Shown: positions 1 to 64,000 of the stretch, piece after piece | How positions within the stretch are numbered: position 1 is the stretch's first letter | Layout: the number at the start of each line of letters is the position of its first letter | NCBI GenBank assembly: GCA_016185245.1 | Contig: JACPNZ010000039.1 | Location: forward strand, 1 to 64,000 | Direction of reading: 5' to 3' | From: Hyphomicrobiales bacterium | Lineage (GTDB): Bacteria; Pseudomonadota; Alphaproteobacteria; Rhizobiales; Aestuariivirgaceae | Length of the DNA stretch: 64,000 nt | Made by a program: the position numbers and the translations under genes | The notes under the pieces: generated by a model | Seen by the model: only the letters and a program-made list of their open reading frames with translations | Told to the model about the DNA's origin: nothing | The model's database searches: none

Positions 1-225
1 CTATGATTTTCAATTGTAAACGGCGGGTTAACAGAAGCGGTTCAAAACTGTGGCAATTGAGTTACATATGGCGAAATTCTGGCCAGAACGACCCCTTCTG
101 AGTTGACCCTGACCGGCCTTGGCGCGACAACAACAAGGTGTGCGAACGACTCGTGCATTGCCTTCCAGCACCGTTTGCAGGGGATGGGGGGGCTACTCAA
201 CTCCAGGGACTTTGGGAGAAGAAAA

Positions 226-2295
226 ATGAAGATGATGAAACTGGCGCTCCTCGGCGGTGCAGCTCTCGCTGTCTCCGCCGCGGCCGCCCAGGCCGACGAT
301 CTCGGTGCGCTGAAGGCGGAAATCGAAGCCCTCAATGCCCGCGTCGCCCAGCTTGAAGCCACGCCGTCGGTTCCGTCGGGCTTCATGCTCATGACGGTCA
401 ACACCGGCGATGCCTATGCGGTTCCGGGCCTCGGCAGCTCGGATCGCGACCGGGTGAACAACAAGACCGCCACGGTAATCAGCGTATTGCCGACCGCCGA
501 TGCTCCGGCCACGACCTCGATCGAGTGGTCGGGCTACGAGCGTGACGGCATCGTGTACGGCAACGACGGCAGTCGTTCGTTAGCCACCTCGACTGACTCT
601 GGCGCGACCTTTACTCCCGGCGTTGGCACAAGCTCGAGCCATTCGCTTGACGTTCCGGCCCGGGCCCAGATCAAGGTGGTCGGCAAGACCGACACGGCGG
701 TCGGCGAAGTCGGCGCCCTGGTGAAGATCCGCGGCGATCTCAACGGCGAAGGCACCCGCTACGCCTATATCAAGGAAGCGTGGGGCTGGTGGGCCATGAC
801 GCCCGAGCTCACTCTCGGCTCCGGTTATTCGGGCTCGCTGGGCAACATCGGCTACGGCTATGACGGCGCCTGCAACTGCTATTACACCGACAATGCCGAT
901 GTCGCCATGAACCCGGGCGACACCTCGCAGATGCGGCTGACCTTCGCCAGCGGCCCGATGACCATGGCTCTGGCCATCGAAGATGCCTCCGGTTACGGCA
1001 GCAGCTTTGACGGCGTGCGCAGCAGCAAGGCCATCGGCGTGGCCGGCGAGTTCAAGTACACCGGCGACAGCTTCAACGGCGAGGTCTCCGGCTACTGGCG
1101 CAACTCGAACTACAATATCTACAATTACCAGACCGCGACCTGGGGCAACTCGTCGGATCCGTACGGCGTCGGCGCCGGCGTCGGCTTCGCGCTGGGCGAC
1201 ATGGCGTCGCTGTCCATGGGCACCCAGGTCGGCCGCTACAACAACGGTCAGAAGTTCTGGGTGGCCTCGATCCTCGGCAGCGTCAATCTGAGCGACGTGT
1301 CGCACCTGGAAGTGGCCTATGGCCATCGCAACAAAGACTACAACGGCGCCAGTGTCGACGGCATCCTGGCCGGCATCTACTACGATCCGGTCAAGCAGCT
1401 CACCGTCGGTATCGAAGGCGAATGGTGGAAGAACGGCTCCTACAGCTACTGGACCGGCCCGACCATGCGATTGCTTTTTCCGGTTTTCACCGCCCTGACG
1501 CTTTCCGCCTGCACGGCCGGCCAGGATGTGCAGCTTGAAAGCCGCAACATTCAGCTCGAGGAAAATGCCGTGCCGGCTTCGACCGGCCCCGACGCCACCG
1601 CGCTGACGAAGCTGGTGCGGGCCTCCGGCCCTTCCTATGTGACGCTGACCGTCTCCAAGGTGGACAAGCAGGGTTCCCTGCCGACGCGCGAGGGCAATGG
1701 CGAGGTCGCCATCACCTCGGGCAGCGGCTTTGTGGTGGATCCCGCCGGCCTGATCATGACCGCCGGCCATGTGGCCGTCCAGAAGGGCTATGCCGTATCG
1801 GCCCGGGCCGCCAACGGCCGGGTCTACACCGGTACGGTGGTCGGCGTGCGTCCCGAAAACGACATGGCGCTGATCAAGCTCAAGGGCTATGCCGGCAAGG
1901 CCGTGACGCCCGCCGCCAGCCAGTGCCTGGCCAGCGGAAGCCTGGTCTATTCGCTCGGCAAGCCCCGGGCCCAGGGCGACACGGCGCGGGTCGGCAGCCT
2001 TCAGTCCATGCATTTCGGCCGGCCGGTGACCTACGGCAAGTTCGGCTATCCCGACGCCATGGTGCTGCGCATGGGAACCCAGAAGGGCGAATCGGGCGGG
2101 CCCCTGTTCAACCAGTCGGGCGAGCTCGTCGGCATGGTGGTGAGCACACTGACCGATACCGGCGGCAATCTGCTCAACATGGCCCATGCGGTGCCAGCCC
2201 CGGCGCTGGCGGAATTCCTGTGCAGCAATGTGCAGTGCACCGCCCAGTGGGCCCAGATGGCGCAGCGCTCGACCTCGAGCTGCCCCAATAGCTGA
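226..2295 (+). CDS. Chimeric ORF: alphaproteobacterial porin (about aa 1-413) fused in frame to a lipoprotein signal peptide plus trypsin-like serine protease
   Basis: Start MKMMKLALLGGAALAVSAAAAQADD (signal peptide), a porin-like beta-rich body, then MRLLFPVFTALTLSAC (lipobox), then a protease domain with GSGFVVDPAGLIMTAGHV, DMALIKLKG and KGESGGPLFN motifs. Confidence 0.8.
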   Translation: MKMMKLALLGGAALAVSAAAAQADDLGALKAEIEALNARVAQLEATPSVPSGFMLMTVNTGDAYAVPGLGSSDRDRVNNKTATVISVLPTADAPATTSIEWSGYERDGIVYGNDGSRSLATSTDSGATFTPGVGTSSSHSLDVPARAQIKVVGKTDTAVGEVGALVKIRGDLNGEGTRYAYIKEAWGWWAMTPELTLGSGYSGSLGNIGYGYDGACNCYYTDNADVAMNPGDTSQMRLTFASGPMTMALAIEDASGYGSSFDGVRSSKAIGVAGEFKYTGDSFNGEVSGYWRNSNYNIYNYQTATWGNSSDPYGVGAGVGFALGDMASLSMGTQVGRYNNGQKFWVASILGSVNLSDVSHLEVAYGHRNKDYNGASVDGILAGIYYDPVKQLTVGIEGEWWKNGSYSYWTGPTMRLLFPVFTALTLSACTAGQDVQLESRNIQLEENAVPASTGPDATALTKLVRASGPSYVTLTVSKVDKQGSLPTREGNGEVAITSGSGFVVDPAGLIMTAGHVAVQKGYAVSARAANGRVYTGTVVGVRPENDMALIKLKGYAGKAVTPAASQCLASGSLVYSLGKPRAQGDTARVGSLQSMHFGRPVTYGKFGYPDAMVLRMGTQKGESGGPLFNQSGELVGMVVSTLTDTGGNLLNMAHAVPAPALAEFLCSNVQCTAQWAQMAQRSTSSCPNS

Positions 2296-2304
2296 TCGCC
2301 GGCG

Positions 2305-3885
2305 TCAGTCGGCAAGCGCGGCGAGGGGCGCGAGCCGGCTCTCGTAGTTCCTCCAGCGCCCGACCGAGGACGTGTTGATGGCGTTGCGCACCTGCAGCTG
2401 GCTGAAGGTGCGCACCGTCGCGCCCGCGTCTTGCGGATTGAGACAGGCTTCCTGCCAATCCAGTCCGAGAAAGCGCAACAGGCTCTCGATCGCCGGGCGC
2501 GGCGCCGCGGTCAAAGTCTCGTAGTCGACGGCATGGATGCGGCCACCGGCGACCTCGTACATGTGGCGCATCAGGCGCCTGTAGGCGGCATAGTAGCTGG
2601 CGTAGTTCCGGGGATCGTAGCTGTAACTGTGGGTCTCGCTCATCTCGTTCTGAAAGGCCGAGAGAAAGCTGTCGGCGGGATGGCGCCGGCAATGGACGAA
2701 GCGGGCCTTGGGAAACAAAATGGCGATCTCACCGATATAGCGGAAATTATGCGGCATCTTGTCGACATGCAGCGGCTTTCCCGGGGCCAGGAATTCCGCC
2801 ACGCCATCGTAGATCGCGGCATAGGATGCAAGCTTCTGGCGCCCATGGCTTTCGAGTGCCGCCTCGATCTCGGCAAGCGGCAGGCCATTGCGCATCTGGG
2901 CGGCGAGATAGGTCATGGTCTCCAGTTCGCCCATGCCACCGACCTGGCTGTGGCGGCCGACGATCTGCTCGACCAGGGTCGTTCCGGTGCGTGGCAGGCC
3001 GATGACAAAGACATGACCCTCGGTGGCGGACCCGAAGCGCTCGGCAAGCCGGGCAACGCGTTCAGGCGAGAAGGTTGCGATGCGTTCGTCCACATCCTTG
3101 GCGAAGGCATCGAGCCGCGCCGCCGGGGTCAGCAACCGCTTGGCCGCGGCAATTGTCTCGAAGGCCTCGTCGAAACGGCCGCTGGCCTCGAACATCAGGC
3201 CCTTGCGGATCATCAGATTGCTGCGCTCGTGTGGAGGCACGTCGGGGCGCTGCAGGGTGGTCTCGACCATGGCGAATTCGGCGCTGTCGGCACCGAACTT
3301 GCCGAGGCTCGCCAGGATCGCAACATACTTGGCCTGGTGGCGAGTCAACAGCCCTCCGGCCGAGAGCTTCGCCGCCACCGCGGCCCTGACCTCGTCCTTG
3401 CGGCCGATCGACAGCAGACACTCCATCAGCTCGATATGGATGAAAGTGCGGGCCGCGGGCGGCGCCAGTTCGAGGGCCTTGCGGAACAACCCGGCGGCAC
3501 GCTCGCCATGGCCGGCATGATGATAGAAGGTGCCGAGCGAACGCACCGCCTGATATTGCCGGGGATCGATTTCAAGGGCCCGGGCCATTAGCGGTTCGGC
3601 CTCGGTGACCAGCCCGGAATGGAGCAGACCGCGACCGAGATTGACCAGATAGACCGGATTGTTGCGCTCGGCCTCGACCGCCCGGCGGCAATAGTCGATT
3701 GCCAGGTCGTATTTGCCGCGGGCCAGCATGACCCGACCCAGCACATCATTGGCGTCGGCGCGACGCGGATAGGCCGACTGCAGGTGCCGCGCTATCGTCT
3801 CGGCGCGGCCGAACAGGCCGGCGGCCATGGCCTGGTCCACTACGTCGAGACTGGCGCGCACATTCGGCTTGGCGAGACTTGTCAT
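2305..3885 (-). CDS. TPR-repeat sulfotransferase family protein
   Basis: TPR-like N-terminus; FVIGLPRTGTTLVEQI PAPS-binding motif; ATG at 3883-3885 overlaps the upstream gene's stop (TAATG). Confidence 0.85.
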   Translation of the reverse strand: MTSLAKPNVRASLDVVDQAMAAGLFGRAETIARHLQSAYPRRADANDVLGRVMLARGKYDLAIDYCRRAVEAERNNPVYLVNLGRGLLHSGLVTEAEPLMARALEIDPRQYQAVRSLGTFYHHAGHGERAAGLFRKALELAPPAARTFIHIELMECLLSIGRKDEVRAAVAAKLSAGGLLTRHQAKYVAILASLGKFGADSAEFAMVETTLQRPDVPPHERSNLMIRKGLMFEASGRFDEAFETIAAAKRLLTPAARLDAFAKDVDERIATFSPERVARLAERFGSATEGHVFVIGLPRTGTTLVEQIVGRHSQVGGMGELETMTYLAAQMRNGLPLAEIEAALESHGRQKLASYAAIYDGVAEFLAPGKPLHVDKMPHNFRYIGEIAILFPKARFVHCRRHPADSFLSAFQNEMSETHSYSYDPRNYASYYAAYRRLMRHMYEVAGGRIHAVDYETLTAAPRPAIESLLRFLGLDWQEACLNPQDAGATVRTFSQLQVRNAINTSSVGRWRNYESRLAPLAALAD

Positions 3886-4856
3886 TAGGGAATGAGAATG
3901 GTGGTGCCGGTGGTGCGCCGCGCCTCGAGATCCTCGTGCGCCCTTGCCGCATCGGCCAGCGCATAGCGCTGGTTGACGGGAATCTTGACCTTCCCGGATT
4001 TCACCATCTGGACCACATCGTCGGCCGTCTCGTGCAGATCCTTGTCGCTTGCGGTGTAGTGCATCAGCACTGGCCGCGTCACATAGAGCGAACCCTTGGC
4101 GGCGACCATGCCGAGATCGAGCGCCCGCACCGGGCCAGAGGCATTGCCGAAGCTCACCAGCAGCCCGCGCGGGCTCAGGCAATCGAGCGAAGTCATGACC
4201 GTTGCCTGGCCGACGCCGTCATAGACCACCGGCACGCCCTTGCCGCCGGTCAGTTCCCGGACCCTCGCCACGACATTCTCCGCCGACGAATTGATGACAT
4301 GGGCGCAACCGTGAGCGCGTGCTGCCGCCATTTTCTCGGCCGAGCCCACCGTGCCGATCACCTTGACGCCAAGCGCCTTGGCCCATTGGCTGAGGATCAG
4401 GCCGACGCCGCCAGCGGCGGCATGGAGCAGGATGGTTTCGCCGCGCTTCACCTTGTAGGTGGCGCGAATGAGATAGCGCGCCGTCATGCCCTTGAGCATC
4501 ATGGCCGCCGCCGTTTCGTCGGAAATCGACTTAGGGATCTTGGTCAGGCGATTGGCCGGCAGGTTACGCACCTGCGCATAGGCGCCGACCGCGCCGGTAC
4601 CATAGGCCACCCGGTCGCCGGGCTTGAAGCCCTTGACGCCCTCGCCCACCTCCTCGACCACGCCGGCCGCCTCCTGGCCGATGCCGCTCGGCATGGGCAG
4701 CGGATAAAGACCAGAGCGGTGATAGGTGTCGATGTAGTTGAGGCCGATCGCCGTCTGGCGCAGCCGCAATTCGCCGGGCTTTGGCTTTGCCACTTCGACC
4801 TCCACGAGCTTCATCACCGAAGCCGGGCCGGGGGCATCTATCCTGATTGCTTTCAT
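3885..4856 (-). CDS. NADPH:quinone oxidoreductase, zinc-independent MDR family
   Basis: MKAIRIDAPGPASVMKLVEVEVAKPKPGELRLRQTAIGLNYIDTYHRSGLYP; LLHAAAGGVGLILSQWAKALG nucleotide-binding motif. Confidence 0.9.
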   Translation of the reverse strand: MKAIRIDAPGPASVMKLVEVEVAKPKPGELRLRQTAIGLNYIDTYHRSGLYPLPMPSGIGQEAAGVVEEVGEGVKGFKPGDRVAYGTGAVGAYAQVRNLPANRLTKIPKSISDETAAAMMLKGMTARYLIRATYKVKRGETILLHAAAGGVGLILSQWAKALGVKVIGTVGSAEKMAAARAHGCAHVINSSAENVVARVRELTGGKGVPVVYDGVGQATVMTSLDCLSPRGLLVSFGNASGPVRALDLGMVAAKGSLYVTRPVLMHYTASDKDLHETADDVVQMVKSGKVKIPVNQRYALADAARAHEDLEARRTTGTTILIP

Positions 4857-4920
4857 GCTTGCACCTGGCCGGTCGGACCGGCATCTATTCGGGGATTAAT
4901 TTCGCCCGTGGTGCCCCAGA

Positions 4921-6087
4921 ATGCCCATCCCCGTCAATCCCGCCATTGCCCGTGTCGAAGCGCCGCCGATCATGGAGGCGCAAGGCTGGATCAGGCCGGG
5001 GGCGCGCAACCGGGCACTCCTCAATCTCTGCCAGGCAGTGCCGAGCTGGCCGCCGGCCGAAGCCCTGCAGGAGGAAGTGGCGCGGGTGGCGCACGAGGCC
5101 GCCACCAGCCTCTATAGCGATATTCTCGGCCTGCCCGCCCTGCGCGAGGCCATCGCCACGCACATTTCGGAGGGCTATCGCGGCCAGGTCAGTCCTGCGG
5201 AGGTCTGCGTCACCGCCGGCTGCAATCAGGCCTTTTCGGCGGCGCTGATGGCGCTCGCCGGGCCGGGCGACAATGTGATCGTGCCGGTTCCCTATTTCTT
5301 CAATCACACCATGTGGCTCGCCATGCAGGGGATCGAGGCACGCTACGTGCCGGCGTTCACGGCGCAAGGCCCGTGGCCGCAGGCTGTAGATGCCCAGCCG
5401 CTAATCGATTCGCGCACCCGCGCCATCGTCTTGTGCTCGCCCAACAACCCGACCGGATCGATCTATCCGCCGGCGGTCATCGAGGCCTTCTTCGATCTCG
5501 CCATCGAGCATGGCATCGCCTTGGTCATTGACGAGACCTACAGGGATTTCCGCGCCGAGAGTGCCCCGCCCCACGGCATTCTGGCGCGGCCCGATTGGCA
5601 GCAGGGTTTTGTCCATCTCTACAGTTTCTCCAAGGCCTATTCGATGACCGGCTACCGGGTGGGCGCGATCGTCGCCAACGCAGGACTTCTCGCCGAGATC
5701 GAGAAGATCCTCGACTGCCTGGCGATCTGCACGCCCCACATTTCGCAGCGCGCCGCCCTTTACGCGCTGGCCTCGCTCGATCGCTGGAAACGCGACAAGG
5801 TTGCGCTGATGCAGGAGCGCCTCGAAGCCCTGCGCCGCGCCTTCGCGCGCCCCGGCCTCTATTATGAACTGGCGAGTTCCGGCGCCCTCTTCGCCTATGC
5901 GCGCCATCCCTTCGCCGGCACGCCGGGAAAGGCGGTGGCGCAAAGGCTCGCCGGCGAGCACGATCTGCTGGTCCTGCCGGGCTCGATGTTCGGTCCCGGC
6001 CAGGAGGATTATTTGCGCATCGCTTTCGCCAATGCCGAAGCCTCCGACATGGAAAGCCTGGTCGACCGGCTGGTGGAGAGCCAGTAG
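4921..6087 (+). CDS. PLP-dependent aminotransferase class I/II
   Basis: CSPNNPTGSIYPP and YSFSKAYSMTGYRVGAIV (PLP lysine) motifs. Confidence 0.9.
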   Translation: MPIPVNPAIARVEAPPIMEAQGWIRPGARNRALLNLCQAVPSWPPAEALQEEVARVAHEAATSLYSDILGLPALREAIATHISEGYRGQVSPAEVCVTAGCNQAFSAALMALAGPGDNVIVPVPYFFNHTMWLAMQGIEARYVPAFTAQGPWPQAVDAQPLIDSRTRAIVLCSPNNPTGSIYPPAVIEAFFDLAIEHGIALVIDETYRDFRAESAPPHGILARPDWQQGFVHLYSFSKAYSMTGYRVGAIVANAGLLAEIEKILDCLAICTPHISQRAALYALASLDRWKRDKVALMQERLEALRRAFARPGLYYELASSGALFAYARHPFAGTPGKAVAQRLAGEHDLLVLPGSMFGPGQEDYLRIAFANAEASDMESLVDRLVESQ

Positions 6088-6090
6088 CCC

Positions 6091-6843
6091 CTATATCTCC
6101 GACAGGTCGAGGAGTTCGTCCATCTTCTCGATCACATAGAAACTGCCGTCGCGGCCGAGGATGCCCTGGCGCAGCAGATCGTTGATGGCGCGGCTGGCGT
6201 TCTCGCGGGCCACTCCCGCCATGCCGGCGATGTCGGTCTGGGTAATGCGGTGCGGCAGCAGTATCCGGCCCTCGCCCTTCTCCTCGCCCAGGCCCTCGGC
6301 GAGCGAAGCGAAGGCCCGGGCGACGCGGCCTGCAACCGTCACCGTGCCCTGGGCCAGCACGCTGTCATTGCTACCGCGCAGGCGATGGGCAAGCAGCCGC
6401 AGCGCCTGGCGGTAGATCGAGGGATTGTCGTCGGCGAGATCGAAGAAGGTCGCCTTGGTGAGATGCATCAGGCTGCACTGGCGCAGTGCGGTGATGGTGG
6501 CCGAGCGCGGCGCATCGTCGAACAGCGCCAGTTCGCCGATGAGGGCGCCGGGGCCGAGGATGGCGAGGAGGCGCTCCTGGCCGTCCTTGGCGACGACGGA
6601 GGCCTTTATGGCGCCGCGGCGCACGACATAGCAGCCATCGCCCCGGTCGCCGGCGTGGAACAGCACCTCCCGGGCCCTGAGCTTCACCGGCACTGCGGCG
6701 GCAATGAAGGTGCGGCGCAGCGTAAAGGGCATGGCTGCAACCATGTCCTCGACCTTTTCACGCTGCTGTTCGAGTTTTGCCAAGGAAGCAATTTCCGATT
6801 GTCTGTGATTTGTATCACAGTTTCGGCGGAATTTGTCGGTCAC
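6091..6843 (-). CDS. Crp/Fnr family transcriptional regulator
   Basis: cNMP-binding fold (GDRGDGCYVVRRGAIK) plus C-terminal HTH (ITQTDIAGMAGVARENASRAINDLLRQGIL). The real start may be the internal ATG at 6744. Confidence 0.9.
   Translation of the reverse strand: MTDKFRRNCDTNHRQSEIASLAKLEQQREKVEDMVAAMPFTLRRTFIAAAVPVKLRAREVLFHAGDRGDGCYVVRRGAIKASVVAKDGQERLLAILGPGALIGELALFDDAPRSATITALRQCSLMHLTKATFFDLADDNPSIYRQALRLLAHRLRGSNDSVLAQGTVTVAGRVARAFASLAEGLGEEKGEGRILLPHRITQTDIAGMAGVARENASRAINDLLRQGILGRDGSFYVIEKMDELLDLSEI
6803..6820. promoter_or_regulatory. CRP-like palindrome CTGTGATTTGTATCACAG
   Basis: Perfect inverted repeat matching TGTGA-N6-TCACA, just upstream of the internal ATG of the Crp/Fnr gene. 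Confidence 0.6.
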
Positions 6844-6864
6844 TTTCCCGTGAGGAATAGCCGC

Positions 6865-7878
6865 TCAGTAGGGAACACGCTTGTAGTAGCGCCTGGTGCT
6901 CAGCGGATGGTTGCGCAAGCCCGCCAGATATTGGCTGAGCCGCTCGAGGGCCGAGGCCAGCACCATGGGCGACACCAGGGGCCGGAAGGCGGCCGGAAAG
7001 CCCGGCAGATCGAAGCTGGCGCTGTCGAGCACGAAGGTCTTGTCGGTATATTGCCGGGCAAAGCGTTCGACCCGTTCGGCCAGCGGCCGATAGGCGTCCT
7101 CGCCCTTCAGCACCGCAACACTCACCCCCTTCTCGACCAGTTCGAGGGGGCCATGGAAGAAATCCGCCGCATGGACCGACTGGGTCCTGATCCACTGCAT
7201 TTCCTCGAGAATGCACATGCCGAAATACAAGGCCTCGGGCCAGCAGTTGCCGGCCGCCGTGATGAGGTGCCAGGGCTCGTCGCGCCAGGCCTCGGCGGTT
7301 GCCACGGCGATTGCATCGAAGGCCGTCTTCACATCGGCGAGGAGCGGCGGCAGGAGCCGCAGCGCTTCGACCATGGTTTGGAAATCCCGGCCCTCGCGCC
7401 GGTGATGCAGGACCGACAGCGCGATCAGCAGGCCCTGCAGATAGAAGGACTCGCTGGCGGTGTCGTCCTCGGCGGAATTGACGAAGGCGTGGTGGGCCTC
7501 TTCGGCCACCGGGGTCCCGGCATGGCCGACCAGCGCCAGGATCATGGCCCCGCCGGCCCGGCAGGCGCGGGCCAGCGCCACCGTCTCCTTGGTGGTGCCA
7601 GACAGCGATGGCACCACGACGATCGAACGGGGCCCCAGCTGGGCATGATCGACCGTCACCACTTCGGCCGAAATTTCGGCGAAGGCCGGAAAGGTTCCCT
7701 CGCGTTGCAGCATCTGGGCCGCCGGATGCATCAGGATGGCCGCACCTCCGGTGCCGAGGAAGAAGATGTTGGTGGCACCACGCGCCAAGCATTCGCCGAT
7801 TGCCCCATGGATGGCCGCGGCCTGCCCCAGGGCCCCGGTCTGGATTCTCACGTAGCGTTCGCGGTCGAAGGCGATCAT
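6865..7878 (-). CDS. SIS (sugar isomerase) domain protein
   Basis: NIFFLGTGGAAILMHPA and VVPSLSGTTKETVALARACR motifs. Confidence 0.85.
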   Translation of the reverse strand: MIAFDRERYVRIQTGALGQAAAIHGAIGECLARGATNIFFLGTGGAAILMHPAAQMLQREGTFPAFAEISAEVVTVDHAQLGPRSIVVVPSLSGTTKETVALARACRAGGAMILALVGHAGTPVAEEAHHAFVNSAEDDTASESFYLQGLLIALSVLHHRREGRDFQTMVEALRLLPPLLADVKTAFDAIAVATAEAWRDEPWHLITAAGNCWPEALYFGMCILEEMQWIRTQSVHAADFFHGPLELVEKGVSVAVLKGEDAYRPLAERVERFARQYTDKTFVLDSASFDLPGFPAAFRPLVSPMVLASALERLSQYLAGLRNHPLSTRRYYKRVPY

Positions 7879-7973
7879 GGCCGTTTCCGTCGCAAATCAC
7901 ATCTTTGGGGGCAAATGGACGCTGGCGCAACCGCCTTCCTTTTTGCCCAGTTTTCGGGCATAGGCCTCGCCCG

Positions 7974-9659
7974 ATGGTGGAAAACCTTACAGAAACTTCA
8001 CGTGATCGTCTTCGGGCCTTCATGAAGGGACTGGCGGCATTCTTTGCCGGGCCCTTCTGGAAGCTGATCTTCGCTTATCTGGTCATTCTCACCGTCCATG
8101 CCTTCCTCGGCCGGTGGACGCCGGGATATCTGGTTGGCCGCGATCTCTGGCACTTTACCATCTCACGCATGGTGATCCCGATGATCATGCTGGGGGCAGT
8201 TGCCGCCTTCGTGCGCCTGGTACCGGCGAGTCTGTTGCTGGCGGCGGGATTTCTGGCGATCGGCACGATATCCGCCATCAAGCGCGAGGCCACCGGCGAA
8301 CCGTTCCAGGTGAGCGACCTGTTCCTTGCCGGCCAGGGCCTGCATCTCCTGGGCTATGTCGGCCCAGGCAAATGGCTGGTGGCGGGAATGATTCTGCCCG
8401 CCGCCGCCTATTCGTTGCGGGCCATCCGCTTCCGACGCTGGAGCCTGCCGCTGTTTGCCGTCTGCGCCATGCTGCTTTCAACCTACCGCATCGAAGCGGT
8501 AGCCCAGGTGATCCATGACTACGGCCCGGTCTGGGGGGTCGAGAACCTGACCTTCAGCCAAGCCGAGAGCGAGCGAATGAACGGGCTCGGCACGCATCTC
8601 TATTTCTCCACGGCGGGACTGCGGCTCAAGACCTACAGCCCCGACCAGGTCGCCGCCGCCATGACCGGTCTCGTCACGGCCGGCACGGCGCCGGTGCGCG
8701 GCGGGCCGCTCCCCGACGTCTATGTCGTGGTCGGCGAATCCTGGTGGCGCGATCCGTCCGACAAACTATCGCCCCTCGACCAGCTCGTCGCGGCGGGCTT
8801 TGCCGAAGGCCAGGCCGTGTCGCCGGTCTATGGCGGCACCACGCCCAATGCCGAGTTCGAGGTATTGACCGGCATTCCGGTCAAGAGCTTCCGCGCGGGT
8901 ATCATCCCCTACCAGCACTATCTGCAATATCTGACGCCCGGGGCGCTGGCCCTGCCGCGCCTCCTGAGCCAAGTGGGCTACACGGCGCGCGCCATGCACA
9001 ACTTCACCCGCCGCTTCTGGCTGCGCGACCAGGTCTATCCGCGTTTCGGCTTCGCAAGCTTCGACAGTATGGACGACATGCAGATCACGATGCAGCCGAG
9101 CGGCTGGCCCACCGACGACGGGCTCTATGCCCAGGCGCTGAAGCGCCTCGATGACGGTGGCCCGCAATTCACCTTCCTGGTGACCGTGATGACCCACGGG
9201 CCCTATGCGGAAGATGTCGCACGCGACGGCAAGACCCACCCCGGGACCGCCGACTACCGTGACCGGCTTTCCGGAGCCGCCCGGGCCTTGGCCGCCTTCG
9301 ACCGGTCGCTCAAGGCCCGGGGCCGGCCCTATGTGCTGCTGATCGTCGGCGATCACCTGCCGGGCCTGCGGCTGCACCAGTGGAAGATCGGCATGGTCGA
9401 GGAGAGCGATCCGCGCCTGCACCAAGTGCCGTTCCTCATTTCCGGCAATACCGGCGAAGCGCCAGCGCTGCGCGACCGCCTGATGGGCCGCCCGCTCTAC
9501 TGCTTCTCGCCGCTCGTTGCCGAACAGTTGCGCCTTGGCATTACCGACCGCTATTTCCGCTATGTCGCCAGGCAGTGCAGCGACAGTGCCGCGCCCACTG
9601 TCGCTCCGGCCGAGGCGGTCATCCAGAACCAGCTGTTCTCGACGGCACCGCTACTTTAG
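7974..9659 (+). CDS. Membrane sulfatase / phosphoglycerol transferase-like protein
   Basis: N-terminal TM segments; VVGESWW, GGTTPNAEFEVLTGIP, VMTHGPY and IVGDHLPG LTA-synthase-like motifs. Confidence 0.85.
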   Translation: MVENLTETSRDRLRAFMKGLAAFFAGPFWKLIFAYLVILTVHAFLGRWTPGYLVGRDLWHFTISRMVIPMIMLGAVAAFVRLVPASLLLAAGFLAIGTISAIKREATGEPFQVSDLFLAGQGLHLLGYVGPGKWLVAGMILPAAAYSLRAIRFRRWSLPLFAVCAMLLSTYRIEAVAQVIHDYGPVWGVENLTFSQAESERMNGLGTHLYFSTAGLRLKTYSPDQVAAAMTGLVTAGTAPVRGGPLPDVYVVVGESWWRDPSDKLSPLDQLVAAGFAEGQAVSPVYGGTTPNAEFEVLTGIPVKSFRAGIIPYQHYLQYLTPGALALPRLLSQVGYTARAMHNFTRRFWLRDQVYPRFGFASFDSMDDMQITMQPSGWPTDDGLYAQALKRLDDGGPQFTFLVTVMTHGPYAEDVARDGKTHPGTADYRDRLSGAARALAAFDRSLKARGRPYVLLIVGDHLPGLRLHQWKIGMVEESDPRLHQVPFLISGNTGEAPALRDRLMGRPLYCFSPLVAEQLRLGITDRYFRYVARQCSDSAAPTVAPAEAVIQNQLFSTAPLL

Positions 9660-9883
9660 GCACCACTCTTGCCGGGCTTCTTCTTTGGAAACTCGGCGAG
9701 CATGCGCTGCTCAAGGGCCACCAAGTCGGCCGGCAGGGGCTGGCCCAGGCCGCGGAACTCGTTGAGCTTCTGGTGAATGAGTTCATAGAGCTCGTGCAGA
9801 TCCTCGGGCTGATTGTTGATCTCCGAGACCAGCAGCGCGATCTGGGCTTTCAGTTCTTCCAGGGCCATGTTCGCTCCAGGCAA
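9656..9883 (-). CDS. Small conserved-looking protein, function unknown
   Basis: 75 aa, helical and charged; overlaps the 3' end of the upstream sulfatase gene. Confidence 0.5.
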   Translation of the reverse strand: MPGANMALEELKAQIALLVSEINNQPEDLHELYELIHQKLNEFRGLGQPLPADLVALEQRMLAEFPKKKPGKSGA

Positions 9884-9942
9884 ATGGGGTCGGCGCCAAG
9901 CATAGTTGCCGCGGGCCCCATGTCCAACGGCATATTTGCGGC

Positions 9943-10773
9943 TCAGCCCGCCTGGGCGTCTTCGCCTTTGGCGGCGATGCGATAGGCCTTGCTTGGCCCA
10001 AGGTCGCGCCAGAAGGAAAGCTTCGCATAGCGCTCGAACAGGTCGGGCGGCAGCACGGTTTGGCGTGGCCGCGGCTCGACCCTGGGGTGAACTCGGTGCA
10101 AGCCGCCGAGGCCGAGTGCGGCGTCGAACTCCGGCGCATCATAGTGCAGGTTGGAAAAATCGTGGTCGAAGGACGCTTCGCCGAGAAACTCGTAGATCAG
10201 CGCCAGGACATCCCTCGGCCGGTGGCAGACGAGATCATATTCGACCAGCATGAGGCGCCCGGCGTGTTCCGAATAGCAGGCCTCGCGGAGCGCATGCCAG
10301 GGAAAGCCGACGAGACGGTTGGCGCCGGCCAGGGCTTCGACCCGGGTGTAGACGGTGGCGCGCTCGGCGGCGCTGTTAAACAGTCGCGTATACTCCAAGA
10401 CATTGGCGCGGAACTGGCGCTCGAGCGAATCCATCACCCAGGCCACGTCACGCACGCAACAGATCATCCGGGCATCGGGAAACAGTTTGAGTAGCGCCGG
10501 CAGATGCGCCGTCCAGGCGCGGTTGGTATCGAAGATCACCGGCTCGTTGCGGTCGGCATAATAATTGTCGAAGAGCCCGCGCAGCAGTCTAGTGCGCTGT
10601 TCCGGGCTGACCAGGCCCGCAAGTTCGCTGCCGGCGGAGACTTGCGCGATCATTCCCTCGAACAGGCTGGCGATGGGGCTCGACATGCCGGCGTAAAGCC
10701 GCGGGTTCTGGCGCAGGATCGCCGCCATCAGCGTCGAGCCCGAACGCGGCAGGCCGGAAATGAAATGATAGAT
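9943..10773 (-). CDS. Sulfotransferase family protein, proposed non-canonical ATC start
   Basis: The P-loop IYHFISGLPRSGSTLMAAIL lies upstream of the first ATG (10728). GGGGAG is spaced 6 nt from ATC at 10773, and no ATG/GTG/TTG occurs between the upstream in-frame TAG and the P-loop. Confidence 0.7.
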   Translation of the reverse strand: MYHFISGLPRSGSTLMAAILRQNPRLYAGMSSPIASLFEGMIAQVSAGSELAGLVSPEQRTRLLRGLFDNYYADRNEPVIFDTNRAWTAHLPALLKLFPDARMICCVRDVAWVMDSLERQFRANVLEYTRLFNSAAERATVYTRVEALAGANRLVGFPWHALREACYSEHAGRLMLVEYDLVCHRPRDVLALIYEFLGEASFDHDFSNLHYDAPEFDAALGLGGLHRVHPRVEPRPRQTVLPPDLFERYAKLSFWRDLGPSKAYRIAAKGEDAQAG

Positions 10774-10823
10774 GGCCGTCTCCCCGAATTTTCGGCCGAG
10801 CCTGTCGCGCTAACGATGCCGAG

Positions 10824-11597
10824 TCAAGCTGGCAGGCGGACCGTCACACCGGCGACGGCCAGCGCCTCGCCAAGCGCACCTTCCGGAGTGGCGTCGGAGA
10901 CCAGCGTCATGGCCGCGGTCCAGGGCCCGTAGACGGCAAGCGACGGACGATCGAATTTGGAATGGTCGGCGAGAACGATCGTCCGGGCGGCGCGGCGCAT
11001 CATCGCCCCATAGATGAGGCCCGGGCCGACGCCGGCATCGTTGGGCCCTTCGGCAGTAACTCCGCTCGCCCCCAGGATCGCCTTGCTGGCGCGGAAGCGC
11101 TGCAGGGCGTCGATGGTGTCGGGTCCGTGGATCAGGCCCTCGCGGCCGTCATACTGGCCGGGTAGCATCAGCACCTTGTGCAGCGGATTGCTGGCCAGCG
11201 CCATGGCGATCGAAAAGGCATGGGTGATGACGGTGAGGTGGTTCAATTCGGCGGCAAGCCTGCGAGCAAAATGCAGCGTGGTGGCGCCACCGCCGATCAT
11301 CAGAATGTCGTTGGGCTCGATCAGCGTGACCGCCGTCGCGGCAATCGCCTCGCGCTCGGCAACCATCAGCATCTCGCGCTCGGCGAGAGCCGGCTCGAAG
11401 GCAACGGGCCGCATGGCGCCGCCATAGGTGCGATTGATCAGCCCACGCTCGTCGAGCTCGGCAAGATCGCGGCGCACCGTTTCGGTCGACACCGAAAGCA
11501 ACAGGGCCAGCTCATTCACCCGCAGCGACGGGGCGGCGCGCAGTTCCGCCACGATGCGGGCCTGGCGGTCGGACTTGTTGAGGCGGCTTGGCTTCAT
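10824..11597 (-). CDS. DeoR family transcriptional regulator, divergent from the BMC operon
   Basis: DRQARIVAELRAAPSLRVNELALLLSVSTETVRRDLAELDERGLINRTYGG HTH plus sugar-phosphate sensor domain. Confidence 0.9.
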   Translation of the reverse strand: MKPSRLNKSDRQARIVAELRAAPSLRVNELALLLSVSTETVRRDLAELDERGLINRTYGGAMRPVAFEPALAEREMLMVAEREAIAATAVTLIEPNDILMIGGGATTLHFARRLAAELNHLTVITHAFSIAMALASNPLHKVLMLPGQYDGREGLIHGPDTIDALQRFRASKAILGASGVTAEGPNDAGVGPGLIYGAMMRRAARTIVLADHSKFDRPSLAVYGPWTAAMTLVSDATPEGALGEALAVAGVTVRLPA

Positions 11598-11668
11598 GGA
11601 GCAATCATGCACGGCTTTGACCGGCTTCCAACGGCATTTCTGGACCATGGTCGGAAAATGACCGCTTG

Positions 11669-11686
11669 ACAACAGAATAATGTTGT
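11669..11686. promoter_or_regulatory. Inverted repeat ACAACA-GAATAA-TGTTGT, candidate operator
   Basis: Perfect 6+6 palindrome in the intergenic region between the divergent DeoR gene and the BMC operon. Confidence 0.55.
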
Positions 11687-11740
11687 GATTGCATGATATA
11701 TACTGTGAAGACGGTCATTTCGTGCCTGAAGGACCAACAA

Positions 11741-13024
11741 ATGTACGATTACGGCCTGTTCAAGTTCGAATCGAAGCAGCAGCTTCTCGACACGGCGATC
11801 CGCTACTGGAACCCGGACAAGACCAAGTTCTGGCAGAAGGCCGGCATCGATCTCGTTATCGACCGGCGCGAGGGCTACCGGCTCTACGACATGTCGGGCC
11901 GCAGCCTGATCGACCTGCATTTGAATGGCGGTACCTATAATTTCGGCCACCGGCACCCGGAGCTGGTGGAAACGCTGAAAGGGGCACTCGACTATTTCGA
12001 CATCGGCAACCACTGGTTTCCGTCGGTCGCCCGCGCCGCTCTCGCTGAATCCCTCGTCAAGGTCTCGTCCGGCATGACCTATGCGGTCTTCGCCCCCGGC
12101 GGGGCCGAAGCCGTCGACATCGCCATCAAGAGTGCCCGCTACGCCACCAAGCGGCGCAAGATCGTGTCGATCGTCAAGGGCTACCACGGCCATTCGGGGC
12201 TGTCGGTGGCAACCGGCGACGAGCGCTTCAGCAAGATCTTCCTCTCCGACCAGCCCGAGCATTTCGTCCAGGTGCCGTTCAATGACATCGACGCCATGGA
12301 GAAGGCGCTGAAGGGCAACGACTGCGCCGCGCTCATCATGGAAACGATCCCGGCGACCTATGGCTTTCCCATGCCGAAGCCCGGCTATCTCAACGCCTGC
12401 AAGGCCCTGTGCGTGAAGCACGATGCGATGTACATCGCCGACGAGGTGCAGACGGGGCTCATGCGCACCGGCTCCATGTGGGGCTGGCAGGCCTATGGCG
12501 TCGAGCCCGACATCATGGTGACCGCCAAGGGCCTCTCCGGCGGCCTCTATCCGATCAGTGCTTGTCTGGTGAACGACAAGACCGGCGGCTGGCTCAACGA
12601 GGATGGAGCGGCTCATATCTCGACCTCGGGCGGGGCCGAGCTCGGCTGCGTCGTCGCCCACAAGGTGATCGAGATGCTGCAGCGGCCGGAGCTCATCGCC
12701 AATGTCGGCTTCGTCAGCGAATTCATGGCCGAGGGCATGGCCGAGATGCGGCGGCGCCATGGCGATATTTTCACCGGCGTACGCCAGAAAGGCGTGATCC
12801 TGGGCCTCGAATTCAGTAATCATCCGGAAGGTGCGCTGCATGTCTCGCGGGCGCTTTACGAGCACGGCATCTGGGCCATTTTCTCCTCCCTCGACAAGCG
12901 GGTGCTGCAGTGGAAGCCGGGGGTGCTGCTCTCTTCCGATCTCTGTCAGGAAATCCTCGACCGCTTCGATGCCGCCATGCCGCGGGCCCGCCAACTCTTG
13001 CGCGACGCCGCGAAAGTGAATTGA
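11741..13024 (+). CDS. Class-III PLP aminotransferase / phospho-lyase-like enzyme of the BMC locus
   Basis: Class-III fold: YNFGHRHPELV, FAPGGAEAVDIAIKSARYATKRRKIVSIVKGYHGHSG, IADEVQTGLMRTG, MVTAKGLSGG. Confidence 0.9.
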   Translation: MYDYGLFKFESKQQLLDTAIRYWNPDKTKFWQKAGIDLVIDRREGYRLYDMSGRSLIDLHLNGGTYNFGHRHPELVETLKGALDYFDIGNHWFPSVARAALAESLVKVSSGMTYAVFAPGGAEAVDIAIKSARYATKRRKIVSIVKGYHGHSGLSVATGDERFSKIFLSDQPEHFVQVPFNDIDAMEKALKGNDCAALIMETIPATYGFPMPKPGYLNACKALCVKHDAMYIADEVQTGLMRTGSMWGWQAYGVEPDIMVTAKGLSGGLYPISACLVNDKTGGWLNEDGAAHISTSGGAELGCVVAHKVIEMLQRPELIANVGFVSEFMAEGMAEMRRRHGDIFTGVRQKGVILGLEFSNHPEGALHVSRALYEHGIWAIFSSLDKRVLQWKPGVLLSSDLCQEILDRFDAAMPRARQLLRDAAKVN

Positions 13025-13025
13025 G

Positions 13026-14537
13026 ATGACCGAAGTTCTTATGAAAGTTCCCGACGCACGGCTCGAACAGGGCCGGATGATGCTGGACCGGGCCCGCTGG
13101 GCGGCGGCGAAGCTGGCCAAGATGGACCGCGTGAGCGTCCAGCGAGTGACCGACGCGGTAGCCAAGGCCGGCCACGCCAAGGCCCAGCATTTCGCCGAGT
13201 GCGCCGTGCGCGAGACCGGCATGGGTGTCATCGATCACAAGCGCTTGAAGAACGAAGCCTGTTCCACCGGCATCGCCGATCTCTACGCGCACGAGGATTT
13301 CGTGGCACCCCGCATCGATGTGGGCAAGAAGATCGTCGAACTCCCCCGCCCCGCCGGGGTGATTTTCGCGCTCATCCCCGTCACCAATCCGATCGCCACC
13401 GTGTACTTCAAAACGCTGCTGGCGCTGATGACCCGCAATGCCATCATCCTGAGCCCACACCCGCAGGCCAAGGCCTGCTGTGCGGAAGCGGCGAGGCTTC
13501 TGGCCGAGGCGGCCAAGGCGGCCGGCGCTCCCGATGGCGTGATCCAGGTGATCGCCGAGCCCGATATTCCGCTGATCGAGAAGCTCATGTCGGACGAGCG
13601 CGTCGATCTGATCGTCGCAACCGGCGGGCCTTCGGTGGTCAAGGCCGCCTATCGCTCCGGCAATCCGGCCTTCGGCGTCGGCCCCGGCAATGCGCCGGTG
13701 CTGGTCGACGACACGGCCGACCTCCGGCTGGCGGCGAAGCGCATCGTCGAGTCCAAATCCTTCGACAATTCCATCTTGTGCACCAATGAATCGGTGGTGC
13801 TGGCGTTTTCCACAATCGCTGACCGGCTGCTGGAGGCGATGAAGTCGGCGGGCGCCCACGTCTGCAGCAGCGAAGAGACGGTGAAACTGCGCAACCTCTT
13901 GTTCCCCGAGCATGGCTTCAATATCGGCATGATCGGCAAGGATGCGAACCTCATCGCCCGGGCCGCCGGCTTCAATGCGCCCAACGCGAAAATTCTGGTG
14001 ACGCCGGTCGATCTCGTGCAGCCGGAAGAGAGGCTGGTGCGCGAGAAGCTTTGCCCGGTTCTCGCCTTCGCCCGCGTTCAGAACATCGACCAGGCCATAT
14101 CGGCGGCGCGCTCGATGATGCGCAAGGCCGGCCGCGGCCATTCCGCCGCCGTGCACTCGAAAAACGAAGCCAACATCCTGGCCTTCGCCGCGACCGTCCC
14201 GGCGTTGCGCGTTGCCGTCAATGCCGGCTGCTCGCTCGGAGCTTCCGGTTTCGAGACCAATCTCGGCCCCTCGATGACCATCGGCACGGGCTTTGCCGGA
14301 GGTTCCTCGATCGGCGACAATCTGACGCCGCATCACTTCGTCCACTTTGCCCGCATCGCCTACAACAAGGAGGCCGCCGAAGCCTTCGGCAATTTTGCCG
14401 GCCTCGACCCGCTCGACCTGCCGAAACGCGAGGCAGCACCCCTGAGCCTCGCCGTCGACAATTCATCCGACAGCGAACTTCGCCGTGAACTCCGCCGCAT
14501 CATTCTCGAGGAGCTGAGTGCGGTTCTGGCCGCCTGA
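13026..14537 (+). CDS. BMC-associated, likely CoA-acylating aldehyde dehydrogenase
   Basis: GVGPGNAPVLVDDTADL and FDNSILCTNESVV (catalytic Cys) motifs; amphipathic C-terminal helix ELRRELRRIILEELSAVLAA separated by a linker. Confidence 0.9.
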   Translation: MTEVLMKVPDARLEQGRMMLDRARWAAAKLAKMDRVSVQRVTDAVAKAGHAKAQHFAECAVRETGMGVIDHKRLKNEACSTGIADLYAHEDFVAPRIDVGKKIVELPRPAGVIFALIPVTNPIATVYFKTLLALMTRNAIILSPHPQAKACCAEAARLLAEAAKAAGAPDGVIQVIAEPDIPLIEKLMSDERVDLIVATGGPSVVKAAYRSGNPAFGVGPGNAPVLVDDTADLRLAAKRIVESKSFDNSILCTNESVVLAFSTIADRLLEAMKSAGAHVCSSEETVKLRNLLFPEHGFNIGMIGKDANLIARAAGFNAPNAKILVTPVDLVQPEERLVREKLCPVLAFARVQNIDQAISAARSMMRKAGRGHSAAVHSKNEANILAFAATVPALRVAVNAGCSLGASGFETNLGPSMTIGTGFAGGSSIGDNLTPHHFVHFARIAYNKEAAEAFGNFAGLDPLDLPKREAAPLSLAVDNSSDSELRRELRRIILEELSAVLAA

Positions 14538-14541
14538 CCCC

Positions 14542-15141
14542 ATGGCAACGCTCCGCTCCCTCATCTTCATCGACCAGCTGCAACCGCAGACCATGTGCTA
14601 TCTCGGCACCTGGATCAGGGGATCGCTGCCGCGCACCAACATGGCCGCCGAGATCATCGAGGTGGCCCCCGGCCTCGACATCGAGGCGCTGACCGATGTG
14701 GCGCTCAAGGCCGCCGACGTGCAGGGCGGCATTCTGGTGGTCGAACGCCAGTTCGGCTATCTCGAAATCCATTCGCGCGACGTGGCCGCCGTCAAGGCTG
14801 CCGCCGAGGCCGTCCTCGCCGCCATGGGCATGACGGCCGACCAGGCGATGCGCCCGAAGATCCTCGCTTCCAGGATCGTTACCCGCATCGATCCCGGCCA
14901 CGCTTTCCTCATTAACCGCAACAAGGGCGGCTCAATGATCCTGGCCGGCGAAACCCTGTTCGTGCTCGAAACCGAGCCCGCCGCCTATGCCATTCTCGCC
15001 GCCAACGCGGCCGAGAAGGCGGCGACCATCAAGATCATCGATTATCGCATGATCGGCGCCACCGGCCGGCTTTATCTCTCCGGCACCGAGTCGGAAGTGC
15101 GCGCCGCCGCCGATGCCGCCGAACAGGCCCTGGTGATGTGA
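14542..15141 (+). CDS. BMC-T (tandem BMC domain) shell protein 1
   Basis: Two BMC-like halves (MAAEIIEVAPGLDIEALTDVALKAADVQGGILVVERQFGYLEI ... AYAILAANAAEKAATIKIIDYRMIGATGRLYLSG). Confidence 0.85.
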   Translation: MATLRSLIFIDQLQPQTMCYLGTWIRGSLPRTNMAAEIIEVAPGLDIEALTDVALKAADVQGGILVVERQFGYLEIHSRDVAAVKAAAEAVLAAMGMTADQAMRPKILASRIVTRIDPGHAFLINRNKGGSMILAGETLFVLETEPAAYAILAANAAEKAATIKIIDYRMIGATGRLYLSGTESEVRAAADAAEQALVM

Positions 15142-15531
15142 ATGGCACTGAAACCCGAAACCGCGACGGAACTGCGGGGCATGGTGCGGGACCTCCTGCG
15201 CGAGGCCATGGCCGGGCGCGGCAGTGCCGCGAAGTCGGGTGTCGAAACGATCCGCATCGGCAATGACACGGAGTTGACCTCCTTCATCGCCCGCCTCATC
15301 GAACCGGCGACGCTGGAAGCCGTACGGGCCGGCAAGCTGCGTTTCACGCTTGCAGCAAGCCCTACTAACGCCCCTGCGTCCACAGCGGCCCTTGACGGGG
15401 TCATCACCGAGCAGAAACTTACCCGCCTCGCGGCTTCCGGCACCTTGCTGCTGGCTCCCGGTGCCGTTCTCACACCGCTGGCGCGCGACAAGGCGCGGCA
15501 GCTCGGTATTAAAATCGAAAGGAGACGCTAG
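15142..15531 (+). CDS. BMC-locus accessory protein, function unknown
   Basis: Lies between BMC-T and BMC-P genes; N-terminal amphipathic helix ELRGMVRDLLREAMAG; C-terminal GVITEQKLTRLAASGTLLLAPGAVLTPLARDKARQLGIKIER as in BMC accessory proteins. Confidence 0.65.
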   Translation: MALKPETATELRGMVRDLLREAMAGRGSAAKSGVETIRIGNDTELTSFIARLIEPATLEAVRAGKLRFTLAASPTNAPASTAALDGVITEQKLTRLAASGTLLLAPGAVLTPLARDKARQLGIKIERRR

Positions 15532-15783
15532 ATGCTCAAGGCAACCGTCACGGGCCGCATCTGGTCCACCAAGAAGATCGCCGAAATGCCCACCGGTTCG
15601 ATCCTCGAGGTCGTGGTCGACGAATCGAATTCGAAGCTTCTCGCCTTCGATCCGCTCGGTTGCGGCCAGGGCGAGAAGGTAATCGTGGCGACGGGTTCGG
15701 TCGCGGCCAGCTGGTTTTCCGGCAAGCCGCCGCCGGTCGATGCCCTGATCATCGGCTCCATCGACGAAACTGCATCGAAATAG
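15532..15783 (+). CDS. BMC-P (EutN/CcmL family) vertex protein
   Basis: [29 protein letters not shown]...[16 protein letters not shown]...[11 protein letters not shown]. Confidence 0.95.
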
Positions 15784-15811
15784 CACGCAATCGCTCAGCA
15801 AGGAGGACAAC

Positions 15812-16096
15812 ATGTCGAGCAATGCCATCGGAATGATCGAAACCAAGGGCTATGTGGCGGCACTCGCCGCGGCGGACGCCATGGTGAAGGCCGCCAATGT
15901 GACAATCATCGGCCGCGAACAGGTGGGCGACGGCCTCGTCGCCGTGGTGATCAACGGCGATGTCGGCGCGGTCAAGGCCGCAACCGAGGCCGGTGCCGAA
16001 GTGGCGGGCCAGGTGGGAACACTTGTTTCGGTCCATGTGATCCCGCGGCCCCATGCGGATGTCTCCAAGCACTTCACCGCCGGCAGCGCCAAGTAA
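15812..16096 (+). CDS. BMC-H shell protein
   Basis: [61 protein letters not shown]. Confidence 0.97.
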
Positions 16097-16105
16097 GTCT
16101 GCGCC

Positions 16106-16759
16106 ATGGCCGCCGGAAGAATGGCGGCGAAGGGCGAGCTCAGGGTCTATTTGACACTCGAGACCCTGCAGCCGCAATTTGCCGCCTATATGGGAACGCC
16201 GACCCGGGCGCGGGGCTATCCGCCCTATGCCGGTCAGCACGCCCTCATCATCGAGGTCGCTCCCGGCCTGATGATCGAGCGGGTCATCGACCTGGCGCTC
16301 AAGGCCGATCCCGATCTCGAGCCCGGCATCCTGTTCGTCGAGCGTCAGTTCGGCATTCTGGAAATCCATGGTGACAGCAAGGACAAGCTCCTGGCCGCCG
16401 GCCGCGCCGTGCTCGAAGGCCTGGGGCTCGCCGACGGCGAACCGCTGGCACCGCGCATCCTATTCACCGATGTGATCGAGAACATCGCCGACAGCCATGC
16501 CGTCATCATCAACCGCAACCGCCAGGCTTCCATGGTGCTGCCGGGCGAGACGCTGCTGGTCTGCGAGATGGTGCCGGCACTTTATGCGGCAATCGCCGCC
16601 AACGAGGCGGAGAAGGCGGCCCCGGCCCTCACCCTGGTCGATGTGCAGATGATCGGCGCCGCCGGCCGGGTCTACATGTCGGGCAAGACGGCGGATGTCG
16701 AGCGGGGGCTTGCCGAGATGAACCGGGTTCTGGCAGGAATTGGCGGCAGGCAGGGATAG
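16106..16759 (+). CDS. BMC-T shell protein 2
   Basis: Paralog of 14542..15141 (TLETLQPQFAAYMGT, HALIIEVAPGLMIERVIDLALK, LFVERQFGILEIHG, INRNRQASMVLPGETLLVCE). Confidence 0.88.
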   Translation: MAAGRMAAKGELRVYLTLETLQPQFAAYMGTPTRARGYPPYAGQHALIIEVAPGLMIERVIDLALKADPDLEPGILFVERQFGILEIHGDSKDKLLAAGRAVLEGLGLADGEPLAPRILFTDVIENIADSHAVIINRNRQASMVLPGETLLVCEMVPALYAAIAANEAEKAAPALTLVDVQMIGAAGRVYMSGKTADVERGLAEMNRVLAGIGGRQG

Positions 16760-16762
16760 GCC

Positions 16763-17770
16763 ATGGATTTCGACGGGCTCGCGCACCAGGACCAGCTCAA
16801 CATTCTGCTCGAACTGGCGGACGCCTCGCTCGCCCGCTACGACCTGCCGCCCAATTGCGCGGTGGCGATGATCAATCTCTCGGAGAACGCCACCTACAGG
16901 ATCGAGGCGCCGGACGGACGGCGCTGGGCGCTCCGCATCCACCGCGACGGCTATCACTCGAAGACCGCCATCGCCTCGGAGCTCGCCTGGCTTGTCGATC
17001 TGCGCAATACGGGCGTCGTCGTGACGCCGCGGCCGATCAAGGGCAAGGACGGCGAGCTGATCCAGATCGTCGGCCACGCGGCGATGGGGCGGCCCCGCCA
17101 TATCGTTCTCTCCGACTGGGAGACCGGCGTGGAACCCGGCATCGGCGAGGATCTCGAAGGCCCCTTCGAGGTGCTGGGCGAGGTGACGGCGCGCATGCAT
17201 CTCCACACCCGCCAGTGGCAGCGGCCTTCCTGGTTCCAGCGCCACAGCTGGGATTTCGAGACGAGCCTCGGCGAGGACAGGCCCCACTGGGGCCGCTGGC
17301 GCGATGGCATGGGCGTCGACGCCGAAAGGGCGAGGCTCTTCGGCCGCACCGTCGATCTGATCGGCCGGCGGCTTGCTTCCTGTGGCAAGGGCCATGAGCG
17401 CTTCGGCCTCATCCATTGCGACCTCAGGCTCGCCAATCTGCTGATCGACGGCAAGGCGGTGAAGGTCATCGACTTCGACGATTGCGGCTTCGGCTGGTAC
17501 ATGTACGACGCGGCAACACCGGTCTCCTTCTACGAGCACGAGCCCCAGGTACCGGGTCTGATCGAGGCGTGGAAGAAAGGCTATCGCCGGGTGATCGCTT
17601 TGGCGAAGGAAGACGAGGCCGAAATCCCCACCTTCGTCATGCTGCGCCGCTTGCTGCTCGTTGCCTGGATCGGCTCGCACCACGAAACCGACCTCGCCAG
17701 ATCGATGGGCCTTCCGTACACGCAGGGAACCGTGGGCTTGTGCGAAGAGTATCTGCAGAAATTTTCATAA
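16763..17770 (+). CDS. APH/homoserine-kinase-like phosphotransferase, candidate amino-alcohol kinase
   Basis: RFGLIHCDLRLANLLIDGKAVKVIDFDDCGFGWYMYDAA catalytic loop; same operon as the shell genes. Confidence 0.88.
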   Translation: MDFDGLAHQDQLNILLELADASLARYDLPPNCAVAMINLSENATYRIEAPDGRRWALRIHRDGYHSKTAIASELAWLVDLRNTGVVVTPRPIKGKDGELIQIVGHAAMGRPRHIVLSDWETGVEPGIGEDLEGPFEVLGEVTARMHLHTRQWQRPSWFQRHSWDFETSLGEDRPHWGRWRDGMGVDAERARLFGRTVDLIGRRLASCGKGHERFGLIHCDLRLANLLIDGKAVKVIDFDDCGFGWYMYDAATPVSFYEHEPQVPGLIEAWKKGYRRVIALAKEDEAEIPTFVMLRRLLLVAWIGSHHETDLARSMGLPYTQGTVGLCEEYLQKFS

Positions 17771-17771
17771 G

Positions 17772-17840
17772 TTCTCCATGGCCGGGCTCGAACCCGGCCA
17801 CCCACACTGGATGACCGCCTCAAGGGCGGTCATGGAGAGA
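17772..17840. repeat. REP-like palindromic element
   Basis: ggccgggctcgaacccggcc and tgaccgcctcaagggcggtca hairpins bounded by tctccatgg/catggagaga; related to 42681..42764. Confidence 0.7.
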
Positions 17841-17846
17841 ACATTG

Positions 17847-18611
17847 TTACGCCTGAGCCAGCGCTTCCAGACTTTCCGGCAGGATCTGCCCGCCATCGAC
17901 GATGATGGTCTGGCCGGTGACGTAACCTGCCTCCTTCGAGGCAAAGTAGAGTGCGGCGTGGCCGATGTCCTCGACGCTGCCGAGGCGCTTCAAGGGTACC
18001 GAGGCGGCCATGGTGCGTTGGTATTCTTCGCCCATGCCGGCCAAGCCTTCGGTCACGATGTTGCCGGGCATCACCGCATTGACGGTGATGCCGTATTTGG
18101 CGAGCTCGATGCAGGCGGTGCGCATGAAGCCGAGCTGGCCCGCTTTGGTTGCGCCATAGTGGGTCCAGCCCGGATAGCCGGTGATCGGGCCGGTGATCGA
18201 CGAAGTAATGACGATGCGGCCCTGGTCGGATTTCTTCAAATAGGGTAGCGCCGCCTTGACCGAGAGAAAGGTGCCCTTGAGGTTGGTGTCGATGACCTCG
18301 TCCCACTGTTCGCCCGTCATCTCTTCGAGTTTGGCCGGCGGAAAGATGCCGGCGTTGGCGCACAGGACATCGAGGCCGCCATGGTGCCGCGCCGCTTCGG
18401 CCATGGCACCTTCGAGGCTCGACAGATCGGTCACGTCGCCGGCAATCCCGATACCGCCCAGTTCGCGCGCTGCGGCTTCCGCCCGATCGGCATGGCGGGC
18501 GATGATCGCGACCTTCGCTCCCGCCCCGGCAAACACCCGCGCGATGCCCTTGCCGATGCCCTTGGAGCCGCCGGTCACCACGACCGACCGGCCCCGCAAT
18601 GACGATGACAT
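17847..18611 (-). CDS. SDR family oxidoreductase, candidate amino-alcohol dehydrogenase
   Basis: VVVTGGSKGIGKGIARVFAG Rossmann motif; YGATKAGQLGF active site. Confidence 0.92.
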   Translation of the reverse strand: MSSSLRGRSVVVTGGSKGIGKGIARVFAGAGAKVAIIARHADRAEAAARELGGIGIAGDVTDLSSLEGAMAEAARHHGGLDVLCANAGIFPPAKLEEMTGEQWDEVIDTNLKGTFLSVKAALPYLKKSDQGRIVITSSITGPITGYPGWTHYGATKAGQLGFMRTACIELAKYGITVNAVMPGNIVTEGLAGMGEEYQRTMAASVPLKRLGSVEDIGHAALYFASKEAGYVTGQTIIVDGGQILPESLEALAQA

Positions 18612-18677
18612 GTGCGCTTCTCCCTAAAGAAAGGGGGACAGCGCCGCCGCTGTCCCCGCACTGACGCGTATTTCGAC

Positions 18678-20204
18678 TCAGCCCTCGTTCACCATGTGGC
18701 CGATGTTCCTGTAGGCTTCCGGGTTCATCGACTTGAGCGCGAAGCCCCAGATGAGGCCGACAACTATGATCGCCAGACCCACATAGGGAATACTGTTGGC
18801 GAAGGCGCTGGTGCCGCCGAAGGTCGCAAGGTTGGCGACGAGGAGATAAACCAGCCAGATTTGCGCAACCAAGGAGACGAACGGTGCCACAACCGTCGAG
18901 ATGACGTTGCCGCCGCCCGCCTTGCGGAAGTAGTTCCAGATGGCAACCGACACGATCGCCTGGAGCACCAGCAAGAGCCCGGTGCCGAGAATGGCGAACA
19001 GGGTGTAAATGCCGAGATAGGCCTGGGCGTTGGGATCGCTCCAGCCGTTGAACACGCCATAAAGAACGACCCAGACCGCCGCCAGAACCGACTGCACCAG
19101 CGAAGCCACGTGCGGGCTGCGGAACGTCTTGTGGGTGGCACCCATGGCCGCGGGGATGACGCCCTCGCGGCCCAGCGAATACATGTAGCGCGAGGCCGTG
19201 TTGTGGAAGGCCATGCCGCAGGCGAAGGAGCTGGTGAGGATGAGGACGCTCATCAACTGCATGGCCCAGCCGCCGACGAACTGTTCGATGGGCGCGAGGA
19301 AGAAGTTGCCGGAGTCGCCGACGGCCTTGGCCAGCATGTCGCCTTCGGTTGCATAGGCCGAGACGGCGGCCCAGCTGACCAGCGTGTAGAACACGCCGAG
19401 CCCGATGACCGAGAGATAGAGCGATCTCGGCACGATGCGCTTGGCATCGCGCGATTCCTCGGCGTAGTTGGGCGCCATCTCGAAGCCCACCCACGACCAG
19501 AAGGCCATGAAAATGCCGACGGCGGCGGCACCGGCCGGGATGGCGACATCGCCGACCTTCTGCTCGGCGACCGGCACGGTCACACTAAACACATTGAGCG
19601 CTTCCAGCGAGAAGCTCGTGCCGGTCTTGGCCGTGGCCACCCCGAACCCGAAGATCGCCAGCATCAGAACTTCGAGGACCAGGGCGACGCCAAGAACGGC
19701 GACCGAGAGTTTCACGTCGCGATAGCTGAGCACCGCCGTCAATGCGATCATGAAAATCGCCAGCACGATCCACGGCACATTTATGCCGAGATGCGCGGCG
19801 ATCCAGGAATTGCCGAAATAGGCGAAGAGCCCGGTCAGCGAGGCTTCGAACACGCTATAGCAGGCGAGCGAGGAAATGCCCGCCGACATGCCCACTTCGC
19901 GGCCAAGACCCTGGCTGATGAAGGAGTAGAAACCGCCGACCGTCGAAACCTTCGCGGCCATCGCCGCATAGCCGATCGAGAAGATGGTGAGCACGATGGT
20001 GGCCAGCGCGAAGGCAGCCGGCGTGTGGATGCCGATGCCATAGCCCGCCGCGAAAGGCACGTTGCCGAGCATGGCGGACATCGGCGCCGCACCGGTCACC
20101 GTGAGAAAAAGCACGCCGATCAAGCCGACGGCTCTGGAGTGCAAGAGATCGACGGTCTTTATGCTCGAGACATTGATCGTGGATAAATCACCATGTTGAG
20201 CCAT
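18678..20204 (-). CDS. APC superfamily amino acid/amine permease
   Basis: Multiple TM segments; VGLIGVLFLTVTGAAPMSAMLGN, FYSFISQGLGREVGMSAG, SWVGFEMAPNYAEESRDAKRIVPRSLYLS. Confidence 0.9.
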   Translation of the reverse strand: MAQHGDLSTINVSSIKTVDLLHSRAVGLIGVLFLTVTGAAPMSAMLGNVPFAAGYGIGIHTPAAFALATIVLTIFSIGYAAMAAKVSTVGGFYSFISQGLGREVGMSAGISSLACYSVFEASLTGLFAYFGNSWIAAHLGINVPWIVLAIFMIALTAVLSYRDVKLSVAVLGVALVLEVLMLAIFGFGVATAKTGTSFSLEALNVFSVTVPVAEQKVGDVAIPAGAAAVGIFMAFWSWVGFEMAPNYAEESRDAKRIVPRSLYLSVIGLGVFYTLVSWAAVSAYATEGDMLAKAVGDSGNFFLAPIEQFVGGWAMQLMSVLILTSSFACGMAFHNTASRYMYSLGREGVIPAAMGATHKTFRSPHVASLVQSVLAAVWVVLYGVFNGWSDPNAQAYLGIYTLFAILGTGLLLVLQAIVSVAIWNYFRKAGGGNVISTVVAPFVSLVAQIWLVYLLVANLATFGGTSAFANSIPYVGLAIIVVGLIWGFALKSMNPEAYRNIGHMVNEG

Positions 20205-20291
20205 GAGGCCCCTCCCTGCGTTGTCGCGTCAACTTCCCCCCAACGGACCATGGTCCGGTTTCCGGACTCGCGCCACGCTGGTCTTCCGACA

Positions 20292-21005
20292 TTATGAACT
20301 AAATTGTTGTTTTGCCAAGCCCATCATGGCAATCAGCTCGGCGCTCGACATGACGTGGCAGTAGATCATGTTGATGATTTCGAGTTCCTTGCGGTGCAAC
20401 TCGTCGGTTGCCGCAGCGCAGCAATCCTCCAAGACGACGACGCCGTAGCTTTCATCGGCGAGACTGCGGACCGTCGAGGAGATGCACTGGTCGGTGAAAA
20501 TCCCACAGCAGATGACGTTGCGGATGCCGAGATTGTGCAGAATGAGCCGGAGGTTGGTGCCGGTCAAAGCCGAGTCGGTGGTCTTGGTCACGGTGATCTC
20601 GTCGCCCACCGGCTGCACGGCATTAACCAATTGCGAGGGCGGATCATCCTTGGGAAGCAATAGGTTATTCCAGCCGGGGAGCTTCTGGGAGAGCGACCGG
20701 TCGCGGCCGTCTTTGGTATGGCAGGCGATGCGGGCGAACAGGCATTCGAGCCCCGCGCCGCGCGCCAACTGCAACATTTTCGCGGTGTTGGGAATGACCG
20801 ACTGGTGCATCCGCTGATGAAAGGGCGTCCACTGATCATAGCGGCGCTGCTCGGCGGGCGTGAGGGTCACCCGGTCGGGCCGCTCCAGGTAGGTGTTCTG
20901 CACATCGATGACGAGCAGTGCGGTCTCCCTGACCGGCAGCACCAGATCATCGGGCTCCGGGGCGCCATCGTAGTAGAGAGAGCGGAATGAAGTCTTCCAC
21001 GACAT
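20292..21005 (-). CDS. Isochorismatase-family cysteine hydrolase
   Basis: ALLVIDVQNTYL; KTTDSAL; CGIFTDQCISSTVRSLADESYGVVVLEDCCAA. Confidence 0.9.
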   Translation of the reverse strand: MSWKTSFRSLYYDGAPEPDDLVLPVRETALLVIDVQNTYLERPDRVTLTPAEQRRYDQWTPFHQRMHQSVIPNTAKMLQLARGAGLECLFARIACHTKDGRDRSLSQKLPGWNNLLLPKDDPPSQLVNAVQPVGDEITVTKTTDSALTGTNLRLILHNLGIRNVICCGIFTDQCISSTVRSLADESYGVVVLEDCCAAATDELHRKELEIINMIYCHVMSSAELIAMMGLAKQQFSS

Positions 21006-21016
21006 GGAGCTGATCC

Positions 21017-21439
21017 TCAGAACCGGAAGATGAAGAGGCCGCGCTCGTCATAGGTGGCGGCGGCCTCCTCGATGAAGGAGGCGATGCGGTTTGCCTTGTA
21101 GGTGTCGCGCATCAGGCGGGCGGCGTCGACGAGCTGCTCCTTGCTCTTGGCCCGGCCGGGACGCAGCAGTTCGTAGACCTGCATCACCACGTCCTGGGGC
21201 ACGTCCACCAGTTCGGCGGCGCGCTCGAAATTGAGGGCGAGTGTCGGGCGGCCAGCGGACCGGGCGATCTCGGCCTGGGCCATCAGCGCCTCAGGCGTGA
21301 TGCGCAGGTCTTCCATCTCGATCTCGCCCGCCAGCACCGCAGCAAGCGTGATATCGGCGAGAGTTAGCCCACGTTTGCCCTTCACTTCGCCGGGCCGGGT
21401 TTCGGCCAGGGGATAATCGGCCCGTGTCAGCCCGCTCAT
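21017..21439 (-). CDS. Diol/glycerol dehydratase small subunit (PduE/DhaB3-like)
   Basis: YPLAETRPGEVKGKRGLTLADITLAAVLAGEIEMEDLRITPEALMAQAEIARSAGRPTLALNFERAAEL. Confidence 0.93.
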   Translation of the reverse strand: MSGLTRADYPLAETRPGEVKGKRGLTLADITLAAVLAGEIEMEDLRITPEALMAQAEIARSAGRPTLALNFERAAELVDVPQDVVMQVYELLRPGRAKSKEQLVDAARLMRDTYKANRIASFIEEAAATYDERGLFIFRF

Positions 21440-23706
21440 GACTTGGCTCCCATAAAAGCGACTTCGATCTCTTCGGGCGCTGCCCCTTCCTCGGTGATCC
21501 CTGTCTCGATGGCATAGATCAGGGCCACCCGGGCATGGTAGCGCGAGCCCATGGCCTCGCCGCGCGTCGGCACCACCACCGGGTCCGGCATTTCGCCCAG
21601 CCCATAGGCCGCCGCATTGGCACCCAGCCCACGATAGTGCTCGATCCTGGTGATCGGCGCGTTGGAAAAGAGTTCGAGATTGTTGTGCGGCAGGCGATCA
21701 CGCTGGTGGATCACCGCCGTGCCCTTGGCCTGCAAGCCAATGCCAACGCCGGAACCCGAAAGCCTCGCCGCCGACAGGCCGAGGAATGACGTATCGGCCG
21801 TATGGCGGAAGCGCACGATGCGGGGCCTGAGGCCACGGGCCGCTATGGCGCCGGTCATCGCCGCCAGCACCTCAGAGAGCCGATGGCCGCCGGTCGTCTG
21901 GAACAGTTTGAGGCCGAAGGCCGGGCTGATGCCGATGACGATCTCCTTTACATCGTTCCCCGGTCCGGCTGGACCGAGGCTTCTATAACGGATGCGCCGC
22001 GCCTCATCCTTCTCATGCAGCGCCTCGGAGCGCAGCACTTCCTTCTGGTCGAGCACGTCGCGGATCGCATTGACTTCCAGGCGGCGAGGCTCCGACATAC
22101 GGTAGCCCGAGCCCGGACCCAGATAGTCGTTAGGATCGTTGACGGCACTTATCACGCGGCCGCCGCGCACCATGGCCGAGGTCTGCAGATAGTCGCCGGA
22201 AAGCCGGAGTTTCACCACGTTGAGCAGGTTCTCCGCCTCCTCGCCAAAGCCGCGCGTCGCCAGCGCCTTGATGACATCGATCACGGTGACGCCGCGGGCC
22301 TTGATCGCCTCGCTGATGAAGGAGACATCTCGGGGGCCGAAGCTGCGGGTCTCGTCGGAGCCGGACGCGACGATGACGCTCGCCTTCATGTCGGCGGTGG
22401 GCCTGGCGAGCCCCAGCTCCTCATAGACCGCAGAAAGTGCCTCCACGGCGCGGCTGCGCAAATCGAGGGCGCGCGACTCAGGCAACGGCGTCAAACCGCC
22501 ATCGGCCTCGAAATCGCGCTGCAAAACCAAATAATCCTCGAGTTCCTCGCCGTTGATCAGCGAGGGATTGAAGGAGTTGTCATAGGCCAGAATCGAGCCC
22601 ATGCCGGAGCAGATCAGGTCGGAGCCGGCCACCAGGAAGGGCCAGATCTTGGCGCCCAGGCGGATTTCGGATTCAGTCGAGCGCGCGTCATTGCCCGAGG
22701 CGCATTCGAGGTCGAGCCACACGGCGATGAGATTTTCCGCCATCAGCTCGCGCACACCTCCCGGCATGGTGGCGGTCAAGGGCGCTCCGTCGATGCCGCC
22801 GTTCTGGGTGCCCTGCACCCCCATGCCGCGCTGCAAGCAGAGGCAGCGGGCCTCGAGATAGAGGAGCGACTTCGACTCATGAAAGCCCATCAAGAGTTCC
22901 GAGCCCGCCCCTGAGGTGCAGCGCATCTTGATGCCGCGCGAGGCATAGGCCGCGGCGAGGAAGGCTTTGGACCAGGGCGTGTCGTCGCCATCGGTGAAAC
23001 TCTTCTCGGTGCCGTAGACCGACACCGTCTCGGCATAGGAGGTAAACCCCGCCATGCCGATCCTGAGTTCCTCGGCCTCCTCGCTCGAACACTGGAACAG
23101 GGTGCCCCAGCGCCCGACCGCTCCCCCAACCGCGCAGGCGACCGCATTGGACCAGGCATTGCGCGAGACCCGCATGGTGGTCTCGATCTCGTCGAAGCCG
23201 AAAGCAACCGCGGTTGCCGCATCGGCGGCCAACTGCAAGGGATCGTCCTTGGCGTTGGTGACGTGGGCCTGGTTGCCCGGCGTCTTCCTTGCCCGCATTT
23301 TGGAATAGGCAAAGGCGATCTCGAGAGCATTGAGGCGGGAAACGACGTCAGCAAGTTTGGCCGGGGTCATGCCATGGGCGAGACGGGTCAGGGTTTCGCG
23401 CGGCACATGCATATCGACCAGCATGCGGGCGACTTCCCTCGAGTCCATCGCCATGGCCTTGGGGGCCATCGCCGGATCGATATGATGGCGGGCGATGAAG
23501 CGATCGATCATGTCGAAGTCGTGTTCGAGGACGCCGTCCATGCTGGCCACCCGGCCGCCGGCGATGGCGATTGCCGATTTCGGATCGGCCGGGCTCGAAA
23601 AGGCGGAAAAGCCATTGGCGGCATCCTCGGCGGCGAACTTGTCGAGCCGCAGCGGGCGCTCGTCCCAGTCGGCATAGCGCTTCCAGCGGTTCGGCGTGTC
23701 GTTCAT
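21436..23706 (-). CDS. B12-type diol dehydratase, fused large and medium subunits (PduC-PduD-like)
   Basis: RARKTPGNQAHVTNAKDDPLQLAADAATAVAFGFDEIETT, SYAETVSVYGTEKSFTDGDDTPWSKAFLAAAYASRG, LDLECASGND, then a medium-subunit-like domain (EIVIGISPAFGLKLFQTTGGHRLSEVLAAM...GIGLQAKGTAVIHQRDRLPHNNLELFSNAP). Confidence 0.95.
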   Translation of the reverse strand: MNDTPNRWKRYADWDERPLRLDKFAAEDAANGFSAFSSPADPKSAIAIAGGRVASMDGVLEHDFDMIDRFIARHHIDPAMAPKAMAMDSREVARMLVDMHVPRETLTRLAHGMTPAKLADVVSRLNALEIAFAYSKMRARKTPGNQAHVTNAKDDPLQLAADAATAVAFGFDEIETTMRVSRNAWSNAVACAVGGAVGRWGTLFQCSSEEAEELRIGMAGFTSYAETVSVYGTEKSFTDGDDTPWSKAFLAAAYASRGIKMRCTSGAGSELLMGFHESKSLLYLEARCLCLQRGMGVQGTQNGGIDGAPLTATMPGGVRELMAENLIAVWLDLECASGNDARSTESEIRLGAKIWPFLVAGSDLICSGMGSILAYDNSFNPSLINGEELEDYLVLQRDFEADGGLTPLPESRALDLRSRAVEALSAVYEELGLARPTADMKASVIVASGSDETRSFGPRDVSFISEAIKARGVTVIDVIKALATRGFGEEAENLLNVVKLRLSGDYLQTSAMVRGGRVISAVNDPNDYLGPGSGYRMSEPRRLEVNAIRDVLDQKEVLRSEALHEKDEARRIRYRSLGPAGPGNDVKEIVIGISPAFGLKLFQTTGGHRLSEVLAAMTGAIAARGLRPRIVRFRHTADTSFLGLSAARLSGSGVGIGLQAKGTAVIHQRDRLPHNNLELFSNAPITRIEHYRGLGANAAAYGLGEMPDPVVVPTRGEAMGSRYHARVALIYAIETGITEEGAAPEEIEVAFMGAKS

Positions 23707-23823
23707 GGGAGGGTACTCCTCGAAGGCGGTCACTATCGCCCAATTGCGCCCCTGCTCCAAGTCCCGGCGCTGGACAGTCCGCCCCGCCCCATGCAAGCTT
23801 TCAGCAACAGGGGACAGACGCAG

Positions 23824-24711
23824 ATGGCCAACATCACCGCCGATCTTGCAGTAAAGGGCGAGCTTCGCCTTGGGGAATCGCCCATCTGGCATGTGGCCCG
23901 GCAATGCCTCTATTGGATCGACCTCTATGATCCGGCCCTGTTCCGACTGGCTCCGGGCATGGCGGCACCCGAACGCCGAGCGCTGGCGCTCGTTGCCCCT
24001 ATCGGTTCGGCAGTGGCGACCGACGATTCCGGCTGCCTCATCCTCAGCCACCGCGACGGCCTGTCGTTGCTCGATCTCGAGACCTTGGCGTTGACGCCCT
24101 ACGCCCATCCCGAAGCCGGCCGCGATGGGGTCATCTACAACGATCTCAAATGCGACCGCTGGGGCAGGTTGTGGGTTGCGACCTCGCACGCCGTTGAACG
24201 CGATCCGCGCGGCGCCCTGTGGTGCGTCAAAGATCGTTCCACCATGGCGCTGGGTGACGTGGGCTTTCCCATCGGCAACGGGCCGGCCTTTTCGCCCGAT
24301 GGACGGCTTCTCTATCTCAACGACAGTTTCAACCGCCAGACCTTCGTCTATGACATCGCCGCGAGCGACCTGCACCCGCGCAACCGCCGGGTCTTCGCCA
24401 CCTATACGGAAGAGGAAGGCCTGCCCGACGGTCTCACCATCGATGCCGAAGGCTGCATCTGGACGGCGCAATGGACGGCCGCCCGGGTGATCCGCTTGAG
24501 CCCCGCCGGCGAAAAACTGCTTACCGTTCACGTCCCCTCGTTCCATGTGACCAGCGTCTGCTTCGCTGGCGCCGATCTCCGCGACCTCTACATCACCACG
24601 GCACGCGACGGGCTCACGCCCGAACAGCTCGACCGCTTCCCCCTTTCCGGCAGCCTGTTCCGCCTGCGCTCAGACGTGCCGGGTCTCGCCGAACCGCTGT
24701 TCCGTCTGTAA
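23824..24711 (+). CDS. SMP-30/gluconolactonase family protein
   Basis: GESPIWHVARQCLYWIDLYDP, DGVIYNDLKCDRWGRLWVAT, LYLNDSFNRQTFVYD. Confidence 0.9.
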   Translation: MANITADLAVKGELRLGESPIWHVARQCLYWIDLYDPALFRLAPGMAAPERRALALVAPIGSAVATDDSGCLILSHRDGLSLLDLETLALTPYAHPEAGRDGVIYNDLKCDRWGRLWVATSHAVERDPRGALWCVKDRSTMALGDVGFPIGNGPAFSPDGRLLYLNDSFNRQTFVYDIAASDLHPRNRRVFATYTEEEGLPDGLTIDAEGCIWTAQWTAARVIRLSPAGEKLLTVHVPSFHVTSVCFAGADLRDLYITTARDGLTPEQLDRFPLSGSLFRLRSDVPGLAEPLFRL

Positions 24712-24732
24712 GACACCACGCGGAGGAACCCA

Positions 24733-25956
<1,224 letters not shown>

Positions 25957-25959
25957 TCT

Positions 25960-27096
25960 TCACGGCGCCTCGAGGATCATGGCGATGCCCATGCCGCCGC
26001 CGATGCATTGGGTGGCAAGCGCCCGCCTGGCCTTCTGACGCCTGAGCAATTGCGCAGCCTTGCCGACGAGGCGGCCGCCGGTTGCCCCCAAGGGATGGCC
26101 GATGGCGATAGCACCACCGTCGATGTTGAGCTTCTCTTCTGGAATATCGAGTTCGCGGCGGCAGGCTTCGGCCTGGGCGGCGAAGGCCTCGTTCATTTCG
26201 ACAATGTCGATGTCCTTGATGGTAAGCGAAGCCCGGGCCAAGGCCTTGCGGGTCGCTCCAATGGGACCGAGCCCCATGGTCGCCGGGGCACAGCCCGAAA
26301 CCGCGAAGCTGGCGATCCGCGTCAGGGGTTCCAGCTTGTGGCGCTTGGCGAAATCGCCCGAGCAGACGAGGAGCGCCGTCGCCCCATCGGTCATCGGCGA
26401 GGATGACCCGGCTGTCACCGTGCCGTCGGCCAGGAAGGCGGTCTTCAGTTCACTGAGCTTCTCGGCCGAGGTGTCGCGCACGCAGCCGTCCTCGGCTACC
26501 GCCTGACCGGCAAGCGTGAAGGGTGCGATCTCGGCGGCAAGTCGCCCGTCCTTCTGGGCGGCCCGGGCTTTCATGTGGCTCGCCAGCGCAAAGCGGTCCT
26601 GGTCGGCCCGCGTCAAGCTATAGAGTTTGGCGACACGCTCGGCGGTCAGGCCCATGTTGAGGTAGCTTTCGACCACCGGCGCAGTCCAGGAGGGATGCGG
26701 CAGCGGATTGAAGCCCATCATCGGCACCCTCGACATGCTTTCGGTGCCGCCGGCGATGAAAGCCCCGCCCGCCCCCATGGCCAGCATGCCGGCCGCCATC
26801 TGCACCGCTTGCATGGACGAGCCGCACCAGCGATTGACGGTCGCCCCGGCCGTCGTCTCGGGCAGCCCCGCCAGGAGGCCTACGATGCGGCCCATATTGA
26901 GCCCCTGCTCGCCCTCCGGGAAAGCGCAGCCCCAGACCACGTCCTCGATCTCCGCACCCGGCACTCCCGTCCGTGCCAGGAGTTCGCGGATCACATGGGC
27001 GCCCAGATCCTCGGGCCGGACGCCGGCAAGAGCGCCCTTCCTGGCAAAGGTGAAGGGGGTGCGGACATAGCCGGCGATAAGAGCGTGATCGGTCAT
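25960..27096 (-). CDS. Thiolase (acetyl-CoA acyltransferase)
   Basis: VNRWCGSSMQAVQMAAGMLAMG, EMNEAFAAQAEA, NIDGGAIAIGHPLGATGGR, QCIGGGMGIAMI. Confidence 0.95.
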   Translation of the reverse strand: MTDHALIAGYVRTPFTFARKGALAGVRPEDLGAHVIRELLARTGVPGAEIEDVVWGCAFPEGEQGLNMGRIVGLLAGLPETTAGATVNRWCGSSMQAVQMAAGMLAMGAGGAFIAGGTESMSRVPMMGFNPLPHPSWTAPVVESYLNMGLTAERVAKLYSLTRADQDRFALASHMKARAAQKDGRLAAEIAPFTLAGQAVAEDGCVRDTSAEKLSELKTAFLADGTVTAGSSSPMTDGATALLVCSGDFAKRHKLEPLTRIASFAVSGCAPATMGLGPIGATRKALARASLTIKDIDIVEMNEAFAAQAEACRRELDIPEEKLNIDGGAIAIGHPLGATGGRLVGKAAQLLRRQKARRALATQCIGGGMGIAMILEAP

Positions 27097-27592
27097 GGGG
27101 CGTTCCTCGGCGTGGAATCGCATACTGCCACGCCCGGCGCGCCTCCTAAAGCCATCGATAATGTGGATACAACCCTTCCGGTCCATTCCCGGTCCGGCGG
27201 ATCCGCACGGTCCTGGATACCGCGTGGCAAACCTGGAACACCCAGGGATGCAAGTGACGCTTGCAGAACTGCGCCGCCGCCGGCGCGGCGATATCGCGGG
27301 CGATCTTTGCCGCGGAGCGCCATGGGCGGCTCGATGAGGCCCGGGGGCAAGGGCTCTGCCGGCACGAGTTCATCGCCATCGCTACCAACAGGAAGGCCTG
27401 CGTTAAGGTGTAAGCGAATCGTGGACCGCCGATCGTGACTTCTCCCGCCTTCCCAACCTCAGGAATGAACCGCAATCCTCTGGCCTCGTAAGATACGCCG
27501 GAGCTTGCGGAACCCGGTGCCTGCCAATCGTCGATGACGCAGCCCCGCTGGAACATCTTGGCGCGGGCCAAATTTAATCTACAGTTGCACCC

Positions 27593-27901
27593 ATGACTTG
27601 GCGCATCGGACAAGCCCTCAGGCTGGCATTGGCGCTGTTGCTTTTGATGGTGGCAACAGTGCCGGCTCCACCGGAGCAAATGCAGGACTCGCAACCCACC
27701 GCGATGGCCAGCGCTTCGAGTTGCGGCTCCTGCACGGCGATGCCGTCGGCCATGAGAGGTTGCGCCCAGGGCCAATGCGCTGTTTCAGCCGTGGTGACGG
27801 AGGTAGGCGGCCTGCCAACTCCCGCTCATGTGCACTGTTCCGGTGGGCCATCCATCCCCACCTGTCAATTTGAGTACCGACCGCCGCTCCGCCCCGCCTA
27901 G
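27593..27901 (+). CDS. Small secreted/membrane Cys-containing hypothetical protein
   Basis: N-terminal hydrophobic segment; CGSC...C...CAQGQC pattern; upstream of the BNR-like gene. Confidence 0.4.
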   Translation: MTWRIGQALRLALALLLLMVATVPAPPEQMQDSQPTAMASASSCGSCTAMPSAMRGCAQGQCAVSAVVTEVGGLPTPAHVHCSGGPSIPTCQFEYRPPLRPA

Positions 27902-27972
27902 GCTCTCCAGTCCGACTGGCCGGCGAATCATTGCCGCCACACCTGGAGCTTCACCTTGAAGGACACATCGAC

Positions 27973-28830
27973 ATGAGAATATCCCAATTCCTGTTCTGCA
28001 CCCTCGCCACGTTCGGTAGTATTGCCGGAGCCTCCGCAGAAACTCTCAAGAACCTCGCAAGCCAAACGCATTACCATGGGATTGCCTTTGTCAAATCCGG
28101 ATCGGCCGAACTGCTGTTGGCCACGCATCAGGGCCTGTTTGCGGTGAGCCGATCCGGCGAGGCCACTCGGGTTTCCCCGGTTCATGATTTCATGGGTTTC
28201 TCGCCCGATCCCGCCAACCCCCTCGTCTACTTTGCCAGCGGTCATCCGGCGGAAGGAGGTAACTCCGGTTTTCTCAGATCGGCCGACGGTGGCGCAACCT
28301 GGTCGCAGCTTTCGACCGGACTGAACGGCCCGGTGGATTTTCACCAGATGACGGTGAGTCCTGCCGATGCCACGACGATCTATGGCGCCTACGGCAGCAT
28401 TCAGGTGAGCCATGACGGCGGCCAGAGCTGGGCGGAAGAGGGTCCGGCACCGGTTGGCCTCATCGCCATCGCCGCTTCACCCGTTGACCGAAACCGTCTC
28501 TACGCCGCCACCAAGTCGGGGCTGATGCTCAGCAGTGACGGCGGGAACGGCTGGACCACATTCGCCTTCGACGGCGAAACGGTGGCCACCGTGGCGGCCG
28601 GCGGAGACGGCACGCTCATGGCCTTCGTCCTCGGCCGTGGCCTCATGCGCGGCAAGGACGGAGCTGCCGGCGACTGGTCGCCGCTTTCCAACGATTTCGG
28701 CGATTCGATTCCGCTGCACATCGCCCTCGATCCGGCCAACCGGCAGCACATGGCCCTGACGACCCAAAAGAATGAGGTCCTCGAAAGCTCCGACGGCGGC
28801 GCCACCTGGGCTCCCTTCGCCGGGCAATAG
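27973..28830 (+). CDS. Exported BNR/sortilin-like beta-propeller protein
   Basis: Signal peptide MRISQFLFCTLATFGSIAGASAE; SADGGATWSQLS, SHDGGQSWAEEG, SSDGGNGWTTF, SSDGGATWAPF repeats. Confidence 0.8.
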   Translation: MRISQFLFCTLATFGSIAGASAETLKNLASQTHYHGIAFVKSGSAELLLATHQGLFAVSRSGEATRVSPVHDFMGFSPDPANPLVYFASGHPAEGGNSGFLRSADGGATWSQLSTGLNGPVDFHQMTVSPADATTIYGAYGSIQVSHDGGQSWAEEGPAPVGLIAIAASPVDRNRLYAATKSGLMLSSDGGNGWTTFAFDGETVATVAAGGDGTLMAFVLGRGLMRGKDGAAGDWSPLSNDFGDSIPLHIALDPANRQHMALTTQKNEVLESSDGGATWAPFAGQ

Positions 28831-28832
28831 GT

Positions 28833-28925
28833 GGGCAGCAAGAGCGCCACGATGTAGGCGATCCCGATCGTCTGGTTCACCGCCGGGCCGGCCCTGCCCT
28901 TGTCGGGATCGCCGGCGATCATCGC
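28833..28925 (-). pseudogene. Diverged fragment of the hppA 3' coding end
   Basis: Reverse-strand GDPDKGRAGPAVNQTIGIAYIVALLL versus [26 protein letters not shown] of the intact hppA; roughly 80-85% nucleotide identity by eye. Confidence 0.75.
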
Positions 28926-28954
28926 CAGCCCTCATGCGGCCTTGCAAGCGCCGG

Positions 28955-29713
28955 TCAGCTCTTGAGCCAGTCGAGAAGTTCGGGAACCAGCAACTGGGAA
29001 TTTATCTCCTCGTCGCTGAGGGCAACGAAGCCCTCGAGGTCGCGCACGATTACGACCCCGGTGTTCTTGAACCGCTCGGCGATTTTCTTGATGAACTTGA
29101 AATCCGGGTTGCGATCGCAAAACCCCATAAAGAGAAAATAGACCTGGTCGCCGCGATCTTGCGATTCCTTCAACACCCGCATGGTGCGCGCTTCATCACT
29201 GCCGTCGTTTTCGCCATCGGTAACGAAAAGCACGAGCGATCGCTTCTTCTGCACCGGGGTCTGGGTGGTCTGGGTGGCCGGCGGGCGGCCCAGGAACCGG
29301 CTGAGAAAACCGGTTGGTTGTTCGATCTGCGGAAGCCAGCCGAAATGCCGGAGATTGCGCTCCAGGACATAGCTGTAAGTCGTTCCGCCACCCCAGCCCG
29401 GCACCCGGTCGACGATCTTGCGTTCGATGTAACCCTCGCAGTCGCTTGGGGTGACGACTCCAACGGCATGAACGTGCCGCTCGCCATCCGAGAAGGTGAA
29501 TACGTCCATCTTGCCATCGGGATCCAGTACCATGCCATAGGGCACCAGCCGCGCCAGAAGCTGACTTGTCGTACCCTCTTCGTGCTCGTGTTCGAACGAG
29601 CCGGATACGTCGATGTCGAAGATGAGTTCGGCCTTGATATCGGCGTTGACGCCGGCCTTGCCGAGGCTGAGGCGCAGAGCCTGCGCCGACTTGTTGAGGT
29701 CGAGTTTCAACAT
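28955..29713 (-). CDS. VWA domain protein (TerF-like)
   Basis: ELIFDIDVSGSF, FTFSDGERHVH, LVLFVTDGENDGSDEA, PDFKFIKKIAERFKNTGVVIV. Confidence 0.85.
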   Translation of the reverse strand: MLKLDLNKSAQALRLSLGKAGVNADIKAELIFDIDVSGSFEHEHEEGTTSQLLARLVPYGMVLDPDGKMDVFTFSDGERHVHAVGVVTPSDCEGYIERKIVDRVPGWGGGTTYSYVLERNLRHFGWLPQIEQPTGFLSRFLGRPPATQTTQTPVQKKRSLVLFVTDGENDGSDEARTMRVLKESQDRGDQVYFLFMGFCDRNPDFKFIKKIAERFKNTGVVIVRDLEGFVALSDEEINSQLLVPELLDWLKS

Positions 29714-29730
29714 GCGTGAATTTCCTTCCG

Positions 29731-30768
29731 TTAAATTTTCAATTGCTGCAGAATATTGCCGATCTTGTAGGCGAGCTCGCCCGCTTCGGTTGCCGTCGGC
29801 TTGCGGATTTGCGCCAGCGTCATCACCGAGGCGATGCTTTCGAGCCACGCCGGCAACATGACCAGCGCCACATTTTGAACGGCACCGACGAGACGGAGCG
29901 GCTGCTCGATTTGCGCTTGCCGCATGGATGCGCCCGAACGAATCTGCGCGACGGTCTGGGTGAGACTCAGGCCACGCTCGACAAAGCGCTGCGACAGTTT
30001 GGGCGCGGTGCCGCGCAGGTGAACAGAGAGGAATTCCGCCGCCAGCGATGCGGCCTCCACCTCGTTGCCCAGATCGTCGATCCGGCCCATGTGGCGATCC
30101 AGCTTTTCCTTGTGGTCGAGCAGGCCGTCCAGTGCAGCGCCCATCAGCTTCACCAATTGGCCAAGCTCCACGCGGGCGGCGTCGAGTTCCTCGGGCGTGT
30201 CGATCTTGCGGCTCAGGTGCTTCAGATAATGCCCAACCACGCCATCGCTTCCGGACACCCCGAAGGCGGCCATCACATCGATCGCTCCGAGCAATTCGGT
30301 TGCGCGGCCGATGTAGTCGGCCGCCCGCTTGAGCACATCGGCTTCGACCAGCGCCAGCGTTTGCGATACCAGGTCGCTATAGCTCGACTGGAGATCGTGC
30401 CCCCACAACACCACGCCGCGTTCGGTCGCGTCCTCGACGACAAAGGTCTCGATGAGGCGCAGCGCGCGTTGGCGCAGCTCCGCCGTTGCGCCAGGCGACA
30501 GATTGCTCAAGTCTCCGATGGTGACGGGAATCCGTTTGCGCTCGCTGCCGCGAATCTTTGTTGGTTCAAGCTCATGGGGCCGCGGCGGCGCGGTTGCGGC
30601 CCGCTTTGGAATGACGGCATCTGCGGTGCGCGCGCCCTTTGCGCCGACATCGATCACCGTTGGACCTAAGCGCGGCTTCGGCCCGGCGACCGTCGGTTGG
30701 CGCGAATCCGTATGGCTCGGCAAGGATGCTTGCGGGCCATCGGCCGTTGCGTCTTTCTTGCCGGTCAC
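29731..30768 (-). CDS. Uncharacterised coiled-coil protein of the Ter-like cluster
   Basis: 345 aa; disordered N-terminus and helical C-terminus; co-oriented within the telA-terD-VWA cluster. Confidence 0.7.
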   Translation of the reverse strand: MTGKKDATADGPQASLPSHTDSRQPTVAGPKPRLGPTVIDVGAKGARTADAVIPKRAATAPPRPHELEPTKIRGSERKRIPVTIGDLSNLSPGATAELRQRALRLIETFVVEDATERGVVLWGHDLQSSYSDLVSQTLALVEADVLKRAADYIGRATELLGAIDVMAAFGVSGSDGVVGHYLKHLSRKIDTPEELDAARVELGQLVKLMGAALDGLLDHKEKLDRHMGRIDDLGNEVEAASLAAEFLSVHLRGTAPKLSQRFVERGLSLTQTVAQIRSGASMRQAQIEQPLRLVGAVQNVALVMLPAWLESIASVMTLAQIRKPTATEAGELAYKIGNILQQLKI

Positions 30769-30777
30769 CCCGCCACC

Positions 30778-31395
30778 TCAGGTGAACTGGGCGAGAACGT
30801 CGTTGAAATTGCCCTTGAATCCCCGGCCCACGGGGGCGTATTCCCAACCCTTGTCGTTGCGCATGATGCTGCCGAACTGAACGACGTTGAACTCCTTGAA
30901 TTCGTCGGACAGCCGGTACGAACCGAGCTCCTTGCCGCCGTCCTCGGCGATGGTGATGGTCGCCATTTCGATCTCTTCGAACGTCTCGACTTCACCGGCG
31001 GCGTGGATGGTGGTGAATATCGGAATTTCGTTGACGGCGTCGGCGAACTGCGTTCCGTCGACGATGATGGACTCGGAGCCGCCTTGCGACCGCCTGTCGC
31101 CGGTATGCAGCAATCCGCCGCCGGGCGTCGCGAACGAACCATCGGCGTTCACCGGCAGAACTCCCGCCTTGGGATTCATCTTCTTGGTGTTGTAGGTAGA
31201 CAGGATGTTTTCGAGCTTGCCCACCTTCGCCCCATTGCCGTCATTGCTGGCTTCGAGCGCATGGATATCGACATCGTGGAGATGTCCATGCCCGCATTCC
31301 CAGGCAACGGTAATGGTGAAGCGCGCGCCCTTGGTGAGCGAGAGCTGGAGCTTCTGCACCGGCTCTCCCGATTTTTCCAACGACAAGGTCAGCAT
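30778..31395 (-). CDS. TerD family (tellurium-resistance/stress) protein
   Basis: MLTLSLEKSGEPVQKLQLSLTKGARFTITVAWE...YNTKKMNPKAGVLPV...FVDGT-like calcium-binding TerD architecture. Confidence 0.75.
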   Translation of the reverse strand: MLTLSLEKSGEPVQKLQLSLTKGARFTITVAWECGHGHLHDVDIHALEASNDGNGAKVGKLENILSTYNTKKMNPKAGVLPVNADGSFATPGGGLLHTGDRRSQGGSESIIVDGTQFADAVNEIPIFTTIHAAGEVETFEEIEMATITIAEDGGKELGSYRLSDEFKEFNVVQFGSIMRNDKGWEYAPVGRGFKGNFNDVLAQFT

Positions 31396-31457
31396 GCGAT
31401 AACTCCTTTTGTTCCTAAATTGGTCCGGCAATCATGATGTGCAAGATGACCTGTCAA

Positions 31458-32639
31458 TTATCGCGCGCCTGCGGAAAGAGTCGAAAGCTCTTGCCGCGCG
31501 GCGGCAAAGCGCTTTCGCGCTTCCGCGAATTTTTCTTCCGTCGTCTTTTTCGCCGCCTCGACGAGATTGTGGATGTCCTTGGTGTCGGCAATGATTTTTT
31601 CGATTTGCTGGGCCTGCGCCAGGCGGTTGTCGCCCGGCGCCTGCGCTGCCACCACGGCAACATCCTTGAGCGCGGTGCCGCGGAGTTCGGTTAGTTGTCT
31701 GTCGAGTTGCGCCTGACGGGTTGCCAATTGCTGAACGCTCTTCACCGCGAAGGCGCCATGGATCGACAAGAGCGTCATTTTGATGGAGGCGAAGCGCGCC
31801 GCGACGGTGGTGGCGGTTTCCTGCAGCGTGGCGATGCCGGCCTGTTCGATTTGCTGGATCACAAGCTGGTCGGCGGGAAGCCGCGTGTAGGTGCCTTCCA
31901 GGGCAAGGGCGCGGCTTTCGAGAAGCCGCAACTTGTCTTGCATCTCCCGGGCGCGGCCCTGGGCCACGACATCGGCCGGATCGAGGCTGGCCTGTTCGCC
32001 GGCGACAAAGCTCCGCGCCTTGTCGAGCAAGGCGCGCGCCACCGCGGCGGCCACGGAAAACTGAGCAAAGTGCGCCGCGTAGTTTTGCTTCAGGGTATCG
32101 AGCGACTGCAGCTCGGCGAACAGCGACTGCATCTCGCGCGAAAGCTCCGTTTCGAGCTTGGCCATCTGATCGGCGAGCGTCTTGGTGCGGCCGGAAATGA
32201 GATTGCCGATCTCTTCGAGAATTTGCCGGCCAAGCTCGTCCCGGCGCTTGCCGCGCAGCTTGCCCCACAGCGCGGCAAGCATTCCGGGCTGTTCCCCACG
32301 CTGCACCTTGTCGAGGATTTCCGGGAGCTTGGCGTCGTCAACGCCCTTTTCCAACTGGCTGAACAGGGCGAACACCGTTGCGGCATTGTTCTTGTCGAGC
32401 CGGGCGAGAAAGCCGTCGAGGGTGTGCTGGAGCGCCTGCTCCGCCTCGAGACCGATCTTGATGACATTGCCGGAAGGCATTGCGGAAAAATCCAGGGCCG
32501 CCAGAGCCTTTTCCGCTTCGGCCAGCTGGGCCGGCTTCAGCACAATGGCGCCGGTATCGAGTGACGGTGCCGCAACGGGCGCCGGTCGCGGCGTGACAGC
32601 GGTAGCCGGTATTGGCGGGGTGATGGTCGTTGGCTTCAT
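31458..32639 (-). CDS. TelA-like toxic anion resistance protein
   Basis: Long helical protein; MQDKLRLLESRALALEGTYTRLPADQLVIQQIEQAGIATLQETATTVAARFASIKMTLLSIHGAFAVKSVQQLATRQAQLDRQLTEL resembles the TelA/KlaA core. Confidence 0.75.
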   Translation of the reverse strand: MKPTTITPPIPATAVTPRPAPVAAPSLDTGAIVLKPAQLAEAEKALAALDFSAMPSGNVIKIGLEAEQALQHTLDGFLARLDKNNAATVFALFSQLEKGVDDAKLPEILDKVQRGEQPGMLAALWGKLRGKRRDELGRQILEEIGNLISGRTKTLADQMAKLETELSREMQSLFAELQSLDTLKQNYAAHFAQFSVAAAVARALLDKARSFVAGEQASLDPADVVAQGRAREMQDKLRLLESRALALEGTYTRLPADQLVIQQIEQAGIATLQETATTVAARFASIKMTLLSIHGAFAVKSVQQLATRQAQLDRQLTELRGTALKDVAVVAAQAPGDNRLAQAQQIEKIIADTKDIHNLVEAAKKTTEEKFAEARKRFAAARQELSTLSAGAR

Positions 32640-32893
32640 GCAATATCCTCCTGTCGGGACATTCCCTGTATACAGCTTGTTGGAAAATGAATCTGGCAAC
32701 CGACGGCGATACCGAACCATTCGGGTTCGTTCGTCAATCAAGTTTAACTCACCGCAACCAACGATTTCTCGAATATAGGCGCGGGCCGCCGCAATTTCCA
32801 GCGCCGGCCGAACGGGAACCCCCGCGGATTTCTCCAGCGCGGGGTTTCCTATCTCGCGTCGATCTTTCGTCGCAGTGACCGGCGTGGTTATTA

Positions 32894-32954
32894 CCGCGCC
32901 AAGACCGCCAGCAACAACAGCGCCACGATGTTGGTGATCTTGATCATCGGGTTG
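32894..32954 (-). repeat. Duplicated hppA 3' end (59 bp near-identical, 1 mismatch)
   Basis: gcgccaagaccgccagcaacaacagcgccacgatgttggtgatcttgatcatcgggttg, compared with 33703..33761; encodes [18 protein letters not shown] with its own stop (TAA). Confidence 0.9.
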
Positions 32955-33078
32955 CCGGACAGCCTGTGGACGTCGAGGCTTTCGAGATGCGTCTTGCCGG
33001 TTGGCTCGACCAATAGGCCGGCGCGAGGCAATTGCAGAATAGTATTGACATTTGTACATATTTACGCTATTGGATCAC

Positions 33079-33381
33079 ATGTTTCGCGGAATTCACGGCT
33101 TCGATTGGGACGAAGGTAACCGCGATAAGTGCCGCAAACACGGTGTTGCAATCGCGACCATTGAGGCTTTGTTCCGCACAAGTCAGCTGCTGGTGCAGCA
33201 GGATGTCGCAAACTCAAAAGCGGAAACCCGCTTCAAAGCTATCGGAAAGACTGCCGGAGGCCGCAGCATCTTTGTGGTGTTTACCTTTCGTGACCGCGAT
33301 GGCCTTCGGTTGATCCGCCCGGTCAGCGCCCGCCACATGCACAACAAGGAGATCGCCGCCTATGAAAAAGAAAATCCCTGA
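33079..33381 (+). CDS. brnT: BrnT family toxin
   Basis: FDWDEGNRDKCRKHGVAIATIEALF, RSIFVVFTFRDRDGLRLIRPVSARHMHNKEIAAYEK. Confidence 0.9.
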   Translation: MFRGIHGFDWDEGNRDKCRKHGVAIATIEALFRTSQLLVQQDVANSKAETRFKAIGKTAGGRSIFVVFTFRDRDGLRLIRPVSARHMHNKEIAAYEKENP

Positions 33382-33622
33382 ATTCAAGACCGATGCGGAG
33401 GCGGAGGCCTTCGTCGATTCGGCCGACCTGAGCCAATACGATCTCTCGGGATTCAAGCCGGTGCGCTTCGAGTTTCAGCCGAAGACCGAGCGCGTCAACA
33501 TGCGGCTCCCCGCCGAGCTTCTGCAAGCCGTGCGCCGCAAGGCCAAGGCCGAAGGCTTGCCCTACCAGCGCTTTATCCGCGCCACGCTGGAACGGGCGGT
33601 GACGGGGAAGAAGCGGGCGTAG
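33362..33622 (+). CDS. brnA: BrnA family antitoxin
   Basis: Overlaps brnT; IPEFKTDAEAEAFVDSADLSQYDLSGFKPVRFEFQPKTERVNMRLPAELLQAVRRKAKAEGLPYQRFIRATLERAV (RHH). Confidence 0.9.
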   Translation: MKKKIPEFKTDAEAEAFVDSADLSQYDLSGFKPVRFEFQPKTERVNMRLPAELLQAVRRKAKAEGLPYQRFIRATLERAVTGKKRA

Positions 33623-33697
33623 GCTCTCCCTTGGTGGCCAACAGACCAAGGCCGGAGCTTGCGCCCCGGCCCTTGACGTTTTGCCCTGAGAGTGAGC

Positions 33698-35809
33698 TCA
33701 GCGCGCCAAGACCGCCAGCAGCAACAGCGCCACGATGTTGGTGATCTTGATCATCGGGTTGACCGCCGGGCCGGCGGTGTCCTTGTAGGGATCGCCGACG
33801 GTATCGCCGGTGACGCTGGCCTTGTGGGCCTCGGAGCCCTTGAAGTGCTTCTGGCCCTTGCTATCGACAAAGCCGTCCTCGAAGCTCTTCTTGGCGTTGT
33901 CCCAGGCGCCACCACCCGCCGTCATCGAGATCGCCACGAACAGGCCGGTGACGATCACCCCCATCAGCATCGCCCCCACCGCGGCGAAGGCTTGCGCCTG
34001 GCCGGCAATCGCCTTGATGACGATGTAGACGACGATCGGCGAGAGCACCGGCAGCAGCGATGGGATAATCATTTCCTTGATCGCCGCCTTGGTCAGAAGG
34101 TCGACGGCCCGGGCATAGTCGGGCTTCGAGGTGCCCGCCATGATGCCGGGGTTCTCCTTGAACTGGCGGCGCACCTCGATCACCACGGCTTGTGCCGCAC
34201 GACCCACGGCGGTCATCGACATGCCGCCGAAGAGATAGGGCAGCAGCCCGCCGAACAGCAGGCCCACCACCACATAGGGGCTCGACAGGTCAAAGCTCAC
34301 CGGCACATCGGCGAAGTAGGTCTTGAGGTCCTGGGTATAGGCGGCAAAGAGCACCAGCGCGCCGAGGCCCGCCGAACCGATGGCATAACCCTTGGTGACC
34401 GCCTTGGTGGTGTTGCCCACTGCATCGAGGGCATCGGTGTTGTGGCGCACTTCCTTGGGCAGGCCCGCCATTTCGGCGATGCCGCCGGCATTGTCGGTGA
34501 CCGGTCCGAAGGCATCGAGCGCCACGATCATGCCAGCCAGCGACAGCATGGTAGTCACCGCCACCGCCGTGCCGAACAGGCCGGCGAGCGAATAGGTGAC
34601 GATGATGCCGGCGATGATGACCAGGGCCGGCAGGGCGGTCGACTCCATCGACACGGCAAGGCCCTGGATCACATTGGTGCCGTGGCCGGTGATCGAGGCC
34701 TCGGCAATCGAGTTGACCGGGCGCTTGCCGGTGCCGGTATAATATTCGGTGATCCAGATGATCAGGCCGGTGATGGCGAGGCCGGTCGCCCCGCACCAGA
34801 AGAGCCGCATCGGGGTGAAGCCGCCGAGGTTGACCGACATGCCGCTAAATAGGGTGCCGCTGAATACCAGGCTCATCACGGGGAAAAGCGCCACGAGCGA
34901 CAGAATACCGGTGACGATGATGCCCTTGTAAAGGGCGCCCATGATGTTGTTGGAGGGGCCGAGCTTGACGAAAAAGGTGCCGATGATCGAGGTCACCACG
35001 CAGGCGCCGCCGATCGCCAGCGGCAGCACCATGCCGGCAAGCTTCAGCGCATCGGGCAGCACGATCGCCGCCAGCACCATGGTGGCAACGGTGGTCACCA
35101 CATAGGTCTCGAACAGGTCGGCCGCCATGCCGGCGCAGTCGCCGACATTGTCGCCGACATTATCGGCGATGGTTGCGGGGTTCCTCGGATCGTCCTCGGG
35201 GATTCCCGCTTCGACCTTGCCCACCATGTCGCCGCCGACGTCGGCACCCTTGGTGAAGATGCCGCCGCCCAAACGGGCGAAGATCGAAATGAGCGAGGCG
35301 CCGAAGGAGGTGGCGATGAGCGCGTCGATCACCGTGCGGTCGGTCGGCGCCAGGCCCAGCGAGCCGGTGAGGAAGCCGAAATAGAGGGTGACGCCAAGGA
35401 GGCCGAGGCCGGCGACGAGAAGGCCCGTCACCGCGCCTGCCTTGAAGGCGAGGTCGAGGCCGCCGGCCAGCGACTTGGTGGCGGCTTGGGCGACGCGCAC
35501 ATTGGCCCTCACCGAGACATTCATGCCGATGAAGCCCGCCGCCCCCGACAGGATGGCGCCGATGGCAAAGCCTACGGCCGAGTAGCGGCCGAGCAACCAA
35601 AAACCGATCGCGAAGATCACCACGCCGACGATGGCGATAGTGGTGTATTGGCGCTTCAAATAGGCCTGGGCGCCTTCGCGCACCGCGGCGGAAATTTCCT
35701 GCATCCGGGCCGAGCCGGCGTCGGCGGCCATCAGCCCGCGCGTCGTGACGATGCCGTAAACGATGGAGAGCGCGCCCGCGAGCACGATCAGCCAGAGCGT
35801 AGAGGTCAT
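33698..35809 (-). CDS. hppA: Membrane-bound proton-translocating pyrophosphatase
   Basis: [78 protein letters not shown]. Confidence 0.98.
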
Positions 35810-36191
35810 GTTAAACCCTTGAGTTCGTTATGTTTGCCCCGAAGCCCCTGGCGGAATCGACGATTGCCGCCCCCTGCCCCGGAAAGTGGCCCGGGGTATG
35901 CCAAATGCGGCGAACTTAGGCAAATGGTTTCCCCGGGGTCGCGGTCGGCGCCACGGTCATACTGTCGACTTTCAGATCATCTGACCGCAGCCCTGGGCCG
36001 ACTCCTCGACCGGGTGGCGCAGCTCCTCACCTTGGAAGGGGCGGCGGCGAAAGCCTGGCGCCGACGGACCGAACGACGTCAACCGAGGGTGAGTGCCGAC
36101 TTATTCAATATCATCGAATTAATTGCAATTTCTTAGAAAATCCAAGCTCTTCCAGTGAACCTTCGGCAAGACATTCCTGTCAGAATCGAAA

Positions 36192-37601
36192 ATGTTTCGA
36201 CAATTTTCGCAATTGGAATGGATCGGCATGTCAGTCACTCTTGGGCGAGCATGGTTCGCCAATCGGTGCAGAATTGCCCGGCGCTTCGGGCGGGAGGAGC
36301 GCGGCAACATCACGATCCTGATGGGGATTGCCACCCTTGCCGTGGTGCTGGCGAGTGGCGTGGCCATCGATTATTCGCGGTTGATGGCGACCCAGACGGC
36401 GCTCGCCGCAGCGACCGATGCCGCCGCCCTGCAGGTTGCCAACGCCTCGACCACCGACACCAAATTGCTGAAGCGGCTTGCCCAGGAAATCGTCGATCGC
36501 AACTATTCGCCGGATCAGCACGGCGAACTCATCGACCTCAGCCTGACGGTTACGGCGGCAACAATCGACCTGCAGACCAAGGTCCGATTCAAAACCAGCT
36601 TCATGCGCCTCGCCGGCATCAATATGATCGACTTGCCCGTCAAGTCCCTGGTAACCAAGTCCGGCAACAACCTGGAAGTTTCCCTGGTGCTCGACACCAC
36701 CGGCTCGATGCGCGGCACCAAGCTCGCCGCCCTCAAATCCGCCGCCAAGGATTTCGTCGATGCCGTGGTGTGGAGCGACCAGAGCCAGTTCTATTCGAAA
36801 GTGGCGCTGGTGCCCTATTCCATGGGGGTCAATGTCGGCAGCCTGGCGGTCAGCGCCCGTGGCAATATCACAGCGGGAACCTGCACGTCGCCCGGCTGCG
36901 CCAGCTACCAGTTCCGCAACGCCAGCCGGCCCCCGGTCAATCCCACGTTCGCCATCAGCACCTGCGTCAGCGAGCGCATCGGCGCCGAGGCCTTCACCGA
37001 CGCCCCGCCCTCGACCGCGCCGGTCGGCCGCAATTATGCCAGCCCCAACAATCCTTGCCTGGCCAGCACGCTCCGGCCCCTCGACCGCGACAAGACGGCG
37101 ATCAAGGCGGCAATCGACAATCTCGTCGCCGAGGGCTCGACCGCCGGCCAGGTCGGCATCGCCTGGGGCTGGTATGTGCTGTCCAAGGATTTCGGCCTGT
37201 GGAGCGGCACCGGGCTGCCGGCGCGCTACGGCGCCGAGCATGTCAACAAGGTCGCCGTCATCATGACCGACGGCGAATTCAATACCAGCTACTGCAATGG
37301 CGTCGTCGCCCGTGACTCGATCAACCCCGGCAGCGGGAGCACCAACGACAAGATCAACTGCGACTCCACCAACGGATCGTCACCGAGCCAGGGCCTGGCA
37401 CTGTGCACCGAGATGAAGAAGAAGGGCATCACCATCTATACGATCGGCTTCGACGTCCAGGCCGATCCCACGGTGCAGCAATTGCTGACCAACTGCGCCA
37501 CCAGCGCGGGCCATGCCTATCTCGCCGCCACCACGCAGGAACTCAAAGACGCCTTCGCCTCGATCGGCAAACGCGTCACCTCGCTGCGCATCACAAAGTA
37601 G
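36192..37601 (+). CDS. TadE/TadG-type pilus assembly protein with VWA domain
   Basis: RFGREERGNITILMGIATLAVVLASGVAIDYSRLMATQTALAAATDAAALQ; VSLVLDTTGSMRGTKLAALKSAAKDFVD; KVAVIMTDGEFN. Confidence 0.9.
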   Translation: MFRQFSQLEWIGMSVTLGRAWFANRCRIARRFGREERGNITILMGIATLAVVLASGVAIDYSRLMATQTALAAATDAAALQVANASTTDTKLLKRLAQEIVDRNYSPDQHGELIDLSLTVTAATIDLQTKVRFKTSFMRLAGINMIDLPVKSLVTKSGNNLEVSLVLDTTGSMRGTKLAALKSAAKDFVDAVVWSDQSQFYSKVALVPYSMGVNVGSLAVSARGNITAGTCTSPGCASYQFRNASRPPVNPTFAISTCVSERIGAEAFTDAPPSTAPVGRNYASPNNPCLASTLRPLDRDKTAIKAAIDNLVAEGSTAGQVGIAWGWYVLSKDFGLWSGTGLPARYGAEHVNKVAVIMTDGEFNTSYCNGVVARDSINPGSGSTNDKINCDSTNGSSPSQGLALCTEMKKKGITIYTIGFDVQADPTVQQLLTNCATSAGHAYLAATTQELKDAFASIGKRVTSLRITK

Positions 37602-37614
37602 GGGTAAGACCGTC

Positions 37615-38379
37615 TCACTTCGTGCGGGCGGCGGCCCGGCCGGCCAGGAACGACAGAAACTCCCGCACCTCGTCGGGCGGCACCTCCTGGATCGATCCCG
37701 CCATCAGATCGCCCAGTTGAAAGGGCCCGTACTGCACCCTTACCAGGCGGTTCACCACGCAGCCGAAATGTTCCACGAGCTTGCGGATCTCGCGGTTCTT
37801 GCCTTCGGTCAGCAACACCCGATACCAGCTGTTACTGCGCCCGCCCTTGTCATACTCCTCGACGAATTCGGCGCCGCGGTAGCTCACCCCGTCGATGGTG
37901 ATACCCTGCGCCAGCGCCTCGATCTGCTCGGGCGACAGCCGCCCCCGCACCCGCACCCGATAGACCCGCGCCAGGGCCGTCTGCGGGCTCATCATCACCT
38001 GGGCCAGCGGCCCGTCGCTCGACAAAAGCAGCAGCCCTTCGCTGTTCACGTCAAGCCGGCCCACCGCCATCAGCCGCGGCATGGCGGGGGACCAGCGCGG
38101 CGGCTTCAGGGCATGGAGATCGAAGATCGTCAGGCGGCCCTTGTGGTCACGATTGGTGACCAGCACGTCGATCGGCTTGTTGAGCCGGAAGAGGCGGGGC
38201 AGCGGCCGGCTTTCGGGTGCCACGGGCCGGCCGTCGACGCTGACCCGATCGCCCTCCGCCACGGGGAGGGTGGCGCTGGCTAAGGCGCCGTTGACCTTCA
38301 CCCGGCCTTCGGCCACCAGGCGTTCGGCCTCGCGGCGGCTGCCCACTCCGGCCTTCTGCAAATAGACGTTGAGCCGCAT
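37615..38379 (-). CDS. RsuA/RluB family pseudouridine synthase
   Basis: S4 domain MRLNVYLQKAGVGSRREAERLVAEGRVKVNG; VGRLDVNSEGLLLLSSDG; LTEGKNREIRKLVEHFG. Confidence 0.95.
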   Translation of the reverse strand: MRLNVYLQKAGVGSRREAERLVAEGRVKVNGALASATLPVAEGDRVSVDGRPVAPESRPLPRLFRLNKPIDVLVTNRDHKGRLTIFDLHALKPPRWSPAMPRLMAVGRLDVNSEGLLLLSSDGPLAQVMMSPQTALARVYRVRVRGRLSPEQIEALAQGITIDGVSYRGAEFVEEYDKGGRSNSWYRVLLTEGKNREIRKLVEHFGCVVNRLVRVQYGPFQLGDLMAGSIQEVPPDEVREFLSFLAGRAAARTK

Positions 38380-38387
38380 GTCGGGCG

Positions 38388-39587
38388 TCAGGCGAGGCTG
38401 CGGCGCTGGCGGCCGAACAGCCAGACGATCATTGCAAGCGCCACGGCGACCATCGGAAATACCGCGTAGTTGACGGCATTCCAGCCGAAGAGGGCGAGGA
38501 GCTTGCCGGCCCCGAGCGAGGTCAGCGCGGTTGTTCCGAAAACCAGGAAGTCGTTGAGGCCCTGGGCTTTGTTGCGCTCGCTGTCGGCGTAGGCGGTGGT
38601 GAGCAGACTGGTGCCGCCGATGAAGCCGAAATTCCAGCCGAGGCCGAGGAGGACGAGCCCCACGGCAAAGTTGGTGAAATGTATGCCTATCAGACCCGAT
38701 ACGGCGGCGCCGGTCAAAAGTACCATGCCGGCACCGGCCACGCGCTCGGCGCCGTAACGCGCAATCAGGCTGCCGGTGAAGAAACTCGGCACGAACATGG
38801 CGAGGGCATGCCACTGGATCACCCAGCTCGAATCGCGCACGCCGAAACCATGGCCGATCATCGCGACCGGCGTCGCCGTCATCACCAGCATCATGATGCC
38901 GTAGGACAGCATGGCGCTCGCCGCGGCCACGATGTAGCGTGGCTGGGTAGCGATTTCGACGAGCGGCCGGCCGGGATCGGCCGCCGTCCGCGGGCTCAAG
39001 GGAATGTCGACGGCGAGAAGGATGACCGACGCCACCAGCGCCAGCACGGTCATCGCCGCCCAGGTTCCGGCAAAGATCACGGGGGCGAACAGGTCGACGG
39101 TCGCCATGACCATCAGGGTTCCGAACAGGGCGGCGACGATGCCGCCGGTCATCACCCAGGAAATCGCCTTGGGGCGGAATCCGGGGCTCGCCAGATCGGC
39201 GGCGGCGAAGCGGTAGTAGGAGGACGAAGCCTGATAGACGCCAAGCAGGAAGGTCGCCAGCAGAAACAGGCCGAAGTTCCGCTGGAAGATGGCAAAGACG
39301 CCGATCAGGCCGCCCACCGCCCCGGCGAGCGCGCACAGCACGAAGCCGGGGCGGCGGCCGATGCGCTTCATCAAGAGCGAAATCGGGAAGGTCGTCAGCG
39401 CCGTGCCGATGATCATCATCGACATGGGGAGCGTCGCCCAGGACGGGTCCGAAGCGAGCGCACTGCCGATGAGGCCCGCCGTCACCACGTGCGCGGTCGC
39501 CGCCGCTCCGAACAGCGCCTGGGCGATCGCCAGGATCACCGCATTGCGCCTTGCCTTTACGTCGTTGAAGACCTCGACCGCGCTCAT
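38388..39587 (-). CDS. MFS transporter
   Basis: 12-TM pattern; LLMKRIGRRPGFVL motif. Confidence 0.9.
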   Translation of the reverse strand: MSAVEVFNDVKARRNAVILAIAQALFGAAATAHVVTAGLIGSALASDPSWATLPMSMMIIGTALTTFPISLLMKRIGRRPGFVLCALAGAVGGLIGVFAIFQRNFGLFLLATFLLGVYQASSSYYRFAAADLASPGFRPKAISWVMTGGIVAALFGTLMVMATVDLFAPVIFAGTWAAMTVLALVASVILLAVDIPLSPRTAADPGRPLVEIATQPRYIVAAASAMLSYGIMMLVMTATPVAMIGHGFGVRDSSWVIQWHALAMFVPSFFTGSLIARYGAERVAGAGMVLLTGAAVSGLIGIHFTNFAVGLVLLGLGWNFGFIGGTSLLTTAYADSERNKAQGLNDFLVFGTTALTSLGAGKLLALFGWNAVNYAVFPMVAVALAMIVWLFGRQRRSLA

Positions 39588-40057
39588 GCGGCGAACTCCG
39601 CCGCACGGCGCGCCCGGGCCAGCCGGTCGAGCACGCCGTTGATGAATTTCTGTTCCGCGCCGTCGAAGAAGGCGGAAGCTACATCGACATATTCGCTGAC
39701 CGCCACCCGGGCCGGAACCCGCTCCAGGAACATCAGCTCGTAGGCTCCGGCCCTGAGGATCGCCCTGACCGTGGCATCGAGCCGGTGCAGCGGCCAGGCC
39801 TTGTCGAGGAGCGCGTCAAGGGCGGGATCGATCGCCGCCTGCTGGCGCACCGCCCCGTCCACCACCTCGCGCAGATGCTTGTAGTCGGCCTCGCCGCACT
39901 GGCCGTCGTCGAAATTCTCGCCCCGGGCGCGCGAGGAAAACTGGGCCAGCGTCTCGCCCACGTCGGTGCCGGCGATGTCCATCTGATAAAGCGCCTGAAC
40001 GGCACCTAGCCGTGCGGCGGTGCGTTCGACGGGCTTGCCTCGCTGTCTGCCGTTCAC
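39584..40057 (-). CDS. nusB: Transcription antitermination protein NusB
   Basis: [68 protein letters not shown] start overlaps the ribH stop. Confidence 0.95.
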
Positions 40058-40530
40058 TTGGGCCTGGCTTTCGGGCTCATCATACGGGCGAAGCGGATCA
40101 TGGCAAGGGCGGCTTCGGCGGCAACGCCGCCCTTGTCCATCTCGGCCACCCGGGCGCGAGCCCAGGCCTGGGCCTCGGTCTCGCAAGTGAGGACGCCATT
40201 GCCGATGCACACGCCCTTCATGGTGAGATCCATCAGGCCGCGGGCGCTTTCTTTGGCGACGATATCATAGTGGATGGTTTCGCCGCGCAGCACGCAGCCG
40301 AGCGCCACGAAGCCGTCGTAGCGCTTGGACCGGGCGGCCATGGCAATGGCGCCGGGAAGTTCAAGGGCGCCTGGAACGGCGATGCGCTCCCACTTGGCGC
40401 CGGCCTTCTCGATTGCCGCAATGGCTCCCCTGGCCAGCTCATCGCAGATGTCGCCATAGAAGCGCGCCTCGAGGATCAGGAGCCGCGCCTTGGTCTTGGC
40501 GACGGTGGCGGATTTTTTCTCGACCTTCAT
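40054..40530 (-). CDS. ribH: 6,7-dimethyl-8-ribityllumazine synthase
   Basis: [51 protein letters not shown]. Confidence 0.97.
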
Positions 40531-41126
40531 GATGTTCCAAACTCGGCAAGGCGGGCCACATAGCGCGCCAGCATGTCGATTTCAACGTTGACCCGGCCAC
40601 CTGCCTTCGCCTCGCCCCAGGTGGTGACCGCCAGCGTGTGAGCAATGATGTTGACGCCGAATTCAATTCCCCCCACTTCGTTGACGGTGAGCGAGGTGCC
40701 GTCGAGCGCCACCGAACCCTTGGGGGCGATGAACTTGGCAATCTCCCGCGGCACCCGGAAGCGGAACCTTCGCGAGTCGCCCTCGGGCCGGATCGCAACA
40801 ATTTCGCCCACCCCGTCGACATGGCCCGACACCACATGGCCGCCGAGCTCGTCGCCCATCCGCAGGGCGCACTCAAGGTTGACGCGGCTCCCCGGCTGCC
40901 ACTCTCCCAGCGTGGTCTTCGACAGGGTCTCGGCCGAGGCCTCGACGAAGAAGCTCCCCGGCCCCTTGGCCACCACGGTCAGGCAACAGCCGGCGCAGGC
41001 GATCGAGGCGCCGATGGCGATGCCGCCGAGGTCGAGGCCGGTGGCGATCTCGATCCGCCGATCACCGCGCTGTTCGAGCGACCTGACCGTGCCGATGTCG
41101 GTAACAATGCCGGTGAACACTCCCAA
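40527..41126 (-). CDS. ribE: Riboflavin synthase alpha subunit
   Basis: [58 protein letters not shown]. Confidence 0.96.
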
Positions 41127-41140
41127 ACTCCCGAAACATC

Positions 41141-41206
41141 GTCATTCCGGCGAAAGCCGGAATCCATGGCTGTCATGGGCCCCGGCTTCCGCCGGGGTGA
41201 CGAATG
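41141..41206. repeat. Short interspersed palindromic repeat (gtcattccggcgaaagccggaatcc...ccccggcttccgccggggtgac)
   Basis: Shares sequence with 44425..44518 and 44850..44943. Confidence 0.85.
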
Positions 41207-42188
41207 AATTGGGCTTCTCATAGACGGTGAGGGTGTCGGCCCCAAGCCTTTCTTCCCGTTGCAGCATGAATGTCTGCAATGCCCCCTCGGGCAGGCCTTC
41301 CACCCCCTGGGGGCCCAGTTCCGTGGGCGAGCGGTAGAGGTGGATTTCGTCCACCAGTCCCGCCTGGAGGAAGGCCCGGGCGATCGCCGCCCCGCCCTCG
41401 ACCATTAGCCGGTTGATGCCCGCAACCCCCAGTTCGGCCACTGCCTCGGCGGGCGTGCCGCGCAGCAGCTTTGCTCCTCTCGCTGCCAGCCTCGAGCCCG
41501 CCGGAAGCTCCCGGTTGCGGCTCATGACAAAGGCCTTGGGCGAGCGGGCCTCGAGCCCCGGCAGGCGGCAGGTAAGCTCCGGATCGTCCACCACCACCGT
41601 TTCCATGCCGACCAGGATCGCGTCGCTCTGGGCCCGGGTCAGATGCACCCTCGCCCTCACCGCCTCGCCGGTGATGGGGGTTCTCTGGCCGGGCTCGCTT
41701 GCGATCTTGCCGTCGGCGGAAAGGGCAAGCTTCAGAATCACATAGGGGCGCTTCCTCACGATTCGAGTCAGGAAGCCGGCGAGGTCGCGCCGGGCTTCCG
41801 TTGCGCCATCAGCCAGTTCGACGGTGATCCCTGCCGCCCGCAGGATGGCAAGGCCGCGCCCGGCAACGCGCGGGTCTGGGTCTTCCACTGCCACCACGCA
41901 GCGGGCAATGCCGGCGGCAACCAAGGCTTCGGCGCAGGGCGGCGTACGACCATAGTGGGCGCAGGGTTCGAGCGTCACGAAGGCTGTCGCACCGCGGGCC
42001 GCCTCGCCTGCCATGGCAAGGGCCTCGGTCTCGGCATGGGGCCTTCCGCCGGCCTGCGTCCAGCCAACGGCGAGCAGCCTGTCATCCTTGACGATCACAC
42101 AGCCCACGGGGGGATTTTCAGCGGTGGTACCCAGCGCCCTCCGGCCGAGCCTCAGGGCCACATCCATCCAGCGGCTTGGCCCCCTCAA
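41142..42188 (-). CDS. ribD: Bifunctional deaminase/reductase RibD; C-terminal about 20 aa encoded by an intergenic repeat
   Basis: [51 protein letters not shown]. The ATG at 42170 is a likely start. The tail [21 protein letters not shown] is the translated repeat. Confidence 0.95.
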
Positions 42189-42664
42189 TCGCCTTCGCCC
42201 CGGCCTTCCCGGTCATCGCCCGAGAGTTCGCCCAGCAATTCCTCGAAATCCTTGGCCTCGCGGAAATTCTTGTAAACGCTGGCAAAGCGTACATAGGCCA
42301 CGTCGTCGAGCATCTTGAGGGCCTCCATCACCAGCTTGCCGATGGTCTCCGACTTGATCTCGTTCTCGCCCAGGCTTTCGAGCCGCCGGACAATGCCCGA
42401 CACCATGCGCTCGACCCGCTCCGGGTCCACGGGACGCTTCCTCAGGGCCACCTGGATCGAGCGCATCAGCTTGTCGCGGTCGAAGGGGACACGCCGGCCC
42501 GAGCGCTTCAAAACCATCAGCTCGCGCAGTTGCACCCGCTCGAAGGTGGTGAAACGACCGGAACAGTCGGGACAATAGCGCCGCCGCCGGATCGCCGTGC
42601 CATCCTCGGTCGGACGCGAGTCCTTGACCTGGGTCTCCTCGTTGGAACAAAACGGACAGCGCAA
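42185..42664 (-). CDS. nrdR: Transcriptional repressor NrdR
   Basis: [45 protein letters not shown] zinc ribbon plus ATP-cone. Confidence 0.98.
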
Positions 42665-42680
42665 TAGGGTATCTCCCTCT

Positions 42681-42764
42681 TCTCTCCATCACCGGCCTTG
42701 AGCCGGTGATCCAGCCCGGCCTGGGAACAGTGGATGGCCGGGTCAAGCCCGGCCATGGAGAGAC
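42681..42764. repeat. REP-like palindromic element
   Basis: caccggccttgagccggtg and ggccgggtcaagcccggcc hairpins bounded by tctctcca/tggagaga; related to 17772..17840. Confidence 0.75.
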
Positions 42765-42765
42765 A

Positions 42766-44070
42766 TCAATAAATCGGGAAGCGCGCGGTCAGTGCCTTGA
42801 CGCGCGACCTCACCGACGCCTCGACCTTACCATTGCCCGCTTCGCCGTTCTTCGCAAGGCCGTCGAGGACTTCGGTAATGAGACTGCCGACCAGCCGGAA
42901 TTCCTCGGTGCCAAAGCCCCGCGTCGTCCCAGCGGGGGTGCCGAGCCTGATCCCCGAGGTGATGGTGAAGGGTGCGGGATCGAAGGGAATGCCGTTCTTG
43001 TTGCAGGTGATCCACGCCCGGCCCAAAGCCTGCTCGGCGGCCTTGCCGGTCACTCCCTTCTTGCGCAGGTCGACCAGCATCAGATGGGTATCGGTGCCGC
43101 CGGAGACGAGGTCGCAGCCGCCCTTGATCATGCTGTCGGCGAGAACCTTGGCATTGGCTGCCACGGCCTTGGCGTATTTCCTGAAGGCGGGCTTCAGCGC
43201 CTCGCCGAAGGCCACCGCCTTGGCCGCTATCACATGCTCCAGCGGCCCGCCCTGCAGACCCGGGAACACGGCCGAGTTGATCTTCTTGCCGATCGCCTCG
43301 TCGTTGGAGAGGATCATGCCGCCGCGCGGACCCCTGAGCGTCTTGTGGGTGGTGGTGGTCACGACGTGGGCGTGCGGCAGCGGCGAGGGATGCACACCTC
43401 CCGCTACCAGCCCGGCGATATGGGCCATGTCGACCATCAGGAAGGCGCCCACCGAATCGGCAATCTCGCGGAAGCGCTTGAAATCGAGGGTGCGGGGATA
43501 GGCCGAGCCGCCGGCGATGATCAGCTTGGGCTTGATGTCCAGGGCGTGGCTCGCCAGGAGATCATAGTCGATCAGGTGATTGTCCTCGCGCACCTTGTAG
43601 GGCGAGACCTTGAACCACTTGCCCGACTGGTTGACCGGCGAGCCATGGGTCAGATGGCCGCCGCAGGCGAGGTCGAGGCCCAGATAGGTATCGCCCGGCT
43701 GCAGGAGGGCAAAGAACACCGCTTGGTTGGCCTGGGCGCCGGAATGGGGCTGGACATTGGCGAAGGCGCAGCCGAACAGCTTCTTGGCCCGCTCGATCGC
43801 CAGGTTTTCGGCGACGTCGACATACTGGCAGCCGCCATAATAGCGCCGGCCCGGATAGCCTTCGGCATATTTGTTGGTCATGATCGACCCTTGCGCCTCA
43901 AGGACAGCGCGCGAGACGATGTTCTCCGAGGCGATGAGCTCGATCTCGTGGCTCTGGCGGCCCAGCTCGGCGGTAATCGCCCGGGCGATCTTGGCATCCA
44001 CCTTGGCCAGCTTCTCCCGGAAGAAGCCCGGAAACAACTTCTTCGCCTTCTTCTGAGCCTTCTTCGCCAT
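42766..44070 (-). CDS. glyA: Serine hydroxymethyltransferase
   Basis: [61 protein letters not shown]. Confidence 0.98.
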
Positions 44071-44424
44071 GACAGTCCCTCCCGATCCTTAGCCGCACAT
44101 TGCAGATTGTGGAAATGCCGTCCAGCACCATCTTGGCGCACAGGCAGGGATGATGAAGAGCGGCGATTTCCCCGCACTTTCCGTCATGGGCCTCACGCCA
44201 GCCAGCATCCCGCTTTGGCAACGGAGTGCGAGCCCGAGCGACACCAACAGCCGCCCGCCCCATCCTCCTCCGCCCCTCAGGGCGGGGGAGGTGGCACGCG
44301 CCCACTTCGGTGCGTGACGGAGGGGGCCAGCCGCGCTGCCGCCAGGCCCCACCCGTCGCCCTATGGGCGCCACCCTGCCCACTGCGCGGAGAGGGAAAAG
44401 CAACATCGCACCAGCCCCTTTTCC

Positions 44425-44518
44425 CGTCATTCCGGCGAAAGCCGGAATCCCGCTTTGGTAGTAACAAACAAATCTCGACGAGAAGCTGGACCCCGGCTTC
44501 CGCCGGGGTGACGGAATG
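44425..44518. repeat. Short interspersed palindromic repeat, copy 2
   Basis: gtcattccggcgaaagccggaatcc...ccccggcttccgccggggtgacgg. Confidence 0.85.
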
Positions 44519-44556
44519 GTAGACTGTGACCGAGTGTCCTCGATGAGAGCCGAAAG

Positions 44557-44781
44557 ATGACCAAGAACAAAAAGCATTCGCCAAAGCCTTTGAAGCGTGA
44601 CCCAGATGACGTTCCGGAGCTGACGGCGGAGTGGTTTGAAGGTGCCTATTTTGCATCGCGCGCCAGCCGCGCCGATCTCGCTTGGTTCGAAAGGCTGATG
44701 GCACGAACCGGCGGCCAGCCGCCGCGCGAAGGCGATGAGATTCCCAAGGGCTATCGGAGGACCAAAGAACGGCGCAGCTGA
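44557..44781 (+). CDS. Orphan BrnA-antitoxin-like small protein
   Basis: KRDPDDVPELTAEWFEGAYF resembles the BrnA-family N-terminus; paralog of 44983..45153. Confidence 0.6.
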   Translation: MTKNKKHSPKPLKRDPDDVPELTAEWFEGAYFASRASRADLAWFERLMARTGGQPPREGDEIPKGYRRTKERRS

Positions 44782-44849
44782 TTGACGATGCAAATTCGTC
44801 GAATTGGATGCACGGCCACCGCAGTTCCCCGGCCTTCCTCCCCTCTTCC

Positions 44850-44943
44850 GTCATTCCGGCGCAAGCCGGAATCCCGCTTTGCCAGCGATCACCAATTCAG
44901 AGCAAGAAGCTCGACCCCGGCTTCCGCCGGGGTGACGGAATGG
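44850..44943. repeat. Short interspersed palindromic repeat, copy 3
   Basis: gtcattccggcgcaagccggaatcc...ccccggcttccgccggggtgacgg. Confidence 0.85.
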
Positions 44944-44982
44944 AGTAGACTGTCGGCGAATGCCCTCCATGAGCACCGAAAC

Positions 44983-45153
44983 ATGACCGAGAACAAAAAG
45001 CCTTCGCCTCGTCCGTCGAAGCGCGATCCCGATGAAGCGCCGGAGCTAACGACCTCTTGGTTCACCGGCGCCAATCTCTACAAAGGCAAGAAGCTGGTGC
45101 GCCCGGAAGGGAAACGATTTCCAGAGAACCGCAGGAAGACCAGCAAACATTGA
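44983..45153 (+). pseudogene. Truncated BrnA-antitoxin-like ORF
   Basis: MTENKKPSPRPSKRDPDEAPELTTSWFTGANLYKGKKLVRPEGKRFPENRRKTSKH; the stop codon is contributed by the TGAATGCACTGTCAC repeat. Confidence 0.6.
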
Positions 45154-45197
45154 ATGCACTGTCACTATAATCCATTGAATGCACTGTCACCGTAATC
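45150..45197. repeat. Left inverted repeat, two tandem copies of TTGAATGCACTGTCAC(C/T)(G/A)TAAT
   Basis: Reverse complement of the repeat at 46891..46914 and 62628..62675. Confidence 0.85.
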
Positions 45198-46317
45198 CCC
45201 GATCCAGAGTTTGCCGCACTTCTAGGAGGTAAGGAAAAAGCGCTTGTCGAAGATGCCAAATTAGCCCATGATAATGCAAGGAAAGACGCCGATGTTGCTA
45301 ACCGTGAAAGAGTATCTGAAAACCGCGTCAGCCCTCCAGCACATGGCGAGGCGAATGGGCAACCTGTCGCTCAAGCGCAAACTCAACCTCCAGTCCCAGA
45401 AACTCAAGGCGCTGGCGCGAATGGCGGCCAAGCAACAGTCGAGCCAGGAGCCGAAGGCAAACCCCAAACCGTAGTCCCTGGAGCCGAGGCCAAGACTGCC
45501 GAGGAAGCCAAGGCCGCTGCGGTTCACGAGCGGGCCGCAAAGGAACTTGCGGTTCGCCAGAAGCAATCCATGATCCGCAAGGGCAATCAGCAGGAAGCGG
45601 GCGGCATGTTTGCGCCACCGCCTGAGAAGACGTTATTTGAAGGCGAGGACCAACCAGCCGATCCTAAGATGAATTTTACGCATCTCGGGAAATTCACAAA
45701 GCCGGAGGGGATCGGGCTGGGAGAGGCAGCAAGGGACTATGTTGTTAGCCAAAGTCGCAATTTGGGAAATGTTGAGGTATTGCTGGGATTTGATGGAAAT
45801 GGGAACGTCCTTGCAGATGCCCATGGAACAAAACATAATGTAGGATTCAGCGAGGCATTCAGCAAAGAGGCAGAGAGTGATACCGGGAATGCAATCGCTC
45901 ATCACAATCATCCAAATTCTGAATCGCTCAGCTCTGGTGATTTATCCAATCTCGCCGCCCCCGGCCTAAAGGTTATGTGGGTGCATGGCATGGATGGCAA
46001 TAGTTATCGGGCTGAAATACCCGAAATAGTCCGCGCCCAAATTAAAGACCCGCGCAAATTCAGGGACGATATGCCTAAGATTGCTGACGCTTCGGCATGG
46101 CATCTCTACCAAACTGTTATAGATCCCGCTCTCATATCTGGAAAGATGACGGACGAAGAAGGTGGTCGCGCCATTGTTCATCTTCGGAATCTTGCCCTAC
46201 ACAAATCCGGGCTTATCAATTATACCTCAACATTGGCCCTGCCGAATGAGGCGGACTACGCTGACCACATCGCCATCGCCGCTAGAATTGCGAGAAACGT
46301 ATATAAGGACAACAACT

Positions 46318-46503
46318 ATGGTCGTGAGATACCCGCAGATGGGACTGGTGGACGAACCCAGCTTTCTCGACACATTGGAGACTTGGAAGGAACACCGGAA
46401 ATTCCTTCTCAGCCAAGATCCGAGAGCAGCCGGGCGCAAGGGAATGCTGGAACAGGCGAACCGAGTAATCGCGGAGAAGCAAAAGGCAAACCCCCAGAAA
46501 TAA
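46318..46503 (+). CDS. Small ORF (about 61 aa) in an alternative frame, tandem paralog 1
   Basis: MVVRYPQMGLVDEPSFLDTLETWKEHRKFLLSQDPRAAGRKGMLEQANRVIAEKQKANPQK. Confidence 0.45.
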   Translation: MVVRYPQMGLVDEPSFLDTLETWKEHRKFLLSQDPRAAGRKGMLEQANRVIAEKQKANPQK

Positions 46504-46518
46504 AGGCCTCGTTCTCTA

Positions 46519-46686
46519 ATGAAAATCTTGAGTTACGTGGACGAGCCCAGCCAGTTCGACACATTGGCGACATGGGAATCCTACCGGAAGGAATTGGAAA
46601 CAATACCGGAGGACGACTTGAAACCTCAACTAATCAAGGAAGCGGACGCGGAAATAGCACGCCGAAAGGCAAGCCCCCAGAAATAA
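46519..46686 (+). CDS. Small ORF (about 55 aa) in an alternative frame, tandem paralog 2
   Basis: MKILSYVDEPSQFDTLATWESYRKELETIPEDDLKPQLIKEADAEIARRKASPQK; similar to paralog 1. Confidence 0.45.
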   Translation: MKILSYVDEPSQFDTLATWESYRKELETIPEDDLKPQLIKEADAEIARRKASPQK

Positions 46687-46890
46687 AGGGCGCATTCGGA
46701 CCCCCTCCATCCGCGTCCCGCACTTTCGGCAAGAAATTTCAGTACACCAAGGACGAACTAACCGTCCTGAACGATCAGGCCAAGGCGCTGGTCGCCAAAC
46801 TGTTCGGCAATGGCGTCAGAGTAGAGGCGGTGGAAGGTCTGCCGCCAGATGTGCCGGAGCATATCGCCGCCTATTACGACAATCTCCACA

Positions 46891-46914
46891 GAATTACGGT
46901 GACAGTGCACTTAT
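46891..46914. repeat. Right inverted repeat GAATTACGGTGACAGTGCACTTAT
   Basis: Inverted relative to 45175..45197; same family as 62628..62675. Confidence 0.85.
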
Positions 46915-46939
46915 CTCCATGACGACCCCCGCCACACCC

Positions 46940-48163
46940 TCACGCCACCTTTCTCGCCAGGGCGCATTGCGACCACAGGTCCGACAGGGCCTTCACCAGT
47001 TGGGCGATGTCGGCGTCGGTGTGGAGCGGCGACGGCGTGATGCGGAGGCGCTCTCCTCCACGCGGTACGGTCGGGTAGTTGATCGGCTGGATATAGATGG
47101 AGCTTGCCTCCATCAGATGATCGCCGATCCTTTTGCACTTGGCCGCATCGCCGACGATCACCGGCACGATGTGGCTCGGGTTGGCGAGATGGGGAATGCC
47201 GAACCGGTCGAGTTCGCTCCTAACTTTCCGCACCCGTTCGCGCTGGCGCTGGCGCTCGATGTCGCTCTCCTTCAGGTGGCGGATCGAGGCCACAGCACCG
47301 GCGGCAATGACCGGGGCAATCGAGGTCGTGAAGATGAAGCCCGGGGCAAAGGAGCGGATGGCGTCGATTGTTGCAGCATTGGCGACGATATAGCCGCCCA
47401 TCAGCCCGAAGGCCTTGGCCAGGGTTCCCTCGATCACATCGATGCGGCCCATGAGCCCGTCACGTTCGGCCACGCCGCCGCCGCGGGCCCCATACATGCC
47501 CACCGCGTGGACCTCGTCCAAATAGGTGAGCGCCCCATATTTTTCGGCCAGATCGCAGATGGCGCCCAGGGGGGCGATGTCGCCGTCCATGGAATAGACC
47601 GACTCGAAGGCGATGATCTTCGGCCGGCCCGGCGCCACATCCTTCAGCTTGGCTTCGAGATCGGCCAGATCGTTGTGGCGCCAGACGTGCTTCTCGGCGC
47701 CGCCGTTCCTGATGCCGGCGATCATCGAGGCATGATTGAGGGCATCGGAGAAGATCACGCAGTCGGGCAGGAGCTTGGCGAGCGTCGACAGCGTCGCCTC
47801 GTTGGCCATGTAGCCCGAGTTGAACAGAAGTGCCGCCTCTTTGCCATGCAAGTCAGCGAGCTCGTGCTCGAGGTCCACATGATAATGGGTGGTGCCGGAA
47901 ATATTGCGGGTACCGCCCGAGCCCGCCCCCACCGCATCGATCGCCTCATGCATGGCGGCCAAGACCTTCGGGTGCTGGCCCATGCCGAGATAGTCGTTGG
48001 AGCACCACACCGTCACTTCCTTCTCGCCCTTCGGCCCCCTGTAGAGAGCCCTGGGGAAGCGGCCGCGGAGGCGGCAGATGTCGGCGAATTCACGATAGCA
48101 GCCCTCGCGGCGAAGTGCCGCCAGGGCGGAATCGAAATGCTGGTTATAACTGAACACTGTCAT
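46940..48163 (-). CDS. hemA: 5-aminolevulinate synthase
   Basis: [70 protein letters not shown]. Confidence 0.98.
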
Positions 48164-48219
48164 GGCGTAGGTCTACGCCGGGAAACCCCGCCCGAACCCT
48201 TGCGCCAATCGGCACTGGG

Positions 48220-50037
48220 TCAATTTGTTGCAGTCGTGTGCTCGTTGGCCTTCGGATTGGGCTTCGCCGCTGCGGTCGGACATCCGGCCGGCAGCTTGCC
48301 GTCGGTTCCCGGCTTGCACTTGTCGGAGGGCTTTGCCGTCACGGTTGCCTTGTCGGCGGGCTTGGCCCCGGGCTTCATCTTGTCGCCGGGCTTGGCCGAG
48401 GCCGAGGCGACATCGGTTGCCTTCTTGAGCTTCTTCTTCTGGGCGAGCTTCGTCGCCTTGGCGGTCTTCTTGCCGGCCGGCTGTTCGGCGGTCCAGTTGC
48501 CGCCGCTGGAGACCGTCGTATCCTGGCTACCGGCCGTGGCGGAGCGGCTGGGAAGATAGCCGCTTTGCTTGTCGCTGTTGCTGTTGCCATTGCGGCCGAA
48601 GACGCTGGCGAAGAAGCCGGAGGCTTCGGCGGCGTCGACCGCCTGCGGCGAACGCGGCGGCTCCGTCAGCACGAAACGCGGGCCGCTGCTGCCCACCGGC
48701 ATGGGCTGGCCGATGACGAAGCCGGAGCCGTCCACCTCATAGACATCCGGGCGGAAGGCCATGGTGCCGTTGCCGCCCGGCCACGCCGTCAGATAGGCAA
48801 CCCGCAGCTGCGGGGGATCCTTGAGGGTGACATCGAGCCGTTCCTTGGTGTCGGCGAGTTCGGCGATACGGGCGGCGGTGATGCCGTCCTGGCCGCGCAG
48901 GATCCAGTTGAGCAGGATCGCCACCTGTTGGATGCGCACGCAGCCCGAGCTGTAGAATCGCTGCGCGCTCTCGAACAGCCGCGGCTCCGGCGTATCGTGC
49001 AGATAGATGCCGAAGGGGCTGTTGAACTCGATCTTGACGGTCTTCATGGCGTTTTCGCCGCCGGGCTCCTGGCGGAACTGGTAGTCGTCGACCACGGCGC
49101 GCCGCCAGTCGACCGAATCGGGATCGACCTCGGGTCCGCCGACGCCTTTGTAGATTTTCATGTTCATCTCGTTCATGACCTTTGACGGACCGCCCGACAG
49201 CATGCGCGGGACGATGTCGCGCTCGACGATCGAGGCGGGCGCATTCCAGTAGGGACTGAACTTGATGGTGACAAGATTAGTCGCAACCACCGGCGTCGGG
49301 CGCAGCGGCCGGCCGACGATGGCGTTGTGAATGGAAAACACCTTGCCGTTCTCGACCGACTCGATCTGGGCCGCCGGAATGTTGACCACCACATAGCGGT
49401 TGCCGAGGTTCTTGGAGTATTCGGCCACCCGCGGCAGGTTGGCGCGGATTGTCGCCAGCCTAGCCTCGGCCGGCACGTTGAGCTCCATGAGGGTGGCGTT
49501 GTCGACGGCGCCCGTCACCTCGAGGCCGTGATTGGCCTGATAGCGGCTGACCGCATCGGCAGTCGCCGAGGTGAAGATATCGGCGTACTGGCCTTCGGTC
49601 GCCTCCTGGCGGACATAGCCCTCGATAAACAGGCGGCGGTTGAGGGCAGCAACGTCCTTGCCCTGACTGCCCTTCTTCAGCCTTCCGCCGGCCAGTTTGC
49701 CCCAGCCGCCATCGGCGACGATTTGAGCATAGCGCTGCTCGGCCGCCTGCATCGTCTGGCTCGTGTCGGAGCTGAGGAACGGCGTCAGGCTGCCGTCGTT
49801 GACGATGCGCGTTTCGGTCGTGGCCCGGCCGACGCCAGCCACGCCGGCATTGGACCAGTTGGTGGCGGCCGTGCCATTGCTGTCCTGGACGCCGGCCTTC
49901 ATGCGCTTCTGCATCATCCAGGCGGAATTCTCGGGTTCGGCATGGGCCGGGAGTATGCCGCCGGCAAATACCGCAAGTCCGGCCGCCAAAGCGGCACAGC
50001 GCGCTACATTGCCGAGTCTCGATCCGCCGTAAGTCAT
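48220..50037 (-). CDS. Murein L,D-transpeptidase (YkuD/YcbB type)
   Basis: Signal peptide; PG-binding segment AALNRRLFIEGYV; catalytic SPFGIYLHDTPEPRLFESAQRFYSSGCVRIQQ; Lys/Ala/Pro-rich C-terminus. Confidence 0.93.
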   Translation of the reverse strand: MTYGGSRLGNVARCAALAAGLAVFAGGILPAHAEPENSAWMMQKRMKAGVQDSNGTAATNWSNAGVAGVGRATTETRIVNDGSLTPFLSSDTSQTMQAAEQRYAQIVADGGWGKLAGGRLKKGSQGKDVAALNRRLFIEGYVRQEATEGQYADIFTSATADAVSRYQANHGLEVTGAVDNATLMELNVPAEARLATIRANLPRVAEYSKNLGNRYVVVNIPAAQIESVENGKVFSIHNAIVGRPLRPTPVVATNLVTIKFSPYWNAPASIVERDIVPRMLSGGPSKVMNEMNMKIYKGVGGPEVDPDSVDWRRAVVDDYQFRQEPGGENAMKTVKIEFNSPFGIYLHDTPEPRLFESAQRFYSSGCVRIQQVAILLNWILRGQDGITAARIAELADTKERLDVTLKDPPQLRVAYLTAWPGGNGTMAFRPDVYEVDGSGFVIGQPMPVGSSGPRFVLTEPPRSPQAVDAAEASGFFASVFGRNGNSNSDKQSGYLPSRSATAGSQDTTVSSGGNWTAEQPAGKKTAKATKLAQKKKLKKATDVASASAKPGDKMKPGAKPADKATVTAKPSDKCKPGTDGKLPAGCPTAAAKPNPKANEHTTATN

Positions 50038-50257
50038 TCGAACCTCTCCCAATCCCGCCCACACTAGCCAGTCCCTCCTTACCAGCGGCAAGGCGACTCG
50101 TCAAAACTCGGCCACAATCGCCCAAGTGAAAGCGGGTCAATTGGGGCAAGATTGCGGATATTGCCGCCAAACCGCGACAGGAAAAGCGAAAAACCTCACC
50201 CTGCGGCCTTTCGGCCACAGGGCGGGCAGGTCAACCTTGACGGAGAAAAAAAGAGAT

Positions 50258-50782
50258 TCAGAGCCGGTAGAGAATCTGGTCGGTCCAGAAACGCTCGAGC
50301 CGGGTCAGCGCCTTGTTGAGGCGATCGAACTCCTCGGCGGTGAGGCCGACGACCTGTTCGACGGCCTGGAGCTGGCGATTGTACAGGGCATCGATGCGCT
50401 CGCGGATCGCCTGGCCCTTGGGGGTGAGTTTGACGCGGACCGAGCGCTTGTCGGTGCTCGAGCGCTCATGGTTCACATAGCCCGCCTCGACCAGCTTCTT
50501 CAGATTGTAGGAGACGTTGGAACCCTGGTAGTGGCCGCGGGTTTTCAGTTCGCCGGCGGTCAATTCCGAGTCGGCGATGTTGAACAAGAGCAGCGCCTGG
50601 ACCGGATTGACCTCCGGCTCGCCCGAGCGCTCGAAGTCGTCCTTGATCACGTCGAGCAGGCGCCGGTGCAGGCGCTCGATCAGGGTGAGCGCTTCCATGT
50701 AACGGTACTTGATCGGACTACGAACGGTCTCGGCCGCCGCCGGGCGCACCGCCCCCATCACTTCTGTACGCATGTCATCCAC
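50258..50782 (-). CDS. ldtR: MarR family regulator, LdtR-like
   Basis: MarR wHTH (ELTAGELKTRGHYQGSNVSYNLKKLVEAGYVNHERSSTDKRSVRVKLT) next to an L,D-transpeptidase, as for ldtR/ldtP in Rhizobiales. Confidence 0.75.
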   Translation of the reverse strand: MDDMRTEVMGAVRPAAAETVRSPIKYRYMEALTLIERLHRRLLDVIKDDFERSGEPEVNPVQALLLFNIADSELTAGELKTRGHYQGSNVSYNLKKLVEAGYVNHERSSTDKRSVRVKLTPKGQAIRERIDALYNRQLQAVEQVVGLTAEEFDRLNKALTRLERFWTDQILYRL

Positions 50783-51067
50783 CTATCCCTTGGGGAGGCC
50801 GGATTCTTGATTGGTCCGTTCCTCCGATAGCCGGACCTTAGCAATTGTCCATTTAAGATCGCCTCAATGGCTTGGGTAAATTTGTCCTTATATTTTCAAA
50901 GATTTGCGCCAGTATCGATGACAGTTTACGGAGTCTTCTCGGATGATCTTAACGGAGCCCGAAGGGTTTGGCTCAAATGAACGGGGCGCGGCGGCCCTTG
51001 GGGCGTCCCACCGCCCAGCTGGCCTTTCCGCGCCCCGCCCTACCCCATCCCCGGGGTATCTCTTGTC

Positions 51068-51760
51068 CTACCGACGCGCCGCCGCAGCGAAGCCCGCCTG
51101 CACCATCGCCAGACTGTCGCTGCCGCAAGACATGGAGTTGGCCACCGCCTCGGCCCGCCGCATCAGGGCCGCCACTGCAGCCGAACCATTGCCGGCGACG
51201 GTCTTCCGATGAATGCGGCCGATCGCCTGCCAGTAGCGGCGGTCCTGGCTCGCTGAGAGATGGCGGCACTTGCGCTCGAGGTAATAGGCCTTGACCGCGT
51301 CGCCGTAGTAGCCAAGCTCGCCGACATTTCCTCTGGGCGGGGCGTAGCTGGCGACGGCTTGCTCTTTCGTCACACTGCCCCGATCGGCGGCGCGCACGGC
51401 TACCCTTGCGGCCGACAGGGTTTCCGAGACCTCGGCGCGGCTCGTGGCATCGCATGGCAGGGCCCGGCCCTCGGCCCGGCCGGCGGCAAGCGCGCTGCGC
51501 CGCGTCGCAGCCGGCATCCGTTCGGCGGCGGCAATCTCGGCACGGGCCAGGTAGCGTGCAAGCTCGGCACGGAGCGAATTCGACAGGAAATTGCAGCGGC
51601 TGCCGGCGGTTTCGACCCGCGCCAGTATGGTCAGCGCCTGCTCGGCCGCCACCACTTCGGCGTAAGCCTGCGGCACCGCCGTTCCGGCGAAACCGGAAAC
51701 GACGGCCAGCAGTCCCAGCAGTCTGCCGTACCTTGCCACCACGACGGGGCTCCCTTGCAA
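51068..51760 (-). CDS. Exported protein of unknown function
   Basis: N-terminal signal/TM LLGLLAVVSGFAGTAVPQAYAE; no family recognised. Confidence 0.6.
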   Translation of the reverse strand: MQGSPVVVARYGRLLGLLAVVSGFAGTAVPQAYAEVVAAEQALTILARVETAGSRCNFLSNSLRAELARYLARAEIAAAERMPAATRRSALAAGRAEGRALPCDATSRAEVSETLSAARVAVRAADRGSVTKEQAVASYAPPRGNVGELGYYGDAVKAYYLERKCRHLSASQDRRYWQAIGRIHRKTVAGNGSAAVAALMRRAEAVANSMSCGSDSLAMVQAGFAAAARR

Positions 51761-51830
51761 GCTGCGGCATGGTAAAGAGGGCCCGCTTAATTTGATTGAA
51801 ATGCCAAGCGACAGTTGCAGGATTGGTTAA

Positions 51831-52913
<1,083 letters not shown>

Positions 52914-52954
52914 AGTCGCTCATCCGGCCTTCGGCCACCTTCTCCCATTCGCTA

Positions 52955-53048
52955 TCGCGAACGGGCGAAGGCAATAGTCACAATCCGCCTTCTCCCATCC
53001 CCGGTCTTGACACGGGGATGGGAGAAGGTCCCAAGGGGGATGAGGGGC
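52955..53048. repeat. Palindromic intergenic element
   Basis: ccttctcccatccccggtcttgacacggggatgggagaagg inverted repeat. Confidence 0.6.
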
Positions 53049-53070
53049 CCTTCCAGCCCAGCCGCCGCCG

Positions 53071-53943
53071 CTACTCTTTCAACCTGGCAATCAAGCTCGA
53101 CGTGTCCCATCTTCCGCCGCCGAGCTTCTGCACTTCGGCGTAGAACTGGTCGACGAGGGCTGTCACCGGCAGCGAGGCGCCGTTGCGGCGGGCTTCGTCG
53201 AGACATATCCCCAGGTCCTTGCGCATCCAGTCGACGGCGAAGCCGAAGTCGAATTTGCCGGCGATCATGGTCGTCGAGCGGTTCTCCATCTGCCAGGAGC
53301 CGGCCGCTCCCTTCGAAATCACCTCGATCACTTCGCCCATGTCGAGGCCGGCGCGCCTGCCGAAATCGATCGCCTCGGCCAGGCCCTGCACCAGACCGGC
53401 GATGGCGATCTGGTTCACCATCTTGGCGAGCTGGCCCGAGCCCGGCGGTCCCAGGAGCCGGCACATGCGGGCATAGTAGGCAATCACCGGCGCGGCCCGG
53501 GCGTAGTCTTGCCGCTCGCCGCCGCACATCACGGTGAGCGCGCCGTTCTCCGCGCCTGCCTGGCCGCCCGACACGGGCGCATCGACAAAGCCGAGGCCGC
53601 GGGCCCTGGCTTCGGCCTGGAGTTCGCTGGCGATGCTGGCCGAGGCGGTGGTGTGATCGATGAAGATGGCACCCTGCTTCATGGCGGCGAAGACGCCCTG
53701 GGGGCCAAGTGTTACCTCGCGGAGATCACTGTCGTTGCCGACGCAGGCGAAGACGAAATCGGCATCCCGCGCCGCCTCGCCCGGCGTGGCGGCAACGGTT
53801 CCGCCGAACTTCGTCGCCCATCGTTCGGCTTTCTCCGTCGTACGATTGTAACCGGTGACGGCGATATTGCCCCTGGTCACCAGATGGCCCGCCATGGGGA
53901 AGCCCATGACCCCGAGCCCGATCCATGCCGCCTTGATCTCCAT
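53071..53943 (-). CDS. NAD(P)-dependent beta-hydroxyacid dehydrogenase (3-hydroxyisobutyrate dehydrogenase family)
   Basis: WIGLGVMGFPMAGHLVTRG, DAPVSGGQAGAENGALTVMCGG, GSGQLAKMVNQIAIAGLVQGLAEA. Confidence 0.94.
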   Translation of the reverse strand: MEIKAAWIGLGVMGFPMAGHLVTRGNIAVTGYNRTTEKAERWATKFGGTVAATPGEAARDADFVFACVGNDSDLREVTLGPQGVFAAMKQGAIFIDHTTASASIASELQAEARARGLGFVDAPVSGGQAGAENGALTVMCGGERQDYARAAPVIAYYARMCRLLGPPGSGQLAKMVNQIAIAGLVQGLAEAIDFGRRAGLDMGEVIEVISKGAAGSWQMENRSTTMIAGKFDFGFAVDWMRKDLGICLDEARRNGASLPVTALVDQFYAEVQKLGGGRWDTSSLIARLKE

Positions 53944-54095
53944 GCCTTCACCTCTCCGCCCGCCGGTTCCGGCTGGCTCGATAGGCGAAATGACGAAGCA
54001 ATTCAAATGTCGCGGGTCCCGCCAACAATTTTCTTGAACGGAACCGGCGGGCTGCCGCATTATGTGCGACAAGGGACCGAACGGAGCCTACAGCC

Positions 54096-54833
54096 TTGAG
54101 CATCGAGCGGCGGAACTTTCCCCAGTTCTTCATTACCGCGCCGTCGCCCTGTCCCTATCTGCCGGGACGGGTGGAGCGCAAGGTCTTCACCCATCTGGTC
54201 GGCCTCGATGCGCGCGCCCTCAATACCCAGCTTTCCCAGGGCGGCTTCCGGCGCAGCCAGAACATCGCCTACCGCCCGGCCTGCGAGGCCTGTACGGCTT
54301 GCGTTTCGGTGCGCGTTCAGGTCAAGGGCTTCGATCCCGGACGCCGCTTCCGCCGGGTTCTTGCCAGCAATGCCGATCTCGAGACCCGGGTGGTTCGACC
54401 CAAGGCGACGACCGAGCACTTCTCGCTGTTTCGCGCCTATATCGATGCCCGCCACGGCGACGGCGGTATGGCCGATATGACCGCCCTCGACTTCTCTGCC
54501 ATGGTCGACGACAGCTTCGTCGACAATCGCCTGGTGGAATACCGCCTGCCACGCGGTGCCGATGGCACCCAGGGGGCCCTGGTCGCGGCGGTGCTGATCG
54601 ACATCCTGGGCGATGGTATGTCGATGATCTACAGTTTCTACGACCCCAGCTTGGTGCGGCGCAGCCTCGGCACCTACATGATCCTCGACAGCATCGCCCG
54701 GGCCCGCAAGCTCGGGCTTCCCTATCTCTATCTCGGCTACTGGGTGCGTGGTTCGCGCAAGATGGATTACAAGGCGACGTTCCTGCCGCAGGAGCGGCTC
54801 ACCTCCGAAGGCTGGGTGCTGCACCGGCGATGA
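54096..54833 (+). CDS. bpt: Aspartate/glutamate leucyltransferase (Bpt; N-end rule)
   Basis: [84 protein letters not shown]. Confidence 0.95.
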
Positions 54834-54993
54834 TGCCGCAGGCCCTCTTCGAAAGTTTCTTGCTCGGTATTAACAATGAATTGACCTTCCGCAGCGAGAA
54901 TTTACCAAATTCGGCCGCAAGCGCCTGCCGGAATCTCGACCAAGCAATTCTGCCGCAACGATTTTTTGAGAGTCCCAGGGGAAACCGGCCAGC

Positions 54994-55929
54994 ATGATAC
55001 ACATGGCGCTCGACGAAAGCGGAGCCAAGGTCCGCAAGGGCCTGCTGATCACCACGATCGGCGGGCTGTTGTTCACCCTCGACCTGCCGCTGCTCCGGCT
55101 CGCGCACTCCGACAAGTGGACGCTGGTGGCGATGCGCGGCTTTTTCCTGTTCCTGTCGATCAATTTCGTCTGGTATCTGTTCCGGCAGTCGCAATTGCGG
55201 CGCGGCCCCTATATCGCCGGCATTCCCGGCATCGCGGTGGCCCTCACCAATACGCTGGCCAACATCACATATATCGGCGCCATCCTCGAAACCAGTGCCG
55301 CCAATGTGGTGTTCATCACCGCCCTCATCCCGGTGATGACGGCGCTGATGTCGCGCATCTTCATCGGCGAGCGGGTGCATTCGCTAACCTGGGTTGCAAC
55401 CATCGTTTCGATCCTCGGCGTCGGCATTATCGTCGGGGACAGCATCGGCAGCGGCAAGATGCTGGGCGACATTCTCGCCATCGTCTCGACCCTGTGCACG
55501 GCGGCGGCCTTCACCATCATAAGGGCCAGCGGCCGCAACGTGGCGACCAGCCTGGCGATCGGCAGCCTGTCGTCGGCCCTGATCGCCATCGTCTTCTTCT
55601 CGGTGGCGCCGGTGAGCCTCCTCGCCCCTGCCGGTTTCGGCGTGCCGGGCCTCGTCTGGGTGATGATCAACGGCCTGGTGGCAATCCCCTTGGCCTCGAC
55701 GCTGATCGCCAACGGCCCGCGCTTCCTGCCTTCGGCCGACGTCAGCATGTTCTTCCTGCTCGAAACGGTATTGACGCCCATCTGGGTGTGGTGGCTGTTC
55801 GGTGAAATCCCGACCGGCCCGGTGCTGATCGGCGGCATCATCGTCATCGCCACGCTCATCGTCCACAGTTGCTGGCGCCTGGCGACGACGTTGCGGGCGG
55901 CGCAACCGGCCTGGTCGGAAGCGAAGTGA
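54994..55929 (+). CDS. EamA/DMT family transporter
   Basis: Ten-TM pattern; NTLANITYIGAILETSAANVVFITALIPVMTALMSRIFIGER. Confidence 0.9.
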   Translation: MIHMALDESGAKVRKGLLITTIGGLLFTLDLPLLRLAHSDKWTLVAMRGFFLFLSINFVWYLFRQSQLRRGPYIAGIPGIAVALTNTLANITYIGAILETSAANVVFITALIPVMTALMSRIFIGERVHSLTWVATIVSILGVGIIVGDSIGSGKMLGDILAIVSTLCTAAAFTIIRASGRNVATSLAIGSLSSALIAIVFFSVAPVSLLAPAGFGVPGLVWVMINGLVAIPLASTLIANGPRFLPSADVSMFFLLETVLTPIWVWWLFGEIPTGPVLIGGIIVIATLIVHSCWRLATTLRAAQPAWSEAK

Positions 55930-56666
55930 TGAATATCGCGGCAATGCCTGCGGTCCATGACGGTCTTGCCGATCCCCTCGGGCTGTCGCTGGTCATCGCC
56001 CAGCTTCATGGCCGCTTGGCCGAGCTTGGCTTCAGCGCAACCCTGCACGAGGATCTGGCGGGCTTCGCCGCCACCAAGCAGGCGGTGCGCGGCGAGCGGG
56101 TCACGCCTTATTTCGACGCCGCAGTCGTCGACTTCGTGCCCGGCCGCTTCTTCTGGATGAAACTTGCCTCGGGCGCCGGCAAGACCGTCGGCATCCAGGC
56201 TTTCCGGCTCGACCGCATCGATTCCAATCTGGCCGAATGGTGCGGCACCTATACCATCGGCCTCTATATGCGGCGCCAGGAAATTCTGGTGCCGCTGCAT
56301 CCCGCACCACCGCGTGGCAGTCTCGCCGAGAAGATCGGCGGCCGGCTTGCCTATCAGGGCGAGCTATGGATCGAGCAGCACGTCCGCAATCGCCGGGTGA
56401 TGGAGCAGTTCGGCCGGCTCGGCATGCTGCTTGCCCTGGTGCGCTGGAATCCCGACGCCATGTGGGCCCTGTCGAGCCAGGCGATGGCCACCCACGGCCA
56501 TCTCACCCGCATGGGCTATGCCTCGCTGGAGCGCGGCTTCTTCCGCTGGCAATGGTTCTCGGAGGGCATCGATCCGGTGGAATGGGTGGCGATCTCGGAA
56601 CGCCGCAGCCTCGAACAGCTGGTCGAGGAAATGCTGACTACACCACAGCAATCTCAACAGGCGTGA
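55929..56666 (+). CDS. Hypothetical protein translationally coupled to the DMT transporter
   Basis: TGATG stop/start overlap; no family recognised. Confidence 0.65.
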   Translation: MNIAAMPAVHDGLADPLGLSLVIAQLHGRLAELGFSATLHEDLAGFAATKQAVRGERVTPYFDAAVVDFVPGRFFWMKLASGAGKTVGIQAFRLDRIDSNLAEWCGTYTIGLYMRRQEILVPLHPAPPRGSLAEKIGGRLAYQGELWIEQHVRNRRVMEQFGRLGMLLALVRWNPDAMWALSSQAMATHGHLTRMGYASLERGFFRWQWFSEGIDPVEWVAISERRSLEQLVEEMLTTPQQSQQA

Positions 56667-57405
56667 TTTCGCTGACCACCGACACCATGCGCAGCCTGCC
56701 GAACGGCTTGCGGTGCGGCATGACGATGCGCTGATAGGGGATCCACGAGACTTCGCCGTCGCGGCCCATCATCGCCGCGTAGATGTGATCGTAGTGCGGG
56801 CGGCCGGTGCGCAGGGCTTCGATATAGCCCTTGGTCGTCACCTTGTCGTAGCTGGTTCCCGACAGGCAAGGGGTCGACACCGGCGACAGGCCCCACAGCT
56901 TGGCGATGGCCGAGCCGGCGCCGATGCGCTCGACCTTGACGCGGCCCGACTCCTCGTCGAGGGAGCAGTCGACGGAGGCCTCCGGCGGCGCCTCGCCGGT
57001 CTCGTACGTCTTGCGGATGAGATCGGGCAAGGGTCGGGATTCGGGATCGAGGACGAGGGTGTAGATGCGCGACGACAGATGCAGGTCACTCTTGGCGATC
57101 AGATAGTCGATGCGGTCGCGGGTATCGATCGGGTCGGCGTAGGTCTCGCTGAGCCAGCCGGACATGTAGTAGTTGAGCGTGTAGGGGCCGGGGAAGGTGC
57201 CGATCCATTCCTTGGCGAAGAACAGCGAGGCCCAGTTGGCGCCGAAGGAATGCCACCGGACCGTCGTGCCGGTGGGACCGGAGATGACCTTGACCAGGTT
57301 GTTGCGGTCGAGAAAGATGCGTTCCGGCAAGGACTTCCCGTCGTCCAGCTCGGGCTTGGGAACCAGGCAGCCTTTGGAAATCCAGAATTCCAGTTGCTCG
57401 GTCAT
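56638..57405 (-). CDS. PAS-like domain protein, tandem paralog A
   Basis: VERIGAGSAIAKLWGLSPVSTPCLSGTSYDKVTTKGYIEALRTGRPHYDHIYAAMMGRDGEVSWIPYQRIVMP aligns with paralog B. Confidence 0.7.
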   Translation of the reverse strand: MTEQLEFWISKGCLVPKPELDDGKSLPERIFLDRNNLVKVISGPTGTTVRWHSFGANWASLFFAKEWIGTFPGPYTLNYYMSGWLSETYADPIDTRDRIDYLIAKSDLHLSSRIYTLVLDPESRPLPDLIRKTYETGEAPPEASVDCSLDEESGRVKVERIGAGSAIAKLWGLSPVSTPCLSGTSYDKVTTKGYIEALRTGRPHYDHIYAAMMGRDGEVSWIPYQRIVMPHRKPFGRLRMVSVVSEITPVEIAVV

Positions 57406-57573
57406 TTCGGAACCCCGACGCGGGTTCTCCTTTTCGGCGGACTTGCGGCGCAATCCCCCAATCCACAGCTTTGCCATGCAACATGGAAAAAAAGTGTGAA
57501 ACAAATTCGCGAAGATTTGATCTGTCCGGATACGGGACGTTAAGCACGAGAGAGTCCCGCCGCGATTCCCGCC

Positions 57574-58335
57574 TCAGACGATCTGGATATCGACCTTGCC
57601 GATCTCGGTCACCACGGTGACCGAGCGGCCGGCGCCGGAGCGGTGGCGCGGTATGACGACCCGCTGATAGGGTATCCACATGGTGGTTCCGTCGGTGGTC
57701 TTCATCGCGGCATAGACGTGGTCATAGCGGGGCCGGCCCTGGCGCAGCACCTCGCCATAGGCGGCGCCGACCGTCCGGTCGTAGGACCCGCCATTGACGC
57801 AAGGATAGGACACCGGGGCCATGCCCCACAGACGGGCGATGGTCGATTTCGGGCCGATGCGTTCGACCCGGAAACGGCCGGAACTTTCCTCGTAGATGCA
57901 GTCGACGGAATAGTCGGGCTGCGCATTACCGTCCATCCAGACTTCCCGCAGCAACGGCGTCATCATGGTGCTGGAGGGCGGAAATTCGCGGACGAAGACG
58001 CGCTGCATGAGATGCACGTCGCCGCGCATGACGATTTCGAGGATGCGGCAGTTGACCGCGCCGGCCGATTCGAATCGCTCCTCGAACCAGCCGCACAGGA
58101 AGTAGCGCAACATGTAGGGTGCCGGCAGATCCATCAGCCATTCGGCCACATAGAACAGCGAGGAAAAGCATGGCGACATCACCGACCAGCGGATTACGGT
58201 GCCAAGCTTGCCGGTGACCACGCGCACCATGCCGCCGCCCAGCAGAGCCGTCTCTTCGTCGACGGCCGGACCCGCCGCAAGCGGGCAGCGCCGCACCAGC
58301 CGGCCGTTGTCGATCCAGTTGACTTCAGCAGTCAT
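57574..58335 (-). CDS. PAS-like domain protein, tandem paralog B
   Basis: VERIGPKSTIARLWGMAPVSYPCVNGGSYDRTVGAAYGEVLRQGRPRYDHVYAAMKTTDGTTMWIPYQRVVIP. Confidence 0.7.
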   Translation of the reverse strand: MTAEVNWIDNGRLVRRCPLAAGPAVDEETALLGGGMVRVVTGKLGTVIRWSVMSPCFSSLFYVAEWLMDLPAPYMLRYFLCGWFEERFESAGAVNCRILEIVMRGDVHLMQRVFVREFPPSSTMMTPLLREVWMDGNAQPDYSVDCIYEESSGRFRVERIGPKSTIARLWGMAPVSYPCVNGGSYDRTVGAAYGEVLRQGRPRYDHVYAAMKTTDGTTMWIPYQRVVIPRHRSGAGRSVTVVTEIGKVDIQIV

Positions 58336-58517
58336 GCTTGGCCTTGCCGCAGGTGGTGCTGCCTCTGTACTATCCTCCACCAGCTAAAATATGACGCTGC
58401 TTAGCATAAATTCGAGTCAAGCTTGGCGCGGTGGCTAATGTTGGGTTAAATTGGCACTGGATGTGAAGAGACCATTAAGCTGGCGGCAAAATTGTGCGCC
58501 GCCGCCGCCGCTTTCCG

Positions 58518-59645
58518 TCAATCAAGCGTGACCCGGTAGCGGCTGATCGCCAGCGCCGACACCAGGATCAGCATGAAGGCGAGGACTGCGATCTCGCCGG
58601 AAATCTGCTCTAGGCTCGCGCCCTTCAGCATTAGCCCGCGGACGATGCGCAGGAAATGGGTGACCGGCAGACCTTCGCCGATGGCTTGGGCCCAGGCCGG
58701 CATGCCGCGGAACGGGAAAGCGAAGCCCGACAGCAGGATCGACGGCATCAGGAAGAAGAACGACATCTGCATGGCCTGCAGCTGGTTCTGGGCAATCGTC
58801 GAAAAGGTGAAACCGATGGCCAGGCTGACCGTGATGAACAGGAGTGTCGCGGCGCCGAATAGTGCGAAGCTGCCGACGAAGGGCACGGCGAAGAGGATCT
58901 TCGCCGCCACCAGAACCACCGCCACCTGAACCCCGCCAATCAGCACATAGGGGGCAATCTTGCCGGCCATCACCTCGATCGGTCTCACCGGCATGGCCAG
59001 CAGATTTTCCATGGTGCCGCGTTCGCGCTCGCGCGTCACCGCGAGTGCCGTCATCATCACCATGGTCATGGTCAGGATCACGCCGAGCAGGCCGGGGACG
59101 ATGTTGAAGCGGGTGATGCCTTCCGGATTGTAGCGCCGGTGCAGCACGATATCGACCGGCGCGGCCGGCGTGCCGTAGCTGGCAAGCGGGCCTGAAAGTT
59201 CCCGCGCCAGGGTCTGGCTGGCGGCCTGGCCGATGGCGGCCAGCGCCCCGCCAACGGTCGCCGGATCGGTGCCATCGGCCTCGATCGCCACTTGCGCCGT
59301 CTCATGGCGGATGAGTTTGCGGGTGAAATCGCCGGGAATGGTGATGATGAACTGTACTGCGCCGCGCTGCAAAAGCTCGTCGGCTTCAGCCTCGGTCGAC
59401 ACCGCTTGGGTGGAACTGAAGTATCCGGTGTTGCCGACCGCCGCGACCAGGGCGCGAGTGAGCTTGGAATTGTCCGACTGCAAGACCGCCGTGGGCAAGC
59501 CCTTGGGATCGCTGTTGATGGCAAAGCCGAACAGAACGAGCTGCATGATCGGCAGACCGAACATCATGGCGAAGGTCAGCCGGTCGCGGCGCAGTTGCAG
59601 GGCTTCCTTGCCGATCATCGCCCAGAGTCTCAGGAGAAATCCCAT
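58518..59645 (-). CDS. ABC-2 type transporter permease
   Basis: LTFAMMFGLPIMQLVLFGFAINSDPKGL; VTRERERGTMENLLAMPVRPIEVMAGKI. Confidence 0.94.
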   Translation of the reverse strand: MGFLLRLWAMIGKEALQLRRDRLTFAMMFGLPIMQLVLFGFAINSDPKGLPTAVLQSDNSKLTRALVAAVGNTGYFSSTQAVSTEAEADELLQRGAVQFIITIPGDFTRKLIRHETAQVAIEADGTDPATVGGALAAIGQAASQTLARELSGPLASYGTPAAPVDIVLHRRYNPEGITRFNIVPGLLGVILTMTMVMMTALAVTRERERGTMENLLAMPVRPIEVMAGKIAPYVLIGGVQVAVVLVAAKILFAVPFVGSFALFGAATLLFITVSLAIGFTFSTIAQNQLQAMQMSFFFLMPSILLSGFAFPFRGMPAWAQAIGEGLPVTHFLRIVRGLMLKGASLEQISGEIAVLAFMLILVSALAISRYRVTLD

Positions 59646-59654
59646 GGCGATGCC

Positions 59655-60584
59655 TCAGGCCGCCTCGGCATTGTCGCGGGCCTCGCCCATGAGGTGGATG
59701 AAGATATCCTCGAGCGTCGGGCGGGTGCGCTCCCAGGCGAGCGCGGGATCGGCGCGGAAGGGTGCGATGGCCTTCTCCAGTGCTGCCTCGTCGGGGCCAC
59801 AGACATGAAGATCGAGGCCGAAGGCCGCCGCCGCGGTGACGCCCACCGCATCACGCAACAGCGGCGCCAGCCGATCGGCACCGGGGCCCGAGGCCACGAA
59901 GGCCTTGAGGCCCGAGCCATCGATGATCTCGTCGGCGGTGCCGCGCGCCATCAGCTTGCCATAGGCGATATAGGCGATCTCGTGACAGCGCTCGGCCTCG
60001 TCCATGTAGTGGGTGGAGACCAAGACCGTGATGCCCTGGCCGGCAAGGGCGTGGATCTCGTCCCAGAAGGCGCGCCGCGCCTTGGGATCGACACCGGCCG
60101 TTGGCTCGTCGAGAAGCAGGAGCTTCGGCTCATGCAGCACGCAGGCCGCCAGCGCCAGGCGCTGTTTCCAGCCGCCGGACAGAGCCCCGGTCAATTGATG
60201 CTGGCGGGTGGCGAGACCCAACCGCTCGAGAGCCGCATCGACGCGGCTGCGCACATGGTCGAGGCGATAGACGCGGGCCACGAATTCCAGGTTCTCGCGG
60301 ATCGTCAGATCCTCGTAGAGACCGAACTTCTGGGTCATGTAACCGGTCTGGCGCTTGATCGCGTCTCGTTCGGCGATGATGTCATGGCCAAGACAGGTGC
60401 CCGAGCCGCCGTCGGGCGTGAGCAGTCCGCACATCATGCGCAGCGTCGTGGTCTTGCCCGAGCCGTTGGGACCGAGGAAGCCGCACACCCTGCCCTGCAT
60501 GATGGTGAGATCGACATGATCGACGACGGTGCGCTGGCCATAGCGCTTCACCAGACCCTTCACGTCGATGACGGGCCCGCTCAT
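59655..60584 (-). CDS. ABC transporter ATP-binding protein
   Basis: GFLGPNGSGKTTTLRMMCGLL Walker A; LSGGWKQRLALAACVLHEPKLLLLDEPTAGVD. Confidence 0.96.
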   Translation of the reverse strand: MSGPVIDVKGLVKRYGQRTVVDHVDLTIMQGRVCGFLGPNGSGKTTTLRMMCGLLTPDGGSGTCLGHDIIAERDAIKRQTGYMTQKFGLYEDLTIRENLEFVARVYRLDHVRSRVDAALERLGLATRQHQLTGALSGGWKQRLALAACVLHEPKLLLLDEPTAGVDPKARRAFWDEIHALAGQGITVLVSTHYMDEAERCHEIAYIAYGKLMARGTADEIIDGSGLKAFVASGPGADRLAPLLRDAVGVTAAAAFGLDLHVCGPDEAALEKAIAPFRADPALAWERTRPTLEDIFIHLMGEARDNAEAA

Positions 60585-61552
60585 TGCAGAGGCTCCACTT
60601 CGATGGGAAGCCCGGGACGCAACGCCTGACTTGCCGCATCGGGCTTTGCCTCGGCGAGAAAGACCAGCTTGGAGCGGGCTTCCTGCGAATAGACAACGGG
60701 CGGAGTGAATTCGGGCTCGGAAGCAACTCGCGTGATGGTGGCAGAGAGCCCTTCGCCGCAGCCATCGCATTTGAAGCGGATGGTGCGGCCCGGTATCGCA
60801 CCGGCAAGAGCCGTCTCGGGCACGAAGAAGCGCAGCGTCACATTATCGGGAGAAAGCAGCGAGACGACCGGCTGTCCCGCTGCCACCCATTCGCCGACAT
60901 CGAAATAGGTGTTTTCCACCAGCGCATCCTTTAGTGCGGCGGGCGACAAATCGGCGAGCCTCTGCCTGGCCTGGTCGACCCCGGCCCCGGCCTGCTCGAC
61001 AGCGGCGCGGGCAGCGGCGATCAGGGCGTCGCGGCCCGCGAGCCTAGCCACGGCCTCGCTGGCGTCGAACTGGGCGATCTGGGCCTCGTACTGGGCAACG
61101 GCGGCCTGGGCCTGATCGAGGCTCGCGGGCGTCGCGGTACCGGTTCTGGCGAGGGCCTGGGAGCGGCTCAACTCCTTGCGGGCCAGCACCAGACCGGCTT
61201 CCGCCTGAGCGCGCTGGGCGCCGATCACGGCGAGTTCGGGCGGGCGCTTGCCGGTGAGGAGGTCGTCGAGCTGGGACTTTGCCGCCGACACCGCCGCCTC
61301 GGCTTGCCGCACGGCGGCCGACGCCGTGACGGTGTCAAGGCTGAAAACCACGTCGCCCTGCTTCACCTTCTTCCCCTTCTCGGCGGGCCTTGCGGCGATG
61401 CGGCCGGCAACGGGCGCGGCGATGAGAACGGTCTCGCCTTCGACATAGCCAAGATAGTTCGCCTGCCCCGCCGGGGCCGGCAGCCAGCGGTCGCGGAGCA
61501 CGAAGGCCGTCGCCGCCAGGGCCACGATCAGGATGGGAATGAGTTTCTTCAC
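60581..61552 (-). CDS. HlyD family efflux periplasmic adaptor
   Basis: ETVLIAAPVAGRIAARPAEKGKKVKQGDVVFSLD; coiled coil; GTG start overlaps the TetR stop. Confidence 0.93.
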   Translation of the reverse strand: MKKLIPILIVALAATAFVLRDRWLPAPAGQANYLGYVEGETVLIAAPVAGRIAARPAEKGKKVKQGDVVFSLDTVTASAAVRQAEAAVSAAKSQLDDLLTGKRPPELAVIGAQRAQAEAGLVLARKELSRSQALARTGTATPASLDQAQAAVAQYEAQIAQFDASEAVARLAGRDALIAAARAAVEQAGAGVDQARQRLADLSPAALKDALVENTYFDVGEWVAAGQPVVSLLSPDNVTLRFFVPETALAGAIPGRTIRFKCDGCGEGLSATITRVASEPEFTPPVVYSQEARSKLVFLAEAKPDAASQALRPGLPIEVEPLQ

Positions 61553-62175
61553 GGCTTCAAGCCCCGCAGCATGAGATCGGCATCGAGCCGGGCGAGGGCT
61601 GCGATATCGATGGGCGCAGCGCCGATGGGCTCGAACACGCTCTTCCAGATGGCGCCGAGCAGCATGGGCCCGACCATGCATTTGACCGCGAGGTCGGTGT
61701 CGATCGCGCGGAATTCACCATTGGCAATGCCGCGCTCGAGAAGGTCGCGGAACAGCGGCAGGGCCCGGCCTATGACATTGTCGAGGTAGAAGCGGCCAAG
61801 TTCCGGATAGGCCCGCGATTCCGAGATGATGAGCTTGACCAGATCGGGCATGCGGGTGGCGGTGAGCCTGCCCGCCAAAAGGATCATGATCTGGCCAACG
61901 AGAGGCGCCACCGGCCCCTGGTGGTTACGGATCAGATCGGCAGCAAGAGCCACGTTGGGTGCCGCCACGCTTTCGACCAGGGCCGTGAGCAGCGAGGTTT
62001 TATCCTTGAAATAGAGATAGATGGCGGCCTTGCTGAGGCCTGCTCGCTGGGCCACGTCCTCGAGCCTGGTGGCGGAAAAGCCCCGTTCGGTGAAGAGATC
62101 GAGGGCAGCGGTGAGGATCTCTGCCGGCCTTTCATCAGGGCGGCGTTTGCGAGATGTTTCTGCCTGGTCAGTCAT
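61549..62175 (-). CDS. TetR family regulator of the adjacent efflux operon
   Basis: ILTAALDLFTERGFSATRLEDVAQRAGLSKAAIYLYFKDKTSLLTALVES HTH. Confidence 0.95.
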   Translation of the reverse strand: MTDQAETSRKRRPDERPAEILTAALDLFTERGFSATRLEDVAQRAGLSKAAIYLYFKDKTSLLTALVESVAAPNVALAADLIRNHQGPVAPLVGQIMILLAGRLTATRMPDLVKLIISESRAYPELGRFYLDNVIGRALPLFRDLLERGIANGEFRAIDTDLAVKCMVGPMLLGAIWKSVFEPIGAAPIDIAALARLDADLMLRGLKP

Positions 62176-62253
62176 AATTTATAACTAACTGACTGGTCAG
62201 TAACTGTCAAGAGGGAGGTTGCAGCCTGCGGCAATTCGGGCTCGGATGGCGCC

Positions 62254-62628
62254 CATGGCAGTGGATTTCGAGGTGATCGCCGAGGGGCTTCTGTTCCCCG
62301 AGGGCCCCGTGTGGCTTGCCGACGGCTCGCTGATCATCGTCGAAGTCGCCGGGGCTTGCGTCTCGCGCATCGCCGCCGATGGCCGGAAGTCGGTGATCGC
62401 GAAGCCGGGTGGCAGCCCCAATGGTGCGGCTCTTGGCCCCGATGGTCATCTCTATGTCTGCAACAGCGGCGGCTTCGCCTGGCAGTGCGCGACGGTCTCC
62501 TATGGCCCATGCCCGACGCCGCCGACTACAGCGGCGGCCGCATCGAACGCATCGACATCGAGACGGGCCGCGTCGAGGTGCTCTATACTTCCTGTGACGG
62601 ACACGGGCTCAATGGACCGAACGATCTG
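62254..62628 (+). pseudogene. SMP-30/gluconolactonase gene remnant, frameshifted and 3'-truncated
   Basis: VDFEVIAEGLLFPEGPVWLADGSLIIVEVAGACVSRIAADG...GAALGPDGHLYVCNSGGFAW, then a frameshift to DYSGGRIERIDIETGRVEVLYTSCDGHGLNGPNDL, ending at repeats. Confidence 0.85.
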
Positions 62629-62675
62629 AATTACGGTGACAGAATTACGGAATTACGGTGACAGTGCATTCAATT
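62628..62675. repeat. Tandem partial copies of GAATTACGGTGACAG(TGCATTCAATTG)
   Basis: Copies at 62628-62642, 62642-62650 (partial) and 62650-62675; same family as 45150-45197 and 46891-46914. Confidence 0.88.
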
Positions 62676-62681
62676 GCCCCC

Positions 62682-64000
62682 TCACCCAAACCGGTTGCTC
62701 TTCGGAAATCCCTTCGGCGGCAACCGGCCGGCTTGCGCCCGATCGCCTACCCATTCTTTCAAATCCGTCACCACGAAATTGCGGCCTGAGCTGTCGGTCC
62801 AGGAGAGACCGTCTTTCAGCTTGAAGGCGCGGGCGTCGGAGAGGCTGCCGTCCTTGAATTTCTGCAAGCGCACTCCTTTCCCCCGCGCCATTTCGGGAAG
62901 CTCGGCGAGCTTGAAGATCAGCAGCTTGCGGTTCTCGCCGATTGCCGCTAGGTGATCGGCCCCCTCCTCCACGGCCACGCAGACCACTGCCTCGGCCGGG
63001 GCCTTGAGGTTCAGCACCTGTTTTCCTTTCCGCGTATTGGCGAGGCATTCGTCCTCACTCACAATAAATCCGTCGCCGTCGCTGGAGGCGACGAGCCGCT
63101 TCGCCCCGGCCGCGTAGACAAACAGCGCCACCACCTGGTCGGACGCCTCCATGTCGCACAGAAGCCGCACCGGCTCGCCGTGGCCGCGGCCCCCCGGCAG
63201 CCTGGCGCCTTCGAGAGTGAAGAACTTGCCCGATGACGAGAACAGCATGATCTTGTCGGTGGTCGAGGCCTTCAGCATGAATTTGTGGCTGTCGCCCTCC
63301 TTGTAAGTAAGGCCCGTCGCATCCTCGAGATGGCCCTTCATCGCCCTGATCCAGCCCTTGTCGGAACAGACCACGGTCACCGGCTCCTTCTCGATCAGCG
63401 CCTGTTCGAGCTCCATATCGATCTCGGGCGCCACGGCGAAATCGGTGCGCCTCCTCCCCAGCGGCGTCTTCTTGGAGAACTTCTCCCTCACCTCCCGCAC
63501 TTCGGCGGAAACTTGCGCCCATTGCTCGTCGTCGGACTTCAACAGCTTGTTGAGCTCCTTCTCTTCCTTCACCAGGCCGTCATGCTCCTTGCGGATTTCC
63601 ATTTCCTCGAGCTTGCGAAGGGCTCGGAGCCGCATGTTGAGGATGGCTTCGGCCTGGGTGTCGGTGAGCTTGAAGCGCTTGACCAGCGCCGGCTTGGGCT
63701 CGTCCTCCTGGCGGATCAACCGGATCACCGCGTCGAGATTGAGATAGGCGACGAGATAGCCGGCGAGGATTTCAAGCCGCCTGGCGATCTCGGCAAGGCG
63801 GAAGCGCGAGCGGCGGACCAGCACTTCCTTGCGGTGGTCGAGCCATTCGCGCAAGACCTCCTTGAGCGACATTACCTTCGGCACTTTGCCGCCGGAGAGC
63901 ACATTCATGTTGAGGGGAATGCGGGCTTCCATCTCGGTTGCGCGGAAGAGCTGCTCCATGAGGAGTGCGGGATCGACGCTGCGGCTCCTGGGCTCCAGCA
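62682..64000 (-). CDS. parC: DNA topoisomerase IV subunit A, C-terminal part (5' end beyond window)
   Basis: [46 protein letters not shown]-type GyrA/ParC coiled coil plus C-terminal beta-pinwheel; ORF runs off the window. Confidence 0.93.

Follow-up and report, generated by a model that had tools for sequence, protein, structure and literature searches.

The window, a 64,000-nucleotide stretch of DNA from a Hyphomicrobiales bacterium, encodes a fused diol dehydratase which almost certainly belongs to a distinct subfamily, linked to amine loci and carrying a rebuilt substrate pocket. The genes of the locus and the pocket codons are listed in Table 1. Residues are numbered as in the Klebsiella oxytoca diol dehydratase 1dio_A, the alignment reference.

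Table 1. Genes of the window locus and altered codons of the dehydratase pocket.
Feature	Position	Strand	Basis
DeoR-family regulator	10824..11672	-	PF00455/PF08220
Class-III PLP enzyme (aminotransferase or phospho-lyase)	11735..13024	+	PF00202
Acylating aldehyde dehydrogenase (AldDH), C-terminal amphipathic helix (likely encapsulation peptide)	13026..14537	+	CoA-acylating aldehyde dehydrogenase family matches; helix scan
BMC-T shell protein 1	14560..15141	+	PF00936, two stretches
129-aa shell-locus protein, function unassigned, N-terminal amphipathic helix	15142..15531	+	conserved; helix moment
BMC-P (EutN/CcmL) vertex protein	15532..15783	+	PF03319
BMC-H shell protein	15812..16096	+	PF00936, E 3.2e-27
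BMC-T shell protein 2	16106..16759	+	49% identity to BMC-T1
APH-family kinase	16763..17770	+	PF01636; closest PDB entry 6ef6, 284 bits vs 69 for the next
SDR	17847..18611	-	6ci8, 6ci9, 3pk0 and 3rih, ~300 bits vs 163 for the next
APC-type amino acid/amine permease	18678..20204	-	PF13520
Isochorismatase-family cysteine hydrolase (amidase-like)	20292..21005	-	PF00857
Diol dehydratase small subunit (PduE-like)	21017..21439	-	PF02287, E 3.7e-44
Fused diol dehydratase large (PduC-like) and medium (PduD-like) subunit, 756 aa	21436..23706	-	PF02286, E 2.6e-206; PF02288, E 2.3e-20
Arg codon aligned to T337 (missed in the sequence-only reading)	22681..22683	-	R 104, K 1, A 1 among 106
Ala codon aligned to Q336; ORF residue 341	22684..22686	-	alignment to 1dio_A; A/T/S/C in 106/106
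Asp codon aligned to S301; ORF residue 306	22789..22791	-	alignment to 1dio_A; invariant in 106/106 subfamily members

The fused dehydratase and its substrate pocket

All three subunit families of AdoCbl diol/glycerol dehydratase were found, and the match to NF011979 exceeds its cut-off. The fused gene starts at ATG 23706-23704, with GAGGAG upstream, and its 3′ end is overlapped by the small subunit gene. A Foldseek search with the model of the fused protein returned 1dio_A at 48% identity, together with other diol and glycerol dehydratases. Ethanolamine ammonia-lyase EutBC gave a weak fold match (3abo, TMt 0.60, 14% identity); it is of a different family with different subunits, and the window enzyme is not a member. 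A cobalamin adenosyltransferase (PF01923) is encoded in the same genome. An Rfam scan of the 64-kb window gave no cobalamin riboswitch and no other RNA. The families, fold, and metal and catalytic residues of the window gene give good support for an AdoCbl-type dehydratase, predicted to use the radical mechanism of diol dehydratase.

In the sequence-only reading, S301 was replaced by Asp and Q336 by Ala. Alignment to 1dio_A puts both residues there, at codons 22791-22789 and 22686-22684. It also bears out the claimed conservation of Q141, H143, E170, E221, Q296, D335 and S362, and F374 is conserved as well. The pocket change goes further than was noticed at first: SCIG at 301-304 is replaced by DGAP, accompanied by T337R, H340E, S365G and M373S. 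The AlphaFold model is usable for the fold, and its pLDDT falls below 50 at 303-306 and 339-352, i.e. in the altered loops.

S301 and Q336 had been placed at the C3 side of the substrate, with mutation altering substrate range, in agreement with two published studies (PMC9850924, PMC7674605). In diol dehydratase, S301 touches glycerol at its C3 hydroxyl, and the S301A/Q336A double mutation gives a larger pocket with a preference for longer diols and 1,2,4-butanetriol (PMC9850924). In the K. oxytoca enzyme this double mutation raises the Km for 1,2-propanediol 40-fold, from 0.06 to 2.4 mM, lowers kcat/Km from 5.1 to 0.04 (∼100-fold loss) and speeds up inactivation on that substrate (PMC7674605).

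Among 398 genomes of the order, the large subunit was detected by Pfam in 33, and 30 loci were retrieved. Of these, 24 carry D301 in a fused gene, 5 are classical unfused enzymes, and 1 (L007) is fused with Ser301. We combined the order-wide loci with a species-genome scan and two further loci to give a clade set of 106 sequences; part of it stems from genomes that two collections share in identical or near-identical form, and 106 therefore does not count independent lineages. One homology seed (MGVQGTQN) overlapped the pocket motif. The motif-independent Pfam search agrees with the seeded one, giving the D301 type in 24/24 complete relatives of that kind.

Conservation of the two replacements among relatives, which had been proposed as a check, was found throughout: D301 with a small residue at 336 occurs in 106/106. 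Since D301 is invariant while pairwise identity falls as low as 64%, chance is excluded. Residue 337 is Arg or Lys in 105/106, the exception being Ala337 in L062. The large subunit has 204 invariant positions across the 106 sequences. In a tree built without the two pocket loops, the D301 clade is monophyletic with support of 100 and a long stem; its members are mostly alphaproteobacterial. It is separated from the classical enzymes by 39 fixed differences, with 5 of them in 294-306 against 0.9 expected, and 3 in 330-345 against 1.1.

Three subunit families, fold, and metal and catalytic residues are thus common to the window enzyme and PduCDE/DhaBCE (1dio, 1iwp, 3auj). In contrast to these, the window enzyme has fused alpha and beta subunits, DGAP in place of SCIG at 301-304, A336, R337 and E340, and sits beyond a long separating branch; its genome has no PF08841 reactivase. 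The S301/Q336 pocket of the characterised PduC/DhaB enzymes is absent here, D301 and A336 standing in its place. This pocket is a specificity trait and does not define the superfamily, yet it separates the clade from the characterised enzymes. In the literature searched, we found no published account of the D301/small-336/basic-337 signature.

A second fused type, with Ser301, Ala336 and Leu337, was seen in L007/L131 (G256) on a long branch. It is also without reactivase, and amine-locus genes are absent nearby. The dehydratase of L095, a Halieaceae MAG contig, nests among Roseobacter-type ones, through gene transfer or a binning error.

Linkage to amine loci and shell genes

By its gene content the window locus is of the RMM/AAUM type, with a predicted aminopropanol-type SDR and kinase, a class-III PLP enzyme and an acylating AldDH. 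We take 6ef6, the closest structure to the kinase, to be the 1-amino-2-propanol kinase of M. smegmatis. The SDR matches 6ci8 and 6ci9 are presumably the 1-amino-2-propanol dehydrogenase of the M. smegmatis RMM. PMC8007038 cites the titles of the papers on these structures. The amine-type locus suggested earlier is therefore upheld by these neighbours and by amine transporters. The 129-aa protein gave no match in Pfam or NCBIfam; a hypothetical protein is placed like it in R. jostii RHA1 (L145 11002-11439).

We then counted neighbours in the 43 dehydratase loci with full flanks. The small subunit is retained in 43/43. The SDR, the kinase or the class-III PLP enzyme, alone or together, accompany it in 41/43, and an APC or polyamine-type ABC transporter is present in 39/43. 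The ABC transporter, whose components match NCBIfam polyamine transporter families with scores below the curated cut-offs, takes the place of the APC permease in other dehydratase loci. Within 10 kb of the dehydratase, the cysteine hydrolase is found in 32/43 loci and shell genes in 14/43.

Across the order, the kinase occurs in 23/24 D301 genomes and in 89/374 others. RMM-type shells, called by BMC-T1 at ≥67% identity, were found in 20 genomes. The fused dehydratase is present in 17/20 of these and in 10/378 shell-less genomes, where the 27 fused-type genomes include three with fragments only and residue 301 unread. Both comparisons count related species as independent, so that P values overstate the case; the direction is clear.

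The dehydratase also occurs in Mesorhizobium and Shinella with no shell genes nearby, and no acylating AldDH was found near it in these loci. In Shinella it lies within a cluster of Ugp-like ABC transporter, SDR, kinase and class-III PLP genes. Conversely, the pAt plasmid of A. fabrum C58 (L147 8998-18431) carries the kinase, class-III PLP enzyme, SDR, PotD-type (polyamine-type) ABC transporter, cysteine hydrolase and DeoR regulator, and both dehydratase and shell are absent from the stretch read. The amine pathway therefore does not need the dehydratase. The RMM1 locus of R. jostii RHA1 is a shell version of the core, again with no dehydratase. Since the core occurs without the dehydratase and the dehydratase without the shell, the dehydratase is an optional branch. 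Its neighbours suggest what kind of substrate it uses and fall short of proof.

Two ideas were discarded. The cysteine hydrolase is not a marker of the dehydratase step, as it also accompanies the core without the dehydratase. Nor is the dehydratase the obligatory first enzyme of the compartment, given the shell-less D301 loci in Mesorhizobium and Shinella.

The closest published arrangement is in the RMM2 loci of Mycobacterium, where diol dehydratase genes lie on the strand opposite the RMM-type shell and enzyme genes (Axen 2014, PMC4207490). The window locus has the same layout; it differs in being alphaproteobacterial and in having a DeoR-type regulator rather than GntR. The 2014 study left the role of the RMM2 dehydratase open, either as unused by the compartment or as part of a bifunctional one (PMC4207490). 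Co-occurrence in 17 of the 20 shell genomes speaks against the unused reading and argues for a functional link between dehydratase and RMM-type shell. With the pocket signature, the shell link and the missing reactivase, the question becomes testable. Like the AAUM/Aut pathway for aminoacetone and 1-amino-2-propanol (PMC6620236, PMC8007038), the locus has an SDR, APH kinase, class-III PLP enzyme, acylating AldDH and permease; the published proposal, however, has no dehydratase step. Compared with the Pdu microcompartment, it lacks unfused PduCDE and the reactivase.

Subunit fusion, reactivase loss and packaging

The PF08841 reactivase was found in none of the 28 fused-type genomes (27 of the window type, the window's own included, plus that of L007), whereas it is present in 5/5 genomes with an unfused dehydratase. 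In the proposed mechanism of reactivation, the beta subunit of the dehydratase is exchanged for the reactivase's own (PMC7674605). If so, a covalent alpha-beta fusion would block the swap, and we infer that fusion and reactivase loss belong together.

According to a title cited in PMC6787980, the packaging signal of Pdu is the N-terminus of PduD. The region matching it lies inside the fusion of the window enzyme. Inspection by eye and a moment scan gave no clear encapsulation-peptide-like helix at the fused termini. The C-terminal stretch of the small subunit is amphipathic by scan, but it lies within the conserved domain. The dehydratase is probably cytosolic.

Proposed activity and alternatives

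We propose that the dehydratase acts as an optional branch of the RMM/AAUM-type amine-degradation locus. It would carry out the standard radical reaction, from 1,2-diol to aldehyde and water. The substrate would be a small diol with a polar, most likely cationic, group on C3. An example would be 3-amino-1,2-propanediol, giving 3-aminopropanal. Asp301 would contact the cationic group on C3, in the space opened by Q336A. The reaction would probably take place in the cytosol, and the aldehyde would then enter the aldehyde and amine metabolism of the locus.

A C3 group different from the usual one is likely, since S301 contacts the C3 hydroxyl and S301A/Q336A costs about 100-fold in kcat/Km. With a pocket altered alike throughout the clade and no reactivase, the enzyme probably uses a substrate other than ordinary propanediol. 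In an amine locus, a cationic diol is the substrate we favour, at somewhat below an even chance, and an amino-diol is plausible. The doubt comes chiefly from basic residue 337. Arg337 (or Lys) and Glu340 co-occur with D301 and could neutralise the Asp charge without a substrate amine, so that an ion pair within the protein, between D301 and residue 337, may take the place of amine binding. The full proposal, in which a clade of B12 dehydratases acts on amino- or cationic diols, Asp301 binds the ammonium, fusion makes the reactivase unnecessary and the enzyme is coupled to alphaproteobacterial RMM-type amine microcompartments, is somewhat less likely again. No account of amino-diol dehydration by the fused family was found in the literature searched.

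An ordinary substrate is possible, if somewhat unlikely. 1,2-Propanediol or glycerol would be converted to its aldehyde and join the aminopropanol branch at the step from propanal to propionyl-CoA, and a D301/A336/R337 ion-pair network would stabilise the pocket or curb suicide inactivation without a reactivase. The seven unaltered contact residues, the coupling of basic 337 to D301 and the distribution of the reactivase between fused and unfused types are all consistent with this, and both branches would supply propanal to the acylating AldDH. However, the K. oxytoca double mutant has the higher Km for 1,2-propanediol and inactivates faster, not more slowly; neighbouring transporters are predominantly of the amine type; and the Shinella and Mesorhizobium dehydratases have no acylating AldDH close by.

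We consider it unlikely that the substrate is a neutral, larger or more polar 1,2-diol (C4 or polyol-like), for which A336 would make room and Asp301 would hydrogen-bond the distal hydroxyl. The widened pocket of S301A/Q336A and its preference for longer diols and 1,2,4-butanetriol point this way, as do the Ugp-like (polyol/sugar) transporter genes beside the Shinella member. Yet Asp is charged and bulkier than the Ala of that mutant, and in most loci the transporters are of the amine or polyamine type rather than for polyols.

Binding of a zwitterionic or anionic diol (carboxylate or sulfonate) through R337, with D301 positioning the Arg, would explain why a basic residue is so widely kept at 337; Ala337 in L062 and a locus that indicates amines make it very improbable. 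That the protein is no longer catalytic, a structural or moonlighting remnant, would suit the missing reactivase and the amine cores without a dehydratase, but the open frame, the 204 invariant positions, the constant small subunit and the cobalamin adenosyltransferase in the genome leave it scarcely credible.

Should an amino-diol prove to be the substrate, the enzyme would represent a new activity and open a way to products of the 3-aminopropanal type. With propanediol as substrate, the window would instead hold a dehydratase that works naturally with no reactivase; engineering of glycerol dehydratase has resistance to inactivation among its stated aims (PMC7674605).

Further enzyme genes were observed beside some dehydratases. 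In a Hyphomicrobium-type locus (L058 18505-19929), a nearby ALDH scores above the aminobutyraldehyde dehydrogenase cut-off and would fit 3-aminopropanal oxidation. ALDH genes grouped with it by clustering occur in L033, L036, L050, L051, L056, L057 and L065. In a Roseobacter-type locus (L088 7345-9870), the genes directly upstream of the dehydratase are an iron alcohol dehydrogenase gene and a glutamine-synthetase-like gene, whose best matches include gamma-glutamylputrescine synthetase. The gene clusters of L071 and L079 resemble that of L088.
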